Shown here: positions 1 through 52,603 of the stretch, piece after piece
How the letters are laid out: every line of letters starts with the position of its first letter
Position numbering within the stretch: position 1 is the stretch's first letter
The notes under the pieces: generated by a model
What the model was told of the DNA's origin: nothing
What the model saw: only the letters and a program-made list of their open reading frames with translations
Database searches by the model: none
Position numbers and translations under genes: made by a program
Source: Nitrospirales bacterium
GTDB lineage: Bacteria; Nitrospirota; Nitrospiria; Nitrospirales; UBA8639
Assembly (NCBI GenBank): GCA_021604365.1
Contig: BQIZ01000006.1
Span: 1 to 52,603 of the forward strand
Length of the DNA: 52,603 nt
Direction of reading: 5' to 3'

Positions 1-60
1 GCTGGCGGCATTTTTCAACACTCCCATGATAACAAAGAGCGTGAAGAGAAGGAGAAGGTG

Positions 61-600
61 ATGGCTTCAGCATTTGGACATGTGGTGGTGGCGTTTGCCA
101 TGGGCAAAAGTCTTTCCTCCCAATTCCACACCTCAAGGTTTTGGTGGTTCACCATGGTCTGTTGCCTCTTGCCGGATGCGGATGTGCTGGGATTGGTGAT
201 TGGGATTCCGTATGAGCATATGTTGGGGCATCGTGGTCTGACGCATTCCATTGTGTTTGCCATGCTGCTGGGATTGGTGGTGCCCCGGTTGGCTGCCCCC
301 ACCATCCGGTATGGAACCAGACGGTATTGGCTGTTTGCTGTGTATTTCTTTCTCGTCACCCTGTCCCATGGGTTCCTGGACGCTCTGACCGATGGTGGAT
401 TTGGCATTGCCTTTTTTGCACCATTTGACTCGACCAGATATTTCCTTCCCTTGAGACCTATATCCGTCTCGCCAATTGGAATCTCGGCCTTTGTCTCCCA
501 TGAGGGAATGCGAGTGCTCCTCAGTGAACTGGTGTGGATTGGCATACCCGTTGCGCTCTGGTTGATTGTGTTAAAAGTCACCGGGAGAACGGCAAGGTAG
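61..600 (+). CDS. YdjM/DUF457-like membrane-bound metal-dependent hydrolase
   Basis: A 179-residue polytopic inner-membrane protein. It shows the hallmark motifs of the YdjM (LexA-regulated, DUF457) family: LPDADVLG near residue 38 and HRGLTHS near residue 58, followed by about four hydrophobic segments and a second histidine pair (LSHGFLDALTDGG). Family members are called metal-dependent hydrolases from these His/Asp motifs, but their substrate is not firmly known. The ORF track starts at a GTG at 58. The ATG at 61 is preferred because GGAG lies 6 bases upstream. It appears to be a single-gene unit; what precedes it is cut off by the window edge. Confidence 0.8.
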   Translation: MASAFGHVVVAFAMGKSLSSQFHTSRFWWFTMVCCLLPDADVLGLVIGIPYEHMLGHRGLTHSIVFAMLLGLVVPRLAAPTIRYGTRRYWLFAVYFFLVTLSHGFLDALTDGGFGIAFFAPFDSTRYFLPLRPISVSPIGISAFVSHEGMRVLLSELVWIGIPVALWLIVLKVTGRTAR

Positions 601-689
601 AGCGCGCAGGGGTAGTCTTACGATTGGAATAGAAAAAAGGGAAAGGGAGAAGAGCATTCTATAGAATCATTCCAATAGCTTCCGCATTG

Positions 690-935
690 TTAGATCAAAA
701 AAAACGAAATTGCCGGGTTTCGGCCCGGCAGCCGAAGTCCTTTTCTTTCGGGAAAAGGACTCAAAATTAATGACGCCCCGCCCGGTCACATCAGATTGAT
801 CGGACGCAAGGCAGAGGAGGGCGGACCAACTCGCAGGGCTCAAACAAGGCCCGCCAGACATGAGAGCGTCCGACCATAGGGCCGGGCAGCAGGCGTCGGA
901 TAATGGGAGAAATAGAGACGACAAAGAAAATTCAT
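690..935. repeat. Structured, hairpin-rich intergenic element next to hipBA
   Basis: This stretch contains consecutive hairpins: GCCGGG-tttcgg-CCCGGC, then AGTCCTTTTC paired with GAAAAGGACT around a short loop. A longer-range pair follows, GATCGGACGC with GCGTCCGACC, enclosing G+C-rich sequence. The 93-codon minus-strand ORF over it has no recognisable protein and is probably incidental. From memory, similar arrangements occur as dispersed elements in proteobacterial genomes; I cannot verify this here. It lies directly upstream of a toxin-antitoxin operon, which fits a horizontally acquired block. Confidence 0.45.
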
Positions 936-1070
936 ATGAGAATGTCACCTCTACTGACTTGCCCCTAAGACAGGAACGCTTGGGAAATTATTTGCATTCA
1001 GGGTAGACCTCTGATTTTAAAAGCAGCGTTTTCCCACTTTCCCGATTCCAGGGCAGGAGAAGCTTTATGG

Positions 1071-1163
1071 GCCAATTCCGATAATTTTATTTTATCTGGT
1101 TTGTCGCATAAAATTTAAATATGCGCCAATTCCGATATTGCAAGTTTATATGAATTGGCGCAT
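1071..1163. promoter_or_regulatory. Probable HipB operator region of hipBA
   Basis: A perfect 12-base inverted repeat, ATGCGCCAATTC (1121-1132) and GAATTGGCGCAT (1152-1163), is separated by 19 bases and ends 22 bases before the hipB start. A third half-site in direct orientation, GCCAATTCCGATA, occurs at 1071-1083 and again at 1124-1136. The sequence between is A+T rich and likely contains the promoter, but I cannot fix the -35 and -10 boxes. HipB dimers are known to autorepress from inverted operator repeats, so this is the natural binding site. The assignment is inferred from position and symmetry. Confidence 0.65.
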
Positions 1164-1185
1164 AATCAAAGTTAAGGAAGTGACG

Positions 1186-1440
1186 ATGATGACCGACCTC
1201 GCACGTAATCCAAAACAGATCGGCAACCTGATTCGCCGGACCCGCAAGAATTTCGGCCTAAGCCAGAGTCAACTTGGCGAGAAGACCGGCCTGCGGCAGG
1301 AGACGATTTCCCTGATCGAGACGGGCAACCCGGCTGCGAAGCTGGAGACGATTCTTGCAGTCCTGGCCGCCCTCGATCTGGAGTTCCGGATCGTGCCTCG
1401 GTCGAAAGGAGGCGCCGCTGATATCGAGGATATTTTCTAA
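1186..1440 (+). CDS. hipB: HipB-like antitoxin, XRE-family repressor
   Basis: An 84-residue DNA-binding protein with a complete XRE helix-turn-helix: IGNLIRRTRK, LSQSQLGEKTGLRQETISLIE, then LETILAVLAALDLEF. It would neutralise HipA and repress its own operon. The track begins at an upstream TTG, but ATG 1186 has AAGGAAG at good spacing, and the upstream reading frame runs through the operator inverted repeat, so 1186 (or the adjacent ATG 1189) is chosen. The stop TAA overlaps the hipA ATG by one base, so the two genes are translationally coupled. The C-terminal tail (ADIEDIF) resembles the flexible HipB tail. Confidence 0.88.
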   Translation: MMTDLARNPKQIGNLIRRTRKNFGLSQSQLGEKTGLRQETISLIETGNPAAKLETILAVLAALDLEFRIVPRSKGGAADIEDIF

Positions 1441-2768
1441 TGTCCCGCCCGCGCCGCCATACGCCGTTACGGGTGTTTCTGAATAACCGACTGGTCGGTC
1501 AACTGAATAAGGCTGCGAGCGGTGCCATTGGCTTTCAGTATGATCTCAGTTGGTTGGAATGGGAGCACGCCTTGCCGATCTCTCTGTCCCTCCCTTTGCG
1601 GGAGGATGCGTACAGGGGGGAGCCGGTCGTCGCCGTGTTTGAAAACCTGTTGCCGGACTCGGACATGCTTCGCCGGAGTGTTGCGGAGAATGTGGGGGCT
1701 GCCGGGACCGATGCCTATAGCCTGCTGGCGGCCATTGGCCGCGACTGTGTCGGGGCTTTGCAGTTTGTGCGCGCCGATGACGATGGCCGCGAAAGCGGCG
1801 ATGCCGCAACCCTGACAGGTGAGGCCGTTAATGACGCTGACATTGAAAAACTCTTAAGAGGACTGGCAAAAGCTCCCCTGGGTCTGAGCCGCGATGAGGC
1901 GTTCCGGATATCAATGGCCGGGGCACAGGAAAAGACGTCATTGCTCAGGCATCAGGGCCGATGGCTCAAACCGCAGGGCATGACTCCGACCACCCATATT
2001 TTTAAAAAGCAGATCGGCCGGTTATCCAACGGCCTCGACCTTTCGGACAGCGTCGAAAATGAATATTACTGCCTAAAGCTGGCATCTGCTTTCGGCCTGC
2101 CGGTCGCAAAGGCCGACATGTATACGTTCGGCAACACACAAGCGCTGGTCATCGAGCGGTTTGACCGGCTCTGGACGAAAAACAACCGTCTGCTGCGTCT
2201 CCCGCAGGAGGATTGTTGCCAGGCCCTGTCGGTACCGCCCACCCGGAAATATCAAAGTCACGGGGGACCGGGAATGGTGCAGATTCTTGATCTGCTCAAA
2301 GGGAGTGATAATCCGGCCGGTGATCAGAAAATTGTGCTGAAGGCCCAAATCCTGTTCTGGATGATTGGCGCGACGGACGGGCATGCCAAGAATTTCAGTA
2401 TTTTTCTCAGTCCCGGTGGCAGTTTTCACCTGACCCCGCTGTATGATGTGCTGACCGCTCAGCCGAGTCTTGATGCGCACCAGATCGAACGCAAGCAGAT
2501 GAAGCTGGCCATGTCGGTCGGTACGAGCTGTCATTATCGCATCGACGAAATCCTCTGGCGGCATTTTATTCAAACCGGAGAAGCGGCAGGGCTCCCGAAA
2601 AACCTTGTACGCGAGGCGATCGAAGATATGGCTGATACCGCTCCAAAGGCGATTGAAACAATTGAAAGCGTATTGCCGGTGGAATTTCCCGAGGCCATTC
2701 ACACATCAGTCAGAAATGCGATCACCGATCGTCTGAGCAAGTTGCGGGTGAGGCAGACAAAGGGATAA
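1440..2768 (+). CDS. hipA: HipA toxin, serine/threonine kinase
   Basis: A 442-residue HipA, close to the E. coli length of about 440. In that family HipA phosphorylates glutamyl-tRNA synthetase, which stalls translation and promotes persistence. The N-terminal Couple_hipA domain (VFENLLPDS near 67) is followed by the kinase fold. The autophosphorylated-serine loop ISMAGAQEKTSLL is intact (Ser158), as are the catalytic loop ATDGHAKN (Asp313, Asn318) and the metal-binding LTPLYDVLT (Asp336). With all key residues present it should be active unless held by HipB. It is encoded directly after hipB with a one-base overlap. Confidence 0.92.
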   Translation: MSRPRRHTPLRVFLNNRLVGQLNKAASGAIGFQYDLSWLEWEHALPISLSLPLREDAYRGEPVVAVFENLLPDSDMLRRSVAENVGAAGTDAYSLLAAIGRDCVGALQFVRADDDGRESGDAATLTGEAVNDADIEKLLRGLAKAPLGLSRDEAFRISMAGAQEKTSLLRHQGRWLKPQGMTPTTHIFKKQIGRLSNGLDLSDSVENEYYCLKLASAFGLPVAKADMYTFGNTQALVIERFDRLWTKNNRLLRLPQEDCCQALSVPPTRKYQSHGGPGMVQILDLLKGSDNPAGDQKIVLKAQILFWMIGATDGHAKNFSIFLSPGGSFHLTPLYDVLTAQPSLDAHQIERKQMKLAMSVGTSCHYRIDEILWRHFIQTGEAAGLPKNLVREAIEDMADTAPKAIETIESVLPVEFPEAIHTSVRNAITDRLSKLRVRQTKG

Positions 2769-2955
2769 GCATGCGTGACAAACAATGGAGGCTCCCTGGC
2801 ATTCCCAGGTGCATGAACCTTTTGTCGGGAAATTGAAAATAAGTCCAGGTCATGTTCAACCGTCGCCTTGACCAAAGACCGGATTTTTATTTGGCATATC
2901 GGGTACAGTTCCGAGTTCTCACGTTGAAGATTTTCACCAATACCTTGCATGTCTG

Positions 2956-3879
2956 ATGGCCTCATCCAATAAAAAAGTTATCTATGCGGCGTTGATCGGC
3001 AATAGCCTTATTGCGATCACCAAATTTGCAGCCTCGGCGATGACGGGAAGTTCGGTGATGTTAGCCGAGGGCATCCATTCCCTGGTGGATACGGGCAATC
3101 AAGGTCTTCTGCTCTATGGTCTCCATCGTGCGAAACGTCCGGCTGATGAGCGCTACCCGTTCGGGTATGGGAAGGAAATCTATTTTTGGAGTTTTGCGGT
3201 GGCCATTATGGTCTTTGCGCTAGGCGCAGGGATCTCTTTGTATGAGGGTGTGTTGCACATTTTGTATCCCGAACCGATTATCAACCCCATGGTCAACTAT
3301 ATCGTCTTGAGTCTCTCTCTCGTATTTGAGGGTGCCGCCTGGTACATGGCCTTCCGGGAATTTTCCCGCGCCAAGGGAAAGTGGTCCTATTTGCAAGCGG
3401 TTCAACGAGGCAAAGATCCGACAATCTTTATGGTCCTATTTGAAGATTCGGCGGCGGTGCTTGGCTTGGCGGTGGCCTTTGTCGGCATTTGGTTGGGACA
3501 GGTCACCGGTATTGTCTATATTGACGGCATCGCGACCTGTATCATCGGGTTGATTTTGGCGGGAATCGCCATGTGGCTCGCGTATGAAACCAAGGGATTA
3601 TTGATCGGCGAAAGTGCCAATAAGGAAGTGGTCCAGAGTATTCGTGACATGGCTAAACAGCTCCCGGGCGTTGAGCATGTGAATGAAGTCCTGACCATGC
3701 ACATGGGGCCCAATTTTATTTTGGTGAATCTGAGTGTGGACTTTCGAGACGGGGTCACGTCCGAAGAGGTGGAGCGCGGCGTGGCCAAATTGGATAAGGA
3801 TATTAAAGTGAAGCACCCTCTTGTGAAACGAGTGTTTGTGGAGGCCGAGGCCCGGCGGGTCCTGAAGGTTTTGGAGTAA
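2956..3879 (+). CDS. Cation diffusion facilitator family metal transporter
   Basis: A 307-residue inner-membrane CDF transporter that should export divalent metals (Zn, Co, Fe or Mn) by proton antiport. Six membrane segments are apparent. The transport-site residues look conserved: HSLVDTGNQ in the second segment (near 43) and FEDSAAVLGLA in the fifth (near 162). The last 90 residues form the usual cytoplasmic ferredoxin-like domain (VQSIRDMAKQLPGVEHVNEV). The sequence is closer to the SLC30A9-like branch (HRAKRPADERYPFGYGKEIYFW) than to FieF or CzcD. Metal specificity cannot be read from the sequence. It appears to be transcribed alone. Confidence 0.87.
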   Translation: MASSNKKVIYAALIGNSLIAITKFAASAMTGSSVMLAEGIHSLVDTGNQGLLLYGLHRAKRPADERYPFGYGKEIYFWSFAVAIMVFALGAGISLYEGVLHILYPEPIINPMVNYIVLSLSLVFEGAAWYMAFREFSRAKGKWSYLQAVQRGKDPTIFMVLFEDSAAVLGLAVAFVGIWLGQVTGIVYIDGIATCIIGLILAGIAMWLAYETKGLLIGESANKEVVQSIRDMAKQLPGVEHVNEVLTMHMGPNFILVNLSVDFRDGVTSEEVERGVAKLDKDIKVKHPLVKRVFVEAEARRVLKVLE

Positions 3880-3942
3880 TGCATCACGGCCTTTGTGTTG
3901 TTATGAATTAGGGGGCATGAGGTAAGAGGGTACGCGATTGTT

Positions 3943-5532
3943 ATGGGTGAAACCCGGGTTGATTTGCTCCATCTGCTGGAAGATTTGCGGGATGCCTATC
4001 CCGGAGCCCTGGAAGAAACCATCCTCACGGAAATCGTGGCCAATTCTCTAGATTCCGGAGCCAGCCGAATTGTCATGGAGGCGAATCCATCAGAGGGCAC
4101 GCTGATGGTGAAGGATAACGGGTCGGGCATGCAGCGGAAGGATTTATCCCGCTATCATGACATTGCCTCCAGCACCAAACGGCGGGGACAGGGGATTGGC
4201 TTTGCCGGTGTGGGGATCAAGCTGGGTTTGTTGGTATGTAAAGAAGTGCTGACGGAAACCAAGCGAGGTCAGACGCACGTCTCGACGACGTGGCATTTAT
4301 CGTCACGGCACCGGGCTCCCTGGAAATGGGTGCCACCCATCGGCATGGTGATCGAACAGGGTACCGCTGTCCGTCTTACATTCCAAAACCTGCTCTCTCC
4401 TTTGTTGGATCAGGGATTTTTAGAGGGTGTTCTTTCCAGGCATTTTCAACCGTTGCTGAATCCCACGTTTTCCACCATCCTGAATGCTCACTATCCCCAC
4501 GGGATAATTTTTGAAATCAATGGGGTAGATCTGCCCCCTCAATGTTTTGAAGCGCCGGAGCATGCGCCTTTGGAAATTCGGCTGGCCCGCAAACGGAAAC
4601 CCTCTGCGGTGGGATATCTGGTGCGAACTGAAAATCCCTTGCCCGAGGATCTTCAAGGATTAGCCATCAGCACCTATGGCAAAGTCATCAAGTCCGGGTG
4701 GGATTGGTTGGGGATTACCCCGCAAGAGCGTGACCGTATTTCCGGCCTCATTGAAGTTCCGGGGCTGGCGGTCAGTCTCACATTGAATAAAGGGGATTTC
4801 ATTCGTGTGGGAGCCCGCGGCGCGACATATTTGGCCTATCGGAAAGCCATCCAGGAAGCGGTTCAACGGCAACTGACAGAATGGGGAGTGGTTGATAGTC
4901 CGGTCGAAGAAACGCCCCCTCGCCAAATCAGACCGCTGGAACGGGATCTTGAGCGAGTGTTGGAAGATCTCTCCGGCCTCTTTCCGCTCCTGGGCTCGTT
5001 GGTCGAACATCGGAAGGGCGGGCAGAAACGGTTACCGTTGGGAACGCCGGGCCCCTATGAGGACATGCGAGCGGTGATGGTTCCCGGAGAAGTCTTGCAG
5101 GATCAGGAAACGGAACCAGATCTCGTCGTTCAACCTCCAGGCAACGAACCCCTAGGTGGGGAGACCGAACATGAGCCTCGCGAGCCGGGAAAAGATGCCT
5201 CGGTGGTGTCGGACTTTCTACTGCCGGACCGAGGCAGCCGAAGAACTCCAGCCCGGTTTGGGCTCGGTATTCAATTTGAAGACCGGGAAGATGATCAGGA
5301 AATCGGGAGATTGGTGGAGTCCACGGTGTGGGTGAATCGTGCTCATCCCGCCTATCAACGGGCGGTGGCGACGCGGTCGGTTGGCTATCATATCGCTCTG
5401 GCGGTGGGATTGGCCTTGGCGCCGCTGGCCGTGGAGGCTTCAAGCGAACATGCCTTTCTCACGGCTTTTCTTTCTTGTTGGGGCGAGGCCAGTCTTCCAA
5501 AGAAGAAGAAATCGAGAGCGGACAAGCGGTAA
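3943..5532 (+). CDS. GHKL (MutL/Hsp90-type) ATPase protein of unknown role
   Basis: A 529-residue soluble protein whose N-terminal 110 residues carry the GHKL ATP-binding fold. The N-box is EIVANSLDSGAS (near 30), the G1 box KDNGSGM (near 58), and the lid/G2 SSTKRRGQGIGFAGVGIKLGL (near 75-95). These are MutL/MORC-like rather than histidine-kinase-like: there is no phosphoacceptor His and no membrane segment. A middle domain (about 170-320) may be a transducer domain. A charged linker follows (about 370-430), then a C-terminal module with VWVNRAHPAYQRAV and a lysine-rich end. It is too short and too different for MutL or HtpG. Function unknown; see findings. Confidence 0.75.
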   Translation: MGETRVDLLHLLEDLRDAYPGALEETILTEIVANSLDSGASRIVMEANPSEGTLMVKDNGSGMQRKDLSRYHDIASSTKRRGQGIGFAGVGIKLGLLVCKEVLTETKRGQTHVSTTWHLSSRHRAPWKWVPPIGMVIEQGTAVRLTFQNLLSPLLDQGFLEGVLSRHFQPLLNPTFSTILNAHYPHGIIFEINGVDLPPQCFEAPEHAPLEIRLARKRKPSAVGYLVRTENPLPEDLQGLAISTYGKVIKSGWDWLGITPQERDRISGLIEVPGLAVSLTLNKGDFIRVGARGATYLAYRKAIQEAVQRQLTEWGVVDSPVEETPPRQIRPLERDLERVLEDLSGLFPLLGSLVEHRKGGQKRLPLGTPGPYEDMRAVMVPGEVLQDQETEPDLVVQPPGNEPLGGETEHEPREPGKDASVVSDFLLPDRGSRRTPARFGLGIQFEDREDDQEIGRLVESTVWVNRAHPAYQRAVATRSVGYHIALAVGLALAPLAVEASSEHAFLTAFLSCWGEASLPKKKKSRADKR

Positions 5533-5629
5533 CATTTCGTCTGAATAGGGAATGGAACTGTTGAAGAATGTAAATGTTCATCAGTTTTGAACCCCGACAT
5601 ATTATTGCGCGGCAATCGAGAGCAATGAG

Positions 5630-5778
5630 GGATGGTTCAAAAAACCCGTCCAGTCCTGTCCTGAGGCCTCTCGAAGGGAAGGCCGCAGCCTGTTTGGTAT
5701 GCGGAGCGTACAGGCGAGTACGTGAGCATGACAAACGGACGAGAATACCGATGGCGGACTTTTTCAATTCTCCCGGAA
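5630..5778. repeat. Dispersed inverted-ended repeat, copy A (diverged)
   Basis: This matches the clearer copy at 12917-13046 in order and spacing. Shared blocks are TTCAAAAA near the left end, AAGGCCGCAG, GCGGAGCGTAC, GAGTACGTGAGC, GACAAA, and TGGCGGACTTTTTCA at the right end. The terminal inverted repeats have decayed here. No transposase is encoded. The overlapping ORF calls on both strands are incidental. Confidence 0.65.
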
Positions 5779-5797
5779 TGACTGGGGGGAGGGATGC

Positions 5798-7111
5798 TCA
5801 ATCTTGATCAGTATTCTCGATTTCCAACACCACAGGGCAATGATCCGAGAGATGCCGATAGGCCAGCGGATAGTTTCCTCGAATACGTTCACAGCCTGCC
5901 ACGGCGCAATAGCCGGTGACCTGGACTTGGGTGACGGTAACTTCCTGCATCTCTTGCGGAACCAGCACATGATCCAGCCAGCCTCCGCGTCCGCGAAAAT
6001 AGTGGGAACATTGCGGATGTAAGGTCAGGTCAGTAAATCCGGGTTTTTCCTTGGCAACTTTCCTGCGCAAGTTTTTCAGTTCGGAGTTCCTTGATTGCCA
6101 ATCGCCGGCACCCATCGTATTGAAGTCCCCGAGTATGACCACATCCCGATCGCGAGTGAGGAAGGGACCTATCGCTTCATCAATCCCGTTCAACGCGTGA
6201 TGTCGATCTTCCACGGCAAAGACGGTGGGACCTGATTTTAAGTGGAGCCCGATCAGATGAAAATCGACTCCCTTGGGTTCTCTGGCTTTCACCCACGCAT
6301 ATTGTCCGGGGCGTAATCCGAAGGTGCAGGCTTGGGTGGCCGATCGGGCTTTCGCATTGAATTGCCACAAGCTTTTAAATTGCGACAAGGAGACGCGGGT
6401 GTCGTTCCACAAGAGACCGACATGATGGTCCTCGGGCCGGCCGCACGGTTGGCGATACCACCGCCATGTGTCCCCGGTCTGTTGATTCAGCGAAGCGATG
6501 ATCTTGTCCCAGGCCTTGGTGGCTTCCGGGGTGGCTAAGCTTTCCTGGACTGCGAGAATATCGATTTGCATCCAACGGATCGCACAGATCAGCCATTCGA
6601 GATCAGTCGGCTCGGCATGATGCTCACTTTGGTCAGCGGGCTGGCCGATGGGAAACCATCGAATATTCCATGTGGCAAGCCGGATCTTGGAAGACGATTC
6701 CGCAACCATACGATTGCCTTGCCTGATGACCGCCTCGCACTCATCCCGGCCGGCCCATACGGCATGCTCGCCCCCCTCAGCCGTCCGGGTATTTTCGGGT
6801 TTGGCCGCTGGTCTCGACTGTGGGGAACCGGCTTTGAGATATTTTTTATGGACCCAGGCCTTGTCATCATTGGGCAAGCGAAGGTAGAGCCATTGGCCGT
6901 TCTGTGCGGTCTGTTCAATGGTGGCCGAAGTCCCCGTCGGGATATGTTTCAGGTAGCTCGGGGACGGGTTGCGATGGACAGGGACTCCAATAGGCTTCGT
7001 GGCTTCAAGCATCACCGCTTGTCCAACCTGAAAATCTTGGGCGAAGGTAATGGACCAGCCACACATGGTGATCCATGTGAAGAGGAAGAATGTACAGAAA
7101 AGTTTACGCAT
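5798..7111 (-). CDS. Secreted SH3-domain endonuclease/exonuclease/phosphatase protein
   Basis: A 437-residue exported protein. An N-terminal signal peptide (MRKLFCTFFLF... ending near TFAQ, residue 25) is followed by a bacterial SH3-like domain (about 28-95, ending WVHKKYLKAG) and then an EEP-superfamily nuclease/phosphatase domain (about 140-435). Diagnostic EEP motifs are LATWNIRWFP, DILAVQES, IGLHLKSG, VVILGDFNTMG and LSDHCPVVLEI, which supply the metal-binding Glu, the general-base Asp/Asn pair and the catalytic His. The substrate (DNA, phospholipid or another phosphodiester) is not evident. It is transcribed alone, convergent with the upstream ATPase gene. Confidence 0.85.
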   Translation of the reverse strand: MRKLFCTFFLFTWITMCGWSITFAQDFQVGQAVMLEATKPIGVPVHRNPSPSYLKHIPTGTSATIEQTAQNGQWLYLRLPNDDKAWVHKKYLKAGSPQSRPAAKPENTRTAEGGEHAVWAGRDECEAVIRQGNRMVAESSSKIRLATWNIRWFPIGQPADQSEHHAEPTDLEWLICAIRWMQIDILAVQESLATPEATKAWDKIIASLNQQTGDTWRWYRQPCGRPEDHHVGLLWNDTRVSLSQFKSLWQFNAKARSATQACTFGLRPGQYAWVKAREPKGVDFHLIGLHLKSGPTVFAVEDRHHALNGIDEAIGPFLTRDRDVVILGDFNTMGAGDWQSRNSELKNLRRKVAKEKPGFTDLTLHPQCSHYFRGRGGWLDHVLVPQEMQEVTVTQVQVTGYCAVAGCERIRGNYPLAYRHLSDHCPVVLEIENTDQD

Positions 7112-7446
7112 GCCCTCTACTTAACAAAACTTGAGCGAGAAATCCAAGCAGGACCTGGAGGCTCCGTCATTCCGTTATAGTCCTTGAACTGATATTCCTT
7201 CTTCTTTCCCCTGTGTGAGATCCGATCGTGGTAATCGGGAATTGACCGGTTGGTATTTCCTGTGTTGTCCGGGAACTCCCGAGCCCTCCCACCGGGCTGG
7301 AAAAACAGCATGTCGAAACGAAGTCATGGTTTCATGCAAGAAGGCGCCAGGACAGGGGAAGGGGTCGGATGTCGGCTTCGAGTATGCCATAATGCATGAA
7401 ATATTTAGACCGTGATCCCCCCACGTTTATTTGAGGAGTCAGCCTG
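7112..7446. other. Intergenic region between divergent EEP gene and fhs
   Basis: No convincing gene is visible; the short ORFs here lack ribosome-binding sites and similarity. It should hold the promoters of both divergently transcribed neighbours. A GAGGAG Shine-Dalgarno lies just before the fhs start. Confidence 0.5.
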
Positions 7447-9129
7447 ATGAGTCATTCTTCCATTAATCTCGACATCGCCAACCGCATACCATTGCAACCC
7501 ATCGCCGAAGTCGCCTGGGAAAAACTTCGACTGGATGCGAGTCAAATCGAATCGTTTGGGCGGTATAAGGCTAAAATTCCCTTAGCGTCACTTCCACCAT
7601 TTCCGAGCAAACCGGAGAGCAAGCTCATTCTGGTCACCGCCATGAGCCCAACGACGGCTGGAGAAGGCAAAACCACCACGCTCATCGGTCTGGTGGATGG
7701 ATTGAATAAGATCGGCGAACGGGCTGTTGCGGCAATTCGGGAGCCAAGTCTGGGTCCCTGCTTCGGGATGAAGGGCGGTGGATGTGGGGGAGGGTATGCC
7801 CAAGTGGTCCCCATGACTGAGATTAATCTGCATTTCACGGGGGATTTCCATGCGATCACGTCTGCCCACAATATGTTGGCGGCGCTGGTAGACAATCATG
7901 TGAATTGGGGGCACAAACCCCAGATTGATCCCCGTCGGGTCACGTGGGGGCGGGTGCTGGATGTGAATGATCGGTCACTGCGATCCGTGGTCACGGGGCT
8001 TGGCGGAAAATCCAACGGATTTACGAGGGAAGGACGGTTTGACATCACTGCGGCCTCAGAGGTCATGGCCATTCTGTGTTTGGCGACGGACCTCCAGGAT
8101 CTTCAGCAGCGCTTGGGCAATATCAAGGTGGGGCGGACGGTTAACAAAGAGATGATCTTTGCGAAAGATATCCAGGCGGAGGGTGCCATGACCGTGTTAC
8201 TCAAGGACGCGCTCAATCCCAACCTTGTCCAGACCTTGGAACATAATCCGGCTCTGGTTCATGGTGGTCCCTTCGGGAATATTGCCCATGGGTGTAGTTC
8301 GGTCGTGGCGACCAAGGCGGCGCTTACACTCGCGGATTACGTTGTGACAGAAGGAGGGTTTGGTGCCGATCTCGGGGCGGAGAAGTTTTTTGACATTAAA
8401 TGTCGACGTTCCGGCCTCAAGCCGGCATGTGCCGTGGTCGTGGGGACGATCAAGGCATTAAAACTTCATGGTGGGGCGAAAGAAAAAGAACTCGAACAGG
8501 AAGATCTGGACGCCCTCCGGCAGGGGTTGCCGAATTTATTGCGTCATTTGGAAAATGTGAAAAAATTCGGGGTCCCGGCGGTCGTGGCCATCAACCAATT
8601 CACGAGTGATACCAAGAGGGAGTTGGAACTGGTGGAACAGGCTTGCGCGGATCATGGGGTCAAAATGGCCCTGGCGAATCATTGGGCTGAAGGGGGAGCC
8701 GGTGCGCTGTGCCTGGCCGAAACGGTTCGTGAGGTGATCAAACAAGAACCTGCCGACTTTCGCGTCCTCTATCCTGATACGATTCCGCTGGCAGAAAAAG
8801 TGCGCATCATCGCCAGAGAGATTTATCGGGCTGCGGATGTCGAGATTCCGCCGGCCGTCCACGCCCGTTTTGCCGAACTCGAAAAACACGGGTTTGGTCA
8901 TTTCCCCATCTGCATGGCGAAGACGCAGTACAGCTTTTCCACCGACCCCACCAAAAAAGGAGCCCCAACAGGATTTACGCTTCCCGTTCGCGAGGTTCGC
9001 CTCGCGATGGGCGCAGGATTTGTGGTGGTCATTACCGGGGATATGATGACGATGCCCGGCTTGCCGCGCGTTCCTGCGGCTCAATCGATCGGGATTGACG
9101 CAAAGGGAGACATTGTCGGGTTGTTTTGA
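7447..9129 (+). CDS. fhs: Formate--tetrahydrofolate ligase
   Basis: A 560-residue cytoplasmic enzyme of the usual family length. It makes 10-formyltetrahydrofolate from formate, tetrahydrofolate and ATP, feeding one-carbon units to purine and fMet synthesis. The ATP-binding loop SPTTAGEGKTTT is at about 67-78, followed by the highly conserved REPSLGPCFGMKGGG and DFHAITSAHNMLAA. Later come GGFGADLGAEKFFDIK and the C-terminal GDMMTMPGLPRVPAA, all typical of FTHFS. The start is supported by GAGGAG about 8 bases upstream. It is a single gene, converging on the hemerythrin gene. Confidence 0.97.
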   Translation: MSHSSINLDIANRIPLQPIAEVAWEKLRLDASQIESFGRYKAKIPLASLPPFPSKPESKLILVTAMSPTTAGEGKTTTLIGLVDGLNKIGERAVAAIREPSLGPCFGMKGGGCGGGYAQVVPMTEINLHFTGDFHAITSAHNMLAALVDNHVNWGHKPQIDPRRVTWGRVLDVNDRSLRSVVTGLGGKSNGFTREGRFDITAASEVMAILCLATDLQDLQQRLGNIKVGRTVNKEMIFAKDIQAEGAMTVLLKDALNPNLVQTLEHNPALVHGGPFGNIAHGCSSVVATKAALTLADYVVTEGGFGADLGAEKFFDIKCRRSGLKPACAVVVGTIKALKLHGGAKEKELEQEDLDALRQGLPNLLRHLENVKKFGVPAVVAINQFTSDTKRELELVEQACADHGVKMALANHWAEGGAGALCLAETVREVIKQEPADFRVLYPDTIPLAEKVRIIAREIYRAADVEIPPAVHARFAELEKHGFGHFPICMAKTQYSFSTDPTKKGAPTGFTLPVREVRLAMGAGFVVVITGDMMTMPGLPRVPAAQSIGIDAKGDIVGLF

Positions 9130-9176
9130 AGAGGAGCACGTGAACGTGGGTGGCAGAAGGGGGGGGGTCCTGGGAA

Positions 9177-9617
9177 TCAATTTTCCATCCGGGCGAGCAG
9201 GGAAGCCCGCTCTTCGTCGCTGACGCAATTGTCAATCCACGGATAAAGAATTTTTTCCTCCTTCACATTGTGGGCAGTGAGAACCTGGAGTAAGCCTTCT
9301 TCCCCCTCCTCGGTGCGAAGGTCTCCTTCTGCGACTTTTGTCTGAATCTGTTCCAGAAAGTACTTGATCTGCCGATGTTCATTTCGCATGACTTCCGTCG
9401 GCCCATGTTCTCTGACCATTTCCGCTTGAGCCTCAAAGACCGGAAAAAGAATCTCCTCTTCCCACGTGATATGGCGATGCAGTCCGGTGAACAATTCTTG
9501 AAACAGTGCCCGGGCTTTTTGAGCATCCTGCTTCTTGATTGTGTGAAACTGGTTGAATATTTCATCCAGGCGGTCATGGTCATGTCCCATAAACTTTGCG
9601 ATAGTGGTTGTGCCCAT
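9177..9617 (-). CDS. Hemerythrin HHE domain protein
   Basis: A 146-residue four-helix protein expected to bind a non-haem di-iron centre and act in oxygen, NO or iron handling. Ligand motifs occur in the expected order: MGHDHDRLDEIF near the N-terminus, HRHITWEEEILFPVFE, EHRQIKYFLEQ, and HNVKEEKILYPWID. The track starts ten codons earlier. The start at 9617 (MGTTTIAKF) is chosen because GAGGAG lies 6 bases upstream. No membrane or signalling domain is fused to it. Confidence 0.87.
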   Translation of the reverse strand: MGTTTIAKFMGHDHDRLDEIFNQFHTIKKQDAQKARALFQELFTGLHRHITWEEEILFPVFEAQAEMVREHGPTEVMRNEHRQIKYFLEQIQTKVAEGDLRTEEGEEGLLQVLTAHNVKEEKILYPWIDNCVSDEERASLLARMEN

Positions 9618-9994
9618 AGGTTCTCCTCTCATGTAGGCTGGGGGCACCCGGTGGTCTCGAATTATCCTGGACTCATCAGCATAAAAGGGTCAAGGGAATC
9701 CACGGCATTACTCTTCGGTCGCCGCGCAAACCTTCTTAACTTCTACCCTGTTCGCTTTCCATTTGAAGAGAGCTGTGCTTCCGGGCCACGCGGAATGGAC
9801 GGTTAATGAATGATCGACCGGGAATTTTTTGAAATTGCAGTCAAAGCCAAAGAGGGGAGCGTATGAAAAGACCCGTATTCAACCTTGAGGAGCACTCCCA
9901 CTGCTCGATTGCCTTCGGATCGTATCATCTTGGCTGGTTTGAGGATGACCAGTGTAATGGTTAGATATCAAGCCAGTGGAGGGGAGGATTTCTT
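9618..9994. other. Intergenic region between hemerythrin gene and YefM/RelE module
   Basis: This 377-base stretch has no established gene. The longest plus-strand ORF crossing its left part is the antisense shadow of the hemerythrin gene. A 33-codon ORF at 9863-9964 has a good ribosome-binding site (listed separately). Confidence 0.5.
9863..9964 (+). CDS. Possible 33-residue small protein upstream of the antitoxin gene
   Basis: An ATG at 9863, preceded by AGAGGGGAG at good spacing, opens 33 codons ending in TAG at 9962-9964, 30 bases before the yefM-like start. The peptide (MKRPVFNLEEHSHC...) has no recognised family. It may be a leader peptide, a true small protein or chance. Confidence 0.25.
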   Translation: MKRPVFNLEEHSHCSIAFGSYHLGWFEDDQCNG

Positions 9995-10273
9995 ATGCCG
10001 CATGTGGATCAATATGTGTCAGTGACGCAAGCGAAGACGCAACTCCTTGAACTGATCCGTCAACTACAAAAGCGTCAGGATACGGTAGGCATTACACGGG
10101 ACGGAGTGCCCACGGCCGTGCTTCTCAGCATGGCGCATTTCGAAGGATTGATGGAAACCCTGGACATTTTGAGTGATCCGAAGACCATGCACCCGCTTCG
10201 GAAGTCACTCAAGCAGGTTCGATCCGGTCGTTGGGAAACACATGAATCCGTCTTTCCCGGCGAGAGTGAATGA
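9995..10273 (+). CDS. Phd/YefM-family antitoxin
   Basis: A 92-residue antitoxin. The N-terminal half has the Phd/YefM DNA-binding fold (YVSVTQAKTQLLELIRQLQKRQDTVGITRDGVPTAVL, quoted only to show the pattern VSVTQAK...VGITRDG-P-AVLLS). The charged C-terminal half should wrap the toxin. It likely autorepresses the operon. The start has GGGGAGG 7 bases upstream. The gene overlaps the toxin gene by four bases (ATGA), the usual antitoxin-first order. Confidence 0.87.
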   Translation: MPHVDQYVSVTQAKTQLLELIRQLQKRQDTVGITRDGVPTAVLLSMAHFEGLMETLDILSDPKTMHPLRKSLKQVRSGRWETHESVFPGESE

Positions 10274-10563
10274 CGCCCTATCGTGTTCGGTATACCCCGG
10301 AGGCCGGGGGCCCCATCCGCAAACTGCATCCCGAGATTAAACAAGAAATCCGGGCCATTCGAACATTTCAGGATGCACCTTTAACCGGGCATTCTCTTCA
10401 GCAAGAACTCTTCGGCTATCGATCATACCGTGTGCGGTCCTACCGAATAATTTATCGACTCAATGACGACGAACGAACTATTGACGTGATTTTCATTGGA
10501 CAGCGTTGGAATGTCTACGAAGAGCTTCTCTCGCTGGTTCGCCGTCCCTCCTTTGGGAAATGA
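10270..10563 (+). CDS. RelE/ParE-superfamily toxin
   Basis: A 97-residue basic protein with the RelE fold: YRVRYTPEAGGPIRKLHPEIKQEI at the N-terminus, LFGYRSYRVRSYRIIYRLNDDERTIDVIFIGQR in the core. Family RelE toxins cleave mRNA on the ribosome, while ParE relatives poison gyrase. The RSYRVRSYRIIYR strand and partner type favour RelE/YoeB-type activity, but the split is not certain. It is translationally coupled to the upstream antitoxin. This is the second toxin-antitoxin module within 10 kb. Confidence 0.87.
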   Translation: MTPYRVRYTPEAGGPIRKLHPEIKQEIRAIRTFQDAPLTGHSLQQELFGYRSYRVRSYRIIYRLNDDERTIDVIFIGQRWNVYEELLSLVRRPSFGK

Positions 10564-10670
10564 GTTCACACCAATTTACTCGCGCGATAAAACTGCGGGA
10601 GTTGAGAAATAGGCGAATGATGTCGTGTCATCCATACCTGCCCCTCCTGTTGGCCTTGTGATACATTGGC

Positions 10671-12680
10671 ATGATGCAAGCGACTAATACCTTTTCTCTC
10701 AAATCCGATTACACACCCAAAGGTGATCAAGGGAATGCAATTGCCGCCTTGACTGATGGCTTAGAGCAAGGGCGTAAGCATCAAGTGTTGTTGGGGGTCA
10801 CGGGTTCGGGGAAGACCTTCACCATGGCCAATGTGATCGTCAACGTGCAAAAACCCACATTGGTTGTGGTCCACAATAAGACGTTGGCGGCTCAGTTGTA
10901 TCAGGAATTTAAATCCTTTTTTCCCGACAATGCGGTTGAATATTTTGTGAGCTATTACGACTACTATCAGCCGGAGGCCTATATTCCGACTACGGATACC
11001 TATATCGCTAAAGACTCCGCCATCAACGACACCATTGACCAGATGCGCCATGCGGCTACGACGGCGCTCCTGCAACGCAATGACATTATTATCGTGGCGT
11101 CCGTATCGTGTATTTATGGCCTCGGATCGCCTGAGGTCTACCACGATATGTTGTTGTATCTGGAGCCCGGCATGGAGATTCGCCGTGAGCGCATTCTGGC
11201 CAAGCTGGTGGACATTCAATATTCCCGGAATGACCTGGAGTTGCAACGTGGAATGTTTCGGGCGCGCGGGGATGTCATTGAGATTTATCCTGCTTCGTCC
11301 GATTCGAATACGGTCCGGGTGGAATTGTTCGGCGACGAAGTGGAAGCCCTGTATGAAATCGATCCGTTGACCGGCAACGCATTGCGGAAGCTTCCAAAAA
11401 TCGCAATCTATCCCAAGAGTCACTATGTGATTGCGCCCGATCGCTATGAACAGGCAATTGCGGGCATTGAATCAGAGCTGGAGGAACGGCTTGCCTATTT
11501 TCGCCGGACGAATCAATTGCTTGAAGCACAACGGATTGAACAACGGACAAGATTTGACCTGGAGATGATTCGAACCATGGGGTATTGCCATGGGATTGAG
11601 AACTATTCCCGTCACCTGAGCGGACGTTCGCCTGGCGAACCCCCACCGACTCTGTTGGATTATTTCCCCCAAGACTTTTTGCTGATTGTGGATGAATCGC
11701 ATGCCACCGTTCCACAGTTCGGGGGCATGTACGAAGGAGACCGTTCACGCAAAAACACCTTGGTCGAGTACGGGTTTCGCTTGCCCTCGGCCATGGATAA
11801 CCGGCCCTTGAAATTTCCAGAGTTTGAGGGATGCATGAATCAGGTGGTGTATGTCTCCGCCACTCCGGGACCGTATGAATTGAAGCATGCCGGAAAGGCG
11901 CTGATTGAGCAAATCATTCGCCCCACCGGTCTGATTGATCCGGTGATGGACGTGAAGCCTGCGAAGGGCCAGGTCGAACAGTTGCTCGGGGAAATCCGGC
12001 TGCGAGTGGCGAAGGGCCAACGGGTACTGGTGACGACCTTGACCAAGCGCATGGCGGAAGATCTTACCGAGTATTATCACGATCAGGGGCTGAAGGTGCG
12101 TTATCTGCATTCGGATATCAAAACGCTTGAGCGGGCGGACATCATCCGGGATCTGCGCCGTGGTGTCTTTGATGTCCTAGTCGGTATTAATCTCTTGCGG
12201 GAAGGGTTGGATTTGCCTGAGGTCAGTTTAGTGGCGGTGTTGGATGCGGATAAGGAAGGTTTTCTGCGGGGGTATCGTGCCCTGGTGCAGACAGCCGGGC
12301 GCGCTGCCCGTCATCGCGATGGCACCGTGATTCTCTATGGCGATGTGATCACCGATTCGATGCGTAGAACTTTGGACGAAACCGGACGTAGACGAACGAT
12401 TCAGTTGGCATATAATGCTGAGCATGGGATTACACCTGAGACCATCATTAAACGCATCCATGATTTGGAGTACCAATTGGCAGAGGCGGATTATGTGGAC
12501 GTGTCTGTGGCGGCAGAAGCTCTCGCGGCTTACGGAGGGGAAAAAGATTTGGAACAGAGCATCACGGCATTGGAGAAAGATATGAAGACGGCAGCCAAGG
12601 CCTTGGAATTTGAACGAGCCGCTCAGTTGCGGGATACTATTCGCGTTCTCCGACAAAAGCAGATCCAGGTCGGCATCTAA
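10671..12680 (+). CDS. uvrB: Excinuclease ABC subunit B
   Basis: A 669-residue UvrB, the helicase-like damage-verification subunit of nucleotide excision repair, which loads with UvrA and recruits UvrC. Walker A is [11 protein letters not shown] (42-52). The beta-hairpin region [17 protein letters not shown] is present, as are the Walker B-like LLIVDESHA and helicase motifs [39 protein letters not shown] and QTAGRAAR. The C-terminal UVR coiled coil ([14 protein letters not shown]) that binds UvrC is intact. ATG 10671 and 10674 are alternative starts. Transcription appears monocistronic. Confidence 0.98.
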
Positions 12681-12916
12681 TTCTAAAATCCTACACCTGC
12701 CCTTGAGTCTGTCATCATTCCCCCGGGTTTAAGCGAATTTTCAATTCTAGAAAACAGCAGACGCAGGGTATGGAGCAAGTTTGATAGATCGGTTTGGAGT
12801 CCGCCAGAAGAGAGAAGATGACTTTGTCGTGTAAGTCTAGCAGAGGGTTGAAAAACTCATGCATCTTTGAAGGAGACGCGCCTCAAAATGGCATGGTGCC
12901 TATTCTCAATCGAAGA
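12681..12916. other. Intergenic region with decayed repeat fragments
   Basis: No gene is visible. GAGTCCGCCAG (about 12797) and CTTTGTCG in the same order match the reverse complement of the repeat at 12917-13046. TAGCAGAGGGTTGAAAAACTC (12839-12859) resembles its terminal repeat. This suggests an older, eroded copy in inverted orientation. Confidence 0.4.
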
Positions 12917-13046
12917 TAGCAGGGTGTTCAAAAAGGCCCGACCAGTAAGGCCGCAGGCACTTTGGTGGGCGGAGCGTACGAGTGAGTACGTGAGCCCGAC
13001 AAAGAGCCGAGAACGCCGCTGGCGGACTTTTTCAGCACCCTGCTAG
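12917..13046. repeat. Dispersed inverted-ended repeat, copy B (MITE-like)
   Basis: A 130-base element bounded by TAGCAGGGTG and CACCCTGCTA. The inverted ends extend inward as GCAGGGTGtTcAAAAAGgCC against GCAGGGTGcTgAAAAAGtCC. The interior shares AAGGCCGCAG, GCGGAGCGTAC, GAGTACGTGAGC and TGGCGGACTTTTTCA with the copy at 5630-5778. It has no coding capacity. Its right end supplies the stop codon of the neighbouring DUF4321 gene. I recall comparable abundant repeats in Nitrospira genomes, which I cannot check here. Confidence 0.75.
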
Positions 13047-13306
13047 ACGTGTTTATAGACGTAGGCGCCGAGGAACATTCCCAAGACGGTGAGGAGGTTC
13101 ATTTTCAGGAGGAACCCGAGGGTGAATTTTATCAAGACCAAATTGACGGTTACCGGTGGATCTAAGCCCAAGTTCAACGCCTGAACAAAAACATTTTGTA
13201 CGGTTCCCTGAGGAGCCACGACCTGAAGAATTTCCCCTAAAATACTGCCTAACAGTCCGCCAATAAAAATAAATAAGAGTAAGTAGCTTCCACTCTTTTT
13301 TAACAC
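13043..13306 (-). CDS. DUF4321 small membrane protein
   Basis: An 87-residue protein with two hydrophobic segments (SYLLLFIFIGGLLGSILGEIL and LVLIKFTLGFLLKMNLLTVLGMFLGAYVY, abbreviated), matching the DUF4321 pattern with GSxxGE after the first helix. The function of the family is unknown. It starts at GTG with GGGAGG 7 bases upstream. The stop codon TAG coincides with the terminal TAG of the inverted-ended repeat copy B, so the C-terminus (AYVYKHV) ends exactly at the repeat boundary. Confidence 0.75.
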   Translation of the reverse strand: MLKKSGSYLLLFIFIGGLLGSILGEILQVVAPQGTVQNVFVQALNLGLDPPVTVNLVLIKFTLGFLLKMNLLTVLGMFLGAYVYKHV

Positions 13307-13515
13307 CCGTTGCCTCCCGGCGGATTGTTAGAGATCAGGGAATTGCCAGTGCATGAACTTTTGGAATGTTCAATGTTCAAGGTATGGTCGGACAACGCGG
13401 TGGTTGGAATTGACCAAAAATATGCTTAGGGTAAACTCCTGAACACATTACAAGAAGCCTGAAGTTGAGTCAAGAAATAGCCTGGTGCGAAAGGCCTGTG
13501 GTCACACCGGTGCGT

Positions 13516-14238
13516 TTAGGGTGAGGGGGGTGCCAAAGGGGGAGAAGTAATTGTAAATCGCATGGTGCCCATTTTGCTGACGTCATTAGCCATGAACCCC
13601 ACGAAGATTTCAACGCGATACCGGCCTTGTTGCCAGATTCCGTCTGGTGGAAAAAACTTTAGAAATCCGCTCTCGTCTTCCGTGGCAAGATCGACGATGT
13701 CTTCGTCGAGCCATTGAGGAGAATCCATTCCGGTTTCCGATTCAGAGAACAGACGGCCAATGATTTGATAGGATGACAAATGTTCATGGACAGAAAACAC
13801 CAGGTACACGGAGGGAACGTGTGGCAAGAACCTCTCGGTAGGGTTGACGGGTATGTGTGTATAGCCGCCACGTATGGTCGGTTTAACCTCGAAGCTTTCT
13901 GCGAAATCTAAACTGAGAAACACCCCGGCGGGTTTTTGATCCAATGAAGGGATGAGCGGCGATTGTGAGTAACTATCATAAGGGGTCGGACCATCTGAGA
14001 AATGATCGGGCGGAGTATCGTATTGGAAAAACCCGTGTTGTGTATTTTTGGGCTGCAACTTGGATGGGGAGTTAGCCGGGAGGGGAGGATCATCGCCAAA
14101 AGCAGTGCCGAGCATCGCCAAGAGAACGATCGCGATCATGATGCCCAATAGGAGGGTCCGGCGCATGAGGGGCAAACGATGGATCATGTTGGTTCTGGTG
14201 TAGAGGTTGTCTGACTCCACATTCGTAATTTCCAACAT
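13516..14238 (-). CDS. Exported protein of unknown function
   Basis: An up-to-240-residue protein with a hydrophobic export segment (LLLGIMIAIVLLAMLGTAFG). It is followed by a proline/serine-rich linker and a C-terminal region of predicted beta strands (VPSVYLVFSVHEHLSSYQI, GRYRVEIFVGF) ending in a proline-rich tail. I do not recognise a family. The start is uncertain: ATGs at 14238, 14187 and 14166 are all possible, and 14166 (MRRTLLLG) gives the most typical signal peptide, but none has a strong ribosome-binding site. It is divergent from the methyltransferase gene. Confidence 0.6.
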   Translation of the reverse strand: MLEITNVESDNLYTRTNMIHRLPLMRRTLLLGIMIAIVLLAMLGTAFGDDPPLPANSPSKLQPKNTQHGFFQYDTPPDHFSDGPTPYDSYSQSPLIPSLDQKPAGVFLSLDFAESFEVKPTIRGGYTHIPVNPTERFLPHVPSVYLVFSVHEHLSSYQIIGRLFSESETGMDSPQWLDEDIVDLATEDESGFLKFFPPDGIWQQGRYRVEIFVGFMANDVSKMGTMRFTITSPPLAPPSP

Positions 14239-14429
14239 TCTTTTTATGCTGTTCCTGATGAGTCCACGTTCTCTACCTTTGATGGCGACACCGAGTCAAG
14301 GACTTTCGATCTTGTCTTGCGGCACCAGGAGGTGTTTGCTAAGATTTCGAGCGATTCTACGCATTTTCATCTACTTCGTTGCCACAGGCATTATCATTCA
14401 TTCTTTCTAAGGAATAATAGGTTAGAACT

Positions 14430-15866
14430 ATGGGTGCTTCACCAAGTATTGATCCCGATGCATTGCCGCAACTTGTAGGAGATTTTCAACCCGTGGATAT
14501 GTGGCAAGCCCACATTAATCGAATTTTTTACGGGTTAAGGGGAGGTCGTGTTCGAGAGTATTACCAAACGGTGGCCGCAGCAGATTTCCGGTTAGGGTTT
14601 GCCCTGGCGGAAGACTATTGGCGTCGGTGTGGACAACGCGAGAAAACGCAAGCTGCCGATCAAGCGACCGTACCATTGATCGTGATGGAATGGGGTGCCG
14701 GAAACGGGAACCTGGCAGCCTGTTTCCTGGATCGCCTTCAGGAACTCGACCAAGAACAGTTGATATTTCCAAGAATCACCTATCGATGTATTGAGCGCGA
14801 GCCGGTTTTGTTGGAACAGGCCAAAGCCAATCCTGATTTGGCCAAGCATCGTAACCGGGTCACGTTTGAATCTGCTTCTATCGAGGATTTGTCTGCCTGT
14901 CCGGATGGAAGTATTGATCGGATTATCTGCAATGAACTGTGGAGCGAGTTGCCAACGAAGCTCATTCTGCGAAAAGGTGGTGAAATTCATGAAGAGCAGC
15001 TTCGCCCCAATCTGAACGAAAAGCGGTTAGCGGATTTCCCTGATTGGGCAAAGTTTGTTGAGGCATTTGATCAGCAGGACATCGAATCTCTCCATGCGTT
15101 ACCTTCGTTTCTCGAGGACCTTGTCTGGGAGCGGGAATATCGCCCCATCGAGACAAAAACCTTTCCGTTTCGCCGAACGGTTGCGGATTTTCTCAAGCAC
15201 ATCGACGAAGAAGTCCTCGTGCCATATAACGTGGGGGCGTGTCAGAGTATCAAGGAAGCCAAGCGATTGTTGGCCACGAATGCAGTCGGATTTAGCAGTT
15301 TTGATGCAGGGACGGTCGATCCTCGTGTGCTGAATGACCCGGAAAAGCCCTGTTATACGGTACAGGGTGGCCAATTTAGCTTCATGGTGAACTTTCAGTT
15401 GATGCTAGACGTGGCCAGGCATTTGGGTATTCACACCGGCATGATCGAATCGCAACGGGACTTTGTGGGACGGAGCTTGTCGACCAATGTGATCACGGTC
15501 ATGGATCTGCTGGCATCACATCCTTTGCCGCCGGAAGGCCAGGACTGGAAATTGGAGGCGTTAATTCTTCGTACCCTGGAGGCACTGAACCGTACCTACG
15601 TGAGCCCATACCAACGCCATATCGATTTTCCACTTTCTGAAAGTACCCCGGCCCAGGATCGCGCGGCATTAGAGAATCTGGTGCGTTCATTACCGCCGCA
15701 TGGTGTGCCGGATACCATCGCGTATCTCACGGAATCAGAAATTTGGAAGGCCATGCCCGATTTGCAAAAATTAGGATACGACTCAGAAGGCATCAAAGAC
15801 ATGTTGCAACTTCCGCCACAACCGGTGGATTACACACACATGTTTTTCTCCTCTAACGGTTCCTGA
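14430..15866 (+). CDS. MidA/NDUFAF7-like SAM-dependent methyltransferase
   Basis: A 478-residue protein with a Rossmann-type methyltransferase core. Motif I is MEWGAGNGNLA (86-96). An acidic loop lies near CIEREP, and ICNELWSELPTKL (167-179) resembles the SNExxDALP motif of the MidA/NDUFAF7 family, which methylates an arginine of respiratory complex I in mitochondria. The C-terminal part includes GGQFSFMVNFQLMLDVA and TNVITVMDLLASHPL. The bacterial substrate is not known. It is longer than typical members at about 350-400 residues, with extra sequence at the C-terminus. Family placement is by motif reading only. Confidence 0.65.
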   Translation: MGASPSIDPDALPQLVGDFQPVDMWQAHINRIFYGLRGGRVREYYQTVAAADFRLGFALAEDYWRRCGQREKTQAADQATVPLIVMEWGAGNGNLAACFLDRLQELDQEQLIFPRITYRCIEREPVLLEQAKANPDLAKHRNRVTFESASIEDLSACPDGSIDRIICNELWSELPTKLILRKGGEIHEEQLRPNLNEKRLADFPDWAKFVEAFDQQDIESLHALPSFLEDLVWEREYRPIETKTFPFRRTVADFLKHIDEEVLVPYNVGACQSIKEAKRLLATNAVGFSSFDAGTVDPRVLNDPEKPCYTVQGGQFSFMVNFQLMLDVARHLGIHTGMIESQRDFVGRSLSTNVITVMDLLASHPLPPEGQDWKLEALILRTLEALNRTYVSPYQRHIDFPLSESTPAQDRAALENLVRSLPPHGVPDTIAYLTESEIWKAMPDLQKLGYDSEGIKDMLQLPPQPVDYTHMFFSSNGS

Positions 15867-16116
15867 TCATTTTTCACCGTCGCGAGATACTCCTTCTCGT
15901 CGAGTTGGAATGATGAAGACCGAACGCGGTTAATGATGGTGGGTTGCAAGACTGTCCGCGCGGGAGTGGATACTGTGAAGGCATATCCGCAATCGGAAAA
16001 AATAATGGGGGATGCAGGAATTTTGCAATCAGGTAGATTTTTTTAAATGTGTTGTGTATACTGCGGCGGATTTTTCTAATAACGTAGACTCTCATTTACC
16101 ATAAGACGAGGTTACT

Positions 16117-16422
16117 GTGTTTGGATCGTTTGGATGGATGGAGCTTATGCTCATCCTCATCATTGTGCTCATTATTTTCGGTGCAGGGAAAATACCGCAG
16201 CTTGGTGAGGGCTTAGGCAAAGCGATTAAGGGCTTTAAAAAGTCTGTGGCCGAAGCGGATGCAATGGATGTGACGCCTAATGAGCAAGGCGAAGGTGGAC
16301 AGGTCCCACCACCCCAACCTGAACAACTGCCGAGCCAACACCAGACAGCAGAGGTTCCCCCTCCGCCATCGGCGCAAGGGGTGCCGCAGCCAACGGAATC
16401 CACGCAACCCAAACAGAGTTAA
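16117..16422 (+). CDS. tatA: TatA/TatE-family translocase protein
   Basis: A 101-residue TatA-type subunit of the twin-arginine protein export pathway, which oligomerises with TatC to move folded proteins across the inner membrane. It has a short N-terminus (MFGSFGWMELM), one membrane helix (LILIIVLIIFGAGKIPQLG), the hinge and amphipathic helix (EGLGKAIKGFKKS), then a disordered proline/glutamine-rich tail. The start is GTG with GACGAGG about 5 bases upstream. A TATACT -10-like box lies at 16057-16062. A paralogue follows 118 bases downstream; no tatC is in the window. Confidence 0.9.
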   Translation: MFGSFGWMELMLILIIVLIIFGAGKIPQLGEGLGKAIKGFKKSVAEADAMDVTPNEQGEGGQVPPPQPEQLPSQHQTAEVPPPPSAQGVPQPTESTQPKQS

Positions 16423-16540
16423 TTCTCGGGTGAGACTGATACGGTGAAGACCGCCCACCGAAGGGACAGGCAACAGGAACCAAATCCTGATCAACGCTCA
16501 AGGTATACATTCAGCGGGCAGACCATAGAGGAGTGGGAAG

Positions 16541-16828
16541 ATGTTTGGCTTAGGAGCGATGGAAGTTTTGATCATCCTGGTCATCGCGTTCATGCTATTT
16601 GGTCCCAAGGAATTACCGGAAATCGGCAAGCAGATTGGGAAAGCGGTCAAAGGGTTTAAGGAAACCTCTGAAGATCTTCGGCAATCCGTTGAGCCGGAGA
16701 TCAATATGATTACGCAGGAATTCAAATCGGTCGAACAAGATTTAGAATCGTCAATCAAAGAAGCCGAAGAAGAGATCAAAGGGGCAACGGAACAAGCCAC
16801 AGAGCCCGGTGGGTCTAAAATGGGATAA
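16541..16828 (+). CDS. Second TatA/TatB-like translocase protein
   Basis: A 95-residue TatA/B-family protein: MFGLGAMEVLIILVIAFMLFGPKELPEIGKQIGKAVKGFKE (pattern FG-x5-LFGPKELPEIG-amphipathic helix). A mainly charged coiled-coil-like tail follows (FKSVEQDLESSIKEAEEEIKGA). The FGPKELPE hinge is shared by TatA and TatB; the acidic helical tail leans towards TatB, but length and lack of a TatC neighbour leave this open. It has AGAGGAGTGGGAAG upstream. It forms a tandem pair with the preceding tatA. Confidence 0.85.
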   Translation: MFGLGAMEVLIILVIAFMLFGPKELPEIGKQIGKAVKGFKETSEDLRQSVEPEINMITQEFKSVEQDLESSIKEAEEEIKGATEQATEPGGSKMG

Positions 16829-17321
16829 CCCGGTTAGGTGCGGCTCCATGAAGGAGTTGATTGCTACATCGTTGGTTGGAACTCAGGCATTATTGCAGCT
16901 ATTAAAATTTCTTTCGTGTCATCACGAATTCCTTCCGGACGGTCATCAGACTGTTCATCGTACGTACTGCGGGCGGGTCTACAGCTATCTTCTGTCGTGT
17001 TGTGCTTTTGCAACTATCGCAGCATTCAAGCGATAGGGCAAAGAAATAAAATCATGAAGAAAGTTATGTAAAAGACATTGCTTTTTAATGATTTACGACA
17101 AAAAAGGAGACTTGGCATCTAAATGGCAAACAGGAACAAAATCGAGGAGTCCTAGAATAGGGAACTGTTTGATTGCAGAAGGCATGCTAGTGCTTGAGAC
17201 GGCAAATATTACGCAGTCAAGAAGGAAGCGGATGAGAGAGTCCAACAGTTCTGAAAAAAATCTGGGGGTTCGGAATGTTGGCGCTTGATTCCAGGGGTTT
17301 TTCACCAACAGGAGGAGTGCA
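16829..17321. other. Intergenic region upstream of the porin gene
   Basis: This stretch of 493 bases has no convincing gene; the small plus-strand ORFs lack ribosome-binding sites and family signatures. The 66-codon ORF at 17088 looks incidental. The region presumably contains the porin promoter and a long leader. GGAGG directly precedes the porin start. Confidence 0.5.
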
Positions 17322-18824
17322 ATGAGGACTTTTTACCAAACCTTTACCAGGTTGACAGCAGCGGCGTTGATTGTGGCCATGTCTGCAGCGCCAGGGTTGG
17401 CCGCCAAGACGACTCCGGCGACCAACAAAAACACCAATGTCGCGGCCATCCCACGGGCCGTTCCCGATTTGGTACCCTATACCAAATTTGATCCACCTAA
17501 GGGTGTCTTTGATGCATCAAAATTGACCCTTTCCGGTGACATGCGTGTGAGACCAGAGTTCAGAACAAACGGAAATTTTAGCAACAATGGGGATAGCAAC
17601 GCATTTTTCTCCAGTCAATTAATCCGCTTAGGATTCAACTATGATGTCTCTCCTGATGTCGTATTCTTCCTGCAACCCCAGGTTGCAAATAATTGGGGGA
17701 GTGCTAGCCCATCTGGCAACAACCCCCCTGGAAATATAACCGGTGCGGGTAATCCAGGCAGTACCGCAACCGATCTGTTTCTCCGTCAAGGCTATATGAT
17801 GGTCAGAAACTTCGTGCTTCCGAATTTAACATTGAAGGCCGGTCGACAGTTACTGGCCTGGGGCGATCATCGGATCTTCGGTACATTCGATTGGAACAAC
17901 GTCGGGTTTGCATTCGACGGGGTGACCATGCGGTATAACCATGCGCAATTCCCTGTGGAATTGGGTTGGTTGCGCGTGGCGGAAGGCAACTGCGTTCCGA
18001 ATGCCGGTGGGTGTTCGAATGGTAAGGCGTCAAGGGGTGATGGTGATATTTTATTTGTGAGAATGCCGATGAAATTTGGTTCCGTAGCCATAGAGCCTGC
18101 CTATATCTACGAAGACGGGGGTTCGACCACTGGTGGGCCGGGGACTTCCGTTGGAGGAACGGCCACGGGTCCAGTAGGTGGGCAGCAATCCAATCAAAAA
18201 CGAAGCACGGTCGGTGGCCGTGTCGCATTCAAGCAGGGAATGTTCGATGCCACGGGTGAAGGGTATTGGCAGTTCGGTGAGTTAGGGGTCCCAGGACAGC
18301 CCAGCAACACGCGGATTAATGCGTTGGCCGGACATTTGGATGGTGGTATCACCTTACCGGTTCCCATGCAACCCCGTATCGGAGCTGAAATCAACTATGC
18401 GACCGGTAGCGATCCTAAGAATGGCGGACATACGTTCAGCCAATTGTTCCCAACGAACCACATTCACTTCGGGTACATGGACTTGATGTCCTGGCAGAAT
18501 ATGTTGACCTATGGTGGAAATTTGCAATTGCGTCCGACTCCGGAAAGCCATTTCGAAATTGCCGGGCATATCATGCGATTGGCGAACGAGAAGGACAACT
18601 GGTACACGGCTTCTCAGGCCACCTTCTTTAACACTCCTGCCAACAATAAAGAAAAGTCCCTCGGTGGTGAAATTGACGTGGTGTACACCTTGTTCTTCCA
18701 AAACAATAAAGTTGGATGGCAAGTGGGCTACGGCCACTTCTTTACTGGCGATTACTTGAAGAAAAATGGATTTGGCACCGCCGATCAGAACTGGGGCTAC
18801 ACCCAGCTCTGGATCAATTTCTAA
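17322..18824 (+). CDS. Outer-membrane beta-barrel protein, alginate-export/porin type
   Basis: A 500-residue outer-membrane protein. A Sec signal peptide (MRTFYQTFTRLTAAALIVAM, cut near GLAAKT) precedes a low-complexity linker and a barrel domain rich in alternating aromatic strands. The barrel begins with LTLSGDMRVRPEFR and FSSQLIRLGFNYDVSPDVVFFLQPQ, and has LKAGRQLLAWGDHRIFG in the middle. The protein ends in ...YTQLWINF, the terminal aromatic signature recognised by BAM. This architecture fits the alginate_exp family, which is common in Nitrospira as abundant porin-like proteins. The substrate is unknown. A strong intrinsic terminator follows, so it is likely a highly expressed single-gene unit. 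Confidence 0.85.
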   Translation: MRTFYQTFTRLTAAALIVAMSAAPGLAAKTTPATNKNTNVAAIPRAVPDLVPYTKFDPPKGVFDASKLTLSGDMRVRPEFRTNGNFSNNGDSNAFFSSQLIRLGFNYDVSPDVVFFLQPQVANNWGSASPSGNNPPGNITGAGNPGSTATDLFLRQGYMMVRNFVLPNLTLKAGRQLLAWGDHRIFGTFDWNNVGFAFDGVTMRYNHAQFPVELGWLRVAEGNCVPNAGGCSNGKASRGDGDILFVRMPMKFGSVAIEPAYIYEDGGSTTGGPGTSVGGTATGPVGGQQSNQKRSTVGGRVAFKQGMFDATGEGYWQFGELGVPGQPSNTRINALAGHLDGGITLPVPMQPRIGAEINYATGSDPKNGGHTFSQLFPTNHIHFGYMDLMSWQNMLTYGGNLQLRPTPESHFEIAGHIMRLANEKDNWYTASQATFFNTPANNKEKSLGGEIDVVYTLFFQNNKVGWQVGYGHFFTGDYLKKNGFGTADQNWGYTQLWINF

Positions 18825-18865
18825 TCATCCTTATCTTAGGGGACTTAACCCTCCCCGTTATCCTG

Positions 18866-18903
18866 AAAAGCCCGGCTGGATTAATCCAGCCGGGCTTTTT
18901 TTC
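18866..18903 (+). terminator. Strong rho-independent terminator after the porin gene
   Basis: A 26-base perfect palindrome, GCCCGGCTGGATT and its complement, is preceded by AAAA and followed by TTTTTTT. The stem has about 11 base pairs around a TTAA loop. It starts 46 bases after the porin stop. The A-run also makes it potentially bidirectional. Confidence 0.93.
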
Positions 18904-19745
18904 TTTCTGGGTTATTTAGATAGGTTTTTTCTGCTTTTCCAATGAATCTCCGGCCTGAATTCATCATCCCTGATTCGGTTTCTACTTGGGTTCATCTTCC
19001 TTACATGTATGTCTGGGGGGTGTAGGGAAAAACTTGGTTGCATTTCCTGCGGGAATAGATTCACCAATACGGGCAAGGACAATGTGGCCTGCAAATATAC
19101 GGACAAGGAATTGGATGAAAGCATGGGACTCTATTTTTATGAAGCTCGCACGACGCACCCTCGGTCGGGTTATCTCAGAGGATGAGCTCATACCAAATCC
19201 AGGCAACCCCCGGAACTTCAATCGATACACCTATGCTCACATTAATTCGATTCTCTTCAATGATCCCATCGGCCATTTCGGATTTAAATCGGCGGATGCA
19301 AGTTCCAAGTGCAACGACTGATTGATGGCAAAGTTGGATAAAACACCTCCAAGGGCTTGTCCCGGTTAAGACATGTACTCCTCCAGTGTTCAAGCGATGC
19401 GCAATAGCATTGAGCTTCCGACGGGTATTAGCCAGACCAATTCTTCCCCTTCGGCAGATCCTGGCAGCGTAAGCCAGGAATGTTTTCGTTCCGGCTGAGT
19501 TGCCAAATGGTATGCCGACAACATTTTGGTTGCCGGTTGTCTCGCCGGTCGCTGGCATTCAGCCATCTCCCTGGCTATCTTTAGGGGAGAATGCCGTTGA
19601 TCCAGACCCAAGGCTGAAGTCTCAGGTTTTTCGATATCCATGTGTGTGTAGGATTTTTATGCAAAAGGTTTCCCTCATCTCTGTATCACCTTTCCCGATA
19701 ACATTCTGCGTTATCGTGGAATTCTATTAATAGGCCGGAGGAATC
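18904..19745. other. Gene-free 840-base stretch
   Basis: Several ORFs of 60-127 codons overlap on both strands, but none has a clear ribosome-binding site, a recognisable domain or a plausible composition. It may be decayed coding sequence, or a region holding an unrecognised non-coding RNA. I see no repeat family or terminal inverted repeats in it. Confidence 0.4.
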
Positions 19746-20861
19746 TTACCGGGTAGGCCTTTTTAATGAAGACCTTGGTTGAATCTCAGTCAGAATGGTG
19801 TGGGTTCCGGGTGGCAGGCCTTCGGATAGGATAATCCCGATGATCAGTTCTCCTTTGAGGGGTTCCTTGACTTCCCCGATGCGCCCTCGAATTTCAGCCG
19901 TTCGTTTCTCGCCGGCTTTCAATTCCCCGATCGGCATAGGAATAGGAGCAACACGTTTGAAGGCTTCGACTAGTATGGGTGTGCCGCGTAGCTCCACGTA
20001 GGCGGAAGGAATCGTTGATCCGCTGACATTAGTGGTTTCGATTAACAAGATCACCGCCTCGCCTCCTTCCAAAATGAGATTTCGGTTGGCATCGACCAGT
20101 TTGGTTCGGAATTGGACGGAAGGGCTTATGGCAGGTTTGGGAGACGTGGCGGTTTGGGCTGGATTCTTCATAGGAAAGGGAGAAGATGGTGTGGTACCTG
20201 ACGGTTCGGCATTGGGGAATGGTTTGGCGGCAACCGGTGACAAAACCTGCCCCAAGCGAGGCATCACGCTCACCATTTCCTTGGCTAGCGCTTCGGTGGC
20301 ATCTTCCACTGTTCCATCAATTTGCTGTGTGGCGCATGAGCTGGCTGAGCTGGAGAGGGCGGGAACCCACATGCTGACCTTCTCGTGGTAGGACAAGGGA
20401 GTTTGGGCCAGGGCGGTGCCTTTCGGATCTTCATAGACAACAAGAAGTTTCAGATCCACAAAGGCATCGTACCGGGGTTCTGTCGCCATTAAAGTTACTG
20501 GATCAAAAAGAAATTGATTGAGATCTACGGTTACTCGATAGCCATCGGGAGGAGCGCCTTGGGCATCCCCAACCGGAGGTTCGGCCCTGACTCCATTGAA
20601 GCGATTTTGGCCGACTTTGAGGAAGGTTTTGGTGATGATCTCACCTACCGGAATCGTATAGGGCAACCCGCACGCATCCACCGTCTGAGTATGGTTCACG
20701 AGGTTGGGCGAGAACGCATAGGTAATTGGGAAAGGAATTCTTGGTTCTGAATGATCGTCGAAAGTCAAACGGGGAATGGAAACTTTGTCGCAGGCGAAAA
20801 GGAGGGACAATACAACAGCTAATAGGCTGTAATGAAAGATTTTATTTATGATTGGGCACAC
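19746..20861 (-). CDS. Lipoprotein of unknown function
   Basis: A 371-residue protein with a lipoprotein signal peptide (YSLLAVVLSLLFAC, lipobox LFAC with Cys near residue 24), so it should be membrane-anchored. The N-terminal domain (about 45-210) is beta-rich (YRVTVDLNQFLFDPVTLM). A proline/serine/threonine linker (about 215-245) leads to a C-terminal beta-sandwich-like domain (VQFRTKLVDANRNLILEGGEAVILLIETTNVSG, abbreviated) that resembles extracellular adhesion or CARDB-like modules. I do not recognise a named family. It is transcribed divergently from the lipoprotein pair at 21238. Confidence 0.65.
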   Translation of the reverse strand: MCPIINKIFHYSLLAVVLSLLFACDKVSIPRLTFDDHSEPRIPFPITYAFSPNLVNHTQTVDACGLPYTIPVGEIITKTFLKVGQNRFNGVRAEPPVGDAQGAPPDGYRVTVDLNQFLFDPVTLMATEPRYDAFVDLKLLVVYEDPKGTALAQTPLSYHEKVSMWVPALSSSASSCATQQIDGTVEDATEALAKEMVSVMPRLGQVLSPVAAKPFPNAEPSGTTPSSPFPMKNPAQTATSPKPAISPSVQFRTKLVDANRNLILEGGEAVILLIETTNVSGSTIPSAYVELRGTPILVEAFKRVAPIPMPIGELKAGEKRTAEIRGRIGEVKEPLKGELIIGIILSEGLPPGTHTILTEIQPRSSLKRPTR

Positions 20862-21237
20862 AGATCTACCCTACCCCAAGATCTTGAAAGATGGCAACAA
20901 GATCCTGCTTTTTACTCGTAGGTGGTCTTTTCCCTTGATTGAAATCCGAGGCGGGTTTTAATTGAAAAGAAACACCTAACATAATTTCCGAATAACAGGC
21001 TTTGGGAAAGACGGAGAGACAAAGAGACCGTGGGCAATGGACTCCTCTCCGCATAACAGAAATGATCCGGAGAGGGAACGATGAATTCTGTAATCCGCCT
21101 TGCGTCTCGCTCTCTATGTTGTTCTTCGAAACAACACCTATTGGGAACCTCACCTTCTTGTTCTTGACGATTCCTGATCCGAGAGAAGACAATTAAACGT
21201 TATAACGAATTTTACCTTAACCGTTGGAGGCTTCACC
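20862..21237. other. Divergent intergenic region between lipoprotein genes
   Basis: Nothing gene-like is visible in 376 bases. Promoters for both divergent lipoprotein transcripts are expected here, but I cannot place them securely. Confidence 0.45.
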
Positions 21238-22005
21238 ATGTGGCGTCACATCTGGTTGATTGTCGGGTTGTTGTGTTCGGTTTCTTCTTTTGGCTGTTCG
21301 TTGGACAATACCCCAAAGCGTCTGGGGGCTTATCTCCCTCAATCCTCCGCTCAGGAAGGAATCGTGACAAAAACGGCGATTCCAGCCGAAGGCGTGACCA
21401 GTATCTTGGTGGTTCTGAACGATTCGGGATTTGAAAAATCGGCTCCCGTGCTTCGCCGTGGGACGCTGGAAAATCTCGGGGACCAACTGAAAACGCAAAT
21501 TCAAAAACAAGTGCCGATTCAAATCACTTCCGTCCTATATCCAGAGGATTCGAAGCCCAATGGCTCTGTTGACCAATTCATTCAATTGGCAAAGGAACAG
21601 AACGCTCCTTACCTACTCTTGGCGGTATTGTCTAGTTCAGAGTGGGAAGTGTTTGCCCATCTTCCGTTGCAGGGTAACCAAGGTGGGGGGCTGCGAAGTA
21701 TGGGGCTCCCAGGCTATCGGGCCGAAAATTACGCTCGGGTTGAATTAGCGTTGCTTGATGGCCAAACCGGCCGATCGTTGGTCTCTACGGACGGTCAAGC
21801 TTGGGCCTCCCTTGAACGATTAAATGTTCCGCTTGAATCTAATGTATATCCTGTTGTGCGAAGGTACCAGAACCAACCACCTATTTATCCCAATTCAGAG
21901 AGTGAGGAGTATGAGACTCTTCGCTGGGTTTCAGGGCAGGACGCCATTGCCCAGGCGGTGATGCACTTAGAGATCTTATGGAAAAAGGATCAGGCGAATT
22001 CCTGA
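21238..22005 (+). CDS. Lipoprotein, first of a tandem paralogous pair
   Basis: A 255-residue lipoprotein: signal MWRHIWLIVGLLCSVSSFGC with Cys20 as the lipidation site. The mature part is an alpha/beta domain (GVTSILVVLNDSG, APYLLLAVLSSSEW, ARVELALLDGQTGRSLVS). It shares several local blocks with the next gene, for example SLERLNVPLESN against SLEQLDVPIGSN and SGQDAIAQAV against AGQHALDRAL. The two are therefore diverged duplicates. The function is not recognised. The genes are adjacent and probably cotranscribed. Confidence 0.7.
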   Translation: MWRHIWLIVGLLCSVSSFGCSLDNTPKRLGAYLPQSSAQEGIVTKTAIPAEGVTSILVVLNDSGFEKSAPVLRRGTLENLGDQLKTQIQKQVPIQITSVLYPEDSKPNGSVDQFIQLAKEQNAPYLLLAVLSSSEWEVFAHLPLQGNQGGGLRSMGLPGYRAENYARVELALLDGQTGRSLVSTDGQAWASLERLNVPLESNVYPVVRRYQNQPPIYPNSESEEYETLRWVSGQDAIAQAVMHLEILWKKDQANS

Positions 22006-22010
22006 TCACG

Positions 22011-22775
22011 ATGATCCTTGTCAGAATGTTGTTCCTTTGTCTGGTTACTTCTATTCTGGCGGGATGTGGGGCAGGTCCCACACCCCGGATGATTGACCTT
22101 GTCGGAGAGGATGCCTTTGCGCACGGGGGGCGTCCATTTCAGAATAATGAGTGGAGGCAGCAGTCAAGAATCGGGTTGGTGGTGTATTCCGATGCCACGG
22201 GGCAGAATGCCGCTCCGGCGATCATTTCTGAGTTTCTTGAAATTCTCACCCGACGCACGGAAAAATTTCTCAAGCAGCATTGTACTTTTCATGAGATAGT
22301 GATCGTTCCACCGTTATCCAATCCGGTTAACCTTGCTCAAGAACTGAAAGTCCAAGGACAACGCCTACACGTTCCCTATGAAATCGTGGTCGTGTTTTCA
22401 AGTCGGGAGCAGGCCGGCCCTGAAAAAATTGGGCAAGCCACGATGATGACATTAATGAGTGGAACTGTCGTAGAAAATTTATCGCTGGCTGAGGTAGGAG
22501 TTCTTCATGTATCGGATTTCCACATGGTTTTCTGGACAGTGGGGCGGGCGACGGACAGCTTGGAACAATTGGATGTGCCAATTGGGTCAAATCGTCCTTC
22601 CTCGATAGTCGCCCGTGACATTTTGAGGGCTCAAGCGGGTCAACATGCTCTGGACCGGGCCCTTGATACCTTGGGGTCGGCTTGTCAAAGCGAGAAGAAA
22701 GCGCGGACAGGTTTTACCGATAGTTTTCGAATTGCAAATCGAGTCCGAAGTCCTGCTCTTTCAGATGCTTCATAA
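22011..22775 (+). CDS. Lipoprotein, second of a tandem paralogous pair
   Basis: An approximately 254-residue lipoprotein with signal MILVRMLFLCLVTSILAGC and lipobox LAGC. The track extends the start to 21978, but those extra residues are acidic and would spoil the signal peptide, so ATG 22011, five bases after the previous stop, is preferred. The mature region parallels the preceding protein (IGLVVYSDATGQ, YEIVVVFSSREQ). Its last 62 bases overlap the 3' end of the convergent yajQ gene. The function is unknown. Confidence 0.68.
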   Translation: MILVRMLFLCLVTSILAGCGAGPTPRMIDLVGEDAFAHGGRPFQNNEWRQQSRIGLVVYSDATGQNAAPAIISEFLEILTRRTEKFLKQHCTFHEIVIVPPLSNPVNLAQELKVQGQRLHVPYEIVVVFSSREQAGPEKIGQATMMTLMSGTVVENLSLAEVGVLHVSDFHMVFWTVGRATDSLEQLDVPIGSNRPSSIVARDILRAQAGQHALDRALDTLGSACQSEKKARTGFTDSFRIANRVRSPALSDAS

Positions 22776-23211
22776 CAGCTTGCAGTTCGTCTTTGCTTTT
22801 GCTTTGCACCCTGACTTGTTCCCCTTGAATTTGTCCCTGAGCCTTGAGTTTGGCTTCTTTGATCGATTTGGTGATGGCTTTGGCTTTGTCCTCGGGAAGT
22901 CCGCTTTGAATGGTAATGGTTTGGCGGACGGTTCCCCCTAGCGCTTCTTCAACTTTCCCATACGTCAGGCCTTTCAACGAGACATTGCGTTTGACGCATT
23001 TGCCTTTGAGGATATCCAAGACCGCATTGAGTTTGTAGTCATCATCCGAGATCACCACCAATTGTTTGTCTTTCTCTTTTAACGTGAGATCGGTTTTTGA
23101 TCCTTTGAAATCAAAGCGTTGCCCGACTTCTTTTTCGGTTTGATCCACCACATTTTTCATCTCCTGCATGTCGATGCGGGAAATGACGTCGAAGGAATAG
23201 TTGTCTGCCAT
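22714..23211 (-). CDS. YajQ-family nucleotide-binding protein
   Basis: A 165-residue protein that aligns over its full length with the YajQ family: MADNYSFDVISRIDMQEMKNVVDQ at the start, RFDFKGSKTDLTL, the central KRNVSLKGLTYGKVEEALGGTVRQ and the end EQDFGLDLQFENYR (short segments quoted for recognition). Members bind nucleotides, and one in Xanthomonas binds cyclic di-GMP, which cannot be assumed here. AAGGAGG precedes the start. Its last 62 bases overlap the convergent lipoprotein gene. Confidence 0.93.
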   Translation of the reverse strand: MADNYSFDVISRIDMQEMKNVVDQTEKEVGQRFDFKGSKTDLTLKEKDKQLVVISDDDYKLNAVLDILKGKCVKRNVSLKGLTYGKVEEALGGTVRQTITIQSGLPEDKAKAITKSIKEAKLKAQGQIQGEQVRVQSKSKDELQAVMKHLKEQDFGLDLQFENYR

Positions 23212-23247
23212 AAGCCTCCTTACAAGTTGTTGTTGCAGGTCCCTGGT

Positions 23248-25206
23248 TTAACAGCACCGTCCTGCGGGAAGTTGAATGCCTTCGCCTTCAATGACTTCCG
23301 TGCTGTTCAATGGCTGTTTGTGCACAAGATAGCCATACCATTTTCTGGCGCTGTCCGTGAGGACAATGAGTGCGAGTATGGCCACCAAGCCGACGAGTGC
23401 GGCATTGATGGACATGGTCAGGCTTTGCGACCCATCGGCTGAGAGGGCCCGAGTGATAAAGATCACCAAGAGTTCATAGCATCCGGCCAGCGTGATCACG
23501 CCAACAAACACCATCGGGATCACGGTCACCCACAGATAGGATGTTTTGTTCATTTTGATGAGCACGGTCGTGGCGATACAGAGAGCGAGCATGCCGAGTA
23601 ATTGATTGGCTGCCCCGAACATGGGCCAAATGGTTGCAATGGATCCAGTGCCAATGAGATATCCCCACCCTCCAACGACCAACAGACTGGCGCCTATTAC
23701 CCCGGGCCACCAATTGATCTGTTTGAGAGGAGCATAGACTCGTCCCCCTAATTCCTGTACGAGATATCGGGCGACTCGGGTGCCAGCATCAATCGTGGTT
23801 AAAATGAACAGGGCTTCGAATAAGAGGGCGAATTGATACCAGTAAGCCATGAGCCCGGACATTCCGGGCAAGCCTGAAAATATCGAGGCCATGCCAACAG
23901 CTAAGGACACCGCACCTCCGGGACGGCCAGACACATCGACTTCAACAAGCGTGGAGAGTTCCTTAATGTGGGCGGTCGGAAATCCTATGGTCTCCAGGGT
24001 TTCAGTCGGCAGGTTGGTGTTAATGGCCAGATAGTCGCCGGGAATGAGGAGGCAGGCGGCAATGAGCGCAATCACGCCGACAAAGCTTTCCAGGAGCATG
24101 GCACCATAGCCGACAATCGCCTGGGATTCCAGGCTGATCAGCTTCGGCGTGGTTCCTGAAGAGACCAGGGAATGAAATCCGGAAATAGCCCCACAGGCAA
24201 TGGTGATAAAGAGAAATGGAAATAAGGTTCCAGGAATGATGGGTCCATTACCAGCCACAAAAATGGTGGTGCGAGGCATCTCAATGGCGGGGGCGAGCAC
24301 AATAACGCCGAGGGCCAGAAGGGCGATCACGCCTAATTTCATAAATGTCGAGAGATAGTCTCGGGGAACTAATAAAATCCAGACGGGAAGGACTGAAGCA
24401 AGGAACCCATAAGCCGCGAGACTCCAGGTCAGGGTGGTGCGATCCCAGAGGAACCAATCCGCCCAATCTGATTGGGCCACGGTTCGGCCTATAATAATGG
24501 TCAGCACTAACAGCCCTAATCCGATCAGGGTCATTTCCCCGACCTGCCCCTGGCGAAATTTTTGAAGGTAGAGCCCCATGAACACGGCGATGGGAATGGT
24601 CATGACGATGGTGAAGGTGCCCCAGGCATTGTGGTAGAGCGCGTTGACAACGGCCAGACCTAACCCGGCTAGCGCGACGACCACGATAAAGAGCACGGCG
24701 ATGGCGGTGGCCAGGCCGGTGACGGGACCCAATTCAGCATGGGCGATTTCCGGAAGTGAGCGACCATTTCGTCTCATGGAGGCCACGAGAATTATGAAAT
24801 CCTGGACCGCGCCTGCCAGAACCGCGCCGATGACAATCCATAAAAACCCTGGGAGAAATCCAAATTGTGCTGCCAGCACGGGACCGAGTAATGGGCCCGC
24901 TCCGGCGATGGCGGCAAAATGATGGCCGAAGAGAATGTATTTATTGGCGGGATAAAAGTTAGTGCCGTCTTCCAACCGGTGCGCGGGTGTCCGACGGCGG
25001 TCATCCAGGTTCATGACGCGCTGCGCCAAAAATCGACCATAGAACCGATAGGCCAACACATAAAAACATGAGGCGGCGACCACGAGCCACAGGCCGTTTA
25101 CTTTTTCGTGGGGATTGATTAGGCCTACGACATGGCCGAAAGCCACGGCACAGAGTCCGGCGAGTCCTAGCCATCCGATCTTGTTCCATAGGGACATGCA
25201 GGCCAT
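23248..25206 (-). CDS. cstA: CstA-family carbon starvation / peptide or pyruvate transporter
   Basis: A 652-residue inner-membrane protein with about 16-18 hydrophobic segments, matching the CstA family (CstA, BtsT). Signature stretches include YRFYGRFLA, YPANKYILFGHHFAAIAGAGPLLGPVLAAQFG (abbreviated), GAVQDFIILVASMRRNGRSL and CGAISGFHSLVSSGTTPKLI. Family members import peptides or pyruvate with protons under carbon limitation. The substrate here is not determinable. ATG 25197 (MSLWNKIG) is an alternative start with AGGA nearby. It may be cotranscribed with the membrane protein just upstream. Confidence 0.92.
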   Translation of the reverse strand: MACMSLWNKIGWLGLAGLCAVAFGHVVGLINPHEKVNGLWLVVAASCFYVLAYRFYGRFLAQRVMNLDDRRRTPAHRLEDGTNFYPANKYILFGHHFAAIAGAGPLLGPVLAAQFGFLPGFLWIVIGAVLAGAVQDFIILVASMRRNGRSLPEIAHAELGPVTGLATAIAVLFIVVVALAGLGLAVVNALYHNAWGTFTIVMTIPIAVFMGLYLQKFRQGQVGEMTLIGLGLLVLTIIIGRTVAQSDWADWFLWDRTTLTWSLAAYGFLASVLPVWILLVPRDYLSTFMKLGVIALLALGVIVLAPAIEMPRTTIFVAGNGPIIPGTLFPFLFITIACGAISGFHSLVSSGTTPKLISLESQAIVGYGAMLLESFVGVIALIAACLLIPGDYLAINTNLPTETLETIGFPTAHIKELSTLVEVDVSGRPGGAVSLAVGMASIFSGLPGMSGLMAYWYQFALLFEALFILTTIDAGTRVARYLVQELGGRVYAPLKQINWWPGVIGASLLVVGGWGYLIGTGSIATIWPMFGAANQLLGMLALCIATTVLIKMNKTSYLWVTVIPMVFVGVITLAGCYELLVIFITRALSADGSQSLTMSINAALVGLVAILALIVLTDSARKWYGYLVHKQPLNSTEVIEGEGIQLPAGRCC

Positions 25207-25270
25207 CCTAGCAATGGGATAAAAGAGTGTAAACGGGTGTTGACTGAGAGTGGTTCAGGCCGACATGTGG

Positions 25271-25711
25271 CTAGGTCGGGGTGTTTTCATGAAACACAAA
25301 CGGCAGTTTTCCTGCTTTTTCTCGCAGGGAGTTGATGGCGTTGAGAATCTGGGGTTGCCGAATGAGTTTTTGTTCGACCCGGTTTTTTCCTGGAAAATCC
25401 AGAAACAAGATACCCAGGACCATTGTAAGGATACCTTGTCCCGGTAAGACCAGCATGGCAATTCCGGCCACCAGAAAAATGAGTCCCAGGCCGTTTTTCA
25501 CCATCAACCCAATGGCCCGAATAATTGGATGATGATTGGCAAACCACTTGCGGTGGCCATGATTGTTGAAATAATCGGGTGGCAGGCGAATTAACATAGC
25601 AGGGATCGCAATGAGGGTTCCAACAAAGGCAATAAGGGAAAAGGTGATCATGCCGAACCAGATTTCCCGGGGAACCCAAGATTCGGCCAACTGAATTAAT
25701 TGATCAATCAT
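25271..25711 (-). CDS. PGPGW-type small membrane protein
   Basis: A 146-residue membrane protein with a helix near residues 18-42 (WFGMITFSLIAFVGTLIAIP) and a hairpin at about 72-104 containing LIFLVAGIAMLVLPGQGILTMVLG. The LPGQGILT turn matches the PGPGW family pattern, whose function is unknown. The C-terminal third is soluble and basic. It is 64 bases upstream of cstA on the same strand and could share its transcript. Confidence 0.7.
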   Translation of the reverse strand: MIDQLIQLAESWVPREIWFGMITFSLIAFVGTLIAIPAMLIRLPPDYFNNHGHRKWFANHHPIIRAIGLMVKNGLGLIFLVAGIAMLVLPGQGILTMVLGILFLDFPGKNRVEQKLIRQPQILNAINSLREKAGKLPFVFHENTPT

Positions 25712-25774
25712 GATTGGAACAACTTTTCATATATTTTAAGCAATCCTACGATAGGTGTGTAGAGAAGGGTCCGA

Positions 25775-25804
25775 TTGTACTCTGAAAAATATCCTCTTTA
25801 TAAT
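25775..25804 (+). promoter_or_regulatory. Probable sigma70-type promoter for the EVE-domain gene
   Basis: A perfect TATAAT (25799-25804) lies 18 bases after TTGTAC (25775-25780), within an A+T-rich divergent intergenic region and 65 bases before the EVE-domain start. It was identified by eye. Confidence 0.5.
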
Positions 25805-25868
25805 TGCTCAATGGTATTTGTATTTATTTTAATTAGGTGTTTGGGGTTTTCAAATCCATGAGTGAGAC

Positions 25869-26363
25869 ATGATGCCACAGTATTGGTTGTTCAAATCAGA
25901 GCCGAAAACATTCTCCATTGATGATCTTGTTAAATCTCCGCGGCAGACCACATGTTGGGAGGGCGTACGTAATTACCAGGCTAGAAATTTCCTGAAATCC
26001 ATGAATGTTGGGGATTTAGGATTTTTTTACCATAGCAATACGGACCCTCCAGCTATCGTCGGAATCATTGAAGTGGTTAAGGCCGCCTACCCAGACTCAT
26101 TTGCATTCGATTCAAAAAGCCGATATTTCGATCCGCGCAGTACCCTGGAATCACCCCGTTGGTTTCTTGTGGATGTGCGGTTCGTGAAAAAGTTTCCTCA
26201 GGCCTTGTCTTTGGGGCAGTTGCGAGCCATTAAGGGACTAGGGAACATGGAACTTCTTCGTAAAGGTTCCCGGCTCTCGGTTCAACCAGTGCGTCCGGAT
26301 GAATGGCAGCGAGTGTTGGATTTTGTTCGGAAAAAGACTGACCCTTTGCCCATCAAAAGGTAG
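25869..26363 (+). CDS. EVE-domain protein
   Basis: A 164-residue protein consisting of one EVE domain (PUA-like fold; ThyN1 relatives). It begins QYWLFKSEPKTFSIDDL and continues CWEGVRNYQARNFLKSM, GDLGFFYHSN and PRWFLVDVRFVKKFPQALSLGQLR. EVE domains bind modified nucleobases in DNA or RNA, and family members occur both in housekeeping contexts and with modification-dependent restriction. No restriction partner is adjacent here, so a housekeeping role is more likely. ATG 25869 and 25872 are both usable. Confidence 0.9.
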   Translation: MMPQYWLFKSEPKTFSIDDLVKSPRQTTCWEGVRNYQARNFLKSMNVGDLGFFYHSNTDPPAIVGIIEVVKAAYPDSFAFDSKSRYFDPRSTLESPRWFLVDVRFVKKFPQALSLGQLRAIKGLGNMELLRKGSRLSVQPVRPDEWQRVLDFVRKKTDPLPIKR

Positions 26364-26403
26364 CTGCTCAGCGTTTTCGCAAGGTTTTTTGTGAATTCTT
26401 CCT

Positions 26404-26703
26404 CTATTTTCCTGGTTTTGGTGAATGATTCGCTGTGGGAAATACCTGTAAAAATGGGTGAATAGTGACTTCCTGAAAAACACCAAAAAGAGTATAGGGG
26501 TCATTCTTAGCAAACGCTTGGACTTCTTCGAGTGATTCTGACTCAACTACGATTAGGCTTCCCATTTTATCGGTCAGAGGACCAGCCAAAATAATTTTGC
26601 CTTGTTGTGCCCATGCTTCAAGCCGTTTGAGGTGGGCGTCTCGATAAATTTGGCGTTTTTGGGCCCCCTCGGGACCATCTTTTCCTAGAATCACGAATTT
26701 CAT
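26404..26703 (-). CDS. YciI-like protein
   Basis: A 99-residue ferredoxin-like-fold protein of the YciI family: MKFVILGKDGPEG, RDAHLKRLEAWAQQGKIILAGPL, SLIVVESESLEEVQAFAKNDPYTLFGVFQEVTIHPF. The conserved His of the RxAHL segment and Asp of NDPY are the putative active-site residues. Biological roles of small YciI proteins are mostly unknown. It converges with the EVE-domain gene, 40 bases apart. Confidence 0.85.
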   Translation of the reverse strand: MKFVILGKDGPEGAQKRQIYRDAHLKRLEAWAQQGKIILAGPLTDKMGSLIVVESESLEEVQAFAKNDPYTLFGVFQEVTIHPFLQVFPTANHSPKPGK

Positions 26704-26875
26704 TCTTTTTCCTCGTTCCTTTACCGAAGCCGCATGAATTGCCTCCCCTCTACAAGGGCCATGAGGTTTTCATGATTTTCAGAAGGCAATCGTATGGTTT
26801 TTTCGTCGGAAGAAGATCTGGTTGTCTGAAAAATGAATTTGAAACGAATAGGCGAATGCGGGGCAGGTCTATGGT

Positions 26876-27292
26876 CTATGGATTTTGGTCTTCAATGGGT
26901 TGTCTGTTTCCATATCCGCTGTCGATGTCGTGCCACCAGCGAACCTGTTCTTCTCCGGATTTCCAACATAAAAATACCAGGCGGTCATTTAGGAGAAAGG
27001 GGAAATCACATAATCCAATTTCGACATCTTTGATCACTACCCCAAGTTCTTGAATGGCATGCAGGCTGCCATTGATGTCTTGTAACCCTTTGATATATTG
27101 GACACCCACGATAGTTCCTCCGCCCAATGAGGCTTTTGCGCTGGCTTTTTTGACTTCTTCCCTGGTGTCCACAAGTATTTGTCGACCCGCTTTAATATTG
27201 CCCCAAAATTGTTCCAGCTCGGGGATTAATCCATTGGCTTCAGAGAGGGTGAAAATCCGTTCACTGGAAAAGGGAAAACCTGAATCAGACAT
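26876..27292 (-). CDS. DUF2203-family protein
   Basis: A 138-residue cytoplasmic protein matching DUF2203: RIFTLSEANGLIPELEQFW at the N-terminus, then LHAIQELGVVIKDVEIGLCDFP, VFLCWKSGEEQVRWWHDIDSGYGNRQPI. The pattern VKD-GL-DFP...LCWK-GE...WH is the family signature. The function is unknown. The track extends ten codons further; ATG 27292 has GGAAGGG about 9 bases upstream and is preferred. Confidence 0.82.
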   Translation of the reverse strand: MSDSGFPFSSERIFTLSEANGLIPELEQFWGNIKAGRQILVDTREEVKKASAKASLGGGTIVGVQYIKGLQDINGSLHAIQELGVVIKDVEIGLCDFPFLLNDRLVFLCWKSGEEQVRWWHDIDSGYGNRQPIEDQNP

Positions 27293-27322
27293 GGGAGAGG
27301 ACCCTTCCTTGTTGACTTTCAA

Positions 27323-27799
27323 TTACCATCATGATGGTTTACCATATTGGGAAGAAGGGTGCCAACCGTGAGAGAATAGGGTGACCTTTCCATAAGTGGT
27401 CCGGGTGAAAGTTTGAGTTTCTTGTCGCAACTTCCGAAAGGAGCCTATTGACAAGACATTCAAGAGTGAGATAAATAATTACTTAAGACCTGCCCAATTG
27501 ATAGCAAAATTCATTTCCGCCAATTAACTTCTCGGACTTCACGTAATATTTCAAATCGTAGATAGGACAACACGGGTGGTTTTGACAAGTGTGGTTCTTC
27601 AGTTTCTCTAAACATTCTTCCTAAACACACAACAGCGGTCTAAATCTTTTATTTTAATTAAGTCTGGAGTGGTTCCTTTTTCGGGGATCGCCAAAATTTG
27701 CAGCGCACAACCATGAAGAGAATGTTCGTATTCTTTCCACCCCTCGTAACAGGCTAAGCCCACGAGAAAACCCTTCCGGCCAATGAATGGAGTAACCTA
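27323..27799. other. Long leader/intergenic region upstream of rho
   Basis: These 477 bases hold no gene. Two TTGACA boxes occur, at 27448-27453 and 27582-27587. A long untranslated leader is in keeping with rho genes elsewhere, which are autoregulated through their leaders. I see no intrinsic terminator or known riboswitch in it. Confidence 0.5.
27448..27475 (+). promoter_or_regulatory. Candidate rho promoter
   Basis: A consensus TTGACA (27448-27453) is followed after 16 bases by GATAAA (27470-27475), which has 4 of 6 matches to TATAAT. A transcript from here would carry a leader of about 320 bases. A second TTGACA at 27582 has no good partner. It was identified by eye. Confidence 0.4.
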
Positions 27800-29050
27800 A
27801 TGTATCTTGCCGAATTGAAGCAAAAGTCCATTGGAGAATTAAATGAAATCGCGCGCGACTTAAAAATAGATGGTGCGCCAAATTTGCGTAAGCAAGAGTT
27901 GATTTTCTCTATTCTTCAGGGGCAAAGCGACAAGAACGGAGTCATATTCGGGGAGGGAGTCCTTGAGACTCTGTCCGATGGATTTGGATTTCTCAGAGCT
28001 CCGGATTCCAACTACCTGCCAGGACCCGATGATATTTATATTTCCCCTTCTCAAATTCGACGATTTAATTTGCGAACGGGTGATATTGTCTCCGGGCAGA
28101 TTCGTCCGCCGAAGGACGGAGAGCGGTATTTTGCGCTCCTGAAAGTCGAAAAAATTAATTATGATGAGCCTGAGGTGCAGCGGGATAAAATTTTGTTCGA
28201 TAATCTCACTCCGCTCTATCCTGAAGAACGGATTAACCTGGAATTTGATCCTGAAGAGTATTGCACCAGAGTGATGGAGCTCACGACGCCAATTGGCAAA
28301 GGACAACGAGGATTAATCGTGGCGGCTCCCCGGACGGGAAAGACCATGCTCCTTCAGGCTGTGGCGCGTTCCATTATTGCGAATCATCCGGAAATTGTTT
28401 TGATTGTTCTCCTGATTGATGAACGACCTGAGGAAGTCACTGATTGGCAGCGCCAGGTCAAGGCCGCCGAAGTGATTAGCTCTACATTTGATGAGCCACC
28501 CCAGCGCCATGCTCAAGTGGCAGAAATTGTCATGGAAAAAGCCAAGAGGTTGGTTGAACATAAACGGGATGTGGTCATTCTATTAGATAGTGTGACTCGA
28601 TTGGCACGTGCCTACAATACGATTTCTCCTCCCAGTGGAAAGGTGTTATCGGGTGGTTTGGATTCCAATGCTCTTCAACGGCCTAAACGGTTTTTTGGTG
28701 CCGCCAGAAATATCGAATTTGGTGGAAGTTTGACGATTCTGGCCACAGCATTGGTTGATACCGGAAGTCGAATGGACGATGTCATTTTTGAAGAGTTTAA
28801 GGGCACGGGCAATATGGAAGTGCATTTAGATCGTCGTTTGGCAGATAAACGGCTCTTCCCTGCCATCGATATCAGTCAATCCGGTACGAGGAAGGAAGAG
28901 TTACTGGTGGATCGCGACCGCCTGAACAAAATGTGGATTCTTAGAAAGGTATTAAGTCCTCTCGGGACCATGGAGGCGATGGAGTTTCTCATGGACAAAA
29001 TTGGGGGAACCAAGAGCAATAATGAGTTCTTGCAATCTATGAATCGATAA
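27800..29050 (+). CDS. rho: Transcription termination factor Rho
   Basis: A 416-residue hexameric RNA-dependent helicase that ends transcription at rut-containing RNAs. The Rho N-terminal helical domain ([19 protein letters not shown]) is followed by the cold-shock-like RNA-binding domain ([34 protein letters not shown]). The ATPase core follows with Walker [12 protein letters not shown] (175-185), Walker [18 protein letters not shown], and the secondary RNA-binding Q and R loops ([32 protein letters not shown]). The length and motifs are standard. It is followed by a small terminator and rpmE. Confidence 0.98.
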
Positions 29051-29062
29051 TTCACAATAGGG

Positions 29063-29082
29063 GCCTCGTGTTGAGGCTTTTT
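29063..29082 (+). terminator. Small intrinsic terminator between rho and rpmE
   Basis: The hairpin GCCTC-gtgtt-GAGGC is followed by TTTTT, 12 bases after the rho stop. The stem is only 5-6 base pairs, so it may end transcription partially. Confidence 0.5.
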
Positions 29083-29126
29083 AAGATTGAGACTTTGAAT
29101 CGAGGGATGGCGTTGAAGGAGGTAGT

Positions 29127-29348
29127 ATGAAAAAGGGCATTCATCCGGCTTATGAATTTGCAAATGTGAGTTGTGCATGTGGTATGACCTATCAAACTCG
29201 GACGACCGTGGGAGACTTGAAGGTCGATATCTGTTCCAGTTGTCATCCGTTTTTCACGGGCACCCAAAAAATTGTGGATGCTGAAGGACGGGTAGAACGT
29301 TTCAATAAAAAATACGCCAAATTGACGAAGCCCAAAGCCAAAGCATAA
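29127..29348 (+). CDS. rpmE: Ribosomal protein bL31, zinc-binding form
   Basis: A 73-residue bL31 of the large ribosomal subunit. All four zinc-ligand cysteines are present: CAC at 16-18 and CSSC at 37-40, i.e. the C+ form repressed by Zur-regulated paralogues elsewhere. Typical start [11 protein letters not shown] and [21 protein letters not shown] are clear, and GAAGGAGG precedes the start. The order rho-rpmE-prfA-prmC is a widely conserved cluster. Confidence 0.97.
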
Positions 29349-29618
29349 AGCCTTTTTCCTCTCTTCTCCATTGTCCTGCCTTTACAGTCCTTGAGGGGAT
29401 AACGTCCGTGCAGGGTGTTGAAGGAGCCCTGTCTGCCGTGATTTCCCCATCTGCGGTCGACAAGACGGGGTATTTCAGCATGGGTGCACCAAAATGCTGA
29501 CAAGGTTTCCTCGATTTAGTCCCACCTTTGCTAGGAAAATGTTCGCATGCGGATGGTGGTCACGGTTGTTCAGGAAAGAGACCTGTTGAGTAATTTGATT
29601 TCCTGTTAAGCTACGTAT

Positions 29619-30698
29619 ATGTCAGCAGTTACTAAAGCAGAGTTGAAAGAGGGCGGATTATTTAGCAAATGGGAGGCCATCGCGAATAAGTATGACACCC
29701 TAGCCGATCAGTTATCGGATCCGGCTATCCTGTCTCAATCGACCCTTCTGGTTGCGCTCAATAAAGAGCGGGCGGAGCTTGAGCCCATTGCGCAGTTGTT
29801 TGGTGAGTACCGACGGGTTGTCGAGGAGATTGCTCAGGCTCGGCTGATGACGGAAGATCTGCAATTGGATCCCGACATGCGCCGTTTGGCGGGCGAAGAA
29901 TTGCAGAGTCTGGAAAGTCAACGCGAAGCCATGGAGGCCCAGGTCATTGAATTACTTTGCCCGGCGGATGAAGGGGATAATAAAAATTCGTTCATTGAAA
30001 TTCGCGCTGGAACTGGGGGAAGTGAGGCGGCACTTTTTGCCGGCGATCTTCTTCGTATGTACACGAAGTTTGCCGAAGCAAAGGGGTTACGAGTTGAATT
30101 GATGGAATTTCAGGAAACGGGTCTTGGAGGGATCAAAGAGGCGGTTTTGCTGGTTGAAGGCAAGGGAGCCTTTGGGAATTTTAAGTATGAAAGTGGGGTG
30201 CATCGAGTGCAGCGGGTTCCCACGACAGAGGCGAATGGACGAATTCATACGTCCACGGCCACGGTCGCGGTGATGCCAGAGGTTGAAGAAGTGGAAGTGC
30301 ACATTGATCCGAAGGATTTACGGATTGACACCTATTGTTCATCAGGGGCTGGTGGACAAAGTGTCAATACGACCTATTCCGCGATCCGGATCACTCATAT
30401 CCCGACAGGAGTGGTGGTAACTTGTCAGGACGAGCGATCACAGCTAAAAAATCGTACAAAGGCCATGAGAACCCTTCGGACACGAATTGGCGATGCCGAG
30501 CGCGAAAAACAGGAAGCCTCTATTGCGGAACAACGCCGTTCCCAAGTCGGGACAGGGGAACGGAGTGAGAAAATCCGCACGTATAATTTTCCACAAAATC
30601 GCGTGACCGACCATCGAATTGGGCTGACGTTGCACAAATTGGATCGGGTGATGGAAGGCGATCTTGATGGGTTAATCGCGGGCCTCAAAGCCCAATGA
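29619..30698 (+). CDS. prfA: Peptide chain release factor 1
   Basis: A 359-residue class I release factor that recognises UAA and UAG and triggers peptide release. The catalytic SSGAGGQSVN (GGQ 245-247) is present. The codon-recognition tripeptide in RVPTTEANGRIH is of the PxT (RF1) type rather than the SPF of RF2. The C-terminal RTYNFPQNRVTDHRIG is standard. The GGQ glutamine is the expected substrate of the PrmC encoded next. It begins a long plus-strand operon reaching dnaG. Confidence 0.97.
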   Translation: MSAVTKAELKEGGLFSKWEAIANKYDTLADQLSDPAILSQSTLLVALNKERAELEPIAQLFGEYRRVVEEIAQARLMTEDLQLDPDMRRLAGEELQSLESQREAMEAQVIELLCPADEGDNKNSFIEIRAGTGGSEAALFAGDLLRMYTKFAEAKGLRVELMEFQETGLGGIKEAVLLVEGKGAFGNFKYESGVHRVQRVPTTEANGRIHTSTATVAVMPEVEEVEVHIDPKDLRIDTYCSSGAGGQSVNTTYSAIRITHIPTGVVVTCQDERSQLKNRTKAMRTLRTRIGDAEREKQEASIAEQRRSQVGTGERSEKIRTYNFPQNRVTDHRIGLTLHKLDRVMEGDLDGLIAGLKAQ

Positions 30699-30765
30699 TG
30701 CCTTTCGTGTAACCCCAATCCCTCTCCTTCACCTGTTCAACGCATGTGCGCTTTTTGAGGCTCAG

Positions 30766-31644
30766 ATGCCCCCCTTCACTTCCTACTCACAGTTATATCG
30801 TGGTGCGGTTGAGACGCTGACTCAAGCGGGGATTGCCAATGCCCGCCATGAAGCCCTGTGGATTCTTGAGGATGCCCTTGGTATTACGCGACTGCAACTG
30901 CATGCGAATCCAGGCACTCCCGTAGATGCGGATGTCTGTCAGCGGGCTGTTGCCTTGTTTCAGCGCCGTGCGTTACATGAGCCACTTCAATATGTATTGG
31001 GAACTCAAGATTTTTGTGGGTTGGATTTTCTCGTCCAACCTGGGGTGCTCATTCCAAGACCGGAGACAGAATTGCTGGTGGAGGAGGCTCTTGGGCTTCT
31101 GGGGGGTGACGCGCGGCCGGTGATACTTGATGTCGGGACGGGCTCTGGATGTTTAGCGATCAGTCTGGCGATCAACCTTCCTGGCGCAATGATTATCGCA
31201 TCAGACAGGTCAGTCACGGCGCTGCATCTTGCGCAGGTAAATGCCGTGCGCCATGGGGTTTCGCAACGAATCCTGTGGGTGGCCGGTGACCTCCTTTCCC
31301 ACTTGTTATCCAGAAATTTAGCAGGTAAAGTGACCGCCATTATTGCTAACCTGCCGTATATCTCCCATGCGGAATGGGAACTCCTTTCTCCGGATGTCAA
31401 AGATTTTGAACCACGGCTGGCGTTGGATGGAGGGCCGGATGGACTCGATGTGTATAGGCGGTTATTGCATGAATCGCCGGGACTTGTCTCCTCAAAGGGT
31501 TTTATCCTCATGGAAGTGGGAGTCGGCCAAGCTGACCTTCTGTGCCGGGATCCTTCACTCACGAATGCGTTTAAGACGGTAAATGTCCGGCCGGATTCCC
31601 AAGGCATTCCACGAGTGGTGTGCGTGCAACAGCGTTTTGTGTAG
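30766..31644 (+). CDS. prmC: Release factor glutamine methyltransferase
   Basis: A 292-residue N5-glutamine methyltransferase that modifies the GGQ motif of release factors. The N-terminal helical domain (ARHEALWILEDALGI) is followed by QYVLGTQDFCGLDFLVQPGVLIPRPETELLVE, abbreviated, and SAM motif I VILDVGTGSGCLAISLA. The catalytic NPPY-type motif reads ANLPYIS, a tolerated NxPY variant. It is 67 bases downstream of its substrate gene prfA. Confidence 0.95.
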   Translation: MPPFTSYSQLYRGAVETLTQAGIANARHEALWILEDALGITRLQLHANPGTPVDADVCQRAVALFQRRALHEPLQYVLGTQDFCGLDFLVQPGVLIPRPETELLVEEALGLLGGDARPVILDVGTGSGCLAISLAINLPGAMIIASDRSVTALHLAQVNAVRHGVSQRILWVAGDLLSHLLSRNLAGKVTAIIANLPYISHAEWELLSPDVKDFEPRLALDGGPDGLDVYRRLLHESPGLVSSKGFILMEVGVGQADLLCRDPSLTNAFKTVNVRPDSQGIPRVVCVQQRFV

Positions 31645-31660
31645 AAACGGAATATTGTAA

Positions 31661-32920
31661 ATGGATCAAATTCGAATCACGGGAGGATTGCCATTAAAGG
31701 GGTCCGTCGAAATCGGCGGAGCCAAGAATGCCGCCTTGCCAATTTTGGCAGCGACGTTATTAGGGGGTGGGGAATGCGTGATCGACAATGTTCCACGCGT
31801 TCGTGATGTGATGACGATGGGGAAATTACTGGCCTTGTTGGGAGTGACGGTTGAAGAGGAAGGCCCCAGAATCAGACTGGATGCGGCTCAGGTGCAATCG
31901 ATTGAAGCGCCGTATGATTTGGTCAAAACGATGCGAGCCTCTATTTTAGCCCTTGGCCCTTTACTCGCGCGGCTGGGAGAAGCCAAGGTTTCTCTGCCGG
32001 GCGGATGTGCGATCGGCACCAGACCGGTCAATCTTCACCTCCAAGGATTGGAGATGATGGGGGCTGAAATTCAAGTGGAGCATGGATATATACATGCGAA
32101 AGCCGGTCGTCTCAAAGGGGCAAGGATTGACCTGGATTTCCCAACTGTCACGGGCACGGAAAACCTGATCATGGCGGCTTGTCTGGCGGAAGGGACCACG
32201 AGTTTGCATAATGTCGCGCGGGAACCGGAAATCACGGATCTCTGTGCATTCCTTACCAAGCGGGGCGCCAAAATTCATGGGATGGGCACGGACACCATTA
32301 CGATTGAAGGGGTAAAAGAACTTCATGGGGCAGGGCATTGGGTGATCCCCGATCGAGTTGAAGCCGGCACCTATTTGATGGCCGGAGCCATTACCGGTGG
32401 TGATGTGATGGTGAAGGGGTGTCTGACGGATCACTTAGGCAGCGTCCTGAAAAAAATACAGGAAATGGGTGCTGAATTAACCGAATGCCATGACGGCGTA
32501 CGAATCTGCCGTTCCGGTCCGCTCAAAGCGGTGGAGATTAAAACTCTCCCCTATCCGGGCTTCCCGACCGATCTCCAGGCCCAAATGATGGCGTTGATGT
32601 CGGTGGCAGAGGGAGTGAGTGTGATTTCTGAAACAATTTTTGAAGGGCGGTTTCTGCATGTTCCGGAACTTCACCGGATGGGAGCGTCAATTGAAATTGA
32701 TGGGCCACATGCCGTGGTGAAAGGTGTGCCGTTGCTCACCGGTGCTCCCGTCATGGCCTCGGATTTGCGCGCCAGCGCAGGATTGGTGTTGGCTGGATTA
32801 GCCGCTGATGGCGAAACGACTGTGTCACGAGTCTATCATTTAGACCGTGGCTATGAGCGGTTGGAAGAAAAATTTCAAGCCCTGGGCGCGAAGATTGATC
32901 GGGTTCGCGAGGTGGCATGA
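31661..32920 (+). CDS. murA: UDP-N-acetylglucosamine 1-carboxyvinyltransferase
   Basis: A 419-residue enzyme catalysing the first committed step of peptidoglycan synthesis, transfer of enolpyruvate from PEP to UDP-GlcNAc. It has the start ITGGLPLKGSVEIGGAKNAALPILAATLL (abbreviated), the catalytic loop SLPGGCAIGTRPVNLHL containing the fosfomycin-target cysteine, and the end DLRASAGLVLAGLAADGET...YHLDRGYERLEEK. Cysteine at the reactive position predicts fosfomycin sensitivity of the enzyme itself. The stop overlaps the hisG start by four bases (ATGA), so murA is coupled to the his genes. Confidence 0.98.
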   Translation: MDQIRITGGLPLKGSVEIGGAKNAALPILAATLLGGGECVIDNVPRVRDVMTMGKLLALLGVTVEEEGPRIRLDAAQVQSIEAPYDLVKTMRASILALGPLLARLGEAKVSLPGGCAIGTRPVNLHLQGLEMMGAEIQVEHGYIHAKAGRLKGARIDLDFPTVTGTENLIMAACLAEGTTSLHNVAREPEITDLCAFLTKRGAKIHGMGTDTITIEGVKELHGAGHWVIPDRVEAGTYLMAGAITGGDVMVKGCLTDHLGSVLKKIQEMGAELTECHDGVRICRSGPLKAVEIKTLPYPGFPTDLQAQMMALMSVAEGVSVISETIFEGRFLHVPELHRMGASIEIDGPHAVVKGVPLLTGAPVMASDLRASAGLVLAGLAADGETTVSRVYHLDRGYERLEEKFQALGAKIDRVREVA

Positions 32921-33579
32921 GTGACGTGATTACCATTGCCCTTTCCAAGGGTAAACTTCTTGATCCGACTCTTGAATTGTTCCGGCAGGCAGGCTATACG
33001 GGATATCATGTGCGAGCGGATGATCGTCGATTAATTTTGGAATTCTCTGAGCACGGGCACCGGGTCTTAATTGTTCGCCCCAGCGATGTGCCGACTTATG
33101 TTGAATATGGCGCCGCCGATTTAGGAGTGGTTGGGAAAGATGTCTTGTTGGAGCAGAGCCCGGATGTCTATGAACCGGTTGACTTGAACTTGGGTGTCTG
33201 TCGGCTGGTGGTCGCCAGGCCGAACGGGCCACAGCTTGGGCAACGGATGTCTTCCAAGCTTCGGGTGGCCACCAAATATCCCACGATCACCGAACGTTAT
33301 TTTAACCAACAAGGTTTGCCTGTGGAATTGATTAAGCTCTATGGGTCGATCGAGTTGGCCCCATTGGTCGGGCTGGCCGATCGGATTGTCGACCTTGTGG
33401 AGACCGGAAGCACATTGAAAGCCAATAATCTGGTAGAGGAAGAAGTCATCGCCTGGTCATCCGCCCGATTGATTGTGAACCGGGCGAGCTTGAAAATGAA
33501 ACATGCCGTGATTACAGAACTGATTGCTCGGGTGAAGAAAATTCTTTCCCGTTCTCGCTCCAAAAAGGTCCACGTATGA
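32917..33579 (+). CDS. hisG: ATP phosphoribosyltransferase catalytic subunit, short form
   Basis: A 220-residue HisG catalysing the first step of histidine synthesis, ATP plus PRPP to phosphoribosyl-ATP. Characteristic segments are ITIALSKGKLLDPTLELF, VEYGAADLGVVGKD, LRVATKYP and ADRIVDLVETGSTLKANNL. It lacks the C-terminal regulatory domain of the roughly 300-residue long form, so by family knowledge it should need the HisZ subunit, which is not encoded in this window. It overlaps murA and hisD by four bases at each end. Confidence 0.96.
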   Translation: MSDVITIALSKGKLLDPTLELFRQAGYTGYHVRADDRRLILEFSEHGHRVLIVRPSDVPTYVEYGAADLGVVGKDVLLEQSPDVYEPVDLNLGVCRLVVARPNGPQLGQRMSSKLRVATKYPTITERYFNQQGLPVELIKLYGSIELAPLVGLADRIVDLVETGSTLKANNLVEEEVIAWSSARLIVNRASLKMKHAVITELIARVKKILSRSRSKKVHV

Positions 33580-34859
33580 AAATTGTTTCCCACAAGGACC
33601 AAGGGTTTTCGCAGGCGGTGAATCGCGTATGCCAGCGGGCAGCTCAACAAAATACCAAAGTTGAAAAAGTCGTCAGGACAATTTTGGAGGCTGTTCGGCA
33701 AGAGGGCGATCAGGCCCTCCAGCGATTGACCTGGAAATTCGATCACGTCCGAATCAGTCCTGACGGTCTTCGTGTGACGCCGAAAGACATCGAACGTGCG
33801 TATGCCGAGCTTCCGTCTTCAGATATTAAAGCGTTGAAATATGCGGCCAATCGTATTCGGACCTTTCACCGTCGACAACGAAGGACATCCTGGGTTTATC
33901 GTAAAGAGGGAATTCAATTAGGGCAACGAATCACGCCGTTAGATGCCGTCGGTGTGTATGTTCCAGGCGGAAAAGCACTGTATCCATCATCGGTGCTGAT
34001 GAATGCCATTCCGGCGAAAGTGGCTGGTGTGAAGCGAGTCGTCATGTGTACGCCGACCCCGACCGGCATCATCCATCCTGCCTTGTTGGTGGCGGCGGAT
34101 GTCGCTGGAGTGGATGAAATCTATCGGGTCGGTGGAGCCCAAGCCATTGGGGCCTTGGCCTTTGGTACCTCGACAATCCGGCCCGTGGATAAAATTGTGG
34201 GTCCAGGGAATTTGTATGTGGCCACGGCAAAACGTCTGGTCTATGGCCAAGTCGACATTGATATGATTGCGGGGCCGAGTGAGTTGCTGGTCATTGCCGA
34301 TTCCGCCAGTAACCCGCTTCATGTGGCGGCCGATCTTCTTTGTGAGGCCGAGCATGATGAGGAAGCCTGTGTCTATCTGGTGACGACTTCTCTGACGCTG
34401 GCCAGACGGGTTGTGGCGGAAGTGACCAGGCAACTCGCACAGTTGGGACGCCAGGCGATTGCGACCCGATCAATTCAAAACCATGCCTTGGTTTTTATTG
34501 TGCGAACATTCGATGATGCCTTTGAATTAGCCAACCGGATTGCGCCTGAGCATTTATCATTAAATGTGGATCGAGCGGGAGACTATGTGTCCCGTATTCG
34601 TCATGCGGGTGCCATTTTTGTTGGGCGCTATACCCCTCCCGCGGTGGCGGATTATGTGGCAGGGCCCAATCATGTGTTACCAACCGGGGGCAGTGCCAGA
34701 TTTTTTTCCTGTTTGGGTGTGGATGAGTACATGAAAACCAGTAACGTGGTGACCTATTCGCAAGCCGCGTTGCGCAAAGCCAATGCTTCAGTGATGCGGC
34801 TGTCTAAGCTGGAAGGCCTGGATGCACATGGGCAATCAATGGAGAGTCGATGGACATGA
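33576..34859 (+). CDS. hisD: Histidinol dehydrogenase
   Basis: A 427-residue NAD- and zinc-dependent enzyme making histidine from histidinol in two oxidations. It has the [28 protein letters not shown] region (abbreviated), [45 protein letters not shown] and the C-terminal [18 protein letters not shown]. Zinc and catalytic His/Glu residues in the AEHD and APEHLSL segments look intact. It sits between hisG and hisB with overlapping ends. Confidence 0.97.
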
Positions 34860-35458
34860 ACCAACATCTTGTTCCCAGAACGGCTTCTCAGGAACGAAAC
34901 ACCGCAGAAACGGCCATTCGAGTCCAATGGGGCCTCGACGGGAGTGGCAATAATCAGATTAAGACCTCAATCCCATTTTTAGATCACATGTTGAATTTAT
35001 TCGGTAAACATGGATTTTTTGATCTGACGGTGGAAGCAAAAGGGGATATCGAGATTGATGACCACCACACGATTGAAGATGTGGGCATTGTCATGGGGCA
35101 AGTCCTCACCAAGGCTCTTGGCACGAAGGAGGGTATTTCGAGGTTCGGGTGGGCAGCGGTGCCGTTGGATGAAACGTTGGCTCAGGTGACGGTGGATCTG
35201 AGTGGCCGGCCGTACCTTGTGTACAATGTGGCGCTTCCTACGAGGTATATTAAGACGTTTGATTTGGGGCTGTTTGAAGATTTTTTCCAGGCTTTTGTGA
35301 GTCAGGGAGGGTTGAATCTTCATGTGAATGTGCCTTACGGAAGAAACCCTCATCACATTATGGAGGCAATTTTTAAAGCCTTTGCCAAAGCCCTGGACCA
35401 GGCCGTAAAACGAGAAGTGCGGCTTCAGGGAGTCCTCTCCACTAAAGGATCGTTATAA
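34850..35458 (+). CDS. hisB: Imidazoleglycerol-phosphate dehydratase
   Basis: A 202-residue monofunctional IGP dehydratase producing imidazole acetol phosphate. Both manganese-site motifs are clear: [24 protein letters not shown] and, in the second repeat, [20 protein letters not shown]. The histidinol-phosphatase half of the E. coli HisB is absent, so that step must be done elsewhere. ATG 34850 and 34856 are both possible; the latter forms an ATGA overlap with the hisD stop and has GGAGAG about 9 bases upstream. Confidence 0.97.
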
Positions 35459-35505
35459 AAAATGGCGATAATGAGGGGATCGGCAGAGAAGGACGCGACC
35501 GAAAG

Positions 35506-36129
35506 ATGATTGCCATTATTGATTATGGGATGGGAAACCTCCGGAGCGTGCAGAAAGGGTTTGAATGTGTGGGGCATGAAGCGGTTGTAACTCGAGCCCC
35601 TCGCGTAATTGATCAGGCCAGTCATGTGGTATTGCCGGGTGTGGGCGCGTTTGGGGATTGCATGGACAACCTGGTTCGCTTTGAGCTGACGGACGTCATT
35701 CATCGCTCTATCTCCTCGGGGAAACCATTTCTCGGCATTTGTTTAGGCTATCAAGTATTGTTTTCGGAAAGTGAAGAATTTGGGTGTCATAAAGGACTTG
35801 GGATCCTCGCAGGAAAGGTGAAAGCGATTCCCCGTCCGTCCGATGATGGTGAAGTGTCGTTTAAGATTCCTCATATGGGCTGGAATACGGTTCAGGTCAA
35901 CATGGCCGCTCCGCCCTTGCGTGGGATTCCCTCGGACTCCTATGTGTACTTTGTGCATTCCTACTATGTCGAACCGGCGGAATGTGCTCTCGTCAGTACC
36001 GAAACCGAATATGGAATTCCCTTTGCGAGTAGTGTCTGGAAGGACAATATCTTTGCGACCCAATGGCATCCCGAGAAAAGTCAGGCCGTCGGATTGCAGG
36101 TCCTGAAGAATTTCGGGGATTGGCAATGA
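35506..36129 (+). CDS. hisH: Imidazole glycerol phosphate synthase, glutaminase subunit
   Basis: A 207-residue class I glutamine amidotransferase supplying ammonia to HisF. The start is IAIIDYGMGNLRSV, the nucleophile elbow PFLGICLGYQVLF carries the catalytic Cys, and QWHPEKSQ supplies the His/Glu pair. The partner hisF is three genes downstream. The stop overlaps the next gene, a lipoprotein, by four bases (ATGA). Confidence 0.97.
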   Translation: MIAIIDYGMGNLRSVQKGFECVGHEAVVTRAPRVIDQASHVVLPGVGAFGDCMDNLVRFELTDVIHRSISSGKPFLGICLGYQVLFSESEEFGCHKGLGILAGKVKAIPRPSDDGEVSFKIPHMGWNTVQVNMAAPPLRGIPSDSYVYFVHSYYVEPAECALVSTETEYGIPFASSVWKDNIFATQWHPEKSQAVGLQVLKNFGDWQ

Positions 36130-36932
36130 GGGGAGTGTGTCCTGCGATCAATGGACGGTCAATACCGGTGCCTGCCAGGTTTTTTGTCATCAGCCTGATC
36201 GGGTGGTGGTGTCTCGTCGTGGGCTGTGTTCCCTCTAAAGTTCAGGTTCAGGCTTCTCCTGAATTTGATCCCTCCCGTATAACCAGTCTCGCCATCCTTC
36301 CTTTTCAGACGATTAAAACCCCTCAGTCGGGGGGTAGCTCGATACGTGGAGGCGTGAGGGATCCGGAAGAAATCCGTACACAATTTCGATTGCCGGGAAC
36401 TGATCAGGGGAATGGAACAGATTCCAGGAAAGTTCGTTTTGTGGTGCCTGCCACGGCTGCACATCGAATTACGACACAGGTAGTTTCTGCGTTGGGCAAC
36501 CGGCCTTCCTTACGGGTGATTAGCCCAGAGGAGTCCTCCGCCGTATTAGGCAGGGGAAGCCAGGAAGGTGAACGGTCAATTTCGGTCATGGCCCAGGAGT
36601 TTGGGACACAATTAAAGGTTGATGGAATCCTGACGGGGCTCGTTAGCACATACCGTGAACGCGAAGGGAGTAGCCTTGGGGCTAACCCTGCGGCGGTGGG
36701 CTTTGAAGTGTATCTCGTGAGGCCTTCGGATGGAACCATCTTATGGACAGGTGAATATTTTGAAGAACAAAAACCTCTTAACCAGGATGTGATAGGGTTT
36801 TTTGAAAAAGGTGGAGGGTTTGTGACTGCCGATAAACTTGCCGAATTGGGCGTACAAAAAGTGATGAAGGCCTTTCCGGTCGGTTTGGCCGACCCTGGCT
36901 CTGCTCAGTCCTTGAGAGAGGGCTCTCACTGA
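36126..36932 (+). CDS. Lipoprotein inserted in the his operon, CsgG/LpoB-like
   Basis: An approximately 268-residue lipoprotein. The chosen ATG at 36126 overlaps the hisH stop (ATGA); the track start at 36063 lies inside hisH. The signal FFVISLIGWWCLVVGC ends in lipobox VVGC. The mature part begins ITSLAILPFQTI and contains ITTQVVSALGNRPSLRVISPEE, MAQEFGTQLKVDGILTGLV and VYLVRPSDGTILWTGEYFEEQ (fragments). This order resembles the CsgG/LpoB/GNA1162 type of outer-membrane lipoprotein domain. It overlaps hisA by one base. There is no evident link to histidine synthesis. Confidence 0.75.
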   Translation: MRGVCPAINGRSIPVPARFFVISLIGWWCLVVGCVPSKVQVQASPEFDPSRITSLAILPFQTIKTPQSGGSSIRGGVRDPEEIRTQFRLPGTDQGNGTDSRKVRFVVPATAAHRITTQVVSALGNRPSLRVISPEESSAVLGRGSQEGERSISVMAQEFGTQLKVDGILTGLVSTYREREGSSLGANPAAVGFEVYLVRPSDGTILWTGEYFEEQKPLNQDVIGFFEKGGGFVTADKLAELGVQKVMKAFPVGLADPGSAQSLREGSH

Positions 36933-37678
36933 TGCTATTGATTCCTGCAATTGATCTGAAGGACGGGAAATGTGTCCGGTTGCGACAGGGCGAGATGGAT
37001 CAGGTCACCAGGTATTCCGATGACCCCGTGGCGATGGCGGAATATTGGCAGAATCTTGGGGCCCGCTACCTTCATGTGGTGGATTTAGACGGGGCGGTGA
37101 CCGGAACACCTCAGCATCTGTCTCATATCGAAGCCATCACCAAACGGTTAGCGATACCCGTGCAGGTCGGTGGAGGCATCAGAAACACGTCAACGATTCG
37201 TGCCTACTTGTCCTGTGGGGTTGACCGGGTGGTGATTGGAACCGCGGCCTTACAGGATGCTGAGTTCTTGGCGGCAGCCGCGAAAGAGTTTCCTTCAAAA
37301 GTGTTAATCGGGATTGACGTCAAGCAGGGTTTAGTCGCGGTGCATGGATGGAAGACCGTGTCCAGTCTGACCCCACAACAGGTCTTTGAGTCGGTAAAAG
37401 ATTTACCCTTGGGAGGCATGGTCTTTACGGATATTTCCCGCGACGGCATGTTGGCAGGGCCAAATATTTCAGCTTTACGGGATGCAGTGGCCATCTCGCC
37501 GTTTCCCGTTATTGCCTCTGGTGGAGTGACGGTACTGAAGGACGTGCAGACCATCCAGGCCCTTGGAAGCAAGATTTCCGGAATCATTATTGGAAAGGCC
37601 TTGTATGAAGGGACCTTGGATTTGAAAGCAGCTCTTGAAATGGTGGCCTCCAAAGAAGCGTCTCGAACATCATGCTGA
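36932..37678 (+). CDS. hisA: ProFAR isomerase
   Basis: A 248-residue TIM-barrel enzyme converting ProFAR to PRFAR (phosphoribosylformimino-5-aminoimidazole carboxamide ribotide isomerase). The first catalytic Asp is in [16 protein letters not shown] and the second in [15 protein letters not shown]. Phosphate-binding loops VQVGGGIRN and IASGGVTVL are present. It overlaps hisF by seven bases. Confidence 0.97.
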
Positions 37679-38469
37679 CGAAGAGAATAATTCCCTGCCT
37701 GGATGTCAAAGACGGGCGAGTGGTGAAAGGTGTCTCGTTTGTGAATTTGCGCGATGCGGGAGATCCGGTTCACGTGGCGCAGGTGTATGATCGGGAAGGT
37801 GCGGACGAGCTGTGTTTTCTGGATATTACCGCTTCCCATGAAAAGCGGGATACGATTTTAGATGTGGTGATTCGGACGGCGGAGCAGGTGTTTATGCCTC
37901 TCACGGTTGGGGGAGGGATCCGGACGATTGAGGATATTCGCCGGTTATTAGAGGCCGGTGCGGACAAAGTCAGCATTAATACGGCCGCTGTGGAGCATCC
38001 GGACTTCGTGAAAGCTGCTGCCAATCGTTTTGGTTCGCAATGTATCGTCGTGGCGATTGATGCGAAACGGGCGACCACTTGTGAAGGGGGTGAACCCGGT
38101 TGGGAAGTGTTTACCCATGGGGGGCGGACCTCGACAGGCCTGGATGCCGTTGAGTGGGGGAAACGGATGAAGGACTATGGCGCTGGAGAAATTCTTCTGA
38201 CCAGCATGGATCAGGATGGAAAGCAGGACGGCTATGATTTAGCTTTAACTGCGGCTATTTCCGAGTCCGTCTCCATTCCCGTTATTGCTTCTGGAGGGGC
38301 TGGCACTCTTCAGCACCTGTATGAGGCGTTCCATATGGGGAAGGCCGATGCGGTGCTGGCGGCATCGATCTTTCATTATCAAACGTATTCAATCGGGCAA
38401 GCCAAATCCTATTTGGCTCAACAGGGTATCCCTGTGCGCCCGGGAACCGTCCCGGTTTCCATTTCATAA
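37672..38469 (+). CDS. hisF: Imidazole glycerol phosphate synthase, cyclase subunit
   Basis: A 265-residue TIM-barrel enzyme that combines PRFAR with HisH-derived ammonia to make imidazole glycerol phosphate and AICAR. It has [56 protein letters not shown] (fragment), [16 protein letters not shown] and [13 protein letters not shown], so both catalytic aspartates are present. It starts within the end of hisA. Confidence 0.98.
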
Positions 38470-38475
38470 CGACCC

Positions 38476-39171
38476 ATGAGCGATGTCTCTTCGATGAGCC
38501 CATTGCAGTTTGATGAACAAGGACTGCTCCCCTGTGTCGTGCAGGACTGGTTGGATGGGACGGTGTTGATGGTGGGGTTCATGAACCAACAAGCATGGGA
38601 AGCGACGTGTGAATTCCAACGGGTTCATTTCTGGAGTCGATCCCGAAAACGGTTATGGAAAAAAGGCGAGGCGTCCGGCCATGAGTTACTTGTGAAGGAA
38701 CTGTTTGTGGATTGTGATCGGGATACGATCTTGGTGAAAGCCCAACCCATTGGACCGACGTGTCATACCGGAAACCGGTCCTGTTTTTTTTCTCCCATGC
38801 CTTCTTCGATTTCGGAAGAGAAAGCCGCCATCTTGTCCGGTACGGCCTGGGGCGGAATTACCCGGCGCCTGTATGAAATGGTCGACGATAGGAAAGCCAA
38901 CCCGAGTCCTGATTCCTATGTGTCGAAATTAATGGAAGGAGGCCTCGATCGTATTTTGAAAAAGGTGGTGGAAGAAGCCGGCGAAGTCCTGCTCGCTGGG
39001 AAAAATGGCGATCGGGAAGAAATTATTTATGAAATGGCTGATTTGTGGTTTCATACCCTCATCATGCTCGGGCATTTTTCTATTCCTCCTGAAGACGTCT
39101 ATCAAGAGCTTGGGAAGCGATTTGGCAAATCAGGAATTCGACAGACCGAAGGAGGCCAGACTCATGGGTGA
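38476..39171 (+). CDS. hisIE: Bifunctional phosphoribosyl-AMP cyclohydrolase / phosphoribosyl-ATP pyrophosphatase
   Basis: A 231-residue fusion covering steps two and three of histidine synthesis. The HisI half (about 1-125) has VGFMNQQAWEAT, HFWSRSRKRLWKKGEASGH, the metal-site VDCDRDTILVKA and GPTCHTGNRSCFF. The HisE half (about 130-225) has LDRILKKVVEEAGEVLLAGKN and EIIYEMADLWFHTLIML, the MazG-like Glu/Asp cluster. The end overlaps the start of the HIT gene by eight bases. Confidence 0.97.
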   Translation: MSDVSSMSPLQFDEQGLLPCVVQDWLDGTVLMVGFMNQQAWEATCEFQRVHFWSRSRKRLWKKGEASGHELLVKELFVDCDRDTILVKAQPIGPTCHTGNRSCFFSPMPSSISEEKAAILSGTAWGGITRRLYEMVDDRKANPSPDSYVSKLMEGGLDRILKKVVEEAGEVLLAGKNGDREEIIYEMADLWFHTLIMLGHFSIPPEDVYQELGKRFGKSGIRQTEGGQTHG

Positions 39172-39508
39172 TTGTCTTTTTTGTCAAATCGTGAAGGGAG
39201 CCATACCCGCCGACCCACTGTATGAGGATGAACACACGTTCGTGTTTAACGATATCAATCCTCAAGCGCAGGTGCATATGTTGGTGATTCCCAAGCGGCA
39301 CGTGGTGTCTTTGGATGATACGAAAGAGAAGGATGCTACCTTATTAGGCCACTTGATGGTCATCTGTGCCAAGATGGCCAGACAGCGTGACATTGCCGGT
39401 AGCGGATATCGGGTTGTTGCGAATACCGGACCGGGAGCCGGGCAAAGTGTTTTTCATTTGCATTTTCACGTCATGGGAGGGCGGTCATTTGCGTGGCCTC
39501 CAGGTTAA
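39164..39508 (+). CDS. HIT-family nucleotide hydrolase (HinT-like)
   Basis: A 114-residue HIT protein. It starts CLFCQIVKGAIPADPLYED and ends with the histidine triad QSVFHLHFHVMGGR, characteristic of HinT phosphoramidases that hydrolyse AMP-linked substrates. The track start at 39005 lies within hisIE. ATG 39164, with AAGGAGG 8 bases upstream, is preferred. It is the last gene coupled to the his cluster. Confidence 0.93.
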   Translation: MGDCLFCQIVKGAIPADPLYEDEHTFVFNDINPQAQVHMLVIPKRHVVSLDDTKEKDATLLGHLMVICAKMARQRDIAGSGYRVVANTGPGAGQSVFHLHFHVMGGRSFAWPPG

Positions 39509-39607
39509 ATGTGGCTTGCCGAGGAAAAAGCGCTCCGATAATATTTGGTATTACAAGGGAATAAAATTCGTGATGTGTCCTTAACACAATTTGTCGTGAG
39601 AAGTGAG

Positions 39608-41434
39608 ATGGCCGGCGAAAAACGAGGGGTCCCTCCAGAGATTCTTCAGCAAATTCGAGATCGCATTGATATTATTGATATCATTTCCACATACGTGAGT
39701 CTTTCCAAAGCCGGGCAAAACTTTAAAGGGCTGTGCCCCTTCCATTCAGAGAAAACCCCCTCATTTTCGGTTAACCCCGTTCGACAAATGTTTTATTGTT
39801 TCGGCTGCAGTGTCGGAGGAGATGCCTTTACCTTTTTGATGAAACAAGAAGGCATGGATTTCATGGAGGCTTTGCGTGAGTTAAGCCAACGGACAGGAGT
39901 GGCTCTGCCTGAACGTCGGGAGTCAGCGGCGAAGCCCCCTTCAGGCTTATCTCGTGAGCGGTATTTTCATGTGTATCAATTGGCGGCATCCTGGTATCAC
40001 CGCAATCTTCTGGAAACTCCTGAAGGGAAGGTCGCTCGAGATTATTTGGATCGGCGGGGGATTGCCAGGGAAACCTGGAACACATTTCAGTTGGGATTCG
40101 TTCCGGAAGGATGGAATGGCCTTTCCAAATGGCTGGAACAACAATCCGTTAAGCCTGAAGAACTCATTCAGGCTGGATTGCTGGCGCGGAAAGAGTCTGA
40201 GGACGGCACCAGGGTATCCACGTATGATCGATTTCGTGGCCGGGTGATGTTTCCCATTACTGATCCGCGTGGACAAATATTGGGATTTGGGGGGCGGATC
40301 CTGGAGGATGGGGCCTCTCCCAAGTATCTGAATTCACCAGAAACCGACCTGTTCTTTAAGGGGCGATCCCTCTATGGAATGGACAAGGCCAGGAAATCAG
40401 CCACCGCTTCCGGAAGGTTTTATTTGGTAGAAGGATATTTTGATGTCATCGCTCTTCACCAAAACGGGATTGAAAATGCCGTGGCACCATTGGGAACGGC
40501 GTTAACCGCTGATCATATACAAATTTTACGCCGATTGGCCCCGTCTGTGATGCTCGTTTTTGATGGAGATGCCGCAGGGATCGGCGCGGCGTTACGGACG
40601 CTTGATTTGTTCATGAATTCCGGCATTGAAGCCCGAGTGCTGCTGCTGCCGGCTGGTGAAGACCCTGATACCTTTATTCGGAAAAACGGGGTGTCGGCGT
40701 TTCGTGAGTTGGAGCGGAAAGCGGCAACTTTATTGGATTTTGCCATCATGTCCGTCTTGAACAAAGCGCAAAAGGACTCTATCCAAGATCGAGTCAAGCG
40801 GGCGGATGAAATTCTTGCGATTCTTCAAAAGACCAAAAATCCCATAGAAAAAGAAGAATATCTGAAAGTGGTCTCGGAACGATTGGGTATTCGACCGGAT
40901 TTACTCAGTAAACGCCTTCCGACGCTTTCCCGGCCGATGAATGCCGCCCCGTCTGCTAAGCGACAGGAACGCGCTGACACGAATCTGGCCATTCCTCAAG
41001 GCAAGCCGGAGGAACGGGATCTCATTGTGTTACTACTTCAAGGACGACTGGGACCGAATCAGATTCGTCAACTCGATGAGGATGCGTTTACTGTCCCACT
41101 GTATCGCCATATTCTCGGCAAGGCTTTTCAGCATACGGATGAAGAAGGGAATGTGAACCTCGATGCACTGCATGCGGAATTCAGTGAGGATCCGGCTTAT
41201 GAGCCGGTCATTTCCCGGTTGAGTGTGGCGGAATATTATTGTGACGAAGTGTTTGTTCATGTCGTCGGATGTCTCCGTGTTTTAAAGGAAAAACAGATCC
41301 AACGTCTTATGGACGAGGTGATTAGTCAACTCAAGGTTGCACAACGGGAAGGACGCCAGGACCTGGTAGATGCTTTGGTCGCGGAGTCAAATGTGCTTCG
41401 CCAGAAAAAGTCCCTATTAACAGCTTCCCCATGA
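39608..41434 (+). CDS. dnaG: DNA primase
   Basis: An approximately 608-residue replicative primase. The N-terminal zinc-binding domain contains LCPFHSEKTPSFSVNP and MFYCFGCSVGGDAFTF, giving the CHC2 ligands. The catalytic core includes YDRFRGRVMFPITDPRGQILGFGGR, and the TOPRIM domain has YLVEGYFDVIALHQ and MLVFDGDAAG. The C-terminal region should bind DnaB. The track start at 39545 adds 21 residues with no family counterpart. ATG 39608 (MAGEKRGVPPEIL) gives the typical beginning. rpoD, a frequent neighbour, is not next to it here. Confidence 0.97.
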   Translation: MAGEKRGVPPEILQQIRDRIDIIDIISTYVSLSKAGQNFKGLCPFHSEKTPSFSVNPVRQMFYCFGCSVGGDAFTFLMKQEGMDFMEALRELSQRTGVALPERRESAAKPPSGLSRERYFHVYQLAASWYHRNLLETPEGKVARDYLDRRGIARETWNTFQLGFVPEGWNGLSKWLEQQSVKPEELIQAGLLARKESEDGTRVSTYDRFRGRVMFPITDPRGQILGFGGRILEDGASPKYLNSPETDLFFKGRSLYGMDKARKSATASGRFYLVEGYFDVIALHQNGIENAVAPLGTALTADHIQILRRLAPSVMLVFDGDAAGIGAALRTLDLFMNSGIEARVLLLPAGEDPDTFIRKNGVSAFRELERKAATLLDFAIMSVLNKAQKDSIQDRVKRADEILAILQKTKNPIEKEEYLKVVSERLGIRPDLLSKRLPTLSRPMNAAPSAKRQERADTNLAIPQGKPEERDLIVLLLQGRLGPNQIRQLDEDAFTVPLYRHILGKAFQHTDEEGNVNLDALHAEFSEDPAYEPVISRLSVAEYYCDEVFVHVVGCLRVLKEKQIQRLMDEVISQLKVAQREGRQDLVDALVAESNVLRQKKSLLTASP

Positions 41435-41524
41435 GTTGGGACCCTCTGAGGGAATAAAATTCGTAGGGGTAGTTTTTCCTGAGCGTTATTTATGGTAAAA
41501 GAGTGTGTGCGCCTTTATGATTTC

Positions 41525-41601
41525 GGGCCCATAGCTCAGTTGGTTAGAGCGGCTGACTCATAATCAGTTGGTCCCAGGTTCAAGTCCTGGTGGGCCCACC
41601 A
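41525..41601 (+). tRNA. tRNA-Ile2 (CAT anticodon, lysidine type)
   Basis: The cloverleaf folds fully: acceptor GGGCCCA/TGGGCCC, D arm GCTC...GAGC, anticodon arm GCTGA-CTCATAA-TCAGT with anticodon CAT, T arm CCAGG-TTCAAGT-CCTGG, and encoded CCA. A CAT tRNA can be initiator Met, elongator Met or Ile2. The acceptor G1-C72 pair excludes an initiator, and overall similarity favours Ile2 decoding AUA after lysidine modification. Elongator Met is the alternative. Confidence 0.9.
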
Positions 41602-41663
41602 TGAGAGAGGGCCTGACCTGACTAACTGGGTGGGCAAACGTGATGTAGGATGTTGAGGACTCT

Positions 41664-42392
41664 GTGAATTTGCAGTTGCAATACCTGATTAATCTTCAAA
41701 AATTTGATCTTAGAATTTTTCAGATTCAAGACCAACTGCGGAAGGCACCAGAGCTTCTGAAGTTCGCTGAATCTCCGCTTCAAGATATTCTCGCCCGATT
41801 GCAGGCCCTTAAAAATACCGGTGAATCTCTCGTCAAACAACGACGAAGTTCCGAACGGGAACTTGCCACTCAAGAAGAGCAACTCCAGAAAATCAGAAAT
41901 CGGCTTTCTGAATTAAAAACAAACAAAGAATACCAGGCGCACCTCTTTGAAATAGAGTTAGCTCGAAAGAAAAAAGATTCGATTGAGGAGAATGTGCTGG
42001 AAATGATGGAGCGGGTGGAACAGAATGAGCAGGCCATCAAGGAGCTTGAAGAGCAAAGCACCGAAGCCCAGAAAGTTTTTGATGCCGAAAAGGCGAGACT
42101 GGAAACGCATTTTGCCAATTTGGAGAATGAGTTAACCGATTTAGGCCGTCAGCAAACAACACTTTCCGTACTGGTGGACAAGCCACTGCTTGTTCGATAC
42201 AACCGATTAAAAACATTGAGAAAAGGGTATGCTGTTGCCCAGCTTCGTGAAGGAGCCTGTGGGGGATGTCAGCTTCAGCTCCCTCCTCAACTGGTCGCAG
42301 ATGTGAAGCGTGGTGATGAACTCATGGATTGTTCCTATTGCCACCGCATTCTCTATCTGGCTCGGCATCTTGATGAAGAAACGAACGAATAG
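41664..42392 (+). CDS. Coiled-coil protein with C4 zinc ribbon (CT398/DUF164-like)
   Basis: A 242-residue protein starting at GTG. About 170 residues of long coiled coil (LLKFAESPLQDILARLQAL, ELATQEEQLQKIRNRLSELKTNKEYQAHLFEIE, abbreviated) end in a zinc ribbon with CGGCQ and CSYCHRILY, four cysteines. This is the zf-RING_7/CT398 family, some of whose members bind sigma-54 or flagellar export components in other bacteria. The role here is unknown. The neighbours are tRNA-Ile and rnpB. Confidence 0.87.
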   Translation: MNLQLQYLINLQKFDLRIFQIQDQLRKAPELLKFAESPLQDILARLQALKNTGESLVKQRRSSERELATQEEQLQKIRNRLSELKTNKEYQAHLFEIELARKKKDSIEENVLEMMERVEQNEQAIKELEEQSTEAQKVFDAEKARLETHFANLENELTDLGRQQTTLSVLVDKPLLVRYNRLKTLRKGYAVAQLREGACGGCQLQLPPQLVADVKRGDELMDCSYCHRILYLARHLDEETNE

Positions 42393-42413
42393 CTATTTCT
42401 TGCGACCCGTCTC

Positions 42414-42442
42414 TTGCTTTCATCCTTTTCTCAACCTACGAT
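42414..42442 (+). promoter_or_regulatory. Candidate rnpB promoter
   Basis: TTGCTT (42414-42419) and TACGAT (42437-42442) are separated by 17 bases and end about 11 bases before the predicted 5' end of the RNase P RNA. Identified by eye. Confidence 0.4.
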
Positions 42443-42452
42443 AACTAGCTAT

Positions 42453-42891
42453 AGATGGTGCGAGTGGGCCGGGTGGCCGCTCACGGAAATTTTCGTGAGA
42501 GGAAAGTCCGGACTCCAAAGGGCAAGGTGCTGGGTAACGCCCAGGCGGAGCGATCCGACACCAGCGCCACAGAAAATATACCGCCAATGGCAAATTCTTC
42601 GGTTTTTGCCAGGTAAGGGTGAAATGGTGGGGTAAGAGCCCACCGCGCCTGTGGTGACACAGGTGGCAGGGTAAGCGTCACCTGGAGCAAAACCAAATAG
42701 GGGGACGATTCCCGGTTTGCCGAAGGAAGCGATTTCTTCCCGGATCGGGAGAGAGACCGGCCCGGTCGAGGTTCTCGGGTAGGTTGCTTGAAGCCTAGGG
42801 TAACCTAGGTTCCAGAGAAATGGTCACCATTGGATGAAACTCGTTTCATCCAGTACAGAATCCGGCTTACAGGCCCACTCCCTCACCATCT
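42453..42891 (+). ncRNA. rnpB: RNase P RNA, bacterial class A
   Basis: The catalytic RNA that trims tRNA 5' leaders. Universal conserved blocks are present in order: GAGGAAAGTCCGGACTCC, GGTAACGCCCAGG, AGAGCCCACCGC near the centre, and ACAGAATCCGGCTTA near the 3' end. Helix P1 pairs GAGTGGGCC (42462-42470) with GGCCCACTC (42872-42880). It extends outward through AGATGGTG (42453-42460) with CACCATCT (42884-42891), which sets the coordinates. The short ORFs called across it are spurious. Confidence 0.96.
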
Positions 42892-43142
42892 TTACGGTTT
42901 AGTTGTTCGTCCAACATTGTGGTGGGTTTTTTCAGGGATTGATGAGCCATGGTCTGAAAGGTTTCACGAATGCGAGGAGACAAGAGTACAGACTCTGCCA
43001 CGTATTGTTCTGTTAGCTGATAGCACCCAAATGGGTGAGAATAACTTCTTGGTTTGACTCGTGTTTTCCTCATTGATAGAATGCCGGGTCCATCGCTTCC
43101 GTATTGTTCATAAAAGGCCAAATACCTATCCTGAAATATTGC

Positions 43143-43220
43143 GTCCCCATCGTCTAGCCTGGCCTAGGACGCCGGCCTTTCAAGCCGGCAACACGGGTTC
43201 GAATCCCGTTGGGGACGCCA
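43143..43220 (+). tRNA. tRNA-Glu (TTC)
   Basis: Acceptor GTCCCCA/TGGGGAC, anticodon arm GCCGGC-CTTTCAA-GCCGGC with anticodon TTC, T arm ACGGG-TTCGAAT-CCCGT, discriminator G and encoded CCA. The last 20 bases recur exactly at 44727-44746, which makes this gene a likely integration target. Confidence 0.97.
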
Positions 43221-43692
43221 CTTCCTATTTTATTCAGTAGTTTGTCCCACAAGGATGTTGTCAGGACTCAGAAATTGAATTTTTGCTAAATCCTCTGTTT
43301 TCTTTCGCATTTCAAGCATATTAAGCTCATACTTGCGTCTAGGCCTTCGCTCTAAAGGCTTTAAAGACCGTGACGACGATTGGCACAGTAACGTAGCAAG
43401 TCCCCTCAGGTAGTTTCCGCTCTTTGCCCTGACCTTTCAAGAACGCGCCACCCGTTTTCAGAAATTAAAGTGGTATCTTCCCAATTCTTTCATAGGACGC
43501 TTCTCCTATGGATAATCATTTTCATTTATAGGCTTTTAGGAATCGTGCGTTCTAAGTATGAGGTATGTCGTGTGTGCATGAAGGGTATAGTTGTTCGTAG
43601 GCGAATACGTCACAGATATTTTGTCCTGTGCAGTATTTTAGCCATATCCGTTTCCCCCTATTCCACAGTAAATTTGAGGAAGCCATAAAAAA
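43221..43692. other. Left arm of the tRNA-Glu element, no intact gene
   Basis: No gene with start and ribosome-binding site is visible. On the minus strand about 40 codons (complement of about 43343-43463, ending ...VVTVFKAFRAKA) look protein-like and could be the tail of a lost gene. I cannot name it. Confidence 0.35.
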
Positions 43693-44397
43693 ATGCCAGA
43701 TTATTCGGGCGCTCACTCCAATTTTGACCGTAGACAATTTCTTAAAAAGGTTCTTTCAGGTGCTGTCGTTGGGGTTGCGGCGCAAGCTGGAATCAATTTC
43801 GGTTCTCCTTAAGATCTTCGCGCCCAGACCAATCTTAGGCCCGATGAAGCTTTACAGGAATTACTCGAAGGCAATCGGCGGTTCGCTGCAGATTAACTCA
43901 TATCGATTGAGCCCCATCTGGCCATCTTGAAAGCGCATGCCGTTGATAAACAAGAGCCATTTGCGGGGGTACTTGCCTGTGCCGATTCTCGCATACCCGT
44001 GGAACTCGTCTTTGACCAGACGATCGGTCACATCTTCGTCACACGCGTTGCCGGGAATGTGGTGTCACCGGAGATTATCGCCAGCCTGGAATATGGAGTG
44101 GCTGTCCTAGGGGTCAAAGTTCTTCTTGTGGTTGGTCATAGTGGCTGCGGTGCAGTAAGAGCTGCGATGAAACCCGACACGGTACCAGGACAAATCAGCG
44201 TGGTGTATCAGCACCTTCTGCCAGCAATGGGACAGTCTGGCGACAATCCCGATAAAGCCATCAAGGCCAATGCAAGGTTTCAGGCCGAATTGCTCCGCAC
44301 GTCCTCTAAGGTCATACGGGATGCTGCGAAGGCCGGCAAACTGAAGGTAGAAGCTGGAGTTTATGATCTTGCCACAGGCATAGTCAGTTTGAGCTAA
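43693..44397 (+). pseudogene. Tat-exported beta-carbonic anhydrase, broken by two in-frame stops
   Basis: A single reading frame of 235 codons from ATG 43693 to TAA 44395 is interrupted by TAA at 43810-43812 and TAA at 43894-43896, with no frameshift. Codons 1-39 encode a twin-arginine signal (FDRRQFLKKVLSGAVVGVAA). The next block reads like the family N-terminus (LRPDEALQELLEGNRRF). The catalytic part (from about 43927) keeps the zinc and active-site residues ACADSR and GHSGCGAV. The enzyme would hydrate CO2 in the periplasm. The ORF track reports only the last 156 codons, starting at a poor TTG. It is most likely a recent pseudogene. Confidence 0.8.
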
Positions 44398-44440
44398 CCG
44401 CCTTAACCCTGGTATTTTCAAATCAACCGGAGTTTTGCAG

Positions 44441-44569
44441 ATGGGCGTCATGAGAATCCGCCTGGGCACGAAACTCGAGCTGGCTGTTTCTTTGGAAGTC
44501 ATTTTAAAGTCATCGTCTTTCGATCCCTCTTGTCTCGCTCTCCTCCGATCACCGATACTTCAGCAGTGA
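44441..44569 (+). pseudogene. Possible N-terminal fragment of a membrane sensor gene
   Basis: ATG 44441 opens 42 codons beginning MGVMRIRLGTKLELAVSLEV. This resembles the cytoplasmic-to-membrane start of methyl-accepting or histidine-kinase sensors (RxxLxxKLxLAVSLxV). The similarity stops after about 25 residues and the frame ends at TGA 44567. It is within the tRNA-Glu element. The resemblance is by eye and weak. Confidence 0.3.
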
Positions 44570-44726
44570 GTACCCATAAAAGGAACGTAATCATTCTGTG
44601 CCAAGGTCTGTATGGAATAGATTGATTCTTGAGCCTAACACTCCAAATTTTTCCACATTCTGAACAGGCCGCTTTGTGGCTAGCATAAGTAATCGCCAAG
44701 ACATTTGGAAAATACCGCTCCTCATT

Positions 44727-44746
44727 GAATCCCGTTGGGGACGCCA
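44727..44746. repeat. Outer att copy: duplicate of the tRNA-Glu 3' end
   Basis: An exact 20-base copy of the tRNA-Glu 3' end, GAATCCCGTTGGGGACGCCA, including the CCA and part of the T arm. The bases before and after it differ from those at the tRNA, so the match has sharp edges, as expected of a recombination site. Confidence 0.75.
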
Positions 44747-45000
44747 AGGCTCAACCTGTTGAAGATTTGTTGAGAGGTATTGGTTTGTTATGCGGTATAT
44801 TAGGTTTCATAAGAATGTGACTTTGCCCCCTTCACTCAGCCACTCAAGTTCGATATGGTAAAACACAAGACCAGAGCTTAGTTCTTAAGTGAATATGCCA
44901 CTAATGGTGCGAAATTCTTTCTGTCCTGGCGACCGAGGGTCGAATGGTCCCTGACAGAGTTTCGTACTCTTAATCATTCCTAATCTTTGGCGAGGACTGT

Positions 45001-45855
45001 ATGACGCGTACATGGTTTTGGGGAATTGTTGGAATCTTTTTCATCATAAATGGTCTGAGCCAGCCTGCCTGGTCTCAAGAGTCCAAACCAGGAGATGCTC
45101 CAGAGCAGGATGATGGCCCGCCGGGTTCAATGGTGCTTATTCCTGAAGGGGATTTTCTCATGGGAGATAATGACGGCTCTCGAAACGAGCGACCGGAACA
45201 TACTGTTTGGCTGGATGCCTATTCTATCGACCGGTACGAAGTGACCATGGCGGAATACCAGAAATTATTGGATACCGATTATAGTATTGAACCTCCGCCG
45301 CTGTGGGATGATGGAATTGCCACTGGAGATTTTGGGATTCGACCGGCCGTGGGAATTTCCTGGAACGATGCCAAACGGTACTGCCAATGGGTGGAAAAAC
45401 GTTTGCCGACGGAAGCCGAATGGGAAAAAGCCGCCCGTGGCACGGATGGGCGAAGGTATCCATGGGGTCACATGCAGCCCTTTGTGGATATTGCTAACTA
45501 TAACCAGGGGACGACGGGGTGGGTGAGTTATAAACTGACCCTTTCGCCGGTCACGAGCGGGACCAAGGGCATGAGTATTCGTCATGGCTTAAAACAGGGC
45601 GGAAAAAGTGCCTATGGCTTGTATAATATGGCAGGGAATGCTGCCGAATGGGTCAATGATTGGTATGACCGTTTTTATTATGAGGAGAGTCCGAAGAAGA
45701 ATCCTCAAGGGCCGGAGGAAGGCGATTATAAAGTATTACGCGGGGGCTCGTGGGAGGACCAGCCTGTAAACTTACGGGTAACCGCCCGCTCAAAAGGGGA
45801 AGTTGATTATCAGGACCTGACAACCGGATTTCGTTGTGCCAAGGATGCGAAGTGA
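45001..45855 (+). CDS. Secreted SUMF1/FGE-sulfatase-domain protein
   Basis: A 284-residue exported protein: signal peptide WFWGIVGIFFIINGLSQPAWS (cut near residue 25), then one SUMF1-type domain. Domain signatures are MVLIPEGDFLMGDNDG, DRYEVTMAEYQKLL, GISWNDAKRYCQWVEKRLPTEAEWEKAARG, YGLYNMAGNAAEWVNDWY, KVLRGGSWEDQPVNLRVTAR and GFRCAKD. True formylglycine-generating enzymes carry a Cys pair just after RGGSW; here the segment is EDQPVNLRV with none, so it is not expected to make formylglycine. The role (binding, or another iron or copper oxidation) is unknown. Confidence 0.87.
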   Translation: MTRTWFWGIVGIFFIINGLSQPAWSQESKPGDAPEQDDGPPGSMVLIPEGDFLMGDNDGSRNERPEHTVWLDAYSIDRYEVTMAEYQKLLDTDYSIEPPPLWDDGIATGDFGIRPAVGISWNDAKRYCQWVEKRLPTEAEWEKAARGTDGRRYPWGHMQPFVDIANYNQGTTGWVSYKLTLSPVTSGTKGMSIRHGLKQGGKSAYGLYNMAGNAAEWVNDWYDRFYYEESPKKNPQGPEEGDYKVLRGGSWEDQPVNLRVTARSKGEVDYQDLTTGFRCAKDAK

Positions 45856-45896
45856 CGGTGCGGCTACTCGTAACAGTGGCCGCACCTGGTAAACTT

Positions 45897-46244
45897 TTAC
45901 CGTGGGGTTTGGATGAGCCGGCGAATTGACTCAACCGGTTGAAGTGGAGTGGAAGGGGCTCGTTTTTGCCCATAAAGCCAACGAGCGGTTGTTCCTCCAA
46001 TATTCCGAATGGTATAGGGTGCACCGCCTGGAATATGAATTTCTTCTCCTATGGATGGGTGTACTCGCTCTCCCGCTATCTCCAATTCCAATTCTCCTGA
46101 CATTGCCATAAAAATTTCTTCCTTATCCTGCGTGACGGCTCTCCATTCTCGTCCTGAATGATCAATCCACACCCCACAGGAAAATCCGCGAGCATGCCAA
46201 TTCTTCGAAACGGTTGAGCGATCAATGATGGGGTGGCTTTTCAT
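45897..46244 (-). CDS. Cupin-domain protein
   Basis: A 115-residue single-domain cupin: VWIDHSGREWRAVTQDKEEIFMAMSGELELEI, then VHPSIGEEIHIPGGAPYTIRNIGGTTARWLYG (segments abbreviated). The EE...G and HIPGGAPYTIRN stretches are the two cupin motifs, although the first lacks the usual HxH, so metal binding is uncertain. The track extends to 46514; ATG 46244 with AAGAGG about 7 bases upstream gives the natural domain start. It converges on the FGE-like gene. Confidence 0.75.
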   Translation of the reverse strand: MKSHPIIDRSTVSKNWHARGFSCGVWIDHSGREWRAVTQDKEEIFMAMSGELELEIAGERVHPSIGEEIHIPGGAPYTIRNIGGTTARWLYGQKRAPSTPLQPVESIRRLIQTPR

Positions 46245-46857
46245 GATAGGCCTCTTAGAGAATAAAAGACTTATAAAAAATTCCGATGAATAAGCTGGCG
46301 ATCGCCGCAATGTAACCATTGATTCCTGCCGAGGAAGAAGGGCGGAGATGGATGCAAGTGACAAGCACATACGCCAGTCACTCGTATTGAAGGAATTCCA
46401 TGGAAAAGCACCGGCAGTGCATTCATGGGGGTAGAAAGAAGAGATTGAAAGAGAGTGAAATTTTCTATGAATGCGTCCACTTATATAGAGGGGATATACC
46501 CCTGTCAATGTCACAAATTGTGGAAAAGGTGTGAACGATGGTGGATAAATTCACGGTAAAATCACGAACTCCTTTGTGAAAAGGGAATTCACTATGTGGA
46601 TTATGGGGATAAATATTTTTTTGAAGGCTTTGTTTAATAAATGAGTGCGAACCCAAATAAAACCCATCATTGATGTATGAGGTTTGTGGTGGCCCGGTCC
46701 ATGGGCTAACACTATTGCGGCATCTAAAGTAATTGGAGAAAATGGCTGATTTCCTAATACGGGCACCGTCATCGCTGGTGTGGGGCCCTGTCCTTCGCGT
46801 ATATTTTTACACGAATATGGTCCGTATCGAATTTTAATCTACCCTTAGAACAACATC
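46245..46857. other. Intergenic region between cupin and J-like genes
   Basis: This 613-base, A+T-rich stretch contains no gene I can support. ORFs on the minus strand are low-complexity and lack ribosome-binding sites. Confidence 0.45.
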
Positions 46858-47763
46858 ATGATTGACGGATTGAACTATTACCAAATTTTGGGGATTCCCG
46901 AAGATGCACTTCTAAAGGAAGTGCAGGGCGCATGGCGGAAATTTGTTAAAGAAAACCATGAGGACGTCGTCCCGCAGGCAGAACGACAAGCCGCCAAGGA
47001 AAGGATGTTCAGGATCAACGAAGCCTATGCCGTGCTCAGTCACGAAGAAAAGCGGGCTGATTACGATAATGGGTATATGCTGAATGGCGGGTCAAAAAAT
47101 GAACTTGTGAGAATTCGGGTCAGAAGAGCCAAAGATATCCTTCTCAGGGATCGATCGCTCATTACCAGAGAAGAGATGAAACTCATCGAATCTATCATTG
47201 ATTATCTTGACAAAAAAACCCAGGAAGCGTGTTTTGTCTGGATGACCGATATCTTATGTGAACGGCCTGAAATGGCTAGACATGTGGTGACGTCCGCATT
47301 TGATGAGCAACTGTTAGGAGCCAACAGTCATTTACTCAATACGCTTCTAGAAAAAGCGCCGTACGCGATGACCTGGGAAAAGATCTATCTCTATGGGGAA
47401 GAAATCCTTGGGATTACCGGGAAGGAGAACAAAGAAAGAAATTACAACCAACTCGCGCGCATCTTGTGTCACCGGCTTGATTTAGCCAAACATTTTGTGT
47501 ACCCGTCATTTCAGGAACAAGCCTCCGGTTGTGAAAGCTGCCTGCTGCCAACATTATTAAAAGTGGCCCCAAAAGAAATCACCCAGGACCATTTTAATGA
47601 TTACATTGATACCGTTCACAGCATGCGGTGGATCGTGTACGGTCAGCTCAGAAACTATAATGAGCAAGCGGTTGCCTGGATACTGAAGGCCAGACCCGAC
47701 CTCATCAGAAAGCCTGCAGAGAAACCAGCACCGAAGGAGCTGCCACTTCCCTTACGGTCATGA
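46858..47763 (+). CDS. J-domain-like protein with HED in place of HPD and a duplicated C-terminal unit
   Basis: A 301-residue protein. Residues 6-71 fold like a J domain: NYYQILGIPEDALLKEVQGAWRKFVKENHED (abbreviated), then RMFRINEAYAVLSHEEKRADYD. The catalytic HPD tripeptide is HED (34-36), and DnaK stimulation requires HPD. After a basic linker (VRIRVRRAKDILLRDR) come two related units: ILCERPEMARHVV...LLNTLLEKAP (about 131-168) and ILCHRLDLAKHFV...LLPTLLKVAP (about 202-238). No DnaJ zinc-finger or C-terminal domain is present. Partner and function are unknown. It is probably a lone gene. Confidence 0.7.
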   Translation: MIDGLNYYQILGIPEDALLKEVQGAWRKFVKENHEDVVPQAERQAAKERMFRINEAYAVLSHEEKRADYDNGYMLNGGSKNELVRIRVRRAKDILLRDRSLITREEMKLIESIIDYLDKKTQEACFVWMTDILCERPEMARHVVTSAFDEQLLGANSHLLNTLLEKAPYAMTWEKIYLYGEEILGITGKENKERNYNQLARILCHRLDLAKHFVYPSFQEQASGCESCLLPTLLKVAPKEITQDHFNDYIDTVHSMRWIVYGQLRNYNEQAVAWILKARPDLIRKPAEKPAPKELPLPLRS

Positions 47764-48345
47764 GTTTAGGGGCTGAGAGTATTAGGTATTTTGAGAATTT
47801 TGCACAATGCCAGGAAAAGGAGTCTACCAAAATGTTGGATAGGCATTACGTTATTAAATACTGATCAAGTTCTTGGTTTGTACACGAAAGCTGGAATTAA
47901 ATCCCAAAAAACGTCACCATACCTTTGTCTTTTTTAGAAGTTTACACTTTTCCCTAAAAGGAAAATTCCACAAAACCGAACATTTAATAAGCTGTTATGG
48001 GAAATGAATTCTGGAATGAAAGAGGAAAACCTAAGGTTTGCTCCTTCATATTAGAGACATCCTGAGGGGAAGGGTGATAAAAAATTGGGGATGGGTAGTA
48101 AGAACCCACCCCCAAAGGTTTACTTAGTCTGACAAACAAGTTAATTCAGGAACTTTATCCAATCACCGCAATAACTTTGGTCCTTTCTTTTCTTTTTCCG
48201 CTGATGATTGGTTAAAAGAAATGTCGATTTTAATATTTGAAGTTTTAGCGAAAAGTTTTCCCACTATATACAAAAAACTACCAATAAAATTTCAAGTATT
48301 CCTGGCATCTCCGTTTCTCCTTTTAAAAGTGAAATGCCAAGAAAT
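47764..48345. other. Intergenic region between the J-like gene and nrdJ
   Basis: These 582 bases are A+T rich with no supported gene on either strand. No hairpin followed by a T-run is evident for nrdJ, whose 3' end lies at 48346. Confidence 0.45.
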
Positions 48346-51300
48346 TTACGAACAACCGTTGGTTGATCCGCAGTTATCACACTTCAAGCAGGTTCCGTTC
48401 CTTACCATCTTAAATTGCTTGCATTCCGGGCAGGGATCGCCTTCATAGCCCTTTTGCCGGGCTTCTTGTACTTCGGTGATGGTGAGGGTCTCGCGCTTCA
48501 TTTCCACTTTTCTGGCGACTTTCCCATGCTCTCCGTTTTTCCCAACTCCATTGCCCACCGATTTACGAGAAGGGAATACTTCGGGGCTGATTGAGGTTGA
48601 GCTGAGTGAGCGTGGGTCCACTAAACCCTCTTCGCCTTCATCCGGCATATCCGTTTCTTTTTTGAGGGCATCCACTCGAAGATCTTCGGGAGCCACCTGT
48701 TCCAGGTCGTGACGGTCCAGATAAGTGATCGCCAGTTCACGGAAAATGTAGTCGATAATCGATGTGGACATTTTGATATGGTCGTTGAGCTTGACCGGCC
48801 CGTTTGGTTCAAATCGAGTGAACACAAATGCGTCCACATATTCTTCAAGAGGGACGCCATGTTGGAATCCAAGAGAAATCGCAATGGCGAAACAGTTCAT
48901 CAAGCTTCGAAAAGCGGCTCCCTCTTTATGCATATCCAGGAAAATTTCGCCCAGGGTTCCATCCTCGTATTCGCCGGTTCGAAGATAGATTTTGTGGCCC
49001 CCGACAATGGCCTTTTGGGTATAACCGCCTCGACGGGTTGGGAGGGGACGGCGTTTCGCCAGGTAACGGACCAATACGCGGGAAGCGGCCTGTTTCGCAA
49101 CGGAGGCAATTTGCTCATTTGAGGCAGATAAATCGCCCCATTCGCTGACGGTATTCAGGGGTTGACTGAGTTTCGACCCATCCCGATACAGCGCTACAGC
49201 TTTGACCATGGAGGTCCATGACAGCATATAAGCCTCTTTAACCGATTCCACGGACGCCTCGGCCGGCATATTGATGGTTTTGCTAATGGCTCCGCTGATG
49301 AATGGCTGGGCGGCTGCCATCATCCTGATATGGGCCGGTGGAGAAATAAATCGTTGTCCTATGCGCCCGCACCGGTTGGCACAATCAAAAATTGGCAGAT
49401 GTTCCGGTTTGAGATGTGGGGCGCCTTCAACGGTCATGGTGCCACAGCAAAAGTCCGTTGCCGCAAGAATTTCTTCCTGAGTGAATCCGAGAATTTTGAG
49501 AATATTTAATTGAGGACTCTGAAGTTGAGATTCGGTCAGACCTAGTTTTTCACGACAGAATTCCTCGGTGAGGGTCCATTTGTTAAACGCGAAGTGAATA
49601 TCAAAGGCTCCGTCCAGCGTGGCCTCCATGCGTTCCAGCACCTCGCGATCGAATCCCTTGGCCAGCAACGTGTCATGGTTGATAAATGGAGCTTGTTTGA
49701 GTGTTCGGGTCCCCGTCGCATAGATGATGATATCTTGAATCTGGCTTGAGCTGTATCCCAGATGCCGTAAAGCCGGAGGAAGGCTTTGATTGATGATTTT
49801 AAAGTAGCCGCCCCCGGCCAGTTTCTTGAATTTGACCAGGGCGAAATCCGGCTCGATTCCGGTGGTATCACAATCCATGACTAAGCCAATTGTGCCGGTT
49901 GGCGCGATGACGGTGGCTTGTGCGTTTCGATACCCGTATTGTTCACCCAGTTCCAATGCCCGGTCCCAGGATGTTTGCGCGGCTTGTAAGAGGGTTTGGG
50001 GACATTGGTCCGGTTGAATGCCCATTGGGGGAATTGTGAGCTCTTCATATTCATCCGCCGAAGCATTGTAGGCCGCTTGGCGATGGTTTCGCATAACTCG
50101 AAGCATGGGTTCGGCATTACGTGGATAGGCGTTAAAGTGACCTAATTCTTTAGCCATTTCTGCGGATGTGGCATAGGATTCCCCGGTCATCAGGGACGTA
50201 ATGGCGCCAGTCCAGGCTAAGGCCTGTGGCGAATCGTAGGGAATCCCGATTTTCATCAAAATGGAACCCAAGTTGGCATAGCCGAGACCAAGAGTTCTAA
50301 AGGCAAAGCTTTTTTCCGCAATTGCGCGGCCCGGGAATCCTGCCATCAGCACGCTAATTTCCAGGACAATAGTCCACAACCGGACGGCATGTCGAAATCC
50401 GTCTATGTCAAACTGTCCTTCCGATGTCAGAAATCGTCCTAAATTGATGGAGGCCAGATTGCACGCGGTATCATCCAAAAACATGTATTCGCTGCAAGGA
50501 TTCGATGCATTAATCCGGCCATCCTGGGGACAGGTGTGCCATTCGTTAATGGTTGTGTCGTATTGCACGCCGGGATCTGCGCAGATCCAGGCTGCCCAGG
50601 CGATTCGATCCCATAGTTCTTTGGCCGGCATGGTCTTGCAGACCGCACCGTCGGTGCGTCTGGTCAACTTCCAATCCCCGCCTGCCTGAAGGGTCTCAAA
50701 AAATTCATTCGGAATTCTGATGCTATTATTCGAGTTTTGCCCGGAGACCGTCTGATAGGCTTTGCTGTCCCAATTGGTGTCATATTCATGGAACACGAAA
50801 TGGGTAAACCCTTCCTGGGCATAGCTGAACATCCGGTGAATATAGGGTTCAGGCACACCGACTTCCCGCGCGGCTTGAATTGCCTCACGTAAGGAAGGGT
50901 TGTCTCGGGGATTGGTTTCGACTTGGGTGCTCCCGTCCTGACGCGGGACGTGACAGGCCTTTAAAACCGTATTCAGATGACGTGCGCAGACTTTTGATCC
51001 GGTGACCATGGCCGCGACTTTTTGTTCTTCTATGACTTTCCAGTCAATAAATTCTTCAATGTCGGGATGATCCAAATCCAGGCACACCATTTTCGCGGCG
51101 CGGCGAGTCGTGCCTCCCGATTTAATGGCACCGGCGGCCCGATCGCCGATTTTGAGAAAGGACATGAGTCCTGACGAGCGACCGCCTCCTGATAAGGATT
51201 CTCCATCGGCCCGTAACTTGGAGAAATTGGTACCGGTTCCAGACCCGTATTTAAACAGGCGAGCTTCCCGAACCCACAGATCCATAATCCCGCCCTCATT

Positions 51301-51879
51301 GACCAAATCGTCAGAAATCGATTGGATGAAGCAGGCATGAACTTGAGGGCGCTCATACGCGTTGCGGGCCTGTTTGACCCGGTGGGTATTCGGGTCCACG
51401 TAGAAATGCCCCTGTGAAGGTCCAGACAGGCCGTAGGCAAAGTGGAGTCCGGTGTTAAACCATTGGGGAGAGTTGGGCGCGGCCATTTGCCAGGCCAACA
51501 TGTAACTCAGCTCGTCTTTAAAGGTTTCGGCATCTTCAGGGGTATCAAAGTAGTGATGAGTTTTGCCCCATTCCGTCCAACAACCGGCGAGTCGATGGAA
51601 CACTTGCCTGGCATCACGTTCCCCTCCCAGCAGGGGGCCGCCTTTCTCATTGAGGAGTGGATGTCCCTGGTCGTCAAATTGGGGAACCCCGGCTTTACGA
51701 AAGTATTTTTGAGCCAAAATGTCCACTGCCAGTTGGGACCAATGTTCCGGGGCCAGAATATTGTCTTGATGGAACACGGCCGAGCCATCCGGGTTTCGGA
51801 TTTCTGAGGATCGGGTTGAAAAGGGGATGGTCTGATACGGGCTTTTACCCGTTTTTGTGAATCGACGGTCAATTTTCAT
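48346..51879 (-). CDS. nrdJ: Vitamin B12-dependent ribonucleotide reductase, class II
   Basis: An approximately 1177-residue adenosylcobalamin-dependent reductase making deoxyribonucleotides with or without oxygen. It has [36 protein letters not shown], the catalytic [21 protein letters not shown] (fragment; radical Cys about 462, with Asn and Glu), and [22 protein letters not shown]. The C-terminal TSCPD domain ([29 protein letters not shown]) is followed by a zinc ribbon [22 protein letters not shown] (abbreviated). The track begins nine codons earlier; ATG 51879 ([11 protein letters not shown]) with AAAGGAG 7 bases upstream is preferred. It is the only ribonucleotide reductase in view. Confidence 0.96.
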
Positions 51880-52182
51880 GTAGGACTCCTTTGGAAGAGA
51901 CTGCAAACCTGAGGGGTAATTCTTCGGTCATTTTTTCCGCCTCATCTGGCATTCCTGTCTTCCAAAGAGGGCGCATAAGAATTGTGCCTCTTTACTGCTA
52001 AGTATGCTCTCACGGAACGTGGAGTTCATACAATAAGCAGTGCAACCAGAAGCCATCAATGCAGTGTATCGGCGAATGACTGGCCTCTAGCAGGAAAGAA
52101 TTGGCTTATGCCAAATGCCTGCACACATCAAGGAAAATAGGAAAAATAAAACCTGAAGAAATAATTGGTATAAACCAATGCC

Positions 52183-52230
52183 ACACAATCTATAGCGGAT
52201 AGAATAAAATGTCAATACTAAATGTTGTGA
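52183..52230 (-). promoter_or_regulatory. Putative nrdJ promoter overlapped by two NrdR-box-like sites
   Basis: On the minus strand TTGACA (plus 52210-52215) is followed after 17 bases by TAGATT (plus 52187-52192). Two 16-base sites resembling the NrdR box (consensus roughly ACACWATATATWGTGT) start at plus 52183 (ACACAATCTATAGCGG, 12 of 16) and 52215 (ATACTAAATGTTGTGA, 11 of 16). They are exactly 32 bases apart, about three helical turns, as NrdR pairs usually are. One overlaps the -10 and the other abuts the -35, which fits repression. The counts were made by eye. Confidence 0.55.
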
Positions 52231-52401
52231 CTGGTGCCTGCTTGATGGGGATTTCTGTGCAGAACATGTGAGTTCGAAAAACCTAATATTTCGTGCGGAG
52301 TTCCGAATCAATTTTTATAGTTATCAACAGCCTGAAATTCCAGCCCAACCAGTTATGCACAAAAAGACTATTCAAGAAGAAAAAAAATGGATAAAAATTT
52401 T

Positions 52402-52453
52402 CAGATGGCCTTTTGTGGTTCTCACGACAGATGGCCTTTTGTGGTTCTCACGA
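52402..52453. repeat. Perfect 26-base tandem duplication
   Basis: CAGATGGCCTTTTGTGGTTC plus TCACGA occurs twice head to tail with no mismatch. Lying outside any gene, it probably arose by slippage or recent duplication. Confidence 0.9.
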
Positions 52454-52507
52454 CAATTCGTAAAACATGAATAATCAGGAAAGTGATAGAGGAAAAATGT
52501 GTTCAAA

Positions 52508-52603
52508 ATGAAAGCCGTCACGACGGGATCGACAGGACGTCTCTGGGCGAATATTTTGATTTGCTGCGGTATCCTATGCCACCTTATGAGTTTCTGGCAG
52601 GTG
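52508..52603 (+). CDS. Start of an exported or membrane protein, cut by the window edge
   Basis: ATG 52508 opens a frame without stop to the window end (32 codons). The peptide MKAVTTGSTGRLWANILIC continues into a hydrophobic stretch, as in a signal peptide or first membrane helix. GAGG lies 16 bases upstream, too far to be convincing. No family can be named from this fragment. Confidence 0.4.
   Translation, partial: MKAVTTGSTGRLWANILICCGILCHLMSFWQV

Follow-up and report, generated by a model that had tools for sequence, protein, structure and literature searches.

What placed a second copy of the 3' end of a tRNA gene 1.5 kb downstream of the intact gene? The window, the whole stretch of 52,603 nucleotides analyzed here (genome G000), contains an intact tRNA-Glu (TTC) gene at 43143–43220 on the forward strand, which is identified by ARAGORN and Rfam tRNA and is identical in the sister species G019. 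The first-pass annotation reported an exact 20-base repeat at the 3' end of this gene and about 1.5 kb downstream. In agreement, GAATCCCGTTGGGGACGCCA occurs at 43201–43220 (attL, from the T loop to the CCA end) and at 44727–44746 (attR), both on the forward strand, and no third copy with up to three mismatches is found in the whole window. The chance expectation for such a repeat in the window is 0.01 copies, and a chance origin of the pair is excluded. The identity ends at CCA on the 3' side and in the T loop on the 5' side, where GAATCCC is preceded by TTC in the tRNA and by ATT in the distal copy. The distal copy, in the same orientation as the intact tRNA-Glu, corresponds to the displaced original 3' end of the gene. 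It is followed by the decayed intrinsic terminator of tRNA-Glu (44747–44780, forward), which now lies 1.5 kb from its gene. The insert between the two copies, with refined limits of 43221–44726 and no strand assigned, is 1506 bp long.

To be an integration scar, the insert should be variable among relatives; the same 1.5 kb with both copies in all of them had been named as the outcome that would speak against it. In a genus sample of 21 genomes, the tRNA-Glu locus is compared in 16, and that outcome is not observed: the insert is missing and the site is empty in 13 of the 16 (G002, G005, G006, G008, G009, G010, G011, G013, G015, G016, G017, G018, and G020). At the empty sites, the CCA of the tRNA directly joins a strong intrinsic terminator hairpin, and the right flank of the window then resumes where the contig reaches; the visible part in G005 and G008 is limited to the junction and the hairpin. 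G019 has the 1.5-kb insert in common with the window genome, with two mismatches in the distal repeat. G001 (Ca. Nitrospira allomarina VA) has exact 20-mers 4.46 kb apart around unrelated DNA. Its insert and that of the window resemble each other in nothing beyond the att repeats and a few bases next to them, and homology between the two inserts is rejected. The proposed comparison downstream of tRNA-Glu(TTC) thus yields 13 empty sites, the same remnant in G019, and another island in G001. Farther to the right in the window, the segment 47792–48345, between a DnaJ-like gene and a reverse-strand gene of 1186 aa, is not alignable with relatives and is of variable length.

The terminator records the displacement. 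The hairpin folds with −18.6 kcal/mol both in G001, where the displaced copy is intact behind the island, and in an empty-site relative. In G000 and G019, where the T run is gone as well, the values are −6.8 and −7.9 kcal/mol. The G001 island itself is a composite: its large serine recombinase (LSR) gene is broken, an IS30-like transposase gene is fragmented, and a piece of a tyrosine integrase lies next to a tRNA-Lys(CTT) 3' fragment (L034:5490-7000).

We propose that the shared ancestor of G000 and G019 acquired a small mobile element, which integrated site-specifically at the T loop/3' end of tRNA-Glu(TTC). The element's own copy of the last 20 nt restored the tRNA, and the original 3' end and terminator were shifted 1.5 kb downstream. 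The element would then have lost its recombinase, and it now decays with one dead cargo gene, for carbonic anhydrase. In this scheme, the recombination event and the former possession of a recombinase by the element are what we infer, and the other steps are shown by comparison with relatives. A short direct repeat flanking an insert is in principle also compatible with transposon target duplication or partial duplication of the tRNA, with no site-specific recombination. Such an origin is extremely unlikely: the 20 nt end exactly at CCA, identical ends surround wholly different inserts in G001 and N. moscoviensis, and no terminal inverted repeat or transposase is found in the window insert. 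Duplication is disfavored because independent insertions share the same base. Therefore, the window almost certainly carries a real site-specific integration scar, a dead remnant at the tRNA-Glu of a marine Nitrospira relative. Taken alone, the scar is an ordinary dead island.

The remnant state described in the first-pass annotation is borne out by the contents of the insert. The sole recognizable gene between the repeats is for a beta carbonic anhydrase (Pfam Pro_CA, 5e-33), a pseudogene at 43693–44398 (forward) with two in-frame stops and, by eye, a twin-arginine-like leader. A domain search finds no recombinase domain in the 1506 bp, and no piece of a tyrosine integrase is seen by eye in the ORFs and six-frame translations of the insert. 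A relic of an LSR was also sought with a profile HMM, which gives no match in the insert of G000 or G019 and a clear match in G001. Because there is no integrase gene on board, the insert is classed as a remnant only. Between G000 and G019, the insert is 86–88% identical and the carbonic anhydrase 92%, and most flanking segments range from 92.9% (intergenic spacer) to 97.1% (FGE gene), with higher values for RNA genes. The FGE gene is the FGE-sulfatase family gene at 45001–45855 (forward), assigned by Pfam and synteny. Differences at codon positions 1/2/3 number 14/13/19 in the carbonic anhydrase and 4/4/17 in the FGE gene. Since the insert diverges faster than its flanks and its codon differences are spread over the three positions, it predates the G000/G019 split and is under little or no constraint. 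The carbonic anhydrase is broken by stops in G000 and by frameshifts in G019. Its nearest relatives, 75–76% identical, are in another family of the order, and most congeners have weaker relatives only. The regions of two such relatives (L121 from G062 and L122 from G076) were considered as tRNA islands and rejected, as there is no tRNA gene there.

The site is used well beyond the genus. An order-wide scan of 236 genomes, many of them fragmented, for the 19-nt core AATCCCGTTGGGGACRCCA finds at least two copies on one contig in several of them. At tRNA-Glu, N. moscoviensis (NZ_CP011801.1) has an intact 17.2-kb island, whose genes include an intact LSR and others for a DnaB-type helicase and a dCTP-deaminase-like protein. 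The gene that immediately follows the island is of the FGE family, like the gene at 45001–45855 of the window. Cargo at the site is variable: the contents of the G001 island are unrelated to those of the window insert, and the carbonic anhydrase of the window is nearest to another family of the order. These comparisons support tRNA-Glu as an integration hotspot in Nitrospirales, and the intact 17.2-kb island and the unrelated G001 insert bear out the earlier expectation of a hotspot with intact elements in relatives. A 23.8-kb island at tRNA-Glu in G114 (L196-L197) contains an LSR, a Zot-like gene, and a Rep_trans gene, and by its gene content appears to be an inovirus-like prophage. G121 (L199) has three core copies at tRNA-Glu and two tandem islands (5.4 and 7.4 kb), which are without an LSR and keep LSR-type ends. 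The tRNA-Glu site points to a usable integration site in nitrite oxidizers, for which a 2023 paper states that no genetic tools are available (PMC10579370).

Which recombinase made the scar? The first-pass annotation assigned the repeats to a tyrosine-recombinase island. The integration scar with attL and attR stands, and the tyrosine type is not supported, as the surviving full-length recombinases at the site in the order are LSRs. In particular, the full-length recombinases of Nitrospirales that end in the tRNA-Glu 3' end have the Resolvase, Recombinase, and Zn-ribbon domains of large serine recombinases. Relatives of these LSRs end in tRNA-Ala(CGC), tmRNA, tRNA-Ser(GCT), and tRNA-Leu(CAG) genes (L145, L155, L312, and L335). 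LSRs recur at tRNA-Glu and at other RNA genes in Nitrospirales, and further relatives are present in Acidobacteria, Rokubacteria, and Proteobacteria. In a search of named genomes, the G001 LSR fragment as the only query gives no match, and the LSR alignment as the query gives matches. LSR-type ends are seen at the 18 other distal repeats at tRNA-Glu in the order, clearly in 15 and by eye in 3 (L178, L205, and L378). The element type that repeatedly uses the tRNA-Glu site in Nitrospirales carries an LSR.

For the insert of the window, the evidence is less direct. Its distal 5' flank, examined by PWM and alignment, has no significant match to LSR element ends (p 0.59 at the protein level; at the DNA level, 0.03 for G000 and 0.70 for G019), and the distal flank of G001 matches them significantly. 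The att repeat extends from AATCCC of the T loop to CCA, as in LSR elements at tRNA-Glu, but this extent does not discriminate, for it is shared by some tyrosine-integrase phages, which use the same 20-mer in other hosts, and is usual for that class. Tyrosine recombinases are, moreover, the common mechanism at tRNA genes (PMC4383910). IMG/VR contains 16 viral contigs (L105-L120) with the exact 20-mer and without a complete tRNA-Glu; in 9 of the 10 contigs examined with Pfam, a tyrosine integrase (Phage_integrase) gene is near the 20-mer, in several of them close to it, and a serine recombinase is present in L120. An origin of the insert from a phage or island with a tyrosine recombinase, followed by deletion of the integrase, is nevertheless rather unlikely, given that all the other 18 distal repeats are of LSR type and the full-length recombinases there are LSRs. 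Fragments of tyrosine integrases do occur inside the G001 and G121 islands, but are intact in neither, and in G001 the fragment is away from the att site. Judging from this site association, the insert of the window probably came by an LSR rather than a tyrosine recombinase.

The 1.5-kb unit might instead be a small non-autonomous element that never had a recombinase and was integrated in trans. The equal small size of the insert in two species, G000 and G019, and the tandem islands of G121, with LSR-type ends and no LSR, are in line with this reading, which is quite unlikely all the same, since loss of the recombinase is simpler. In addition, the 1.5-kb insert is carried by one lineage only, which gives no sign of its movement as a unit.

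The LSR elements further suggest how integration may alter the recombinase. The att core is part of the LSR reading frame, on the minus strand, and in the integrated form the last residues of the protein are read from the strand complementary to the tRNA (VSPTGFEPVLPA and similar); other LSRs use the remaining two frames through the core. From the distal repeat into the element, the LSR frame continues for ~20 codons to a conserved stop. The resulting tails are of two types, type B (EAVCKRVSSSWDIPFQGFVKVA, EGFCNGPDRSWGISFRGFVNAA, and others) and type A (SKGGTDALGFRIDVRVLAA, SKEGNSNFCFSIDVLALAA, and others). With the two types defined on the same sequences that are used to measure their conservation, variation in type B tails is concentrated at the third codon position (p 0.0003, versus 0.73 and 1 for the other two phases), and the conservation does not extend past the stop codon (pairwise difference, 0.41 versus 0.76; p 9e-11). 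Therefore, the tail is constrained as protein. It presumably constitutes the C-terminus of the recombinase in the excised circle. Attachment ends of the same genome agree in frame, on one contig each in G001, G114, G130, and the genome of L305/L378, and across two contigs in G104, G022, and G237. In the N. moscoviensis circle, the LSR would read through the 19-bp core into ...FKDFCNAAFGAWAIPFQGVVQAA.

Most of the tails have a similar ending. LSRs encoded on viral contigs with no tRNA alongside have similar tails, e.g., SFRGLVRAA and IPLRGLLKVA. An [AVI]A ending is found in 14 of the 18 tails at attR and in 6 of the 7 LSRs from viral contigs, compared with 1.7% of 351 background proteins, a contrast whose binomial p-values overstate the case because the tails are related by descent. 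The conserved tail, usually -AA, is seen at the attR ends L197, L198, L199, L201, L207, and L213 and on the viral contigs L219-L227. Because the host tmRNA tag in the order is ANQELALAA, an ssrA-like degron is a reasonable guess for the -AA tail. Tentatively, attP may thus lie inside the LSR gene, the free circle may encode a recombinase with a degron-like -AA tail, integration may swap this tail and alter the stability or activity of the recombinase, and the scar of the window may be the dead trace of such an element. The literature searched, subscription papers excluded, contains no published C-terminal tail swap of an LSR, which lends weak support to its novelty. What is new in this work, and testable, is the LSR tail swap.

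Mycobacteriophages such as BPs have integration-dependent immunity, in which the C-terminus of the repressor is swapped and an ssrA-like tail is removed by a tyrosine integrase. The elements described here resemble these phages in that integration would swap the C-terminus of an element protein and remove an ssrA-like tail. In the phages the protein is a repressor and the enzyme a tyrosine integrase; here the serine recombinase would have its own C-terminus swapped and would lose a putative degron.

With the tRNA islands of the Islander class, the locus shares an intact tRNA, a 3' fragment displaced from it without change of orientation, an insert, and an empty site in relatives (PMC4383910). 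Unlike in that class, the insert of the window is without an integrase and below the Islander limit of 2 kb, and the recombinase of the site in the order is serine, not tyrosine. According to Islander (2015), tRNA genes are not a known target of serine integrases (PMC4383910), so island finders limited to tyrosine enzymes would miss the LSR class at tRNA genes.

A close parallel in gene arrangement is provided by the ssrA islands of Dehalococcoides, where the serine recombinase DsiB targets the tmRNA gene (PMC3146451). In both systems, attL lies at the 3' end of a gene for an RNA and is overlapped by a reverse-strand serine recombinase gene, islands occur in tandem, and which stop codon follows downstream is set by whether the element is integrated. 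The likeness is one of gene arrangement; the target is tmRNA there and tRNA-Glu here, with tRNA-Ala, Ser, Leu, and tmRNA in relatives. A codon-constrained tail at attR is seen in the LSR elements of Nitrospirales and is not shown for the DsiB islands (PMC3146451). The 2011 study of Dehalococcoides asked where the recombinase ends, and whether it is fully functional only in the circle (PMC3146451); the conserved attR tail bears on this question and makes it directly testable.
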